Source of the DNA: Desulfatibacillum sp.
GTDB taxonomy: Bacteria; Desulfobacterota; Desulfobacteria; Desulfobacterales; Desulfatibacillaceae
NCBI GenBank assembly: GCA_016342355.1
Contig: JAEINP010000045.1
Location: forward strand, 1 to 39,922
Length of the DNA: 39,922 bases
Direction: 5' to 3'
Under the pieces are notes generated by a model, which saw only the letters and a list, made by a program, of their open reading frames with translations, did no database searches and was not told the DNA's origin. Numbering within the stretch: the stretch's first letter is position 1; each line of letters begins with the position of its first letter. This document shows positions 1 through 39,922 of the stretch, one piece after another. The position numbers and the translations under genes were made by a program.

Positions 1-161
1 CAGTTCACCCACCCTCGTCATGATGGCGCGACATGGGCAAACCAAGTTCACCTTGCCACAATCCGAGAAGATGTGCTAATTTTTTTTAAAGGAATTAAAA
101 TAACATTGGGTGATAGTCTCAATAAAACACCCATTTCCCACTAAACAAAAAGGAGAAAATC

Positions 162-1319
162 ATGCATGCAAGGGGTTTTTTTTTCAATCTTATCGTTGCG
201 CTCGCCTTGGCAGCCGCGGTTGCAGGCTGCGCATCCGGCCCAAAACCCGCATGTCCGTTTGCAGCGGACCAGAATTTTGAATTCAGTTTCCCCGAACAAA
301 CCCAAAAGGTGGATTCCTTTTACGTAATTCTGGATGGTTCCGAGTCCATGGGAGGGTCCAGGGGCGGCTTGCAAAAATTCGCCTGGGCAAAAAATATTGT
401 GCTTTTCATGAACCAGGCGATTTCCGACCTTGATCTCAAGGCAGGACTAAGGACCTATGGGTTGAACGCTGTGCCTTCCGGCCCCAAAACAGACTTGGTT
501 TACGGTTTTTCAAAATATTCCTCCCAGGGTTATGCCGACGCTGTGAAACCCTTGTGGGGGCCCAACGGCCCCAGCCCCCTGGGCTTGGCCATCAAAGCGG
601 CAGACAAGGACCTGTGCTCCATATCGGGCAGAACAGCCCTCATCATCCTTTCTGACGGAAACCCCAGTGACGACGCCGTTAAGGAAGCCCGCAAACTCAA
701 GGACAGGCTCGGCTCCAAACTGTGTATCAGCACCATTGCCATTGGCGCAAACAGCGCCGGAAAAGAACTTCTGAACGGCATTGCAAGGATTGGCGGATGC
801 GACGCCGCCTTTGATTCCAAGGACCTTTGCACAGGCGCTGGCATGACCCAATTCGTCAGCAAGGTGTTTTACAGCGACGCCCCCAAACCCGCCCCGGCCC
901 TGGACGTGGATGGAGATGGCGTCCTTAACATGAAGGACCAGTGCCCATACACCCCCAAAGGCGCAACCGTAAATGAAAAAGGCTGCTGGGAAATCGTAGG
1001 CCTGACATTTGATACGGATAAAGCAAACATCAAACCTGAATTCCTGCCCCTTATTTACAAGGTGATTCCCGTGCTGAATAATAATCCCGCCATGAAAATC
1101 CAGCTCCAGGGTCATGCGGATAACCGGGGAACTATGGAGCACAACCAAGCCCTCTCCGAACAACGGGCAAAAGCAGTGAAAAAAGTCCTGATAAAAAAGG
1201 GCGTGGACGCCAATCGCTTGTCAACTAAGGGCTTCGGCTTTTACAAGCCCATTGTCCCCAACGATTCCGAAGCCAACATGGCAAGAAATCGCCGGGTGGA
1301 AATCCGCGAAGTCAAATAA
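162..1319 (+). CDS. VWA-domain OmpA-family lipoprotein
   Basis: Predicted outer-membrane lipoprotein of 385 residues that anchors to peptidoglycan. The signal peptide ends in the lipobox AVAGC, with lipidated Cys23. A von Willebrand A domain covers about residues 50-240 and shows the MIDAS motif DGSES (D58, S60, S62). A short calcium-binding, thrombospondin-3-like stretch (DVDGDGVLN) follows, then a C-terminal OmpA domain (about 270-385) with the diaminopimelate-binding region NQALSEQRAKAV and RNRRVEI. The start is set by AAAGGAG seven bases before the ATG. It appears monocistronic, with a strong hairpin terminator directly after it. VWA-OmpA lipoproteins are known in Gram-negative envelopes, but the ligand of this VWA domain cannot be inferred. 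Confidence 0.88.
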   Translation: MHARGFFFNLIVALALAAAVAGCASGPKPACPFAADQNFEFSFPEQTQKVDSFYVILDGSESMGGSRGGLQKFAWAKNIVLFMNQAISDLDLKAGLRTYGLNAVPSGPKTDLVYGFSKYSSQGYADAVKPLWGPNGPSPLGLAIKAADKDLCSISGRTALIILSDGNPSDDAVKEARKLKDRLGSKLCISTIAIGANSAGKELLNGIARIGGCDAAFDSKDLCTGAGMTQFVSKVFYSDAPKPAPALDVDGDGVLNMKDQCPYTPKGATVNEKGCWEIVGLTFDTDKANIKPEFLPLIYKVIPVLNNNPAMKIQLQGHADNRGTMEHNQALSEQRAKAVKKVLIKKGVDANRLSTKGFGFYKPIVPNDSEANMARNRRVEIREVK

Positions 1320-1340
1320 CTGCTGAATAATCCTGGTCCC

Positions 1341-1381
1341 GGGGAAACCCTTTTCCGTAAGGGTTTCCCCGTACCTTTTTT
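1341..1381 (+). terminator. Rho-independent terminator after the OmpA lipoprotein gene
   Basis: A perfect 12-bp stem (1341-1352 with 1359-1370) has a 6-base loop and a run of six T at 1376-1381. The T-run abuts the Shine-Dalgarno sequence of the next gene. Confidence 0.9.
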
Positions 1382-1394
1382 GGGAGGAACATCC

Positions 1395-1823
1395 ATGGCC
1401 GAGGCCACCATGACCCGGGTAACCGACTCGGACGCCCCCATGTACGGCCCGCGAACCCTTCTGGTTTGCGGATACACCAAAGACAACCAGGACGCCTTCC
1501 TGAATTTGCTGAAAACGGAAATCCCGGCGAAAACCCCCACAGTCTTTTGCCTCCCGGAAGACGGAGACACCCTGCTTTCAGAGCTTGTCGCCAAGGAGGA
1601 CGGCCACCAATACGGCCGGGAAGGCAAAATGCCTCCGGCTGTCATTTTGAGCGGTGTGTCAGAAAAGGAACTGCGACAGATCATGACCGCTTGGAAAGGC
1701 CTTGGCCTGCCCCGCCAGCTTTGGGCGGCCCTGACCCCCACTTCCGAAACCTGGACCCTCCGCGCCCTCATCCGCGAACTGCAATCAGAATACATGGCCA
1801 TGATGAAAAAACAACAAGGATAA
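1395..1823 (+). CDS. DUF3783 family protein
   Basis: Small cytoplasmic protein of 142 residues. The C-terminal half resembles DUF3783, a domain of unknown function common in anaerobes: a segment like VILSGVSEKELRQIM, then ALTPTSETWTLRALIREL, which matches the family's usual T-P-x-N-x-x-W-T-L pattern. The N-terminal half (about residues 17-70) looks like a divergent repeat of the same fold, with LLVCGYTKDNQDAFLNLL. The ATG is chosen because GGAGG lies five bases upstream; an in-frame TTG at 1380 lies upstream of that Shine-Dalgarno sequence. No function is known. It sits directly behind a strong terminator, so expression needs read-through or a promoter inside the preceding gene. Confidence 0.7.
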   Translation: MAEATMTRVTDSDAPMYGPRTLLVCGYTKDNQDAFLNLLKTEIPAKTPTVFCLPEDGDTLLSELVAKEDGHQYGREGKMPPAVILSGVSEKELRQIMTAWKGLGLPRQLWAALTPTSETWTLRALIRELQSEYMAMMKKQQG

Positions 1824-2059
1824 CCTGTCGACCATACTGCCCGGTGAGGCCCCGGATAAATGACCCGGCGCCTCCTCCGGACTGTTTTTGACCGACATTC
1901 CCCACTTGCCGTCTTCCCCGCCACACCGGTTTACGCCATGAATTGCAAAGCCTGCTGCTTTTTCTTACTTGCCCGACAATTGCCTGACGGATACACCAAG
2001 GTGAATATTTCATATTTTCATATGATTAATACACAACAGCATGGATCTTTCAAAAATGC
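1824..2059. other. Gene-free spacer
   Basis: There is no convincing gene here. One short frame (from 1860) has no ribosome-binding site and no recognisable product. The promoter and operator of the TetR gene follow at 2060-2093. Confidence 0.5.
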
Positions 2060-2093
2060 TTGACTGGATTTTTAGTTTAGATTATAAATCTAA
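2060..2093 (+). promoter_or_regulatory. Promoter with overlapping palindromic operator of the TetR gene
   Basis: The -35 box TTGACT (2060-2065) and the -10 box TATAAA (2083-2088) are 17 bp apart. The 17-bp inverted repeat TTAGAT-TATAA-ATCTAA (2077-2093) covers the -10 box, as expected for an autorepressing TetR protein. The first start codon follows about 35 bp downstream of the predicted transcription start. Confidence 0.65.
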
Positions 2094-2129
2094 TAAAGCC
2101 AACCCAAACACCCAACAAAAAAGGTAGCC

Positions 2130-2738
2130 ATGGCCAATAAAAGAAAACCCAACAAAACCACCCCCAAACGCAAACGTCAAATCATGGAGGCGGCTCTGTC
2201 TTGTTTCAATGAAAATGGCTTCACCGACACCTCCATGCAGGAAATCCGGCAGCGGGCCGGAGCATCGTACGGGAGCGTGTACCATCACTTCAAAAGCAAG
2301 GAATTGCTGGCGGCGGCAGTCTATCTGGAAGGGTTGCAGGACTACCAGGAAGGTATGATTTCTTTGTTTGAGAAGGAACCCGGCCCCCGGGAAGGGGTAT
2401 GTGAAATGGTCCGCCGCCATCTGGCATGGGTGGAGTCCAACGCATCCTGGGCAAAATTTCTTATAAATATGCGCCATGCGGACTTTATGAGGGACGCGGA
2501 AACCCTCATCGGACTCAGGAACCAGGAATTCATACCCATCGTGGGGCAGTTTCTGAACAAGCATATTGGTGAAGGAAGCATTAGGAATCTGCCAAGGGAT
2601 GTTTGTATCTCCATTATTTTAGGGCCTTGCCAGGAGTTTACCCGATTATGGATCGAAGGGTTGGCTTTCACGGATATGGAGCAGGCCATGGAGCAAATGG
2701 GGGAATCCGCGTGGCAGGCGCTTAAACCAAAAGGATAG
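2130..2738 (+). CDS. TetR/AcrR family transcriptional regulator
   Basis: DNA-binding regulator of 202 residues. The N-terminal helix-turn-helix (about residues 15-60) carries the typical TetR signature, with ALSCFNENGFTDTSMQEI followed by GASYGSVYHHFKSKELL. The remaining 140 residues form the ligand-binding and dimer domain, whose effector cannot be read from sequence. A promoter with a palindrome over its -10 box lies just upstream, which suggests autorepression. The next gene starts 13 bp downstream and is probably co-transcribed, so it is the likeliest regulatory target besides the gene itself. Length and layout are normal for the family. Confidence 0.9.
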   Translation: MANKRKPNKTTPKRKRQIMEAALSCFNENGFTDTSMQEIRQRAGASYGSVYHHFKSKELLAAAVYLEGLQDYQEGMISLFEKEPGPREGVCEMVRRHLAWVESNASWAKFLINMRHADFMRDAETLIGLRNQEFIPIVGQFLNKHIGEGSIRNLPRDVCISIILGPCQEFTRLWIEGLAFTDMEQAMEQMGESAWQALKPKG

Positions 2739-2751
2739 CAAGGAGGAGATC

Positions 2752-3264
2752 ATGAGTATACTGGAAACCATCGACAGAAAGGAATTGAGGGAACTGTTGT
2801 GCATGGGTTGGATAACCCACGACGGCATGTGGTTTTATAACGTATTTCAGAAATATGGCGCCAAGGCGGCCAGCGACCTGAATCGGGCGGCCATTCAGGC
2901 CATGAGCGCGTTCGAGGTTCCCCGGTTGAAAACGGCCATGGGTGTGGAAGAAGTCTCCACCTATGAGCAGCTTAAAGATTTTGTGGAAGGCGCATTTGAT
3001 CTGATCGGGGCGGATTTCATGCAATTCAAGCGCCATTATCCGGGAAACAATGTGGTCCGTTGGGAGGCGCCCGAAGGGCAGTGCTTTGCGTATAAAGGCG
3101 TCAAGAGAATAGGCGCCCTGGATGACTATGACTGCGGCATCTTCTACCGGGTGGAGACCTGGCTCAAGGAATTGGGGATTGGCTTCCAGGTTACCCCCGA
3201 GGTGCACGGATGCCTCATCCATCAGGGAAAGCCATGTTACCGGGAGTATGTGCTGGATTTATAA
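2752..3264 (+). CDS. DUF6125-like protein in operon with the TetR regulator
   Basis: Protein of 170 residues without signal peptide or membrane segment. The N-terminal part, with DRKELRELLCMGWITHDGMW, resembles the DUF6125 group found in anaerobic bacteria, which may be distantly related to the fold of L-2-amino-thiazoline-4-carboxylate hydrolase; both links come from memory of the families. Four Cys occur in the second half (residues near 107, 124, 156 and 163), but they form no obvious metal motif. AAGGAGGAG precedes the ATG. It follows the TetR gene by 13 bp, so it is probably the regulated partner. Its 3' end overlaps the convergent DJ-1 gene by six bases. Function unknown. Confidence 0.65.
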   Translation: MSILETIDRKELRELLCMGWITHDGMWFYNVFQKYGAKAASDLNRAAIQAMSAFEVPRLKTAMGVEEVSTYEQLKDFVEGAFDLIGADFMQFKRHYPGNNVVRWEAPEGQCFAYKGVKRIGALDDYDCGIFYRVETWLKELGIGFQVTPEVHGCLIHQGKPCYREYVLDL

Positions 3265-3858
3265 AGGCTCCGGGGCTAAAAATCCCATGGCCTCCTTTAC
3301 CTTGTTGGCGTTCTCGGGTGTCGTGAGCATTTCCAGCAGGGTAAAGGCCACTTCCAGGCCGGTGGCCGGTCCCGTGGAAGTGATAACATTGCCGTCCACC
3401 ACCACATGCTGGTCCATGACTATGGCGCCGAAATCGGCCAACTGCTTGCGCCGCATGCCGTTCAGCAGATGGTAGGTGGTGGCCTTTCTGCCTTGTAATA
3501 TTCCGCTCTTTCCCAAGGGCAAGGCGCCCACGCAAATGGAGGCGATCACCTTGCCCGCCTCGTTAAAATGCCGGATGGCTTCCAGAAAGTTTTCATGATA
3601 GGCGTCTTCGTAAAACCCGGCTCGCTGAAATCCCCCGGGAATGGCCAGGGCGTCGAACGTGTCCAGGTCCAGATCCTTGAGCAGGGCCCGGGGTTTTACA
3701 ATAAGGCTCCAGGTGCATTGGATTTCGGGCCGAAGCCCTGCCGTGACCACCTCCACGGGGATGTCTCCCACCACCCGGCTCCATCCAAGCACGTCGGTAA
3801 ACACGCTTGCTTCGTATTCCTCAAACCCCTGGGCCAGGAAAAGCAAAACCTTTTTCAT
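3259..3858 (-). CDS. DJ-1/PfpI family protein
   Basis: Cytoplasmic protein of 199 residues of the class I glutamine amidotransferase-like DJ-1/ThiJ/PfpI superfamily. It starts with the hallmark MKKVLLFLAQGFEEYEAS, where the first Glu after GF is the usual active-site acid, and has the nucleophile elbow IASICVGALPLGKSG with its reactive Cys. Family members act as glyoxalase III/deglycase, chaperone or redox sensor; sequence alone does not decide. The ATG at 3858 has AGGAGT upstream; a longer in-frame reading to 3918 has no ribosome-binding site and adds residues outside the fold. It converges on the DUF6125-like gene. Confidence 0.88.
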   Translation of the reverse strand: MKKVLLFLAQGFEEYEASVFTDVLGWSRVVGDIPVEVVTAGLRPEIQCTWSLIVKPRALLKDLDLDTFDALAIPGGFQRAGFYEDAYHENFLEAIRHFNEAGKVIASICVGALPLGKSGILQGRKATTYHLLNGMRRKQLADFGAIVMDQHVVVDGNVITSTGPATGLEVAFTLLEMLTTPENANKVKEAMGFLAPEPL

Positions 3859-4034
3859 GATAGCAAGACTCCTTGAATCCGAACAGCTTCCCGAGTATAG
3901 AAACATAGTTACTTTCAATGGGCGCTTGTATCATGTGCGGCCGAAATATGAAATCGTGGCTGGTTTGGTTTTTCCCCGCATAGTTTGGCTGTCTGATTCT
4001 ATACATTATTCAGGGGCAACATTTAGGATGCCAT

Positions 4035-4436
4035 ATGGAATGGAAACACAATGCCTATATTATTTCCGATGACCCCGCCCTGATTGAACCGGCTGTTGTG
4101 CATGATTTTTTGCGCACATCGTATTGGGCCGCAGACCGGGATCTGGAAACTGTGATTCAATCCATTGAGAACTCCCTGTGTTTCGGGATCTATCTGGATG
4201 GCCGCCAGGTGGGTTTCGCCAGGGTGATCACGGACGGCTGCACCACTGCCTTCATTGCCGACGTAATCATTGATCCAGCCCACCGGGGCCAAGGCCTGGG
4301 AAAAAAAATGGTATCCGCCATACAGGCCCATCCTCGGGTGCCTGACTCGGTCCAGGTTCTCAAAACCAAGGACGCCCATGGGCTGTACGAGCAGTTCGGG
4401 TTTGTCCGGGGCGAATTCATGTTTCGCAAAACCTGA
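4035..4436 (+). CDS. GNAT family N-acetyltransferase
   Basis: Small acetyltransferase of 133 residues, the normal size for a single-domain GNAT. Motif A is clear: the strand AFIADVIIDPAHRGQGLGKK holds the acetyl-CoA pyrophosphate-binding R-G-Q-G-L-G-K loop. The C-terminal part (DAHGLYEQFGFV) is the usual motif B helix and strand. The acceptor substrate is unknown. The start ATG lies about seven bases after AGG. It is transcribed away from the DJ-1 gene and towards the histidine kinase gene, and seems to stand alone. Confidence 0.87.
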   Translation: MEWKHNAYIISDDPALIEPAVVHDFLRTSYWAADRDLETVIQSIENSLCFGIYLDGRQVGFARVITDGCTTAFIADVIIDPAHRGQGLGKKMVSAIQAHPRVPDSVQVLKTKDAHGLYEQFGFVRGEFMFRKT

Positions 4437-4474
4437 CCGGGACGCGCTGCATTTTCCCCTTGGGTCACCCCGGC

Positions 4475-6895
4475 TCATTGGGGTCTGCGGTCCATGGGCA
4501 GATCAACGACAAAGCAGGCGCCCTTGCCGGGTTCGGACTCCACGCGCATTCGCCCCTTATGGAATTCGGTTATTATAAAATATGAGACGGAAAGTCCCAG
4601 GCCCGTGCCTTTGCCCACGCCCTTTGTGGTGAAAAATGGCTCAAAGGCCCTTTTGCGGGTTGCCTCGTCCATGCCCGGTCCATTGTCACAGATCTCAATT
4701 CTTGCCATTGCTCCGTGCAAGGCTGTCCTGATTGTAATGGAAGGGGCGCCATCGGATTCCCCATAACTCGCCAGGGCCTGGGCCGCATTCTGCAAAAGGC
4801 TGAAAATGACCTGCTGAAATCGGGAAGGGTCGCAGGGGACCCCGGGCATGGCGGGGTCATATTCCCTGACAATGGAAATGCTTTTGAAGTCATACTTTTG
4901 ATGCAGGTTGTAATCGCTGGAAGCCAAGTCGATGGTTTTGTCAAGCAACACAGGTATATTCTGGGACAAAAAACCCCCATGCCTGTTCCCTGCAAAGTCA
5001 AGCATGTTGTTCACAACCCCTGCAATCCGGGACCCTGCATCGCGCAAAGCCTCCAGCATGCGCACAATCCCCCGTATCTCCATAAATGCCCTGATGCCGT
5101 CCATGCTGATCCCGCATTCCATGGCAGCCTTTTCGCTTGCAGGATTGTCTCCGGTCGTCCGATGGATGATAACCTCGGAGTTTTGCATCATGACGGCCAG
5201 AGGATTATTGATCTCATGGGCCATTCCTGCGGCCAAGCCTCCCAGGGAAACCATCTTTTCCGTTTGAATCATCACTTCTTCCCACCGGACGCGATCCGTT
5301 ACGTCATCCATGCGCACCACCGCGCCCTCGACCTCTCCCCCCGCCAAAGGGTATATGGTCAAATCCCAAAAATGCACGCGTCCGTTCAGGACCATGGTGA
5401 TTTTTTCTTCCTTTCTCACCTGTTTGCCTTGCATGGCGCTTGTTATATAGTCCATGTAACCGGTTAAATTGTGGAAAGCCTTATCCAGCAATTTTCCCAT
5501 TGCGTTGGCTGAGGAGACCCCGGTCACCTGTTCCGCTTTGCTATTCCATAAATGCACACGACCGTCCTTGTCCGTTCCAATAATCACGGAAGGCATGGAG
5601 TTGATCATATCCTGGAGATACACACGAGCAATCCTGGCCTCATTTTCCGCCTGCCTTTTTTTCAATATCATTTCATTGGCGGAAGCAGCCAGGTTTGTAA
5701 AATCCTTAAAATGCAGTTTATTCAGGTCAATCACCCCGCCCTTGTGAGCGGCCTCGGCAAAAAACCCTTCAAAAACCGAAAAACTTGTCTTAATGCGATT
5801 GCCCACCAGATAGGCCACCAGGAGAACAGCCAAACTGGCAAGCACAAGGACGCAAAGGATGGATAGCACATTGGCGTTAGTGACGTTTCGCAGAACAAGG
5901 GTTTGGGCTTTTGTTTCCTCTTCCATGTCGGGAACATCCATGCCGGCGCCCACATACCAATCCCATCCGGAAGCGCCCTGGACATAGCTGATCTTGCCCA
6001 CAGGTTTGCCTCCGGAGCCTGCTGGAAGGTTATAGGTCACGAAGCCCCCTCCGCTCCGGGCGGTATCAATCATCTCGGCGACAATTTCCCTGCCCCAGTG
6101 ATCTTCGGACTCCAGAATATTTGTCCCTTTTCCCGGCCCTAACAGCGACAGGCCATTGTAAGTCGAGGCGAAAATGTATCCGTCTTCGCCAAAGCGCACC
6201 TGCTCCAGGCGTTTGAGCACCTCGCTTTGGATGTCCTGCTCAACATCGTCCAGATATTCACCAGTTCCGATATACCAATCCATGGGGGCAAAATATTTTA
6301 AATAGGCAATTTTGCGATGGTCAGTCCCCGGATAGCCCGGCTTACTATAGGTATACTCATAAAACCCCTCTCCATGGGTGCGGGCAAGGTCTACCATGTC
6401 CCGGATAATGTAACGCCCTTTCGAAGAAAGCATTTCCCCCATATAAGCGCCTTCCAATTCCGGGCTGATCGGAAGAAGCTGGCTCACGCTCCCCATGTCG
6501 AAAGCGAAATAATATCCTCTGCCATAATTGAAGCGAATGGGACGCAATGCATCCCTAATCAAGTCTGCGAGCTTTTCCTTGGGTTTGTCATCGTTTTGGC
6601 TATAAATATGGCTGGCTATGGCATAGGCTTCGTATGTGCGGGATTTGATGGAGGTCTTCAATCGCCCCTCGGTTTGGGACGTCATGTAGTCCACAAACTC
6701 CACTGCGTTCTGAACTTCCTCCTTTACCCGTTGCTTTTGCATTGCCTCCATGCGGCTGGCCAGATCCATGGATTCCCGCGCAAACAAATCGTATTGGTGG
6801 GATATCCAAATGTATCCCAGAATAATCATCCCGGCAATTGTGGGAAGAAGGAATCCCACCTGCAATACACGCACTATCTTCTGTCCTGATCCCAT
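4475..6895 (-). CDS. Membrane sensor histidine kinase: tandem Cache, PAS, HisKA, HATPase
   Basis: Sensor kinase of about 806 residues. The N-terminal membrane segment (about residues 11-33) precedes a periplasmic region of about 300 residues holding two Cache-type sensor modules; the repeated sequences MDWYIGTGEYLDDVE and WDWYVGAGMDVPDME mark their ends. A second membrane helix lies near residues 340-365 and a PAS domain at about 427-535. The kinase core follows with the H-box GMAHEINNP, N-box LLQNAAQAL, G1 DNGPGMDE, F-box FEPFFTTK and G2 GKGTGLGLS. All catalytic motifs look intact. The start chosen is ATG at 6895 with GGTGA upstream; a TTG at 6937 is possible. No response regulator gene is adjacent, so this is an orphan kinase. 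Small organic acids are common Cache ligands, but this ligand is unknown. Confidence 0.9.
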   Translation of the reverse strand: MGSGQKIVRVLQVGFLLPTIAGMIILGYIWISHQYDLFARESMDLASRMEAMQKQRVKEEVQNAVEFVDYMTSQTEGRLKTSIKSRTYEAYAIASHIYSQNDDKPKEKLADLIRDALRPIRFNYGRGYYFAFDMGSVSQLLPISPELEGAYMGEMLSSKGRYIIRDMVDLARTHGEGFYEYTYSKPGYPGTDHRKIAYLKYFAPMDWYIGTGEYLDDVEQDIQSEVLKRLEQVRFGEDGYIFASTYNGLSLLGPGKGTNILESEDHWGREIVAEMIDTARSGGGFVTYNLPAGSGGKPVGKISYVQGASGWDWYVGAGMDVPDMEEETKAQTLVLRNVTNANVLSILCVLVLASLAVLLVAYLVGNRIKTSFSVFEGFFAEAAHKGGVIDLNKLHFKDFTNLAASANEMILKKRQAENEARIARVYLQDMINSMPSVIIGTDKDGRVHLWNSKAEQVTGVSSANAMGKLLDKAFHNLTGYMDYITSAMQGKQVRKEEKITMVLNGRVHFWDLTIYPLAGGEVEGAVVRMDDVTDRVRWEEVMIQTEKMVSLGGLAAGMAHEINNPLAVMMQNSEVIIHRTTGDNPASEKAAMECGISMDGIRAFMEIRGIVRMLEALRDAGSRIAGVVNNMLDFAGNRHGGFLSQNIPVLLDKTIDLASSDYNLHQKYDFKSISIVREYDPAMPGVPCDPSRFQQVIFSLLQNAAQALASYGESDGAPSITIRTALHGAMARIEICDNGPGMDEATRKRAFEPFFTTKGVGKGTGLGLSVSYFIITEFHKGRMRVESEPGKGACFVVDLPMDRRPQ

Positions 6896-7077
6896 AAGCA
6901 GTTCACCAAATCGCCCTTTGCGGAAGGTTAAGGCCAAAAACCTTTTTTGGCGATTACTAAAGAAGCAATATCCATGCCCGTTTGACTCAAGGGGTTGTGA
7001 CGGCGCTCACGATTTCCATCAAAGGTGAGGCGAACTTAAAATATTGTTCTCTCCACCGCCCTTAAATTCACTGTTTT

Positions 7078-7106
7078 AATATGCTGACTGACAAGAATTT
7101 AGTCAA
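7078..7106 (-). promoter_or_regulatory. Candidate promoter of the histidine kinase gene
   Basis: On the minus strand TTGACT (7101-7106) and CATATT (7078-7083) are 17 bp apart. It would give a leader of about 175 nt. The match is moderate and rests on spacing and the -35 box. Confidence 0.35.
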
Positions 7107-7162
7107 AATATGGAACTTTTTGCTAACAACCGGCATTTGCCCTGTATTGGCGCCACAAAGGC

Positions 7163-7191
7163 TTGAATAATTAGCTAAAGCAGATTATGAA
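7163..7191 (+). promoter_or_regulatory. Candidate promoter of the ThDP-enzyme pair
   Basis: TTGAAT (7163-7168) and TATGAA (7186-7191) are 17 bp apart, about 115 bp before the first start codon. Each box matches four of six consensus bases. Apart from the two candidate promoters, nothing else is seen in the 6896-7305 divergent spacer. Confidence 0.35.
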
Positions 7192-7305
7192 AATACCCGG
7201 AGGGACAATCTGTTCCAAAACTTTCCATGCAGCCTTCACAACCAACTTTCAGGGATTATTTTTTTAACACCCTGGTTTGCTTGATTAAAAGAGGCCTTCT
7301 CTTCT

Positions 7306-9162
7306 ATGAAAACACTCAGTGGAAGCCAGATCCTGGCGCGAAGCATCGCCGGGGCCGGAATCGGCTATGTATTCACGGTCCCCACCCCCAGACTAAAACC
7401 GGTCCTGGATTGCCTGGAAAAAATTCAAGGCATGACGGTAATCACAGCCAGGGATGAAACCGCCGCCGCCCTCATGGCGGACGGGTATATCCGGCGCTCC
7501 CGGCTATTCGCCGCCGTTCTCACAGACGCCCATGGCCGCAGTCTGTCCCAGGTTAGCGGCGTCACCAATGCCTGGGCCGACAAAATCCCCCTGGTCTCTG
7601 TCAGCTTATGCGAGGACGCAGCGCCCAACGCCAATAAAGGAATCGCCCGATCCCGATACGACGCCAACCGGGTGTTCGAGCCGGTCACGGTTTGGAGAAA
7701 ACGCCTGTCCGGATTGGCCGACATGCCCAAGGCCTTTGTGGACGCCGTGGCCGCCAGCCAGGGAAACCGGCGCGGACCCGTGCACCTGGACTTGGAAGCC
7801 GGACTTCTGGACCGCAGAATCGAAGAGGGCATTCCCGGCATTCCACCCGAAGGGCCGGTGGAACCCCAAAAACTGACGCCAATGAGGCTTTCCGGGGATT
7901 CCCAGACAGTCGACCAAGCCGTAAAACTGCTAAAACAAGCCCGCAAACCCCTGATTATAACCGGTGGAGGCGTCAAAGCCTCCCGGGCCAGCCTGGATGT
8001 AGTCCGCTTTATGGAACGCTTTGGCCTGCCCGGATGCACCACCATGGCGGGCATTGGAACCATTCCGTCAGACCATGCCTATTGCCTGGGCGGTCCCAGC
8101 TACACCGCCGGCGAGGCCTTTCATGTCGCCATCAAAAAAGCTGACGTGATCCTGGCTCTGGGATGCAGTTTTTCCGGCCTGGAAGGCTTTGGCCTGCCCC
8201 CTTTGTGGTCCGAGCGGATCAAATTCATCCACATTGACAATAATCCCAACCAGATTGGCCTGAACGTCAACCCGGAGATTCCCATCCTGGGCGACGTGAA
8301 AACCGTACTGGCTCAAATGGCCGAAATCCTGGACGCCACAGCCTTTGTCGCCCCCGATGGATGGGCCCACTGGCGCATGATCCTGGCCGACCTCAAAAGG
8401 CAGCGAAAAACCAGGCTCCTAAATTTCGCCAACCGCCCTTGGGGCGGCCTGCACCAGGGCTCGGTGGCCCTGGAAATGGGCAAAATTGTGGAAAAGGATA
8501 ACCTCATCATGGTCATTGACGGGGGCAACACCCCCCTGTACGCAGCCATGTACGGCCCTGGCATGAGCCCGCGCCAAAGTTTTTTTCCCTTTGGCATGGC
8601 CGCTCTGGGAGGGGGAGTCCCATACGCCATTGGCGTGGCCCTGGCAGCACCCCATAAACGCGTCATGTTGATCACCGGGGACGGCTCCTCCATGTACGCC
8701 ATCAGCGAACTGGAAACCATGAAGCGGCTGAACCTGCCCATCACCATTGTCGTGAACAACGATTCCTCCTGGAACATGATCAAAGCCCTCCAGGATTCCC
8801 TGTTCGAGGGCAATTACGTAGGCACCTGCCTGCCGGATATCGACTACGCCAAAATCGCCGCAGGATTCGGCCTCTATTCCGAAAGGGTGAAAAACGCCCA
8901 TGAACTGGTCCCGGCCTATGAAAGAGCTGTGGAATCAGGCGGCCCGGCACTTATTGATTGCGTGACGGATTGCAAAAATTTGCCCGACAGCCTCTTGAGT
9001 TTCGCCATGGTGGAGTTCGAGGGCGCCCAGATCAATCCGGTCAAACTGGCCAAAAGCCTCTGGAAAGGGCGTGACATGGGATTAAGCAGAGCGTTGCACC
9101 AAGTCACCTATGTGCGGAAAGCCCTGCTTGGTTTTAACCCCAGTACAAAAAGGCGGGTGTAA
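7306..9162 (+). CDS. Thiamine-diphosphate-dependent enzyme, acetolactate synthase-like (intact motifs)
   Basis: Cytoplasmic ThDP enzyme of 618 residues with the acetolactate synthase/pyruvate oxidase order: PYR domain (about 1-170), central domain (about 195-340), PP domain (about 380-560) and a C-terminal extension of about 50 residues. The PYR catalytic glutamate is E51 in ARDETAAALMADGY. The PP domain has the metal-ThDP motif GDGSSMYAISELETM (D459), closing with NN at residues 484-485. It is longer than most family members because of the tail. The substrate is not identifiable; decarboxylation or carboligation of a 2-oxo acid, or C-C cleavage of a 2-hydroxyacyl group, would fit. Its stop codon is one base from the start of a paralogous gene. 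The start follows an AAGAGG about 12 bases upstream, a weak ribosome site. Confidence 0.85.
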   Translation: MKTLSGSQILARSIAGAGIGYVFTVPTPRLKPVLDCLEKIQGMTVITARDETAAALMADGYIRRSRLFAAVLTDAHGRSLSQVSGVTNAWADKIPLVSVSLCEDAAPNANKGIARSRYDANRVFEPVTVWRKRLSGLADMPKAFVDAVAASQGNRRGPVHLDLEAGLLDRRIEEGIPGIPPEGPVEPQKLTPMRLSGDSQTVDQAVKLLKQARKPLIITGGGVKASRASLDVVRFMERFGLPGCTTMAGIGTIPSDHAYCLGGPSYTAGEAFHVAIKKADVILALGCSFSGLEGFGLPPLWSERIKFIHIDNNPNQIGLNVNPEIPILGDVKTVLAQMAEILDATAFVAPDGWAHWRMILADLKRQRKTRLLNFANRPWGGLHQGSVALEMGKIVEKDNLIMVIDGGNTPLYAAMYGPGMSPRQSFFPFGMAALGGGVPYAIGVALAAPHKRVMLITGDGSSMYAISELETMKRLNLPITIVVNNDSSWNMIKALQDSLFEGNYVGTCLPDIDYAKIAAGFGLYSERVKNAHELVPAYERAVESGGPALIDCVTDCKNLPDSLLSFAMVEFEGAQINPVKLAKSLWKGRDMGLSRALHQVTYVRKALLGFNPSTKRRV

Positions 9163-9163
9163 C

Positions 9164-10717
9164 ATGAGAATAGTTACCGGCGGCGAACTTGTGACGGAAT
9201 GCCTTGTGGACCAGGGCGTGAGATACGTATTTTCCATTATCGGCGGGCAAATGGGCACCATATACGACGCCATAGGAAAAAACCCGCATATTGATGTGAT
9301 TACCCCGCGGTCCGAAACCTCCACGGCCATCATGGCTTGCGGATATGCCGTAACCACCGGCCAGCCCGCCGTGTCCATGTGCACAGTGGGCGCCGGGGTG
9401 GTCTACGAAGTGGCTGGCCTGTTAAAGGCATGGCTCACTTACCTGCCTGTTATTTCCATTGCGCCTCAGGTCCAAAGCTACAAAATGAAGCCCAACCAGG
9501 AAAACCTCCAGGCATGCGAACAGGACGAACTTTTTGCGCCCATTACCAAATTCAACGCCATCATCTACCATTGGGAAAGAATTCCCCAACTGATTCACAG
9601 GGCCTTCCGGGAAGCCGCCACCGGCATTCCCGGACCGGTGCATCTGGATATCCCCGTGGACGTGCTGTTCAGGCATAAAATCCTTACCTCCCAACGGCGG
9701 CGGCGTATGCTGGTTCCGCCTCACCAGTCCCGATATATAGGGCCTATTTCGGGGGATGAATCCGCCCTGGAAAAGGCGGGGGAAACCCTAAAATCCGCCA
9801 AAAACCCTTTGGTCATTGTGGGCCAGGGCCTGGGAAGGCCAGGGCGATTCCCGCAGGTGCGGGAGCGCCTGGACAAACTGGGCATACCTTTCCTGGGGAC
9901 CCGCCTTTCCGGCGGGGCCTTTGACGCGGGGGATCAATTCTTTGCCGGAGACGCCCTCGGTTTTGCAAATTCCGAACCCGGAAAAAAAATCCTGGCGGAG
10001 GCGGACTGCCTCCTGGTGGTCGGCCTGGACCCGGATTCCCTAAAAATCCTGGACAGGACCAATACAGTCCCGGTCATCCAGGTGGAAACCGATCCCGCAG
10101 CCATGCTGACAGGAGACCAAACCATTCCGGTGTATGCCGACCCCGTCTCCGCCCTAAACTCCCTGGAATCCGTCCTGGCGCAAAAAAAAGGCCGCCGTCC
10201 CGTGGCCTGGAAAAACAAGGTCCTGAAAGCCGGGGACGCCATAGCCAGGGACATCCTCCAGCAAGCGGGACCGCAACTGGAAACCGCCTTCAACCTTTTG
10301 GACGGAGACTCCATAAAGGACGCCATTTTTGTGGCGGACGGCGGTCCGGCATCCTATGTACCCGCCTTTCTCAAAACCCGAAAACACGCCGGGCTCCATG
10401 TCATGGACCAGGAAGATATGTCCGGGGCGGGCCTGCCTTTCGCCATAGGCGCGGCATTGGGAAATCCCGGCCGGTCGGTGGTGCTTATTTGCGACAAGGA
10501 CTCCCTGTTCCATCACCTGCGGGAACTCCAGCCCGCCGAAGACCTTGGCGTGGGAATAACCATCCTGTGCGTGGATGAAGAACCCAACCAGGGAAACGTG
10601 GCCAACCTGGAAAAAGTGCTGGAAGGCCTGGGATGCCATGTGCACAGGGCCGGGGATAAACCAGGCATTGCCAATATCCTGCGCCATAAGGGCCAGCCCG
10701 GGGCGGTCCTGGTTTAG
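9164..10717 (+). CDS. ThDP-enzyme paralogue with degenerate cofactor-binding motif
   Basis: Paralogue of 517 residues with the same three-domain order. The PYR domain keeps the catalytic glutamate E51 (PRSETSTAIMACGYA) and a good core. In the PP domain the expected G-D-G metal motif reads CDKDSLFHHLREL: aligned with the upstream protein (ITGDGSSMYAISEL), the metal-ligand Asp is Lys445. The closing N-N is V470-D471. The ThDP-pyrophosphate/Mg site of this subunit therefore looks broken while its PYR half looks usable. One base separates the two genes (TAACATG), so translation is probably coupled and a heteromer with the first protein is likely. The start ATG is fixed by the preceding stop and GGCGGG. 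It is shorter than the neighbour because it lacks the C-terminal tail. Confidence 0.82.
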   Translation: MRIVTGGELVTECLVDQGVRYVFSIIGGQMGTIYDAIGKNPHIDVITPRSETSTAIMACGYAVTTGQPAVSMCTVGAGVVYEVAGLLKAWLTYLPVISIAPQVQSYKMKPNQENLQACEQDELFAPITKFNAIIYHWERIPQLIHRAFREAATGIPGPVHLDIPVDVLFRHKILTSQRRRRMLVPPHQSRYIGPISGDESALEKAGETLKSAKNPLVIVGQGLGRPGRFPQVRERLDKLGIPFLGTRLSGGAFDAGDQFFAGDALGFANSEPGKKILAEADCLLVVGLDPDSLKILDRTNTVPVIQVETDPAAMLTGDQTIPVYADPVSALNSLESVLAQKKGRRPVAWKNKVLKAGDAIARDILQQAGPQLETAFNLLDGDSIKDAIFVADGGPASYVPAFLKTRKHAGLHVMDQEDMSGAGLPFAIGAALGNPGRSVVLICDKDSLFHHLRELQPAEDLGVGITILCVDEEPNQGNVANLEKVLEGLGCHVHRAGDKPGIANILRHKGQPGAVLV

Positions 10718-10929
10718 CGAAAACCGGCCATGGAGTTTCGGGCTGGACAGGCTCACAACCTTCGCCCGACCAAATAGTAATTCCTATCAACTGTAGACTG
10801 TTCGCCAAATCTGTATTATTATGGCTTTTGGGAACCAGGGATTTTTGCGTTCGTTGTCACCAAGCGGCGCTGTGGACCGACATTGATTTTGGGGGATGGC
10901 AATTTCACTATCATTTCAGGAAGGTTAAT

Positions 10930-13359
10930 TTGCTCAAATATACTTTGTCCCGCGCCATATGGTCCGCCCTTATTGGTTTGCTCCTTGTTCTTCCCCAATC
11001 GGCTCTGGCGGCAACCGCCCAATTTTCCGGGGTGTATTTCACGGCCAAGGAGTCCAACCTGGGCATGCCCATCCTCCTAAAGGCCCAGATCACCAATGAT
11101 TCAGGCACCCCCCTGTCCGGTAAAACCATTTTTTTCGATATCTATTACAACGGCGCGTGGCACGAAATAAATGAGGCGGACAACGGCTACACCACCAACA
11201 CCTCAGGCATCGCCAGCATGTACTACTATGTGGAGCCCACCCTGGCCCCGGCTGATTACCAGATCCGCGCCCGCTTTGACGGCGATGGAACTTATGACAA
11301 AACATCTCTTCAAAAAGCCCTCACGGCTACCCTGGCCAACGTCACCTTCGCACTGTTCCTGAATGGCGATAACAATTTGGAACCCTACGCGGTGGATGAC
11401 TTTTATAATGAGCTATATCCTCAGGGCACAAACAAACATGTGAATATAATCGTTCTCTTTGACCGGATTTCCGGGTATTCCACAGCGCAGGGTGATTGGA
11501 AGGATACACGGTTATTTTTTGTCTCTCCGGATAGCGTGAACTCAGGAAATTATCTATACAGCAATGACTGGAGCCAATATGGCAATGAATTGAATATGGG
11601 AGATCAGGAAATCCTTAGAGTTTTTACCGAAACCGCGTTTACGGATTTCCCCGCGGAAAACAAGGTGCTGGTGATCTGGGACCATGGAAACGGATGGGAA
11701 GGGGAAACGTCAAAGGCCCTGGCCTTGGATGCGACAGACACCTCCGTTTCCGGAACAGAAGTGGAACTGCCCATGCCGCCCCAGGTGGCTGCCCGGCTGG
11801 CGGCCAAAAGAACCGCCCTTTCAGTGGAAACCACCGAGGACCGGGGGCCGATCAAGTCTATCAGCATTGATTCAAGCTCTGGCGGTGATCGCCTCAGTCT
11901 GCCGGAAGTTTCCGGGGCCATTGAGGATTCCGGCCATATGCTGGATGTCCTGGCCATGGACGCCTGCCTTATGGGCATGGTGGAAGTGGCCTATCAGGTC
12001 AAGGACGTGGCCAGGTATTATGTGGCTTCGGCAGATACCGTGGATGGCGACGGGTTTGATTATGCAAACATTGTACAAAGAATTGCCTCCGAAACCACTG
12101 CCCGAAGTCTGGCTTGGGACATGGTGGACCTCTACAAAAACTTCTATACCGACGATTCCTATCAAGCCACCCTGGCTGCCTGGGATCTTATGGATATGGA
12201 TCCCCTTTTTTCAGCCATGGAAACCCTGTCCACCACCTTCCTGGACCGGATGGATCAGATCCCCTATGCGGAACGCTCAGCCCTGCGATCCGCTACCGAA
12301 AACATGATCGATGAACAGGAATTCTATGATATCGGCTCCCTGGTCCATCACATCCAGCAGGAAATTTCCGACCCCCTGGTCAAAGCCACTGCCCAGGCCC
12401 TGGAAGACCGGATTGTGGAAGCTGTCAGAGTGAATTACTGGATTCATTCAGGAACACGCTTTGGTTACGCGTATTCCAACACCACCGGCATGACCGGCCT
12501 CACCCTTTACTGGCCCCTTGTTAGCGGTTTCAATTCAGACTATACAAACCCGAATGTGCTTAGTTACGCCAACCAGTCCTGGAACAAGGCCGTGCGTTTA
12601 CTCCTGGACGGCAAGCCCCCCACGACCAGCGTGGTCCAATGGATTACCGCCCCCCAGGCAGTAGATGATTCCTCTATTTCCATGACGTCCTTTACGGCCA
12701 CGGATCAACTTGGCAACACGGTCTATTACCAGTTTACCTTCACCCAAAGCCCCACCGGGGGAGGGGGCGGCAGCGACTCCACCAACCGCTACACATCCAC
12801 AACATACACGGACCAAGGTCTGGAACCCAATCACCAGTATTGTTACACGGTCTACGCCCACGACGGCGCAGGCAACCAGACCGGAACCACCTTCGAGGAA
12901 TGCGCCGTCACCCGGGCGCAAACGCCGGGAACGGGTATTTTTTCCGGCAACCAATGCGATTCCATAACGGTTTCCTGGGACCCCCTAAACAACCCGGAGG
13001 GCACCCAATACTATTGCGAAAACACCACCCTGGGAACCAACTCAGGCTGGATTACCACCCCCCTGTGGCAAAGCACCGGCCTTTCCAATGATAATATCTA
13101 CTCTTTCCGGGTAAAAGCCAGAAACCGTGCAAATGTGGAAACCAACTGGCGGGTCCTGGATGATTTTTCAACTGGTTTATGCACCGGGGATATCAATGAT
13201 GACAGCCACATTACCGTGGCCGACGCCATATTATGCCTCCAGGTTGCGGCGGGCATGAACCCCCAGGGAGTAAGAAAAAGTTCAGCAATTGACGCATTGC
13301 AGCAAATCGGGCTTGACGAAGCTCTCTATATTTTGCAGATTGAAGGCGATTCAAGATAG
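10930..13359 (+). CDS. Exported clostripain-family (C11) cysteine peptidase with dockerin-like tail
   Basis: Predicted exported protein of about 809 residues. A signal peptide (SALIGLLLVLPQSALA) is followed by an Ig-like domain (about 30-135), the C11 peptidase domain (about 140-550), fibronectin-III-like modules (about 560-750) and a C-terminal dockerin-like module beginning GDINDDSHITVADAIL. The catalytic His lies in LVIWDHGNGWEG and the catalytic Cys in AMDACLMGMVEVAYQV, both typical of clostripain. The start chosen is TTG at 10930, with AGGAAGG five bases upstream and a signal peptide right after; the frame stays open upstream but encodes no plausible leader. C11 peptidases cleave after basic residues and mature autocatalytically; the target here is unknown. 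An exported amidohydrolase gene follows 29 bp downstream. Confidence 0.86.
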   Translation: MLKYTLSRAIWSALIGLLLVLPQSALAATAQFSGVYFTAKESNLGMPILLKAQITNDSGTPLSGKTIFFDIYYNGAWHEINEADNGYTTNTSGIASMYYYVEPTLAPADYQIRARFDGDGTYDKTSLQKALTATLANVTFALFLNGDNNLEPYAVDDFYNELYPQGTNKHVNIIVLFDRISGYSTAQGDWKDTRLFFVSPDSVNSGNYLYSNDWSQYGNELNMGDQEILRVFTETAFTDFPAENKVLVIWDHGNGWEGETSKALALDATDTSVSGTEVELPMPPQVAARLAAKRTALSVETTEDRGPIKSISIDSSSGGDRLSLPEVSGAIEDSGHMLDVLAMDACLMGMVEVAYQVKDVARYYVASADTVDGDGFDYANIVQRIASETTARSLAWDMVDLYKNFYTDDSYQATLAAWDLMDMDPLFSAMETLSTTFLDRMDQIPYAERSALRSATENMIDEQEFYDIGSLVHHIQQEISDPLVKATAQALEDRIVEAVRVNYWIHSGTRFGYAYSNTTGMTGLTLYWPLVSGFNSDYTNPNVLSYANQSWNKAVRLLLDGKPPTTSVVQWITAPQAVDDSSISMTSFTATDQLGNTVYYQFTFTQSPTGGGGGSDSTNRYTSTTYTDQGLEPNHQYCYTVYAHDGAGNQTGTTFEECAVTRAQTPGTGIFSGNQCDSITVSWDPLNNPEGTQYYCENTTLGTNSGWITTPLWQSTGLSNDNIYSFRVKARNRANVETNWRVLDDFSTGLCTGDINDDSHITVADAILCLQVAAGMNPQGVRKSSAIDALQQIGLDEALYILQIEGDSR

Positions 13360-13388
13360 AGGGTGGACATTTTAATTGGAGGAAAACC

Positions 13389-14876
13389 ATGAATCGCCGA
13401 CAATTCCTGGCCATGACCACGGCCGCCAGCAGTGCCTTGCTGCTGGGTTCCTGCGCTACCACAACCAACCGCTACCAACTGCCCGAGGCTTTTACCAGAC
13501 CGGATGAAAAACTTGCCCTGACCAACGTATCCATTGTGGATGTCCAAACCGGGACTATCCGCCGGGAGAATTGCATTCTCATTCAACAGGGACGAATCGC
13601 CGGGTTATTCACCAGGGAGCAATGGCCTTCCATCCAGGCGGACCGCGAGATGGACCTGCACGGCGCCTATGTGATGCCCGGCCTCATCAACGCCCATTGC
13701 CATATGACAGCGCCCTGCGGCATTGCGGTGGGTCCTTCGGCCTTGTTTTCCTACAAACGGCAGGTGGAGCGCAACGCCGAGGAATGCGTCAAGCACGGGG
13801 TGACCACGGTCCGTGACATGCTTTCCGTGGCCGACTGGGTCTCCGGCATCCAATGGCTCCAGGACCGCATCGACCGGGGCAAGATCGCCGGACCGCGTAT
13901 TCTCCGATCGGTCGCCATTGACATTAACAACGGCTACGGGGACATGCTCACCAATTTTTCCACCTGGGAGTCCTGGTACAATGTGGGCAGCATCAAGGAA
14001 GCCAAAAAGGCCGTCCGGTCCGCCGCAGCCCATGGCGCCGACACCATCAAGCTGTTCCAGCAGGAAACCAAACTTCTTATGCCCTGCGATGACATGCCCC
14101 TCATGGACCGGGAAACCGTGGCCGCCGTGTGCGAGGAAGCAGCCCGGAGCGGCCTGCCCGTCGCCATGCACCACATGGAACTGGGCGGCCTTTCCAAAGG
14201 CCTGTATGGCGGGGTAACCACCCTGGAGCATATGGTTTGCGATGGCCCCATACCGGACGAAGCCATAGAAAAGCTGCTGGAAAACGAAACCTTTATGGTT
14301 CCCACAATCACCATTCCCTATGGCTACGCCTATCCCATGAACGGGGATGAAAACTGGGGAACGGAAAGCACCACCTTTTATGAAAACCTACGGGCGGACA
14401 CACTGCCTGGTTTTCTTGAGGAATTTTGCGAGCCAACCTTTGCCGAGGGCACCATGGGCTTTTACCACAAATATTCCGATCCGAAATCCTATGAAAAACG
14501 CCATATCATCCCTTGGGTCTGTCCGAAAATTTTCAATGCCTTCGCCAACCAGGGCGTTGAGAATATAAAAACCCTGTACCAGGCTGGAGTCAAGTTCGGC
14601 TGCGGAAACGATGGGGGGGTTCCTTTTGTCTTTCCCGGCAATCTGGGCTTTGAAATGCTGCTCCTGGAAGAGGCCGGGCTAAAAACCGCCGATATTCTGA
14701 AAATGGCCACCATCAATAACGCCCATGTAATTGGCATGGAAAAGGATCTGGGCGCTGTGGAAACCAACAAAATCGCCGATCTGGCGGTGTTTGCACACAA
14801 CCCTCTGGAAACCGCAGGCAACGCTCTTAAACCCGCCATGGTTTTCCAGGCTGGACAGGTTGTTTTCCAGGCATAA
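13389..14876 (+). CDS. Exported metal-dependent amidohydrolase
   Basis: Amidohydrolase-superfamily TIM-barrel hydrolase of 495 residues. The N-terminus NRRQFLAMTTAASSALLLGS followed by Cys looks like a Tat signal combined with a lipobox, so the enzyme is probably folded and metallated before export and then membrane-anchored. Metal ligands are visible: HCH in LINAHCHMTAP, the lysine in ADTIKLFQQ, the His region in VAMHHMELGG, LEHMV, and the Asp in KFGCGNDGG. The arrangement recalls imidazolonepropionase-like and prolidase-like amidohydrolases. The substrate is unknown. GGAGG lies seven bases before the ATG. It follows the peptidase gene closely, which could point to joint extracellular peptide breakdown; this is inference. 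Confidence 0.87.
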   Translation: MNRRQFLAMTTAASSALLLGSCATTTNRYQLPEAFTRPDEKLALTNVSIVDVQTGTIRRENCILIQQGRIAGLFTREQWPSIQADREMDLHGAYVMPGLINAHCHMTAPCGIAVGPSALFSYKRQVERNAEECVKHGVTTVRDMLSVADWVSGIQWLQDRIDRGKIAGPRILRSVAIDINNGYGDMLTNFSTWESWYNVGSIKEAKKAVRSAAAHGADTIKLFQQETKLLMPCDDMPLMDRETVAAVCEEAARSGLPVAMHHMELGGLSKGLYGGVTTLEHMVCDGPIPDEAIEKLLENETFMVPTITIPYGYAYPMNGDENWGTESTTFYENLRADTLPGFLEEFCEPTFAEGTMGFYHKYSDPKSYEKRHIIPWVCPKIFNAFANQGVENIKTLYQAGVKFGCGNDGGVPFVFPGNLGFEMLLLEEAGLKTADILKMATINNAHVIGMEKDLGAVETNKIADLAVFAHNPLETAGNALKPAMVFQAGQVVFQA

Positions 14877-14896
14877 ATCTTTCTTGTTGGTGCAAA

Positions 14897-14923
14897 GGGG
14901 CATCCTGATTTCCAGGATACCCC
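14897..14923 (+). other. Hairpin after the amidohydrolase gene
   Basis: A stem GGGG-c-ATCCTG with CAGGAT-a-CCCC and a five-base loop lies 20 bp after the stop codon. There is no T-run, so it is either a weak terminator or a 3'-end stabiliser. Confidence 0.45.
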
Positions 14924-14961
14924 CCTAATTCAAATCTACTTTTGTGAACGCAACTTGGTAT
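14921..14961. repeat. 41-bp dispersed repeat, copy 1
   Basis: The 41 bases beginning CCCCCTAATTC are repeated at 26573-26613 with one mismatch. Both copies lie in gene-free DNA. The rest of the 14962-15103 spacer shows nothing recognisable. Confidence 0.85.
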
Positions 14962-15103
14962 GAATGCGTGCTATTTGGCGTTTTCCCCTGACATTGAGGG
15001 GGGTGACGCCCTTCATAGCCCCGCCCCGAGTTTTTCATTGCAAAAAATACCCGATTCCTTTTAAATAGATGTCACGCAAGAGAGTGATTGAGGTCTTTGT
15101 TTT

Positions 15104-15141
15104 GGGAATCCGGGTGAGAACAAACCGGGATTCCCCTTTTT
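15104..15141 (+). terminator. Rho-independent terminator
   Basis: Stem GGGAATCC (15104-15111) with GGATTCCC (15128-15135), extended inside by three pairs after a G-G mismatch, followed by a five-T run. It lies in the convergent spacer and reads for the plus-strand peptidase-amidohydrolase unit. Confidence 0.65.
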
Positions 15142-15218
15142 AATGGCCCCGGGTCATAAAACAGGACATCAAATATCCAGGAGACAGCTCCGGGTAAGCG
15201 CCTCTTGGCGTTCCCGCC

Positions 15219-16025
15219 CTATTGCTTTACGGCGCTCATAATCAACCACCGGCGGGAGTCATGATGGCAATGGATGCCCGAAAACCCCCGCGCCTCCAAC
15301 GTTTGGCCCAGGCCTTGGGAAGTAAAACCCTTTACGCCCATGGTTTGGGAGTAGATTTCCCGCACCGCCCCCAAAAGCCCCTCACCCTTGCGAACAGCAG
15401 CTACGGTAAAACAGCCCCCCGGCGCCAAAACCCGGCTCACCTCGTCCAGGGCCTTGTTTGAATCGGGAAACAAATGCAAAGCCCCGCAGCAGTTGACGGC
15501 TTCAAAGCTCTCGTCTTCAAAGGGCAGGTCCAGGGCGCTGGCCCTCACGTAAAGCACGTTGTCCAGTCCTTGCTTTTTGGCCTGCTTTGCGCCCCAGCGG
15601 AGCATGGGGGCCGAAAGATCCAAACCCACCACCCTGCCATTGCCCATGATTTTAGCAAAAGCGCGGGTGTAAATCCCGGGGCCGCAAGCCAGATCCAAAA
15701 CAGAATCGGCATTGGCGATATTTGCCGCCTTGCCGATCAGGCGGGCCTCCTTGTCAAAGGAGATGCCCAGGGCCAGGGCTGCAGCCAGGCTTCTTCTCCA
15801 AAAACGGCTTTCATACACGCTGACAATGGCGGGCGATTCCATAAAAAACTGGGCCACGCTTTTGCTCAAGTGAAGTTCCGGCGCCAAATCGATAAAACCA
15901 TGCCGAACGGGAAACCGCTCCCCGCAAACCCGGCAGGTGAAAAAATCCTTTTCATCGCGGTTGACAGAGCAGTACCCCCCCTTGCATGACGGACAACGAA
16001 TAAGGTTTTCCGTAATCCTTTCCAT
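15219..16025 (-). CDS. Class I SAM-dependent methyltransferase with zinc-ribbon N-terminus
   Basis: Methyltransferase of 268 residues. The first 45 residues form a Trm112-like zinc ribbon with CPSC and CRVC pairs. The Rossmann-fold methyltransferase domain (about 95-235) has motif I VLDLACGPGIYTRAFA, the acidic end of strand 2 in VVGLDLSAPML, ALDLPFEDESFEAV and the post-I motif VLAPGGCF. The layout resembles RlmA-type rRNA and UbiE-like small-molecule methyltransferases; the substrate is unknown. GGAGGGGG precedes the ATG. It follows ahcY on the same strand but is separated by a terminator, so it may be expressed separately or by read-through. The link to methyl-cycle genes is suggestive, because AhcY removes the product of such enzymes. 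Confidence 0.87.
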   Translation of the reverse strand: MERITENLIRCPSCKGGYCSVNRDEKDFFTCRVCGERFPVRHGFIDLAPELHLSKSVAQFFMESPAIVSVYESRFWRRSLAAALALGISFDKEARLIGKAANIANADSVLDLACGPGIYTRAFAKIMGNGRVVGLDLSAPMLRWGAKQAKKQGLDNVLYVRASALDLPFEDESFEAVNCCGALHLFPDSNKALDEVSRVLAPGGCFTVAAVRKGEGLLGAVREIYSQTMGVKGFTSQGLGQTLEARGFSGIHCHHDSRRWLIMSAVKQ

Positions 16026-16050
16026 ACCCCCTCCTGGTTTTGGCAGGAAT

Positions 16051-16083
16051 TAAAAAACCCGGAAGGCCGATTGCCTTCCGGGT
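16051..16083 (-). terminator. Rho-independent terminator of ahcY
   Basis: A perfect 11-bp stem ACCCGGAAGGC/GCCTTCCGGGT with a five-base loop, followed on the minus strand by a run of six T. It separates ahcY from the methyltransferase gene. Confidence 0.85.
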
Positions 16084-16156
16084 AATGCTGTGGCTCACAG
16101 CGGCCTCGCTATGCGACGGACCAGCCTCCGATTTCAAACAAGGCCGGTTTGTATTT

Positions 16157-17566
<1,410 letters not shown>

Positions 17567-17671
17567 CTTGGGCTCCTGTCAGTCGTGTTCTTATTGGTTT
17601 TGTCCCTGGCGGCTTTCGGCAGGCATCTCCCGCGCCCTGCCCTGCCAAGGGTAATCTTTTTAAAATAATGC

Positions 17672-18853
17672 CTATGCCGCTTTTTGCAAGGACTCAACTT
17701 TGTCGGTTTTTTCCCAGGGAAAAATCTCCCGGCCAAAATGGCCGTACCGGGCCGACCGTTGATAAGACCATCCATTGGGATGAAGCAGGTCCAGGCCCTG
17801 GATAATACCGGCGGGCCTGAAATCAAAAATCTCCCCGGACTCCAGAATAGCCTGAATTTTCTCCTCGGACACCTTGCCCGTGCCGTAGGTGTCCACATTG
17901 ATGCTCATGGGTCTGGCCACGCCAATGGCGTAAGCCACCTGGATTTCGCATTTGTCCGCCAAGCCTGCGGCCACAATGTTCTTGGCGGCGTACCGGGAAA
18001 AGTAGGCTGCGGAACGGTCCACCTTGGAAGGGTCCTTGCCGGAAAACGCCCCGCCCCTGTGGCTGCCAACGCCGCCGTAGGTGTCCACAATGATCTTGCG
18101 CCCGGTCAGGCCGGCGTCCGCCCAGGGGCCGCCCAAAATGAACTTGCCCGTGGGATTGATGAAAAAACGGGTGTCAGAACGCAAAAGGCCGGTAGGTTCC
18201 AAAATCTCCTGGACTTCCTTCACAATATCTTCCCGGATCTGATCCAGGGAAACGTCGTCTGTCTGGTGCGAAACCACCACACCGGTAATGTGATCCGGCC
18301 GCCCGTCCACATACTTGACCGAAACCTGAGACTTGGAATCAGGACGCAAATAACCCAAGCGGCCCGATTTCCTGGCAACTTCCAGGTGACGCAAAATCCT
18401 GTGGGAAAAAGCAATGGGAGTGGGCATCAGTTCAGGCGTTTCATTGGTGGCGTACCCGAACATCATACCCTGATCTCCGGCGCCCTGTTCCGTAAAAAGC
18501 CCCTCTCCCTCGGTCACGCCCTGAGAAATATCCGGCGACTGACCGTGAATATGAGTGCTGTAATGGAATGCCTGGTCCCAAAAAAGCAGCTCTTCCCGGT
18601 TGTATCCAATATCCCGGACAACCTGGCGGGCAATGGCTTCCGTGTCAATTTCCTCCCAGGCGCCGCAAGTGATCTCCCCGGCTGTGATAATGGAGTCGTG
18701 GGCCGCCATGGTCTCGCAGGCGACCCGGCTCCGAGAATCTTTTGCCAAGCAAGCATCAAGAATAGCGTCAGAAATCTGATCACAAATTTTGTCAGGATGG
18801 CCCTCGCTCACGGACTCCGAGGTAAACACATGATCTGCGGTAATCTTACTCAT
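17672..18853 (-). CDS. metK: S-adenosylmethionine synthetase
   Basis: Methionine adenosyltransferase of 393 residues that makes SAM from ATP and methionine in the cytosol. Signatures: [20 protein letters not shown] at the N-terminus (methionine and ATP binding), [10 protein letters not shown], and the phosphate-binding [19 protein letters not shown]. The ATG at 18853 is chosen because AGGAG lies nine bases upstream; an in-frame TTG two codons earlier sits almost on the ribosome site. It is followed on the same strand by ahcY, which fits the activated methyl cycle. The upstream spacer (18854-19145) shows no recognisable SAM riboswitch. Confidence 0.97.
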
Positions 18854-19145
18854 GGACAATTCTCCTAATAATGGACATATTTTGGCAATGGAAGCAACGG
18901 GCCAAGGGTATACGCTATCTGTCGGGCAAGGAATATGTCCCTGGAGAAGTTGTACAAATTGGTCACTATGCCTCTAATCTTTGCCGGTCCCAATTTATGG
19001 AAAGGCAACAAAAGAGATTGAATTCACAATAAAACCGGCGGAATCCGTACCATGATTAGACCCGGCTGTCAAGGCGCCCGTCCGGTTTAGCGGGTTGGGA
19101 TGCGGTTGGGCTTGCGCCCGGATTTCCGTTAGGGTAGAATAAGGT

Positions 19146-20030
19146 ATGGAAACCTTTAAGATACTGATAGCAGGCAACCAGGGCCAATTGGGAGCCCAAT
19201 GCGTTCGGGTATTCTATCCCGTCCATGAAATACATGGGTTTACCTCGGATAAACTTGATATTCGTGACAAACAGGCCGTGGATGGGTGCATCAGGGATAT
19301 CAGACCGGATTTTGTCATAAATTGTGCGGCCTTTACTGCGGTAGACACCTGCGAAACCCATTTTCAAGAGGCCTGGGAGGTTAATGCGGTTGGGCCGGAA
19401 AATCTGGCCCGGGCGGTTCGCCGCTACGGAGGCGCCCTGGTGCATGTCTCCACCGACTACGTGTTTGACGGGACCAAACATATTCCCGCCCCGTACACGG
19501 AGGAGGACGCCCCCAATCCCCTTTCCGCCTATGGAGAAAGCAAGCTGGCCGGGGAAGAAGCAATCCGCACTCTATGCCCCAACCATATCATCGTGCGTAC
19601 CGCCTGGCTGTACGGAATGGATGGCCGAAACTTCCTGAAAACCATGCTCAGGCTTTGCCTGGAAAGCCCCAGTGCTCCCCGGAAAGTAGTGGACGACCAG
19701 CACGGGTCCCCCACCTGGGCCTACACCCTGGCCAAACAAATCAAAACTCTGGTTGAGTCCGGTGAAACAGGTCTTTTTCACGCCACAGCCCAAGGGCATT
19801 GCACATGGTTTGAGCTGGCGGAGTATTTCTTAACGGAAATGAGGGTGAAACATATTCTTTTGCCCTGCTCAACCCGGGAGTATCCCACACCAGCGATCCG
19901 CCCTGCCAATTCCATCCTGGAGAACAAACGCCTCAAGGAACTGAATCTGGATTGCATGAACCCCTGGCAAGAAGAAGTGGACGCCTTTGTAAAGGCCCAC
20001 AAAAAGCAATTGCTGAAATCCGCCCCGTAA
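19146..20030 (+). CDS. rfbD: RmlD-type dTDP-4-dehydrorhamnose reductase family protein
   Basis: Extended short-chain dehydrogenase of 294 residues, the normal length for RfbD/RmlD, which reduces dTDP-4-keto-L-rhamnose with NAD(P)H. Visible motifs: the nucleotide-binding loop ILIAGNQGQLG, INCAAFTAVDTCE, the active-site strand LVHVSTDYVFDG, catalytic YGESK, and RTAWLYG. Other rhamnose genes (rfbA, B, C) are absent from the window, so the exact substrate is not proven. It diverges from metK. The RmlD fold is also that of the animal regulatory subunit of methionine adenosyltransferase (MAT2B), but the preserved catalytic motif favours an enzyme. The Shine-Dalgarno match (AAGG) is close to the ATG and weak. 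Confidence 0.83.
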   Translation: METFKILIAGNQGQLGAQCVRVFYPVHEIHGFTSDKLDIRDKQAVDGCIRDIRPDFVINCAAFTAVDTCETHFQEAWEVNAVGPENLARAVRRYGGALVHVSTDYVFDGTKHIPAPYTEEDAPNPLSAYGESKLAGEEAIRTLCPNHIIVRTAWLYGMDGRNFLKTMLRLCLESPSAPRKVVDDQHGSPTWAYTLAKQIKTLVESGETGLFHATAQGHCTWFELAEYFLTEMRVKHILLPCSTREYPTPAIRPANSILENKRLKELNLDCMNPWQEEVDAFVKAHKKQLLKSAP

Positions 20031-20048
20031 CCCGCTCCACCTTAAAAC

Positions 20049-20072
20049 GGAATGATCCCATTCCTTTTGTTT
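20049..20072 (+). terminator. Terminator between rfbD and the convergent DUF3786 gene
   Basis: Six-bp stem GGAATG/CATTCC with loop ATCC is followed by TTTTGTTT and preceded by AAAA, so it could act in both directions. The stem is short. Confidence 0.6.
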
Positions 20073-20163
20073 GGCGCGCTGTCTCCGGGTTTGTTCGGTC
20101 TTGGCTTTCCTGGGGGAGGGCCTTTTGAAACCCATACACCTATTAATAGGATCGTCGCCCATT

Positions 20164-20808
20164 CTATGCTTGGGGCGCGGTCAATTTTCTGACAAATTGG
20201 GTGGACAGAACCGCCATGACTTCAAACTCCACCATTCTGGCGGCGTTAGGATCAAACAGCAGAATCGCCCTGGCAGGGTAATCCTGATCTCTATCGTAAA
20301 ACACCAGTTGCATAGGCATATGGGGAAGCAGATCAATGATCAGGCTCACCGATCCCATCCCCCCCTCACCGCCGGGACGACCGCCCAGGGCCGCCGCCCG
20401 GTCCATGAGTTCCGGCACACGCCCCTGGAAACGTCTCACAATCGGGCGCTCCAGGGCGTCGCGGGAAAAACTGCCTTGCCCGAAAAGCGGGCCTGCCAGT
20501 TCTGCGAAAGTAACAAACCGGCCCACAGGCCGGGTGGCGCTGGCGTTTATGACATAATGGATCAGCCCGCTGCCCGTGACATTGTGGAATCCTTTGCCAT
20601 CTTCGCGCCTTACTCCTGTGGTCGATAAAAGGTAGGTTGCGCCAAGGAAAGGCACGATAATTTCGCCCGAAGCATTCAAGGCCAGGCCCAGGTTTTGGGC
20701 AGAAGCGTTTATGTCCGCATGGCGTAATTGCTCAAGCAAGTCGTCATAAATCTGTTGATAGCCGCCTGCGGGTTTGGGTGTCAGCAAAATAAAATCTCCA
20801 GGATACAT
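20164..20808 (-). CDS. DUF3786 family protein
   Basis: Cytoplasmic protein of 214 residues that resembles DUF3786, found in sulfate reducers and other anaerobes and sometimes fused to Fe-S domains. Supporting segments are VPFLGATYLLST, LIHYVINASA, the central GRFVTFAELAGPLF (family: W-V-x-F-R-E-L), the glycine-rich AAALGGRPGGEGG, and the C-terminal MPMQLVFYDRDQDYPARAIL followed by LFD. No metal-binding Cys cluster is present here. No function is established; a link to corrinoid or Fe-S metabolism has been assumed from context elsewhere. The start is uncertain because no clear Shine-Dalgarno sequence precedes the ATG. The YoeB-type toxin gene ends 57 bp upstream on the same strand. Confidence 0.68.
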   Translation of the reverse strand: MYPGDFILLTPKPAGGYQQIYDDLLEQLRHADINASAQNLGLALNASGEIIVPFLGATYLLSTTGVRREDGKGFHNVTGSGLIHYVINASATRPVGRFVTFAELAGPLFGQGSFSRDALERPIVRRFQGRVPELMDRAAALGGRPGGEGGMGSVSLIIDLLPHMPMQLVFYDRDQDYPARAILLFDPNAARMVEFEVMAVLSTQFVRKLTAPQA

Positions 20809-20865
20809 GCGGATATGGAGGCGTGACTCAGTCCTTGGAATTCAATAAACGATAAACGGGTTCGA

Positions 20866-21162
20866 TCAATAGTGGTAGCGTGCCTGCACAAAATCCACTC
20901 GTTCCTCCCTAACCACATACACCAAACGATGTTCCTGGGAAATACGGCGGGACCATACACCAGCGCCAAGAAATTTTAGCGGTTCAGACTTGCCTATACC
21001 ATGAAACGGATCTCGCATAACTGCCTCGATCAACTGAAAAATCCGCAACGCGATCTTACGGTCTGTTTCCACCCAAAATCGAAGGTCTTCCCTGAACTCC
21101 GGCTGAAACACGGATAGCTTTCGCCCTGAAGCCGCCGGGATAGTCTTCCTCCCCTTACCCAA
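20866..21162 (-). CDS. yoeB: YoeB-type toxin of a toxin-antitoxin pair
   Basis: RelE/ParE-superfamily toxin, a ribosome-dependent mRNA endoribonuclease in characterised YoeB proteins. The body matches YoeB closely: FWVETDRKIALRIFQLIEAV, DPFHGIGKSEPLKF, GVWSRRISQEHRLVY and the C-terminal ARYHY, which keep the family's Glu, Arg, His and terminal Tyr of the active site. The start is odd. No ATG or GTG lies near the place where YoeB normally begins. The best option is TTG at 21162 (GAGG six bases upstream), which overlaps the antitoxin's last codons and adds about 14 residues at the N-terminus; TTG at 21168 is also possible. The start/stop overlap with the antitoxin gene is typical of these modules. 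Confidence 0.85.
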   Translation of the reverse strand: MGKGRKTIPAASGRKLSVFQPEFREDLRFWVETDRKIALRIFQLIEAVMRDPFHGIGKSEPLKFLGAGVWSRRISQEHRLVYVVREERVDFVQARYHY

Positions 21163-21433
21163 AGCCAACCTCGGCCCGAAGTTCATCAATGGATTGCGTA
21201 ACGCCGTCCTCTTTCCAAACTCTTTCAAGAGCCGATAGAAGCCGTTCCGCATTTTTGGGGGATCGAAGCAAATGAGCGGTTTCCAGTATGCCTGCCAGCT
21301 CATTAGCGGAAATCATGGCCACGTCCTCATGCCCCCGGCGCTGAATGATGACTACTTCCTGATTTTCCGTCACTTCTTCCAGCAGGGCCGCCAAACGAGC
21401 CCGGGCGTTGGTATAGGTTGTTTGAATCGCCAT
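21155..21433 (-). CDS. yefM: Phd/YefM-type antitoxin
   Basis: Antitoxin of 92 residues. The N-terminal DNA-binding domain (MAIQTTYTNARARLAALLEE, then VVIIQRRGHEDVAMISANEL) is characteristic of Phd/YefM proteins, and the C-terminal part (LLRSPKNAERLLSAL onward) should wrap the toxin. The start ATG at 21433 has GGGAGG six bases upstream; a longer reading to 21475 would run through the promoter. In known systems the antitoxin, helped by the toxin, represses the shared promoter; the operator-like TGTACA motifs just upstream fit this. Its stop overlaps the toxin start region. Confidence 0.88.
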   Translation of the reverse strand: MAIQTTYTNARARLAALLEEVTENQEVVIIQRRGHEDVAMISANELAGILETAHLLRSPKNAERLLSALERVWKEDGVTQSIDELRAEVGFG

Positions 21434-21451
21434 GTCTGCCTCCCTATTATC

Positions 21452-21491
21452 TGTACAGACATACAGTACAATCAAAAAGCAAGATTGTCAA
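21452..21491 (-). promoter_or_regulatory. Promoter and TGTACA-type operator of the yefM-yoeB module
   Basis: On the minus strand TTGACA (21486-21491) and TACTGT (21463-21468) are 17 bp apart. An inverted pair TGTACT/TGTACA overlaps the -10 box and the start region (21452-21470). TGTACA cores are known for YefM-YoeB operators. Confidence 0.7.
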
Positions 21492-21592
21492 CGGCGCCTA
21501 ACAAAATGGGGATGCCAGTTATCCTAATGATAAACAGGGTCATCCCCAAAAAGGTCACGACGTTATTTTAAAATGACTATCATTTTAGCGCT

Positions 21593-21994
21593 TTAAGAAG
21601 CGCTCACCAGGTTGATCTCGCTCACCTGTTCGTTGAGGGTCCAGTAGTCATAGACATAGCCCACTAAAAAAAGCCCTCCGGTGACCAGCCAGAGAATACC
21701 GGTGATCCATTTGCCCATGTAAAACCGATGGATGCCGAAAACTCCTAAAAAGGTAAGCAATATCCAGGCGACCGTATAGTCCAGGGAACCGGGCTCGTAC
21801 TTGAAGTCGGCTTTGGCGTCCATGCCGGGAATGAGGAAAAGGTCAATAATCCAGCCTATTAAAAATAATCCGAAAGTGAAGAAGTAAATGGTGCCGGTCA
21901 CTGGCTTGCCATAATAAAACCGGTGGGCTCCGGTAAAACCAAAAATCCACAGAATATAGCCGATGGTTACGCTATGAGTACTCCTGCCTTCCAT
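21593..21994 (-). CDS. Double-TM2-domain membrane protein
   Basis: Small membrane protein of 133 residues made of two TM2 domains in tandem. Each unit has a helix, a short loop with the conserved pattern G-x-H-R-F-Y-x-G-K (GAHRFYYGK, GIHRFYMGK), then a second helix ending in an acidic or aromatic segment (WIIDLF, YVYDYW). This gives four membrane segments. TM2 proteins are widespread; their function in bacteria is mostly unknown. The ATG at 21994 has AAGGAGG six bases upstream; the longer frame upstream overlaps the preceding gene. It lies 11 bp after the unknown exported protein's stop, so the two are an operon. Confidence 0.85.
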   Translation of the reverse strand: MEGRSTHSVTIGYILWIFGFTGAHRFYYGKPVTGTIYFFTFGLFLIGWIIDLFLIPGMDAKADFKYEPGSLDYTVAWILLTFLGVFGIHRFYMGKWITGILWLVTGGLFLVGYVYDYWTLNEQVSEINLVSAS

Positions 21995-22005
21995 GCTTGC
22001 CTCCT

Positions 22006-23514
22006 TCATCCTTCCCGGGAAATGCTTGGGGCGTCGGTTAAAACCCCCGGTTTTTCGGATTGGTCCGAACCCATATACAAGCGGGTATCTTCCAATATAG
22101 CATCCAGGGTTCTTGTCAGCAAGCGTTCCATGTCGTACCGGGTGTTCCCGTCTGTCTGGAAGCAATACTTGATGGCGGCGGCGGCAAAACGGACATAATA
22201 GTTGTCCAACAGTTCGGTGCTGGTGCGGAGGTGAAAATCAACGTTTTCAGGGTCCGAGGTGTCCCACTCCGTGGTCATCCAGGTGCCCTCGCCATTGTTG
22301 GCTTCCACCAAAAGGCGCGTGAACCCGAATAAAAGGTCATCCACTGCTTTGGGAATAGCCAGGTCCCTCACCCAATCCGGCACCCCTGCCTTGGCCTTGC
22401 CGAATAAATGGGTCCGGTCCATATTGGTGAGCTTAACATCCAGACGGCCCTTGGCCCCCTCCCGGTGATAATGCCATGCCGAGTCAATGTTTTCCGTGGT
22501 GAATTTAATCCCGAACACATTGACATACAAGGTCATATTGACAGTGAATTCCAAATCCTCAAGGCCTACCCCCCGCATTTCCTGGGCAAAAACCGGGGCG
22601 CCAGCGGCGTCAAAGGGAATCACCTTGCCGTTGCGGGTCAGCATGGAAAAGCTGAAAATGTCTTTCTGGGAGTCAAAGGCCATCTTCATGATGGTATTGC
22701 CAGCCGTATTGCTGACCACGACCTCGCTTCGAAAAAGATCCCGGAAATCCTCCAGATATCCACCCAAAAAGGGAAAATCCCCCTTGATGGCGTCCAGTTT
22801 CAGAAAAACTCTGAAATTTTGGACGGTGTATTCCTGGCCCTCGAATTCCCGGGTGACGATTTCCGAGTGAAGAGGATATGTGTATAGCTGGATCAGTCTG
22901 GAGAGGTGGGGAAATTTTGTATAGAACTCCCTCAAAACCATGAGGGCTTCCATTTTAATGTGCCTGTCACGGCGGGTTCTCAATGCTTGAAGATCATGGA
23001 AATTCTTCGGATCAACGACCTTGAGGAAACCTTCATGCAGGGCCAGGGTGCTCACGTCCGACATCCTCATGGTGTTTGCCCGGATATCCGCATAAGACGA
23101 AAAACTGAGGCCGCCATAAGGGCAGTCTTCCTTTCTCTGTAATCCAAACTCCGCCACAAACCCCCCCCGCCCGGGCGTTGCCCCCAAAGGGCCTGTTTTT
23201 AACGTATAGGCATTGGGCTGACTTTCTCCCTGGAAAACCAGTCCGCGAGACCCGTCGGAAAAAGTGTCCAGGTAGCCGCTTTCATACAATTTGTCGATGC
23301 TAAAGCGGGAGGCCGACTCATACACAAAAGTATTGAACTCCTGGATTTTAGGAGCCATATCCAAAGACGCGGACGCCTGCTTAAGCACCCCCAAAAATTC
23401 CTCCGCAGCCTGGGCGCCCTCCCCGCCGGGAACCATATCCTTCAATGCGTCCGGGTAACTGTACACACTCACCGAAGCTACCGCCAACAAGGCGGCGCAA
23501 ATCCATGCTTTCAT
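22006..23514 (-). CDS. Exported protein of unknown function
   Basis: Protein of 502 residues that I do not recognise. It begins with a clear signal peptide (MKAWICAALLAVASVSVYS) and has no later membrane helix, so it should be periplasmic or secreted. The rest is rich in beta-type and polar sequence without repeats; there is no obvious catalytic motif, and few Cys. Segments such as SAWHYHREGAKGRLDVKL and TWMTTEWDTSDPENVDF give no family. The start is ATG at 23514 with AGGA eight bases upstream. It lies 11 bp before the TM2 gene on the same strand, which suggests that the two products work together at the envelope. Confidence 0.72.
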   Translation of the reverse strand: MKAWICAALLAVASVSVYSYPDALKDMVPGGEGAQAAEEFLGVLKQASASLDMAPKIQEFNTFVYESASRFSIDKLYESGYLDTFSDGSRGLVFQGESQPNAYTLKTGPLGATPGRGGFVAEFGLQRKEDCPYGGLSFSSYADIRANTMRMSDVSTLALHEGFLKVVDPKNFHDLQALRTRRDRHIKMEALMVLREFYTKFPHLSRLIQLYTYPLHSEIVTREFEGQEYTVQNFRVFLKLDAIKGDFPFLGGYLEDFRDLFRSEVVVSNTAGNTIMKMAFDSQKDIFSFSMLTRNGKVIPFDAAGAPVFAQEMRGVGLEDLEFTVNMTLYVNVFGIKFTTENIDSAWHYHREGAKGRLDVKLTNMDRTHLFGKAKAGVPDWVRDLAIPKAVDDLLFGFTRLLVEANNGEGTWMTTEWDTSDPENVDFHLRTSTELLDNYYVRFAAAAIKYCFQTDGNTRYDMERLLTRTLDAILEDTRLYMGSDQSEKPGVLTDAPSISREG

Positions 23515-23933
23515 AATAATTTCCTGGTTTGGTTTGATGATTTGGGCGTGAAAGCCCCCTTTAGTCAAGGCCTGATGGGTCCTGAAATCCCCCCGGATTC
23601 AGGCCGATTATTGTGCAAGGTGCGCGTTTAAATTCGGGAATTATAAACGGGTTAATTTCCTGGAAAACGCATTGGGGTTCTGCTGACTGATTCAATGAGA
23701 TTGCATAGTATACATGCAATCCCCAGACCGGACTTGTCAAGACAAAATTATACGACCGAAGAAAAAAAGAGGGGAACTGTGCAATTCCATTCCTGCCTGA
23801 AAATCCCTGAAATAGAGGCAAGGCCTTTACACCCGCGTCAGAATGTGCCTAAAAGCCTTGTTTCTACTGAATTTGGCTGGCTATGCCCATCATAAAATGT
23901 GGGCGAGATCGGACCGAAAAACGGGGTGAAAAA
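23515..23933. other. Divergent spacer with an inverted repeat
   Basis: No supported gene. It holds the 8-bp-arm inverted repeat GATTGCAT/ATGCAATC at 23699-23721. A second, imperfect inverted repeat near 23820-23862 (AAGGC-TTTA/TAAA-GCCTT) is weak. A short minus-strand frame at 23561-23821 has no ribosome site or homology. Confidence 0.5.
23699..23721. promoter_or_regulatory. Inverted repeat, candidate operator
   Basis: GATTGCAT and ATGCAATC flank seven bases that read TATACT on the minus strand, a good -10 box for the exported-protein gene. A TTGACA on the same strand (23735-23740) is 22 bp away, too far for a normal promoter, so the site is tentative. Confidence 0.35.
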
Positions 23934-24521
23934 ATGGAAGAAATTTTTCAAAAGGCGCAAGCCCTGGAAAAGCAGGCATGGAAAGTGGTGGAAGAAACCA
24001 ACCTCCTGGACATTTGGCAGTCGGTGGGAGCTACAATCAATGCGGTAGGTTCTCTGAAAATGGGATTATTGATGAATCACCGTGACATTGATTTTCACAT
24101 ATACACCGACCCGTTCATATTGTCCGAAAGTTTTTCAGCCATTGCAAGGCTGGCGGAAAACCCGCGCATACGTACCATCAATTACGCCAACCTTTTGGAT
24201 GCCGAAGACAAATGCATTGAGTGGCATGCATTTTATGAAGTCCGGGAAGGGGAACTCTGGCAAATAGACATGATTCACATATTGAGTGACTCTCCCTATG
24301 CAGGCCATTTTGAGAAAGTGGCGGAACGGATTTCCCAGGTACTTACCCCGAAAACCCGGCAAGCCGTCCTATGCATCAAAGACGCCATGCCTAAAGATAA
24401 AAAGGTCATGGGAATCGAGATTTACCAGGCAGTCATCAGGGACGGAGTTCGCGACATAACTTCCTTTTGGCAATGGAAGGAAAAAAATTCCAGCGGAGGT
24501 ATCATCACCTGGATGCCTTGA
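23934..24521 (+). CDS. Nucleotidyltransferase-fold protein
   Basis: Cytoplasmic protein of 195 residues. The segment VGSLKMGLLMNHRDIDFHIY has the G-S...D-x-D arrangement of the DNA polymerase beta-type nucleotidyltransferase superfamily, with a possible third acid in LWQIDMIHIL. It resembles a family of similar length in Bacteroidetes and Firmicutes (some annotated, probably wrongly, as phosphoglycerate mutase family). Small-molecule nucleotidylation, as in aminoglycoside-modifying enzymes, is possible but unproven. The chosen ATG has GGGGTGA upstream; a longer frame from 23883 adds a poorly supported leader. It stands alone just upstream of the thiamine locus. Confidence 0.7.
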   Translation: MEEIFQKAQALEKQAWKVVEETNLLDIWQSVGATINAVGSLKMGLLMNHRDIDFHIYTDPFILSESFSAIARLAENPRIRTINYANLLDAEDKCIEWHAFYEVREGELWQIDMIHILSDSPYAGHFEKVAERISQVLTPKTRQAVLCIKDAMPKDKKVMGIEIYQAVIRDGVRDITSFWQWKEKNSSGGIITWMP

Positions 24522-24644
24522 CAAAACAGTCAGTTTCTCATACTGACCCGGGGGCATTTTGAAGGCGCCAGCAGAAATTTTAGCATAAAGTCAAGAGGAT
24601 TGCCCTTTACAAGCCAAAAAATCCCGGTTATACAAGACCCATCA

Positions 24645-24727
24645 ATGGTTGGGGTGCCCGAGAGAAATTCGGGCTGAGATTATACCCACTGAACCTGATC
24701 CGGGTAATGCCGGCGCTAGGGAACCTA
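24645..24727 (+). promoter_or_regulatory. TPP (THI-box) riboswitch aptamer
   Basis: All conserved blocks are present in order: GGGGTGCCC, GGGCTGAGA, ACCCACTGAACCTGATCC, GGGTAATGCCGGCG and TAGGGAAC. A short P1 stem closes the element (GGTT 24647-24650 with AACC 24722-24725). It binds thiamine diphosphate and controls the thi4-thiE genes directly downstream. Confidence 0.97.
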
Positions 24728-24745
24728 TGAGCACGAGAAAGAAAT

Positions 24746-24780
24746 AAAGGCGGCTCCCCGGATCGGGGGTCGCCTTTTTT
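24746..24780 (+). terminator. Riboswitch-controlled terminator
   Basis: The GC-rich hairpin AAAGGCG...CGCCTTT with an inner CCCCG/CGGGG part ends in a T-run at 24775-24780, directly between the aptamer and the ribosome site of thi4. This points to transcriptional attenuation when TPP is bound. Confidence 0.88.
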
Positions 24781-24797
24781 ACTTTTTCGGAGGAAAC

Positions 24798-25568
24798 ATG
24801 GAAGAAAAAATCACTTCGGCAATCATCAAATCGTATTTCAACAAACTGCAAAATTTCCTGGAAGTGGATCTGGCCATTGTGGGCGCAGGGCCTTCCGGCC
24901 TGGTGGCAGCCACGGCCCTGGCCAAGGCCGGGAAAAAGGTCGCCATTTTCGAACGGCTCCTTGCGCCGGGCGGCGGTGTCTGGGGCGGAGGCATGCTCTT
25001 CAATGAGATCGTGATCCAGGAGGAAGCTCTCCACATCCTGGATGATTTTTCCATCACCTATAAACCGGCCGGGGAAGGCCTGTTCACTGCGGACTCGGTG
25101 GAAGTGGCTTCGGGCCTGATTTTCGGAGCCAAAAAGGCCGGGGTCATGATTTTCAACGCGGTTTCCGTCGAGGACGTGGTGTGCCGCGAAGGCCGCATCT
25201 GCGGCGTGGTGGTCAACTGGACTCCGGTGGAGCGCCTGGGCATGCATGTGGACCCCCTGGTGGTCATGTCCAAGGCGGTCCTGGACGGCACCGGCCATCC
25301 CGGCGAGATCACGGATATCGCCACCCGTAAGGCTGGCATCAAAATCGATACGCCCACGGGAAAAATCATGGGTGAAAAACCCATGTGGATGGAATTGGGC
25401 GAAGCCTCCACTGTCGAGAATACCAAATGCCTGTACCCCGGCCTGTACGTCTCGGGCATGGCCGCCAACAACGCCAGCGGCGGATTCCGGATGGGTCCCA
25501 TATTCGGCGGCATGTTCATGAGCGGCCGCAAAGTGGCGAAAATGATCCTGGAGGATATCGATGGATGA
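24798..25568 (+). CDS. thi4: Sulfide-dependent ADP-thiazole synthase (Thi4 family)
   Basis: Thi4-family enzyme of 256 residues that builds the thiazole half of thiamine as an adenylated thiazole from NAD, glycine and a sulfur source. It shows the dinucleotide-binding [20 protein letters not shown], the [15 protein letters not shown] stretch, and the C-terminal [17 protein letters not shown]. Where yeast Thi4 carries its sulfur-donating Cys before the D-P, this protein has His150 (LGMHVDP). His at this place is known from methanogen enzymes that use free sulfide catalytically with iron, which would suit a sulfidic anaerobe. GGAGG precedes the ATG. It is under the TPP riboswitch and overlaps thiE by eight bases. 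Confidence 0.92.
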
Positions 25569-26187
25569 CGCCTACGGATTGTATTTGGTGCTCACCAATC
25601 CCCTAATGGGGTATGAAGCCTGCACCCGGGCCGCAGTCCGGCAGGGGGTGCGTTTTGTCCAGCTTAGGATGAAAAACACCCCCGAAGACCAAATCCTGAA
25701 AAAGGCAAAGGCCTTGAGGGAAATCACCCGGGGCTCAAACACCCTGTTCATTGTCAACGACCATGTGCATATCGCCAGGGAGGTTGACGCAGACGGCGTA
25801 CACCTTGGCCAGGACGACATGAGCCTGGATGTAGCCCGGTCCCTGTGGCCGGATTCGGGTAAGATTTTCGGCCTTTCCACCCATGGCGTGGACCAGGAAC
25901 TGTCGGCCCGCAGCCTGAAGCCGGACTACATCGGCGTGGGACCTGTTTTTTCCACCCCCACCAAGGAAAAACCAGACCCCACCATGGGCCTGGAAACCGT
26001 GGGGCGGATTATCACATCCTCTCCATTGTCCTGCGTGGCCATTGGCGGGATTGATCAGGAAAACCTTCCCCGGGTCCTGGCCCATGGGGCCAAAAATTTC
26101 GCTGTGGTCCGGGCCGTGAACCAGGCCGCAGATCCCGAGGAGGCCATCCGGGGCCTTATGGAAATCTGGCGGAATTTTCATTCCTGA
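25561..26187 (+). CDS. thiE: Thiamine-phosphate synthase
   Basis: ThiE of 208 residues, a TIM-barrel enzyme that joins hydroxymethylpyrimidine diphosphate with thiazole phosphate to give thiamine phosphate. Signatures: [10 protein letters not shown], the metal and phosphate region [50 protein letters not shown] and VAIGGI. The usual lysine of the Q-L-R-x-K motif is seen in LRMKN. It overlaps thi4 by eight bases, so translation is coupled. Together with thi4 it gives thiazole formation and coupling; the pyrimidine branch (thiC, thiD) must be encoded elsewhere. Confidence 0.95.
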
Positions 26188-26220
26188 CAAAGCCGAATGC
26201 GCCATAGACCATTCCTGACG

Positions 26221-26292
26221 GCAAGCATGATTGCACTGAATTCCTGCTTGCGGGCGAGTCCTGAAAAGCGAACCGCCCCTTGCAGGAATTCA
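26221..26292. repeat. Nested, mutually exclusive inverted repeats downstream of thiE
   Basis: TGAATTCCTGC (26237-26247) pairs perfectly with GCAGGAATTCA (26282-26292), and an inner GGGCG/CGCCC stem lies between them. A second hairpin, GCAAGCA (26221-26227) with TGCTTGC (26245-26251), shares bases with the first, so both cannot form together. Confidence 0.7.
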
Positions 26293-26492
26293 ATGGGAAG
26301 ATGGCTGAATACAGGTGCATTATGCAAATCAGAATATGTGTTTAAGGCGTTTGTCAGATTAACTTTCCGGTTGATATGATACGTTTGATACTATTTTTTC
26401 CTTTTAAATTAAGACATTACAACTCTATCAATCGATACATACTTTTGACAAACGATCTAATACCAAATTGCTGTTAACTGAGTAAGTTCCAC

Positions 26493-26583
26493 GAATTGGG
26501 GGGGCACGATCTTTATCTTAACCATTTAAATTTATTAGCTATTATTGTTGCTTCAAGAGATAAGAGTCGTGTCCCCCTAATTC
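26493..26583. repeat. REP/BIME-like inverted pair
   Basis: Two imperfect inverted arms of about 28 bp, starting GAATTGGGGGGGCACGAT and ending TCGTGTCCCCCTAATTC, enclose about 35 bp of AT-rich DNA. The arrangement is like two REP units facing each other or a MITE. No transposase lies nearby. Confidence 0.65.
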
Positions 26584-26613
26584 GAATCTACTTTTGTGAA
26601 CGCAACTTGGTAT
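26573..26613. repeat. 41-bp dispersed repeat, copy 2
   Basis: Identical to 14921-14961 except for one base (A/G at position 12 of the repeat). It overlaps the right arm of the inverted pair. Confidence 0.85.
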
Positions 26614-26816
26614 AGAGCCGGGCTTCAACGCGGTTCGTGTTGGCCTTCATCCCCCATGCCGACACAATTAGCAAAATCTGATCACATCCTCAGCCCATAG
26701 TCATTCCCTAAACGGGAATTCGATATCCTTCGTCCCTTCGCTGTCATTCCCGAGTGTATTTTTTGGAGAAACCCGTCCTTGGCCTTTGCGTCCTCATTCC
26801 CGGACGGCCCAGTTTA

Positions 26817-26891
26817 ATAGGTTGCATTTGAGTAATGCGAAACCCAACAAATCGCCGCCAAGCAGCATCCGTAGGGGCGCTGCTTGCCGCG
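26817..26891. repeat. 75-bp repeat, copy A
   Basis: Matches 27182-27256 with a single mismatch. It contains the widespread TAGGTTGCATTTGAGTAATG followed by CGAAACCCAAC type of palindromic unit. Confidence 0.9.
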
Positions 26892-26894
26892 TCC

Positions 26895-26967
26895 TTGTAG
26901 TTGCGAGGTCCCCTCGCCCCGTGGTTGCAGGGCCTCCCTGTCATGTGCGCGGAGACCGCGCGACTAC
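26895..26967. repeat. Run of short GC-rich hairpins
   Basis: Three consecutive units read GCGAGGtccCCTCGC, GCAGGGcctCCCTGT and GCGCGGagaCCGCGC. They are joined by TTGTAG, GTGGTT and similar linkers and end in GACTACG. A fourth, GCAGGGcaaGCCCTGC plus GACTAC, follows at about 27076-27096. Confidence 0.7.
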
Positions 26968-27181
26968 GAAACGCAGGAATCCTTGCAGGATAATCCGGGC
27001 CGCCTCAACATTGAATTCCCCCGTCTTTGGGTAGCTGCAGCTGTTGCTGCCGAGGGCCACCAAAACAAAACCAGGGCAGGGCAAGCCCTGCGACTACACG
27101 GCAAGATGAAAAGCATATAATTGATCAAAATCCTCCGCTGCATGGAATGCCTTGTGGTCATGTAGGGGCGCGCCCGGTTTC

Positions 27182-27256
27182 ATAGGTTGCATTTGAGTAA
27201 TGCGAAACCCAACAAATCGCCGCCAAGCAGCATCCGTAGGCGCGCTGCTTGCCGCG
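27182..27256. repeat. 75-bp repeat, copy B
   Basis: Second copy, 365 bp from copy A. A shorter, diverged third unit follows at about 27267-27296 (TAGGTTGCGATTGAG, then CGCGAAACCCAA). Confidence 0.9.
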
Positions 27257-27354
27257 CCCGGTTTCGTAGGTTGCGATTGAGCCCCGCGAAACCCAATAAT
27301 ATGGACCAAACCCTTGAATTAACCAATCGGAGGCCGACTTTCTTCAATCTTCGT

Positions 27355-27425
27355 CCCTTCCCCCCTTGCGGGGGAAGGACAGGATGGGGGGGATTATCGT
27401 TCCCATGCTCCGAGTGGGAATACAT
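27355..27425. repeat. Two further dispersed-repeat units
   Basis: CTTCCCCCCTTGCGGGGGAAG forms a hairpin, followed by a GATGGGGGGG stretch. Then GTTCCCATGCTCCGAGTGGGAA resembles a common GTTCCCACGCTCCGCGTGGGAA genomic repeat. The link to these repeat families is from memory. Confidence 0.55.
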
Positions 27426-27717
27426 AAATAACTATTTGAAATTATTAATCTATCAACTATATATAAGTGCAGATACTAAAAACAACAGACGAAAATTTTC
27501 ATACAAAAACATGGGGAAGCCCATCCGCATGGGGACTATCCCGAACTTTTTATGATTAGAGCCAGCATATAGTGCGCTTGTTTCCGTCTCCCCTGCCAGG
27601 CGGTTCAACTTTACACGACCATTTTTAGCTCTTAAGTGCGGCCATCGCCGCCTATTCCCTCCAACAGCCGCCGCTTGACTTAATGGCAAATATTTCGTAG
27701 TCTAATTACAGATACTT

Positions 27718-28140
27718 ATGACAGATAACCTGACGATAAAGCAACGAAAACATACAATGACCCGGGTTCGGAGCAAAGGCACCGGTCCGGAGCTTATTGT
27801 TCGTCGAACCGTTTTCCGTTTAGGGTATCGATACCGGCTGCATCGCAAGGATTTACCCGGCAAACCGGATCTCGTTTTTGCGGGGCGAAGGAAGATCATT
27901 TTTGTCCACGGCTGTTTCTGGCACGGACATGAGGGGTGTCCGGCATCGCGACGGCCCGCATCCAATGTTGATTATTGGGAAAAGAAACTGGATCGGAACA
28001 TGGAACGGGACAGACGAAATATCGAGCAATTGGAAAAAGAGGGTTGGCGAGTTCTTGTTATATGGGAATGTCAAACAAAAGAGGGAAAGCATTTGGAAAG
28101 AATTATTCAGCATTTCCTTGAGGACTCGTATCATGGGTGA
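27718..28140 (+). CDS. vsr: Very short patch repair endonuclease
   Basis: Vsr-type mismatch nuclease of 140 residues that nicks DNA beside T:G mismatches produced when 5-methylcytosine deaminates. Signatures: RVRSKGTGPELIVRR, the catalytic-Asp motif LPGKPDLVF, the zinc and active-site region FVHGCFWHGHEGCP, NMERDRRNIEQLE and GWRVLVIWEC. Length is normal. The ribosome site is weak. Its last eight bases overlap the start of the DNA-cytosine methyltransferase gene, the partner expected for Vsr; in E. coli the gene order is dcm then vsr, here it is reversed. The pair lies in repeat-rich DNA, a sign of acquired DNA. Confidence 0.94.
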   Translation: MTDNLTIKQRKHTMTRVRSKGTGPELIVRRTVFRLGYRYRLHRKDLPGKPDLVFAGRRKIIFVHGCFWHGHEGCPASRRPASNVDYWEKKLDRNMERDRRNIEQLEKEGWRVLVIWECQTKEGKHLERIIQHFLEDSYHG

Positions 28141-29284
28141 AAGATATAATTTTTACGAGTTCTTCGCTGGCGGCGGGATGGCAAGACTCGGGCTTGGACC
28201 AAGATGGAAATGCGCCTATGCCAATGAATGGTGCGGGAAAAAGGCCCGCTCTTATACGGCCAATCATGGTCAGGATCCCATTGTAGATGTAAAAGACGTT
28301 GCGAAGGTCCGCCCCGGGAACCTCACGGAAAATGCAGAGTTGGCCTGGGCGTCTTTCCCCTGCCAGGACTTATCGCTTGCCGGGGGCCGCAAAGGGTTGG
28401 TGGGAAAACGAAGCGGAACGTTCTGGCCGTTTTGGGACCTAATGAGGGAAATGGATTCCAAAAATCGTGGAGTCCCGACAATTGTTCTTGAAAACGTTGT
28501 TGGCGCATTGAGTTCCAATAACGGAGAAGATTTTAAAGTTTTGACCGAAGCAATCAGCAGGGCCGGGTATCGTTTTGGGCCGATAGTGATGAATGCTGTT
28601 CATTTTGTGCCGCAATCCAGGCCCCGGCTATTTATTGTGGCATGCAAAAAGGATAAGTTCCTTCCCGATTCATTAACTGGAGACGGGCCGGATGGATTTT
28701 GGCATACCGCAAAAGTTGTCCAGGCCTTCGATTCCCTTTCCGAATCTGTTAAATCGGATTGGATTTGGTGGAACATGCCAAAGCCAAAGCCAAGAAACAT
28801 CATGCTGGATGACATTATTGAAAAAATAGCGACAAGTGCAACGGCGCATACCCAAGAAGAAACCAATCGCATATTATCCATGATGTCAGAGCCTAACAGG
28901 AAAAAGGTTGATGCAGCGAAAGGGCTCGGCAAACCCGTTGTTGGCGCCGTGTATAAAAGAACTCGCAAAGATTCCCACGGAAATAAAGTCCAGAGGGCGG
29001 AAGTGCGATTTGATCAAATTAGCGGGTGCTTGAGGACCCCGGCGGGAGGGTCCAGCAGACAGATTCTGATGATCGTAAATGGCGAGAATATTCGGACAAG
29101 GCTGATTTCCACTCGGGAAGCCGCCCGACTCATGGGAATAGAAGACAATTATCAATTGCCTTCCGGATATAACGAAGCCTATCATCTAATAGGAGACGGA
29201 TTGGCCGTGCCTGTGGTGGCATGGCTTGAGGCAAACCTTCTGCATCCGTTGGCAAGCGCAAACAAACTATCCAAGGTGGCTTGA
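28133..29284 (+). CDS. dcm: DNA (cytosine-5) methyltransferase
   Basis: C5-cytosine DNA methyltransferase of 383 residues. Conserved motifs in order: I (FYEFFAGGGMARLGLG), IV with the catalytic Cys (WASFPCQDLSLAGGRKG), VI (VLENVVGAL), VIII (QSRPRLFIVA), then the variable target-recognition region (about 190-300) and IX-X (STREAARLMGIEDNY, HLIGDGLAVPVVAWL). The recognition sequence cannot be read from the protein. The ATG at 28133 overlaps the vsr stop and has GAGG upstream; the frame stays open further upstream inside vsr but has no start signal there. No restriction endonuclease gene is adjacent, so it is a solitary enzyme or the remnant of a restriction-modification system. The symbol is by class, not proven orthology. 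Confidence 0.93.
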   Translation: MGERYNFYEFFAGGGMARLGLGPRWKCAYANEWCGKKARSYTANHGQDPIVDVKDVAKVRPGNLTENAELAWASFPCQDLSLAGGRKGLVGKRSGTFWPFWDLMREMDSKNRGVPTIVLENVVGALSSNNGEDFKVLTEAISRAGYRFGPIVMNAVHFVPQSRPRLFIVACKKDKFLPDSLTGDGPDGFWHTAKVVQAFDSLSESVKSDWIWWNMPKPKPRNIMLDDIIEKIATSATAHTQEETNRILSMMSEPNRKKVDAAKGLGKPVVGAVYKRTRKDSHGNKVQRAEVRFDQISGCLRTPAGGSSRQILMIVNGENIRTRLISTREAARLMGIEDNYQLPSGYNEAYHLIGDGLAVPVVAWLEANLLHPLASANKLSKVA

Positions 29285-29309
29285 AGCAACGAAAAGCACT
29301 CATAAAATA

Positions 29310-29545
29310 AGTATTACGCTTCTGGAATTGTTGCCTGCGTTCCCGGAATTGGACAAGGAAAAGGTCTCCCCTCCGCCATCCGGCATTGAGGTGAAATGGG
29401 CCGGAGAAGGGGAATGGGAAATCACCCTGGACCCTATTTTTCCGGGTTGGCTTGGGCCTTGATTTTCGGCCTGTTCGCGTCCACGGCCTTCACCTTGCTG
29501 GTGGTCCCGGTGACTTACTACGCTTTGAACAAAAACAAGATGTAA
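29310..29545 (+). pseudogene. Decayed 3' end of an RND efflux pump gene
   Basis: The last 95 bases (about 29448-29545) translate as GLAWALIFGLFASTAFTLLV and then VPVTYYALNKNKM-stop, the typical end of an AcrB/HAE1-type RND transporter. Just upstream, in another frame, SGIEVKWAGEGEWEITLD matches the RND region that normally lies well before the C-terminus (G-E-W-E-I-T followed by a membrane helix). The two parts are joined with an internal deletion and a frame change in a T-run (29436-29441). No start and no rest of the gene are present, so it is a remnant. A good terminator follows. Confidence 0.7.
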
Positions 29546-29578
29546 TCCCGCAGGAAACCCAAGGTTTTAGCGAAAAGG

Positions 29579-29614
29579 CCTCCCTGCGGAAAGCGGCAGG
29601 GAGGTCTTTTTTTT
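29579..29614 (+). terminator. Rho-independent terminator
   Basis: Nine-bp stem CCTCCCTGC/GCAGGGAGG, eight-base loop, then TC and eight T. It is the former terminator of the RND pump gene and now also ends the vsr-dcm unit. Confidence 0.88.
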
Positions 29615-29712
29615 GGGGAAGGCCTTGAAGGCATGGGATGTCAGAATAAAATCATCGTAAAAAGGTTTACTTGCAAAGATGTCGGCTATCTTATATTTAA
29701 ATAACATGCCAA

Positions 29713-29741
29713 TTGTGCAAAAATGTATTAAACTGTATATC
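29713..29741 (+). promoter_or_regulatory. Candidate promoter of the beta-helix protein gene
   Basis: TTGTGC (29713-29718) and TATATC (29736-29741) with 17-bp spacing, about 145 bp before the start codon. Moderate match; nothing else is seen between the terminator and the gene. Confidence 0.35.
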
Positions 29742-29886
29742 CATTCCATTTGGAAATTTTGATTGGACAAGATTGGCAGCGCACTCGCTGATGGTGCAGC
29801 AGGTTTCAGGCCGCATAGTCCGCCTGTGTCATACGGGTCTATGCTTCGATCCGATATGGTTTCTAATTTAAATGGAGAAACAAGCC

Positions 29887-32208
29887 ATGATGCGTCGAAT
29901 ACTGATCTTATTGTCGGCATTGTGCTTTTTGCCGGTCAGTGCTGTTTTGGCCATGAATGTGGAATACTCATCCCCTGATCATGTTCAATTGCTGTTGTCG
30001 CGCTGGGCGGGAGACCTTGGATCTAATAGAAAGGTAGAACTGTATTCAGGAGACGACTCCCAGCAGATATGGACCTTGACGGGGACCTGGGGCGGGCAGG
30101 GAGATACCGCCGGGGAAACCTACGCCGACCTGGCGGTGGGGTCGGCAGTTCATTATTTGCGCGCGGATTATTACGTTTACGACATTGTCGAAGAGAAGTG
30201 GACCCTGGAAGAGACCCAGACGGTTCCACTGAATAAAAATAGCACCTTCGGATTCCTCCGCCCTTCGCTGACTGGACTGAACACGGTCACATGGTCGGAC
30301 ACGGTTCTATTATCGGATACGGTGGTTGTGGAAGACGGAACTCTCGTTATCGGGCAGGGCGTTGAGGTGATTTTTATGGATACGACTGAACACGGCGCGG
30401 TTTTGCGCATATCCGGCGACGCCCTCCTAAGCGCCAACAACGTGAGCTTCTTTAATGGAGCCACGAGTTACTATACCGGCCAGGTTATATGCGAGTCGGA
30501 CGCCTCGTCCGGCCTTCAAAAAACCCTGATTGAGAACAGTTCGTTTAATGACGTGGATCTCCAGATACATGGCTCAAACCTGGCTTTTACCGGCCTTGAG
30601 TTCAAGAGCGATGACGGCTATGTGGAGATCAGTGGAAGCAAGAATTCCCTGATCGGGAGTTCCATGTGCGATATCTACCTTTTGAACGCTTCCGAAAATC
30701 TTGTGCAAGATAACTCCCTGCATGAAATCAATGTCGGATACAATGCCGCCGCCTGTATTTCAAACACGATTCGCGCCAACCACTGCGATCTCATCATATT
30801 GCCCGGCACCCTCAATACGTCGGACGGAAATATTGTGGACAGCAACACGACAGGACGTATTTTCATAGGAGGAAAGAACAACCAGGTAATCGATAACATA
30901 GTGTCCTGCAAAGAGTGGGAGCCCGCCATACTCCTGGCGAACGAAGGCAATGAAGTGCGCGGCAATCAACTGACCGACTGCCAGTCCAAAGGCATTGAGG
31001 TAAGTTCCGGCAGTAATACCATTCATCAGAATCTAATAAAAAATTGCGGGGACACAGGCATCTTTTTACGCGCCTTCCCGCCGGGGGCAACGGAAAATGA
31101 AATTACCGAAAACACCATATCGGGATGCCTTGGAGATGGCATCTCCATTTATGGCGGGCAAGACACGCTGGTGAAAGGCAATACCATCAGCCATTGCAAT
31201 CATCCCCTGATAGGAGGAGACGCCGGAATATCCGTCAAGGATTTCAGCCCGTTTGCGGCACTCCTCAATCTGGTATCGGAAAACGATATTGAATCCTGCG
31301 AAATCGGCATCAGGTCCGAAACCACCGCTCCTCTGAATGATCCATTATCCGCCAATGAATATACTGGAAACAATATCTCACTGTGCGAGATCGGACTGGA
31401 GGCCGTGTCCGGCAATGCCTTGATTTCCAATAATGCCTTCTACGGGAACACAACCCACGCCTTGGATGATGCCTCGCATGGTGTTTGGAACGCGAGCAAA
31501 AGCGCATTAAAAATGAATATCGTAGGCGGGCCGTTTTTGGGCGGCAATTACTACGAGGGTTATAGCGTTATTGACCAGGACGGGGACTATATCGGCGATA
31601 TCCCGTACCAAATTCTTGGTACGGACGGTGTAATCCGGGCCATGGATATGTTGCCTTTGTTGATTCCCAGGCAGGTAACAGCCTCGCCTTTGACATACGA
31701 TTTTGGGAGACGGCTTCTGGGATCTGATACGGAGGTGGAGATATCGCTGGGGAATTCTTCTGATTCCCTTGAATCACTGGAAATAAGCGGCCTGCAAATC
31801 ACGGGTTCCGATGCCTTTACCTGGGATGTCTCTTTCGAAAACCACCCGTGCCTGCTTGATATAGACCCTGTCTTTGACCCGGGTCAAACCTGCAATGTCC
31901 TTGTGGCCTTTTCTCCCACCGCCTTGGGGTTCCAGAATGCCTCTTTGGAAATTTCATCAGACGATCCTGACGAACCCGTGTTCTCAGTATCCTTCCTGGG
32001 CCAGGGCGTGGTTGCGCCCGGCGATGTGAACGGCGACAACGCCCTGACCATGGCGGACGCAATTTTGGTGCTCAAAGTGTGCGCGGGCTTGAAGCCGCCG
32101 GAGCTTCTTGCGGAAGGCCTTGCCAATGGCTCGGATTTTGTTCCCGACGATATGTTGCAAGTCAACGACGCCTTGGGCATTCTCCAAACCCTGGCCCTGG
32201 GAAAATGA
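29887..32208 (+). CDS. Exported parallel beta-helix protein with dockerin-like tail
   Basis: Predicted exported protein of about 773 residues. A signal peptide (ILILLSALCFLPVSAVLA) is followed by a region of about 120 residues, then right-handed parallel beta-helix repeats (about 130-560) of the NosD/pectate-lyase-like kind, rich in N-x-I and N-x-x-x-x-N rungs such as ENEITENTISGCLGDGISIY, ending GGNYYEGYSVIDQDGDYIGD. An ASH/choice-of-anchor-D-like beta-sandwich follows (about 585-690), then a C-terminal dockerin-like module (GDVNGDNALTMADAILVL, then VNDALGILQTL). No catalytic residues can be assigned; carbohydrate binding or processing at the cell surface is the usual theme. The start ATG at 29887 has GGAG nine bases upstream. 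Confidence 0.8.
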   Translation: MMRRILILLSALCFLPVSAVLAMNVEYSSPDHVQLLLSRWAGDLGSNRKVELYSGDDSQQIWTLTGTWGGQGDTAGETYADLAVGSAVHYLRADYYVYDIVEEKWTLEETQTVPLNKNSTFGFLRPSLTGLNTVTWSDTVLLSDTVVVEDGTLVIGQGVEVIFMDTTEHGAVLRISGDALLSANNVSFFNGATSYYTGQVICESDASSGLQKTLIENSSFNDVDLQIHGSNLAFTGLEFKSDDGYVEISGSKNSLIGSSMCDIYLLNASENLVQDNSLHEINVGYNAAACISNTIRANHCDLIILPGTLNTSDGNIVDSNTTGRIFIGGKNNQVIDNIVSCKEWEPAILLANEGNEVRGNQLTDCQSKGIEVSSGSNTIHQNLIKNCGDTGIFLRAFPPGATENEITENTISGCLGDGISIYGGQDTLVKGNTISHCNHPLIGGDAGISVKDFSPFAALLNLVSENDIESCEIGIRSETTAPLNDPLSANEYTGNNISLCEIGLEAVSGNALISNNAFYGNTTHALDDASHGVWNASKSALKMNIVGGPFLGGNYYEGYSVIDQDGDYIGDIPYQILGTDGVIRAMDMLPLLIPRQVTASPLTYDFGRRLLGSDTEVEISLGNSSDSLESLEISGLQITGSDAFTWDVSFENHPCLLDIDPVFDPGQTCNVLVAFSPTALGFQNASLEISSDDPDEPVFSVSFLGQGVVAPGDVNGDNALTMADAILVLKVCAGLKPPELLAEGLANGSDFVPDDMLQVNDALGILQTLALGK

Positions 32209-32493
32209 ACAAGCGAGCAAAACCACGTTGGCCATTTATAAATATGGAGTCGGCGGGCAAGGGGGGCTTAGGCTTTAATGTCCTAAAACAAGCTGTGCTG
32301 GTCAATATGATAACTTTGTAAATTGATCTGGAATTACTCATGTTGTGAGATTTTGCTGCTGGTTCAGGCTAAGAATGCTGCTTGCCTTCCGCTATGGAAA
32401 AATTGTAGGGTATTCGCAATAAAAATAAGGGCTAATCGGATCACTGAATAATCCGCTGTTTATAATGCGAAAATAAACAAGGCATAAGATATT

Positions 32494-33942
32494 ATGGCGA
32501 ACACCACATTTGTTAAGAAAACCCGCATTCCCGCCCCGGTGGAGGATGTCTTTGCGTGGCACGCCCGGCCGGGCGCATTGGAACGGCTCACCCCTCCCTG
32601 GACCGACATGGCCGTGCTGGAAAAAACCGGCCTCCTGGAGATCGGGACCAACGTAACGTTACGCCTCAAGGCCGGTCCCATTGGCTATAAATGGCACAGC
32701 AGGCATTTCGCCCTGGAGAAAAACCGGTATTTTGCCGACCAGCAGATAAGCGGCCCCTTTGCCGTGTGGATTCACAAGCATAGGTTTCACAAGGACGGCG
32801 GCGACTGCATTTACGAAGACAACGTCCAGTACCGGCTGCCTTTTCATCCCCTGTCCACCCTGGCGGCGGGCTGGTGGGCCGCCAAAGAACTGGATGCCAT
32901 GTTCGCCTGGAGGCACGAAACCGTCGTGCAAGACGCGGCCCTGCACCAAAAAATCGGGGCCAGCCCCATGACCATCGCCATATCCGGGGCCAGCGGCATG
33001 ATCGGCAAAACCCTGGTTCCCTTTCTCACCACCGGCGGGCATCGGGTGTTGAAACTGGTGCGCCGGGAACCGTCCAACCCGGACGAAATCTTCTGGGACC
33101 CTGCCCGGGGTAAGCTGAACCCCCAAGACCTGCAAGGCGTGGACGCCATCATCCACTTGGCCGGGGACAACATCGGCCAGGGCTCCTGGACTAAAAAGAA
33201 AAAGCGCCTCATCATCGAAAGCCGCGAGCTTGGAACAGGGCTCCTTGCCAGGGCCGCGGCGGCCATGGATCCCAAGCCCAAGGTGTTCCTCAGCGCCTCG
33301 GCCATTGGGTATTACGGAGACCGGGGCGATCAAGTGCTTACCGAGCAGGACGGCACCGGAAATCTCTTCATATCCGACGTATGCGATGGATGGGAAAAAG
33401 CGGCCAAGCCAGCCGTTGACGCCGAAATCCGAACGGTTTTCGCCCGCATAGGCGTGGTTCTCTCTCCCCAGGGCGGGGCTTTGCGGGAATTCCTGCCCGT
33501 TTTCAAGCTGGGCCTGGGCGGCAGAATCGGCAAAGGAAAACAATACCTGAGCTGGATCGGCATCGACGACGCCGTGGGGTCCCTGTTTCATCTGGTGTGC
33601 AACGAAAATGCCCAAGGCCCCGTGAACATCGTGGCTCCGGAACCTGTCACCAACGGGGAGTTCGCCAAAACCCTGGGCCGGGTGCTTCATCGGCCCGCTT
33701 TCCTGCCCGTGCCCGCCTTTGCCATCAATCTGGCTTTCGGCGAAAAGGGCCGGGAGGTGGTTTTGGCCAGCGTCCGGGTCAGCGCGGAAAAATTGCTGGA
33801 TTCGGGCTATGCATTCCGGTATCCGTCCCTGGAAACCGCTCTCCGGCACATGCTGGGGAAAATTGGTGATGCAAAGCCGCCTTTAAAAGAAAACAATGAG
33901 AAACAGGGCGATCCTGCCGATTCAGAAAATACCGAGGCATAA
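32494..33942 (+). CDS. SRPBCC-SDR39U1 (TIGR01777) fusion protein
   Basis: Two-domain protein of 482 residues. Residues 1-150 form an SRPBCC/START-like ligand-binding domain (TRIPAPVEDVFAWHARPGAL, then ALERLTPPWTDM). Residues about 158-455 are an epimerase-like SDR of the TIGR01777/YfcH group, with the nucleotide-binding loop IAISGASGMIGKTLVPFL, IHLAGDNIGQG, the active-site region FLSASAIGYYGDRGD and FARIGVVLSPQGGAL. This fusion is seen in other bacteria. The substrate is unknown; a bulky hydrophobic ligand would suit the SRPBCC part. The C-terminal tail (about 25 residues) is polar and probably disordered. The next gene begins directly after the stop codon. Confidence 0.85.
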   Translation: MANTTFVKKTRIPAPVEDVFAWHARPGALERLTPPWTDMAVLEKTGLLEIGTNVTLRLKAGPIGYKWHSRHFALEKNRYFADQQISGPFAVWIHKHRFHKDGGDCIYEDNVQYRLPFHPLSTLAAGWWAAKELDAMFAWRHETVVQDAALHQKIGASPMTIAISGASGMIGKTLVPFLTTGGHRVLKLVRREPSNPDEIFWDPARGKLNPQDLQGVDAIIHLAGDNIGQGSWTKKKKRLIIESRELGTGLLARAAAAMDPKPKVFLSASAIGYYGDRGDQVLTEQDGTGNLFISDVCDGWEKAAKPAVDAEIRTVFARIGVVLSPQGGALREFLPVFKLGLGGRIGKGKQYLSWIGIDDAVGSLFHLVCNENAQGPVNIVAPEPVTNGEFAKTLGRVLHRPAFLPVPAFAINLAFGEKGREVVLASVRVSAEKLLDSGYAFRYPSLETALRHMLGKIGDAKPPLKENNEKQGDPADSENTEA

Positions 33943-35043
33943 ATGAGTCCCAAGTTGAAAATCATGTTCGCGTTCCTGATGTCCCTGGCGCTTGCCTTTG
34001 GCTACCTGGATTATTTCACCAACACAGCCCGGAGCTTTGAACGGCTGCATATTTTTCTGTTCAACCTGTGCAGCGGCGGAACCATCATCCTGTATTTTTC
34101 CGAGGAAAAAAGGAGACTTACCGCAAAAACCATAACCTTTCTGATTCTGGGCGTAGCCTACGCGGTTCTGGCCTTCCTGGAATGGTATATCTCGGCCATG
34201 GCGGTTTCCCTGGTTTTGGCGGGGATTGTGGAAAGCATCCGCATGAAAAAGTTTTCCGTGTTTCCCTGGGGATTTGTCCGGTATAACGAGCCGGTTTCCG
34301 CCAAGTTTCATCAGGCCTCGCTCTTGTGCCTGTCCATGGGACTCTTCATGTCCACCGCAGTGCTCCTCAACAACGAATACATGCACTGGATTTATTTGCC
34401 CAAGCTGACCCTGAACGTGTTCTTCCTGGGCTTTTCCTTTCCCTCCTCCCTCATCACCATGTCGCTGATTTTTTCCTATATGGAAAAAGGCGGCAACGGC
34501 GTTGTGCGCCCCCTCAAGGAATTGGGCTTTTGGGCCATCAACCTGGGGGTGATTATTTTTTTCATATTCATAATTTTTGAACAATTGGCGTGGCAGGTGG
34601 TGGTGACCCTGGTTCTCTTCCTGGCCGTGGCCATGATCCTGTGGATACACGTCCGCCTGGGCCTGCCCCAGCAGCAAAAAGGATTCCTGACCTCCGGGCT
34701 TGGTTTTTTAGTATGCACCGCCATTACAGGCATTGCCTACATTTTCCTGGAAATCACTCCCGGTTATGACCCTGAAAAATACCGATGGCTGTTACGTCTC
34801 CACGCCTTTGCCTCCCTGTACGGCTGGAACCTCTGCGGTCTGGCGGTCATCACCCGGTATTTTGATTTTCCCATCAGCCTCAATTCCAAGGCCCTTATCG
34901 GAGGCCACTGGTTCGTGGTCGTCCTGCTGGCGCCCATCGGGCATTTGCACCCCATCCTGGCCCTGGCCGCCGTGGGCGGTTATATGGCGGTGTTGTTCAC
35001 GGTCTTTTTCAGCCAAAGGCTGGCCAAGCCCGGGCTGGAATAA
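33943..35043 (+). CDS. Polytopic inner-membrane protein of unknown function
   Basis: Membrane protein of 366 residues with about ten hydrophobic helices and short loops. I do not recognise the family. Possible functional residues are His in KFHQASLLC, LLRLHAFAS and GGHWFVVVLLAPIGHLHPIL, which could bind metal or haem, though no known motif is complete. ATG follows the previous stop without a gap and has GAGG six bases upstream inside the preceding gene, so the two are translated together. A functional link to the SRPBCC-SDR protein is likely but its nature is unknown. A terminator lies about 175 bp downstream. Confidence 0.75.
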   Translation: MSPKLKIMFAFLMSLALAFGYLDYFTNTARSFERLHIFLFNLCSGGTIILYFSEEKRRLTAKTITFLILGVAYAVLAFLEWYISAMAVSLVLAGIVESIRMKKFSVFPWGFVRYNEPVSAKFHQASLLCLSMGLFMSTAVLLNNEYMHWIYLPKLTLNVFFLGFSFPSSLITMSLIFSYMEKGGNGVVRPLKELGFWAINLGVIIFFIFIIFEQLAWQVVVTLVLFLAVAMILWIHVRLGLPQQQKGFLTSGLGFLVCTAITGIAYIFLEITPGYDPEKYRWLLRLHAFASLYGWNLCGLAVITRYFDFPISLNSKALIGGHWFVVVLLAPIGHLHPILALAAVGGYMAVLFTVFFSQRLAKPGLE

Positions 35044-35111
35044 ATTCCGGCTTCTCAATCCGACCCTTGATAACCATCCCGGGGCTCTCCGGCCCAAGCA
35101 TGATTTACCCG

Positions 35112-35135
35112 GGCGCCAGGCTTTGACCTGGCGCC
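35112..35135. other. Perfect hairpin without T-run
   Basis: GGCGCCAGG and CCTGGCGCC enclose CTTTGA. No T-run follows. It sits between the membrane-protein gene and its true terminator. Confidence 0.5.
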
Positions 35136-35218
35136 TGCCGTTCCTGTATACTGATTTCTTATCCATGCACAATCCGATTCACCGGCGCGCCCGGCATCAA
35201 CTGGACCACTGGGTTACT

Positions 35219-35249
35219 GGGCTACTGGTCGGACCAGTGGCCCGTTTTT
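35219..35249 (+). terminator. Rho-independent terminator of the SDR/membrane-protein operon
   Basis: Twelve-bp stem GGGCTACTGGTC/GACCAGTGGCCC (one wobble) with a very short apex, then GTTTTT. It insulates the downstream hcp operon promoter. Confidence 0.75.
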
Positions 35250-35304
35250 CCATTTTCCAGAAATTTTGGCAGCAACGAAAAAAAATCCAAAAAAAATGCC
35301 GTTC

Positions 35305-35346
35305 TTGACCCAGGTCAAGGACCTTGTTTCTTTTGGCGTCTATAAA
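35305..35346 (+). promoter_or_regulatory. CRP/FNR-type (HcpR-like) site with class II promoter of the hcp operon
   Basis: The palindrome TTGACC-CA-GGTCAA (35305-35318) has its centre at 35311.5. A -10 box TATAAA lies at 35341-35346, giving a predicted start near 35353 and placing the palindrome at -41.5, the canonical class II activator position. There is no good -35 box, as expected for an activated promoter. The palindrome resembles sites attributed to HcpR, the regulator of hcp in sulfate reducers (recalled, not searched). Confidence 0.72.
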
Positions 35347-35446
35347 GGAACCACACAGGGGGAATTCGGACGACGCCCTGGTGAGAATTTGAAAGAATTT
35401 CGGGAAACCGATCAACCTTACACAGGTATCCATATAGGAGGAAACC

Positions 35447-36190
35447 ATGGCTCTTAGAAAAATCATCGAAATCGACGAGGAAAAATGTGACGGATGCGGC
35501 CAATGCATTATCGCGTGCGCCGAAGGAGCCCTGGAGATCATCGACGGCAAGGCCAAGCTGGTGGGCGACATCCTGTGCGACGGCCTGGGCGCTTGTTTGG
35601 GCGAATGCCCCCAAGGCGCCTTAAACCTTATAGAAAGGGATGCTCCCGAGTTTGACGAGGAAGCCGTGGAGGAAAGGCTGTCCGAGGTGAAAGACAAGAA
35701 ACCGGAGGCGCCCCTGGCATGCGGTTGCCCGTCTTCATCCGCCATGATCATGTCCATGCCCCCCCGGGGAGTCCCGGGCAAGGCAGGGGCATCGACCCTG
35801 GGTCATTGGCCCATCAAGCTCCAGTTGCTGGGTCCCAAGGCGCCGTTTTTGCAAGGTGCTGATCTTGTTCTCCTTGCAGATTGCGCCGCCGCTTCCAATC
35901 CGGCCTTGCACCAAAAGGTGCTGCCCAACAGGGCTATTGCCATGGGTTGCCCCAAGCTGGATGATTTGGAAGCCCATATTAACAAGCTGGCGGAAATCCT
36001 GGACGGCGCCCGCCCCAAGTCCCTGACCGTCATGTACATGGACGTGCCCTGTTGCAAGGGATTTGTGTACGCAGCGCAAAAGGCCGTGGAAAAGGCCAAG
36101 GTGGACATGCCCATTCAACTGATCCAGATCGGGCGGAACGGCGAGGTGCTCATGGAAGGCGCCCTGGATAAAGACGGAAGGCTGGTTTAA
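35447..36190 (+). CDS. FrdX-like protein with two [4Fe-4S] motifs
   Basis: Iron-sulfur protein of 247 residues. The N-terminal ferredoxin module (about 1-65) has two near-complete [4Fe-4S] motifs, CDGCGQCIIACAEGA and CDGLGACLGECPQGA; the second has Leu-Gly in place of the usual x-C (C-x-x-x-x-C). The C-terminal domain (about 85-247) carries further Cys in ACGCP, LADCAAAS, AMGCPKLDD and DVPCCKGF, like the ferredoxin-type proteins encoded beside hcp in Desulfovibrio (FrdX). It probably passes electrons to Hcp and/or the siroheme-type protein. First gene of the four-gene operon; AGGAGG precedes the ATG, and its stop overlaps the next start by one base. Confidence 0.85.
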   Translation: MALRKIIEIDEEKCDGCGQCIIACAEGALEIIDGKAKLVGDILCDGLGACLGECPQGALNLIERDAPEFDEEAVEERLSEVKDKKPEAPLACGCPSSSAMIMSMPPRGVPGKAGASTLGHWPIKLQLLGPKAPFLQGADLVLLADCAAASNPALHQKVLPNRAIAMGCPKLDDLEAHINKLAEILDGARPKSLTVMYMDVPCCKGFVYAAQKAVEKAKVDMPIQLIQIGRNGEVLMEGALDKDGRLV

Positions 36191-37050
36191 TGAAATTTTT
36201 CGGCAAAAATAATGACCCGGATCTGAGCTGGGACAAGAACGCACAGGACGCCCTGAAAAAGGCTCCCGTGATGGTGCGCTCCCTGGTGCGGAACAAGGTG
36301 GAGCAAATGGTCCGGGATCAGGGCGGGGACAAGGTTTGCCTCGCGGACTTCCAATTGGCCGAGCAGAAATACCGGAACATGCTTTCCGGCAAGGCCATGG
36401 ATTCCATGAAAGGCAAAATGCCCACACCCAACGAACCCGGGGCGCCCATGGTGGTTTTTTCCTCCTGCCATAATGCCTTGGCCGGATGCCAGAACCCCCT
36501 CATTGACACGGAAGAATGGATTCAGGCCATCAGGGACTGGTCGGAAGTTGAAGGCATTTCGGAGAAGCTCAGGGAGAAGGTCAAAGCCGATACCATCAAA
36601 TTTCATAACAAACTAAAGATATCGGTGTCCGGCTGCCCCAACGGATGCAGCCGGCCCCAGGTCTCTGATCTGGCTGTGGTGGGTTTCTCCAAACCGGTGT
36701 TTGAACTGGAAGAATGCGTGGGCTGCGGCGATTGCGCCGAAAGCTGCCCGGACCACGCCATTATCATGGAAGACGAACGTCCGGTGCGCGATGACGCCAA
36801 ATGCCAGGGCTGCTTTAACTGCACCCAGGCCTGCCCTGCCGGGTGCATAACACTAAGCAGTAGAGGAGGAAGGCTGATGGCGGGCGGCAAGTTAGGCCGC
36901 CACCCTCATCTGGCGGACACGGTGGGTGAGTATGCAAGCCCCCGGGAGGTCATGCCGGTAATAGACAAAATTGTGCAGGCCTTTCTGGAAAAAGGTCGGG
37001 AAGATGAACGCTTTGCGGATTTTTGGATCCGCTGGAATAGGAGGGGATAA
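36190..37050 (+). CDS. PCP_red / siroheme-sulfite-reductase-like / ferredoxin fusion protein
   Basis: Protein of 286 residues. Residues about 10-60 look like a PCP_red domain (SWDKNAQDALKKAPVMVRSL, then KVEQMV). Residues about 85-175 resemble the siroheme/[4Fe-4S] half of sulfite and nitrite reductases: one Cys pair in SSCHNALAGC, spaced C-x6-C rather than the usual C-x5-C, and the second pair in ISVSGCPNGCSRPQVSDLAV (C-x3-C). A two-cluster ferredoxin domain follows (CVGCGDCAESCPDHA, CQGCFNCTQACPAGC). It is shorter than a full reductase, as are the small assimilatory-type sulfite reductases. Reduction of nitrite, NO, hydroxylamine or sulfite is plausible; context favours a nitrogen oxide. Starts and stops overlap both neighbours by one base. 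Confidence 0.82.
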   Translation: MKFFGKNNDPDLSWDKNAQDALKKAPVMVRSLVRNKVEQMVRDQGGDKVCLADFQLAEQKYRNMLSGKAMDSMKGKMPTPNEPGAPMVVFSSCHNALAGCQNPLIDTEEWIQAIRDWSEVEGISEKLREKVKADTIKFHNKLKISVSGCPNGCSRPQVSDLAVVGFSKPVFELEECVGCGDCAESCPDHAIIMEDERPVRDDAKCQGCFNCTQACPAGCITLSSRGGRLMAGGKLGRHPHLADTVGEYASPREVMPVIDKIVQAFLEKGREDERFADFWIRWNRRG

Positions 37051-37784
37051 TGGGAAAAACAATGTGCCCCGGCCAGGATACCATGTTCTGGTCTGCTAAC
37101 GATGTGTTCGAGATTGCGTGCGGCCAGTGCGGCCACCTCATTGAATTCTTCCGGGACGACGCCCGGCGCAGGTGCAGCGAGTGCGGCCACATGGTCAAAA
37201 ACCCCAAACTGAACCTGGGCTGCGCCCTGTGGTGCGAGCACGCCAAGGAATGCCTGGGTTACGATCCCAAGGAAAAACTGGCGGACGGGGAAGGAGGGTC
37301 CTCCCTGGCGGATCAACTGGTGGATGCCATGAAACTCCGGTTTGGTTCGGACGAAAAACGCATCCAACACGCCCTGGACGTCTTGGGCCATGCCCGGGAT
37401 ATCCTGAAAACCGAGCCCGGAGACCCCAAGGTTGTCCTGGCAGCCGCCGTGCTCCACGATATCGGCATCCAGGAAGCGGAAAAGAAACATGGCAGCAACC
37501 GGGGCCGGTACCAGGAACTGGAAGGCCCTCCCATCGCCCGGCCCATTATGGAAGAACTTGGGATGGATAAGGAATCCATCGACCATGTGTGCGAGATCAT
37601 CGGCAACCATCATACGGTCAGGGGAATGGACACTCCGGAATTCCGCATCCTGTGGGACTCGGACTGGCTGGTGAACATCCCGGACGTGTACCAGGGTTTT
37701 GACAAGGAGCAGATGACCAAACTCATCAACAAGGTTTTCAAGACCGAAACGGGCAAGCAAACAGCCCTTCGGCTATACGCATAG
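37050..37784 (+). CDS. Zinc-ribbon HD-domain phosphohydrolase
   Basis: Protein of 244 residues. The N-terminal part (about 1-70) holds Cys pairs CGQCG and CSECG plus CALWCEHAKEC, a probable zinc ribbon or metal site. The HD domain (about 105-215) shows the metal ligands: His in RIQHALDVLGHA, the HD pair in AAVLHDIGIQ, His in IGNHHTV and Asp in LWDSDWL. HD proteins hydrolyse nucleotides or other phosphoesters; the substrate is unknown. The presence in a tightly overlapped hcp operon is not an expected part of that pathway. Its start overlaps the preceding stop (TAATG), and hcp starts 59 bp downstream. Confidence 0.84.
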   Translation: MGKTMCPGQDTMFWSANDVFEIACGQCGHLIEFFRDDARRRCSECGHMVKNPKLNLGCALWCEHAKECLGYDPKEKLADGEGGSSLADQLVDAMKLRFGSDEKRIQHALDVLGHARDILKTEPGDPKVVLAAAVLHDIGIQEAEKKHGSNRGRYQELEGPPIARPIMEELGMDKESIDHVCEIIGNHHTVRGMDTPEFRILWDSDWLVNIPDVYQGFDKEQMTKLINKVFKTETGKQTALRLYA

Positions 37785-37843
37785 ACAAGATTTTTCATTC
37801 AAGTACGTGAACTATACAGCCAACTTAATAAAGGAGACCAAAC

Positions 37844-39454
37844 ATGTTTTGTTATCAATGCGAGCAGACAGCTAAGGGACAAGGATGCGACACCATAGGC
37901 GTGTGCGGCAAAAAGCCGGAAGTATCCGACATGCAGGACCTCCTGGTGTACGCCCTTCGGGGTCTGGCCCAATACGCGGTGGAAGCCCGAAAAAAGGGCG
38001 TTGTGGACAGGGATGTGGACGTGTTCATGTCCAAGGCCCTTTTTTCCACCCTTACCAATGTGAATTTTGACAATGACCGGCTGGCGGATCTGGTGCGCGA
38101 AACCGTGGCCATGCGCGACGCCTGCAAGGCCCAACTGGGCGTGACCCTGGACGGCCCCGCCGCCTTTGTTCCCGCAGCCACCGTGGATGAAATGGTGGCT
38201 CAGGCCGCCAAGGTAGGCCTCAAGGCCGACCCGGACGCCAACCCGGATATCCTGTCCCTCCAGCACATCCTGCTTTTCGGACTCAAAGGGGTTGCGGCCT
38301 ATGCGGACCATGCCGAAATCCTGGGACAAACCGACGACGCCGTGTACGCCTTCCTGCACGAAGCCATGGTAGCCCCGCTGAACAAGGCCTTGGGCCTGGA
38401 AGAATGGGTGGGACTGGTCCTTAAGTGCGGCGAAGTCAACCTGAGAGTCATGGAATTGCTGGACGCCGCCAATACCGGCGCCTACGGCCATCCTGTGCCC
38501 ACGCCTGTCCCCCTGGGCCAGAAGGCTGGCAAGGCCATTCTGGTTTCGGGTCATGACCTCAAAGACCTGGAAGCAGTCCTCAAGCAAAGCCAGGGCAAGG
38601 GAATCAACGTATACACCCATGGGGAAATGCTTCCCTGTCACGGGTATCCCGAACTGAAAAAGTACGCACATTTTTACGGTCATTACGGAACCGCCTGGCA
38701 AAACCAGAAAAAGGAATTCGCCGCGTTCCCCGGCGCCATACTCATGACCACCAACTGCATCCAAAAGCCCAAAGAAGAATACATGGAGAACATCTTCACC
38801 TGCGGCCTGGTGGCCTGGCCCGGAGTGCGCCATATTTCGGACGGGGATTATACCGCCGTCATTGAAAAGGCTCTGGCCATGCCCGGTTTTCCCGCGGACG
38901 TTCCCGGCAAGACGGTCATGGTGGGCTTCGCCCGTAATGCGGTCCTGGGCGTGGCGGACAAGATCATCGAGGCGGTGAAAGGCAAGGATCTTCGGCATTT
39001 CTTCCTGGTGGCGGGATGCGACGGCGCAAAACCCGGCCGCAACTACTACACCGAGTTTGTGGAAAAAGTTCCCTCGGACTGCGTGGTTCTGACCCTGGCC
39101 TGCGGCAAGTTCCGCTTTTTCGACAAGGACCTGGGCGACATCGGCGGCATCCCCCGCCTGTTGGATGTGGGCCAATGTAACGACGCCTATTCGGCCATCC
39201 AGATCGCCGTGGCCCTGGCCGGAGCCTTTGACTGCGGAGTCAACGACCTGCCCTTGTCCATGATCCTTTCCTGGTACGAGCAAAAGGCCGTGGCCATCCT
39301 CCTGACCCTCCTGCACCTGGGGATCAAGGATATCCGCCTGGGGCCCACACTGCCCGCGTTCATCACCCCCAATGTCCTGGACGTGCTGGTGAAAAATTTC
39401 AACATCATGCCCATCACCACCCCGGACGAGGACCTGAAAGCCATATTGGGATAA
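37844..39454 (+). CDS. hcp: Hybrid cluster protein (hydroxylamine reductase/NO-detoxifying)
   Basis: Hcp of 536 residues, a cytosolic Fe-S protein with one cubane cluster and one Fe-S-O hybrid cluster, reported to reduce hydroxylamine and NO. The N-terminal cubane ligands are C3, C6, C15 and C21 (C-x2-C-x8-C-x5-C), the form typical of anaerobes. Hybrid-cluster regions are present: THGEMLPCHGYPEL, MTTNCIQKP, FLVAGCDGAKPGRNY, LTLACGKFRF, DVGQCNDAYSAI and YEQKAV. AAAGGAG precedes the ATG. It is the last gene of the operon behind the HcpR-like site and is followed by a strong terminator. No separate Hcr reductase is present; the ferredoxin-like first gene probably takes that role. Confidence 0.97.
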   Translation: MFCYQCEQTAKGQGCDTIGVCGKKPEVSDMQDLLVYALRGLAQYAVEARKKGVVDRDVDVFMSKALFSTLTNVNFDNDRLADLVRETVAMRDACKAQLGVTLDGPAAFVPAATVDEMVAQAAKVGLKADPDANPDILSLQHILLFGLKGVAAYADHAEILGQTDDAVYAFLHEAMVAPLNKALGLEEWVGLVLKCGEVNLRVMELLDAANTGAYGHPVPTPVPLGQKAGKAILVSGHDLKDLEAVLKQSQGKGINVYTHGEMLPCHGYPELKKYAHFYGHYGTAWQNQKKEFAAFPGAILMTTNCIQKPKEEYMENIFTCGLVAWPGVRHISDGDYTAVIEKALAMPGFPADVPGKTVMVGFARNAVLGVADKIIEAVKGKDLRHFFLVAGCDGAKPGRNYYTEFVEKVPSDCVVLTLACGKFRFFDKDLGDIGGIPRLLDVGQCNDAYSAIQIAVALAGAFDCGVNDLPLSMILSWYEQKAVAILLTLLHLGIKDIRLGPTLPAFITPNVLDVLVKNFNIMPITTPDEDLKAILG

Positions 39455-39515
39455 GGGAAATCCGGCAAGTTGATTGCGGCGGATTTGATCAAACAAACTG
39501 AGAATAATTGACTCA

Positions 39516-39571
39516 GGCCCGGAGTATTACAGGACGCATCCAATCCTGGAATACTTCGGGCCATTTTTTTT
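39516..39571 (+). terminator. Rho-independent terminator of the hcp operon
   Basis: A 13-bp stem (39516-39528 with 39550-39562, one wobble) contains an inner CAGGA/TCCTG stem and is followed by A and eight T. Confidence 0.92.
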
Positions 39572-39748
39572 CTGGCATCCAAGCTCCAATCCAAAGATCC
39601 CCGGACCCCGGCCTTGCCTTAAAGCGGCTGATGCGATAAATTGCCGCCATGATTCATAGCGAATACCGACATATTCTTCCATATGTCACTAAGGGCGGAA
39701 CCCTGATCCGGAAGCAAGTTCCGGAAGTTCCGAGGTCAAAATGCTTGA
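39572..39748. other. Gene-free spacer
   Basis: No supported gene; a short plus-strand frame starting at 39649 runs into the repeats and has no ribosome site. Confidence 0.5.
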
Positions 39749-39825
39749 TTCACACCAAGAGTCATTGCCAAATTCAGTGGAGATCATGCCTGACCGGTCT
39801 TGATCAATTACCCTTTGGGAGAGAT
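39749..39825. repeat. 77-bp direct repeat, unit 1 (period 97 bp)
   Basis: The 77 bases starting TTCACACCAAGAGTCATTGC recur exactly at 39846-39922. The unit contains the palindromes GACCGGTC and TTGATCAA. Confidence 0.93.
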
Positions 39826-39845
39826 AAGTCATGTGTCCCCCGAAT

Positions 39846-39922
39846 TTCACACCAAGAGTCATTGCCAAATTCAGTGGAGATCATGCCTGACCGGTCTTGA
39901 TCAATTACCCTTTGGGAGAGAT
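39846..39922. repeat. 77-bp direct repeat, unit 2 (cut by the window end)
   Basis: Second unit; the 20-bp linker between units (39826-39845) contains GTGTCCCCC followed by GAAT, like the dispersed repeat at 26561-26584. The array may continue beyond the window. Confidence 0.93.

Follow-up and report, generated by a model that had tools for sequence, protein, structure and literature searches.

Reciprocal degeneration of two adjacent thiamine-diphosphate enzyme paralogues points to a probable obligate heteromer with a single composite site

Two adjacent genes of Desulfatibacillum sp. encode thiamine-diphosphate (ThDP) enzyme paralogues that have lost cofactor-site motifs reciprocally, and orthologous pairs with the same losses are conserved, strictly adjacent and co-inherited in other bacteria. 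As judged from sequence, the two proteins are probably the subunits of an obligate heteromeric ThDP lyase or ligase, with one composite site and one dead site. The genes were found in the window, i.e. the whole stretch of DNA that was analysed (39,922 nucleotides), and all features given below lie on its forward strand. ORF1 (7306..9162) encodes a protein of 618 residues, the proposed supplier of an intact PP half, and ORF2 (9164..10717, with its ATG at 9164) one of 517 residues, the proposed supplier of the better kept PYR half. A preliminary description of this DNA had noted two ThDP paralogues one base apart; indeed, base 9163 alone separates the ORF1 stop from the ORF2 ATG, and Pfam recognized TPP_enzyme_N, _M and _C in both proteins, all over the gathering cut-off. 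The TPP_enzyme_C match covered the entire profile in ORF1 (121.5 bits) and only 52 profile positions in ORF2 (24.6 bits, for a cut-off of 21.9). The two proteins share 24% sequence identity.

The PP domain of ORF1 (residues 385-556; 8458..8973) is intact, while that of ORF2 (residues 380-517; 10301..10714) is degenerate and has a shortened C-terminus. When both chains were aligned with 60 ordinary ThDP proteins, D444-K445-D446 of ORF2 (10493..10501) fell in the same columns as the metal motif G458-D459-G460 of ORF1 (8677..8685), and V470-D471 (10571..10576) in those of N484-N485 (8755..8760), in agreement with the earlier claim of a normal motif in the first chain and a broken one in the second. 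The metal-ligand Asp and the preceding Gly were present in all 60 ordinary proteins, and the second Asn in 51. The first Asn was found in only 12 of them, and its loss from ORF2 is therefore of little weight. Given the conservation of the metal Asp and the Gly, the motif losses of ORF2 are not due to chance. The preliminary description had suggested checking if Lys445 is conserved. The absence of the Asp was general (14/14 readable orthologues), but Lys itself occupied the position in only nine of them, the others having Gln (3), Gly (1) or Ala (1). Close homologues of ORF2 with a normal GDG, which had been proposed as a sign of simple decay, were thus absent among these 14 copies. A new Asp was found at the second Asn position in 13 of the 14, and R453 and E454 were invariant in the orthologue alignments. 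A separate C-terminal piece of ORF2, on another contig of genome G004 and outside the 14 copies counted, appeared by eye to have Arg at the metal position. In ORF1, the GDG motif and the second Asn were present in 16/16 orthologues, and the first Asn in 15. Beyond the PP domain, ORF1 has a C-terminal tail (residues 557-618; 8974..9159) that is strongly conserved within the genus; the predicted monomer model of ORF1 was poor at several places, including residues 487-509 and this tail, where its confidence was low.

The PYR domains, which comprise residues 1-175 in both proteins (7306..7830 in ORF1, 9164..9688 in ORF2), showed the reverse picture. The catalytic Glu51 (codons 7456..7458 and 9314..9316) was conserved in 16/16 orthologues of each protein, and its reported presence in both chains was confirmed by alignment with the 60 ordinary proteins. 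Apart from this residue, the PYR domain of ORF1 is degenerate: Gly27, Gly28, Gly78 and Gln116 were retained in none of the 16 orthologues and Gly76 in one. ORF2, of which the PYR domain is the best conserved part, had Gly27, Thr74, Gly76, Gly78 and Gln116 in 16/16 and Gly28 in 15 or 16 of 16. Most ordinary enzymes retain Gly27, Gln116 and the loop glycines that have disappeared from ORF1. Thus, the pair is reciprocally broken, though both chains keep Glu51. The earlier picture of one broken chain holds for the PP motif of ORF2, but not for ORF1, which is not intact. The divergence of the ORF1 PYR domain might, however, reflect specialisation instead of loss.

At 40 PYR columns that ordinary enzymes conserve, the mean retention was 0.43 for ORF1 versus 0.78 for ORF2. 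The difference between the PYR and PP profile (HMM) scores ranged from -9 to +58 bits in the 60 ordinary enzymes (held out), from -61 to -91 in the 16 ORF1 proteins and from +97 to +139 in 14 uncut ORF2 proteins, such that both families fell outside all the ordinary enzymes, in opposite directions. Within-family identity was 46% (PYR) and 60% (PP) for ORF1 and, in reversed order, 65% and 36% for ORF2, whose PYR domain had the highest value of the four half-sites. With 137-170 bits, the ORF2 PYR domain scored under the 5th percentile of ordinary proteins (186), and the scores of the ORF1 PP domain (150-175 bits) were at the low end of the ordinary range (5th percentile, 152), but the ORF1 PYR domain (83-103 bits) and the ORF2 PP domain (at most 43 bits) scored far lower. 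The ORF2 PYR domain also departs from the canonical one in that Ala replaces the GPG-loop Pro and Tyr the Asn at position 81 (both 16/16), and the His preceding Glu51 is retained in 1/16. Since the search patterns of the contig scan were sited in the ORF2 PYR domain, its conservation is inflated for the 14 loci obtained in this way; the seven ORF2 proteins also recovered by a whole-protein search had PYR scores of 137-166 bits, like the others.

The ordinary set had been retrieved by similarity to ORF2 or by means of PF02775. Of the 65 proteins extracted, three outside the range of 400-760 residues and two wrong-frame translations (L069 and L090) were dropped. With the latter two included (62 proteins), retention for ORF1 and ORF2 was 0.45 and 0.82 in the PYR half and 0.76 and 0.49 in the PP half, and the score differences were -11 to +62 (ordinary), -52 to -87 (ORF1) and +94 to +160 (all 16 ORF2), which left the conclusions the same. 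The within-family identities and the motif table came from alignments that included wrong-frame rows; the motif counts were reproduced with the 60-protein set.

The gene pair recurs among distantly related bacteria. ORF1 lay directly upstream of ORF2 in 16/16 genomes in which ORF2 was found, the frames overlapping by 4 bases at one extreme and lying 10 bases apart at the other. Orthologues of both genes were found in the same 7 of 389 genomes in a search of the order and in the same 4 of 395 in a search of the phylum, at most three candidates per genome being scored in these searches and at most five in a search of the class. The contig scan, performed with ORF2 patterns, gave 15 loci, of which 14 were counted as orthologous; locus L061, with 27% identity and a normal GDG, was ruled out and left uncounted. 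The reading frames were open in 16/16, and the loss of the metal motif was common to records titled as several phyla, these labels being mostly the titles of metagenome bins. Distances between ORF1 proteins correlated with those between ORF2 proteins (r 0.98; 13 complete pairs, excluding the cut pairs Bac054, Bac058 and G004), which is evidence of co-inheritance only, because linked genes yield such a correlation anyway.

Further indications came from comparison with single-chain enzymes. The ORF2 PYR and ORF1 PP domains shared their five closest single-chain proteins (distances of 1.8-2.05), while the distances were at least 3.4 for the other two domains. Three of these five proteins were read out, and all three contained Glu51 and GDG. 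In the PYR tree as in the PP tree, ORF1 and ORF2 grouped as a single clade (support 95 and 90; 70 single-chain rows), though such trees are weakened by long branches. In a PYR tree that included three wrong-frame rows (L069, L090 and L130), this clade was absent, but the AU test did not reject it (p 0.67) and the constrained tree was more likely; with the same tree set, grouping of either family with the single-chain proteins was not rejected either.

Enzymes of this superfamily bind ThDP at the interface of two chains, one contributing its PYR domain and the other its PP domain. A heterodimer of ORF1 and ORF2 would therefore have one functional site, made of the ORF2 PYR and ORF1 PP domains, and one dead site, made of the ORF1 PYR and ORF2 PP domains. 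The single working site predicted in the preliminary description is strengthened by the reciprocal degeneration and by its conservation in orthologues, which suggest the same partition. The proteins would assemble as a heterodimer or as a dimer of heterodimers, the composite site would be active, and the pair would have arisen by duplication of a single-chain enzyme followed by complementary loss of one half-site per copy. We have no explanation, in this heteromeric model, for the invariance of Glu51 of ORF1 (16/16), which is sited in the proposed dead site.

This Glu, together with the GDG and Asn residues of ORF1 and the lack of the metal Asp in ORF2, would fit a catalytic ORF1 homodimer accompanied by ORF2 as a dead regulatory or scaffold partner, for instance with one dimer of each protein joined into a tetramer, since such a homodimer would retain both the Glu and the metal motif. 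We consider this unlikely, as Gly27, Gly28, Gly78 and Gln116 are gone from the PYR half that the homodimer would use, whereas ORF2, which if dead would not need them, keeps each of them in 15 or 16 of 16 orthologues and has the best conserved of the four half-sites. It is still less probable that the PP half of ORF2 is altered but working, binding ThDP or another ligand without metal, with Lys in place of Mg2+, so that the heteromer would use both of its sites. Purifying selection on this domain (dN/dS 0.08, compared with 0.10 for ORF1 and 0.13 for the whole of ORF2, all with dS of ~1-2, near saturation), the frequent Lys, the new Asp and the invariant R453 and E454 would agree with a function, but the metal position is variable (K, Q, G or A) and the domain is shortened and much less conserved within its family than the PP domain of ORF1. 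As to ORF2 being a decaying pseudogene, the loss of its cofactor motifs is what one would expect, but open frames and strict adjacency in 16/16, the same loss across records titled as several phyla and the dN/dS of ORF2 make this most improbable, and simple decay was ruled out.

The least certain part of the heteromeric model is the chemistry, most likely that of a lyase or ligase acting through a ThDP carbanion (acyloin or 2-hydroxyacyl type), with a ketone, an aldehyde or an acyl-CoA as the most likely class of substrate. The acetolactate synthase (AHAS) large subunit was the top sequence and fold neighbour of both chains, the three-domain fold being common to all, but AHAS has identical catalytic chains, unlike the present pair. 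An ordinary acetolactate synthase was rejected, as the TIGR00118 scores were 255.8 bits (ORF1) and 178.7 bits (ORF2) for a cut-off of 538.35. The 2-hydroxyacyl-CoA lyases/synthases, including actinobacterial AcHACL, which has a single chain type, also belonged to the best matches of ORF1, in sequence and in fold; its score with the family model NF058623 (199.9 bits) was below the cut-off of 600. These enzymes and the PP half of ORF1 have the WN and VGT.L.D.DYA...FG...ERV stretches in common. The column of Glu493, described as the acid/base residue of AcHACL (PMC13327070), appeared to contain Ser488 in ORF1 and Ala in 14/16 orthologues, as read by eye against the mutant chain 7pt3 (E493A). Neither ORF1 nor ORF2 combines a complete PYR half with the GDG...N metal motif in one chain.

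Transketolase belongs to a different ThDP family. The Carboxydothermus enzyme, for which reconstitution of an active alpha2beta2 form from two polypeptides is reported (PMC7661550), derives from a split gene, unlike the full-length paralogues with complementary loss described here. RhiEF phosphonopyruvate decarboxylase and ComDE sulfopyruvate decarboxylase are described as heteromers of PYR-like and PP-like gene products, with ThDP at the subunit interface in RhiEF (PMC12141560). They are thus formed from two gene products, as we propose from sequence for ORF1 and ORF2, but with one domain per chain instead of three domains, one half of which is vestigial. In a search of open-access literature, a weak test of absence, such split-domain enzymes were the nearest design, and no ThDP enzyme in which two full-length chains complement each other was found. 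The sulfate-reducer context led us to consider also the acetone-activating ThDP enzyme of Desulfococcus and Desulfosarcina, described as a 77.6 kDa chain clustered with a B12-dependent mutase (PMC4103992, PMC7888143). No mutase was noticed by eye among the listed neighbour genes of the pair loci, and this identity, though possible, is not supported by the gene context. Locus L081 had a corrinoid-protein-like gene near the pair, on the opposite strand.

Neighbouring genes were assigned from their N-terminal sequences, with Pfam applied to the L051 and L060 dehydrogenases and to the L051 and L056 hydratases. A short-chain dehydrogenase directly followed ORF2 in L050, L051, L052 and L060. A homologue of long enoyl-CoA hydratase type was near ORF2 in L049, L050, L051, L052, L053 and L056. 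Genome G117 contained two relatives of this hydratase (46-47% identity), one at ~20 kb from the pair on the same contig. In the genome of the window, no close relative was found, the best match being 34% over part of the protein; the neighbourhood therefore does not fix the substrate here, and conserved pathway context was dropped as a guide to it. A weak additional ThDP match (G000:C31:11249) looked by eye like MenD from its N-terminus.

Model-based annotation may name both genes acetolactate synthase, their best-matching family although below cut-off, and naming either gene by its best family may call for caution. We put forward more tentatively, as a possibility we rather doubt, that the pair represents a new ThDP architecture: an obligate heterodimer in which two full-length paralogues have divided one active site by reciprocal loss, the second site has been converted to control or coupling without a cofactor, and the whole is kept as a two-gene unit in distant bacteria. 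In such a control site, the Lys or Gln of ORF2 that replaces the Mg2+ ligand would lie opposite the invariant Glu51 of ORF1. The two sites of a ThDP dimer are normally identical, and cross-talk between them is an old question. If the heteromeric reading is true, the pair would be a clean case of two paralogues that have split a single active site through complementary loss, and a natural enzyme with one live and one dead site, in which the chemistry of one site could be studied without engineering.

The window, a contig within a 5.26 Mb genome, contains two genes separated by a single base, both encoding proteins with the N, M and C domains of thiamine-diphosphate (ThDP) enzymes: ORF1 (7306 to 9162, 618 aa) and ORF2 (ATG at 9164, end at 10717, 517 aa). 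Coordinates and alignment agreed with the preliminary description of two adjacent paralogues that both keep Glu51 of the PYR half-site domain, an active-site residue according to the accessible text of PMC3534367. The alignment also agreed as to the other half-site domain, PP, of the second chain, where D444-K445-D446 occupies the GDG place of ordinary enzymes, with Lys445 at the metal-ligand position, and V470-D471 aligns with the NN of ORF1.

By whole-protein search, ORF2 orthologues (at least 48% identity in the order search; the remaining matches, at 27-32%, were left out of the count) were found in 6 of 9 family genomes and 7 of 389 order genomes, and the same genomes contained ORF1 orthologues (at least 53% identity). 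In a phylum sample, each protein occurred in 4 of 395 genomes, identical for the two (ORF2 at least 764 bits, ORF1 at least 879 bits; the next matches, at 267 and 344 bits, were counted as ordinary). Two ORF2 peptide patterns, both within the PYR domain, were also run against genome contigs and matched 15 loci, 14 of them ORF2 orthologues. Their record titles name Desulfatibacillum (including D. alkenivorans DSM 16219, a 72% match), other Desulfobacterota/Deltaproteobacteria, Smithella, Candidatus Anammoxibacter, Actinomycetota or Acidimicrobium, Bacillota, Proteobacteria and Spirochaetes, mostly from metagenome bins, so that some may be wrong. The other genus member in our set carries the pair with the same 72% match. 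With the window and one further carrier, G117, the 14 orthologues make 16 genomes, and ORF1 lies immediately upstream of ORF2 in all of them. The two genes are thus a conserved pair.

Fourteen ORF2 copies were readable at the PP motif, the other two being cut at contig ends. None had the metal-binding Asp, which was replaced by Lys (9), Gln (3), Gly (1) or Ala (1); its loss is fixed in ORF2. Thus, what is conserved is the absence of Asp rather than the Lys on which the preliminary description had focused, and the homologues with a normal GDG that it had associated with simple decay did not appear among these copies. Since the scan patterns lay within PYR, loci were recovered whatever the state of their PP. 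The second Asn was Asp in 13 of the 14 copies and Gln in one; the first carries little weight, because only 12 of 60 ordinary ThDP proteins have Asn there. Between the window and the other genus member, dN/dS of ORF2 was 0.13 overall and 0.08 in PP (dS about 1-2), and the gene looks to be under purifying selection.

The first chain had been described as having a normal cofactor motif. This was correct (GDG and second Asn in 16/16 orthologues, first Asn in 15/16), but the losses in its PYR domain had been missed. We aligned the 16 ORF1 and 16 ORF2 proteins with the 60 ordinary proteins, obtained from genome searches, and scored the columns in which 80% or more of the latter share a residue. Mean retention in ORF1 versus ORF2 was 0.43 versus 0.78 in PYR (40 columns), 0.80 versus 0.59 in the middle domain (18 columns) and 0.76 versus 0.47 in PP (24 columns). 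ORF1 lacks Gly27, Gly28, Thr74, Pro77, Gly78 and Gln116, and keeps Gly76 in 1/16. ORF2 has Gly27, Thr74, Gly76, Gly78 and Gln116 in 16/16 and Gly28 in 15/16; it departs by Pro77 to Ala and Asn81 to Tyr (both 16/16), and the His preceding Glu51 is kept in 1/16. In our reading, alignment column 27 would be standard position 27, the S-pocket glycine present in 91% of the superfamily (PMC3534367, accessible text).

Domain HMMs were trained on the ordinary set, whose own members were scored held out. PYR minus PP differences were -9 to +58 bits for ordinary proteins (n = 60), -61 to -91 for ORF1 (16/16) and, for the 14 uncut ORF2 proteins, +97 to +139. ORF1 PYR (83-103 bits) and ORF2 PP (at most 43 bits) fell under the ordinary minima of 127 and 111. 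ORF1 PP (150-175 bits) lay around the low end of ordinary values (5th percentile 152), and ORF2 PYR (137-170 bits) below it (5th percentile 186). Within-family identity (10 genomes, 45 pairs) was 46% in PYR and 60% in PP for ORF1, the halves being reversed in ORF2 (65% and 36%). Conservation of ORF2 PYR is somewhat inflated because of the pattern scan; the seven ORF2 proteins also recovered by whole-protein search had similar PYR scores (137-166 bits). Judged by its residues and profile scores, ORF1 is also degenerate, in the half opposite to that of ORF2.

In two domain trees, ORF1 and ORF2 formed a single clade against 70 single-chain rows (support 95 and 90). Five single-chain proteins (L063, L064, L117, L118 and L119) were nearest to all four halves of the window's pair, at distances of 1.8-2.05 for ORF2 PYR and ORF1 PP versus 3.4-4.3 for ORF1 PYR and ORF2 PP. 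L117, L118 and L119 all have Glu51 and GDG, with NN in two and GN in L119. These trees, with long branches and a quick method, fit an origin in which a single-chain enzyme was duplicated and the copies then underwent complementary loss.

In the superfamily, ThDP is bound at a chain interface, where PYR comes from one chain and PP from its partner. Because ORF2 PYR with ORF1 PP is the sole pairing that would unite both better kept halves, we infer an obligate ORF1-ORF2 heteromer in which one site is live and the other dead. The reciprocal half losses support the working site that the preliminary description had placed between these domains; the site itself stays a prediction. Glu51 of ORF1, present in 16/16, would then face a dead PP, which the model leaves unexplained; it may be structural, may couple the two sites, or may be a sign that ORF1 homodimers act too. 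AlphaFold monomers had the expected fold (ORF2, pLDDT 82, pTM 0.87; ORF1, pLDDT 73.9, pTM 0.80). ORF1 extends about 60 aa past PP (8974 to 9159) as low-confidence helices. This tail can be recognised in the majority of the 16 orthologues. Its dN/dS (0.03) was lower than that of any other part tested and, speculatively, it could contact ORF2.

As to the substrate, no family cut-off was reached among the best 25 NCBIfam matches of either protein. The best PDB matches of the models include acetohydroxyacid synthases, 2-hydroxyacyl-CoA lyases/synthases and benzaldehyde lyase. The actinobacterial 2-hydroxyacyl-CoA lyase AcHACL shares stretches with the PP half of ORF1, but its acid/base Glu493 (PMC13327070, accessible text) falls on Ser488 in an alignment read by eye. 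Neighbours of the pair in other lineages (a short-chain dehydrogenase, a long enoyl-CoA hydratase homologue, a CMD protein, a glyoxalase-like protein and an acyl-CoA dehydrogenase) suggest acyl-CoA or ketone catabolism. The window's flanking genes (TetR-like, DJ-1-like, sensor kinase, clostripain-like and amidohydrolase-like, all matching below cut-off) differ from these.

Several other observations were made around these loci. The hydratase homologue (about 340 aa) accompanies the pair in several lineages (e.g., L051:9305-10339 and L056:3653-4666), and family models match chiefly its C-terminal half. Downstream of the pair, the window has a single clostripain-like gene (10828 to 13359, match below cut-off); the same place in the other genus member (L039:11671-16562) has two genes in tandem, with similar starts. 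In G117 (L081:5444-7568), the pair has two opposite-strand genes next to it, one corrinoid-protein-like and the other its neighbour; nothing of the kind was noticed by eye at the other listed loci. Elsewhere in the window's genome (C31:2822-11695, L045), three more ThDP-type genes lie within 9 kb, the third resembling MenD by eye.

ThDP enzymes with a site divided over two gene products have been described, namely the decarboxylases RhiEF and ComDE (PMC12141560) and a split transketolase (PMC7661550), as far as the accessible text of these papers goes. Their chains are split, whereas here two full-length chains have reciprocally lost half-sites, an arrangement not found in the open-access literature searched, where coverage was thin.
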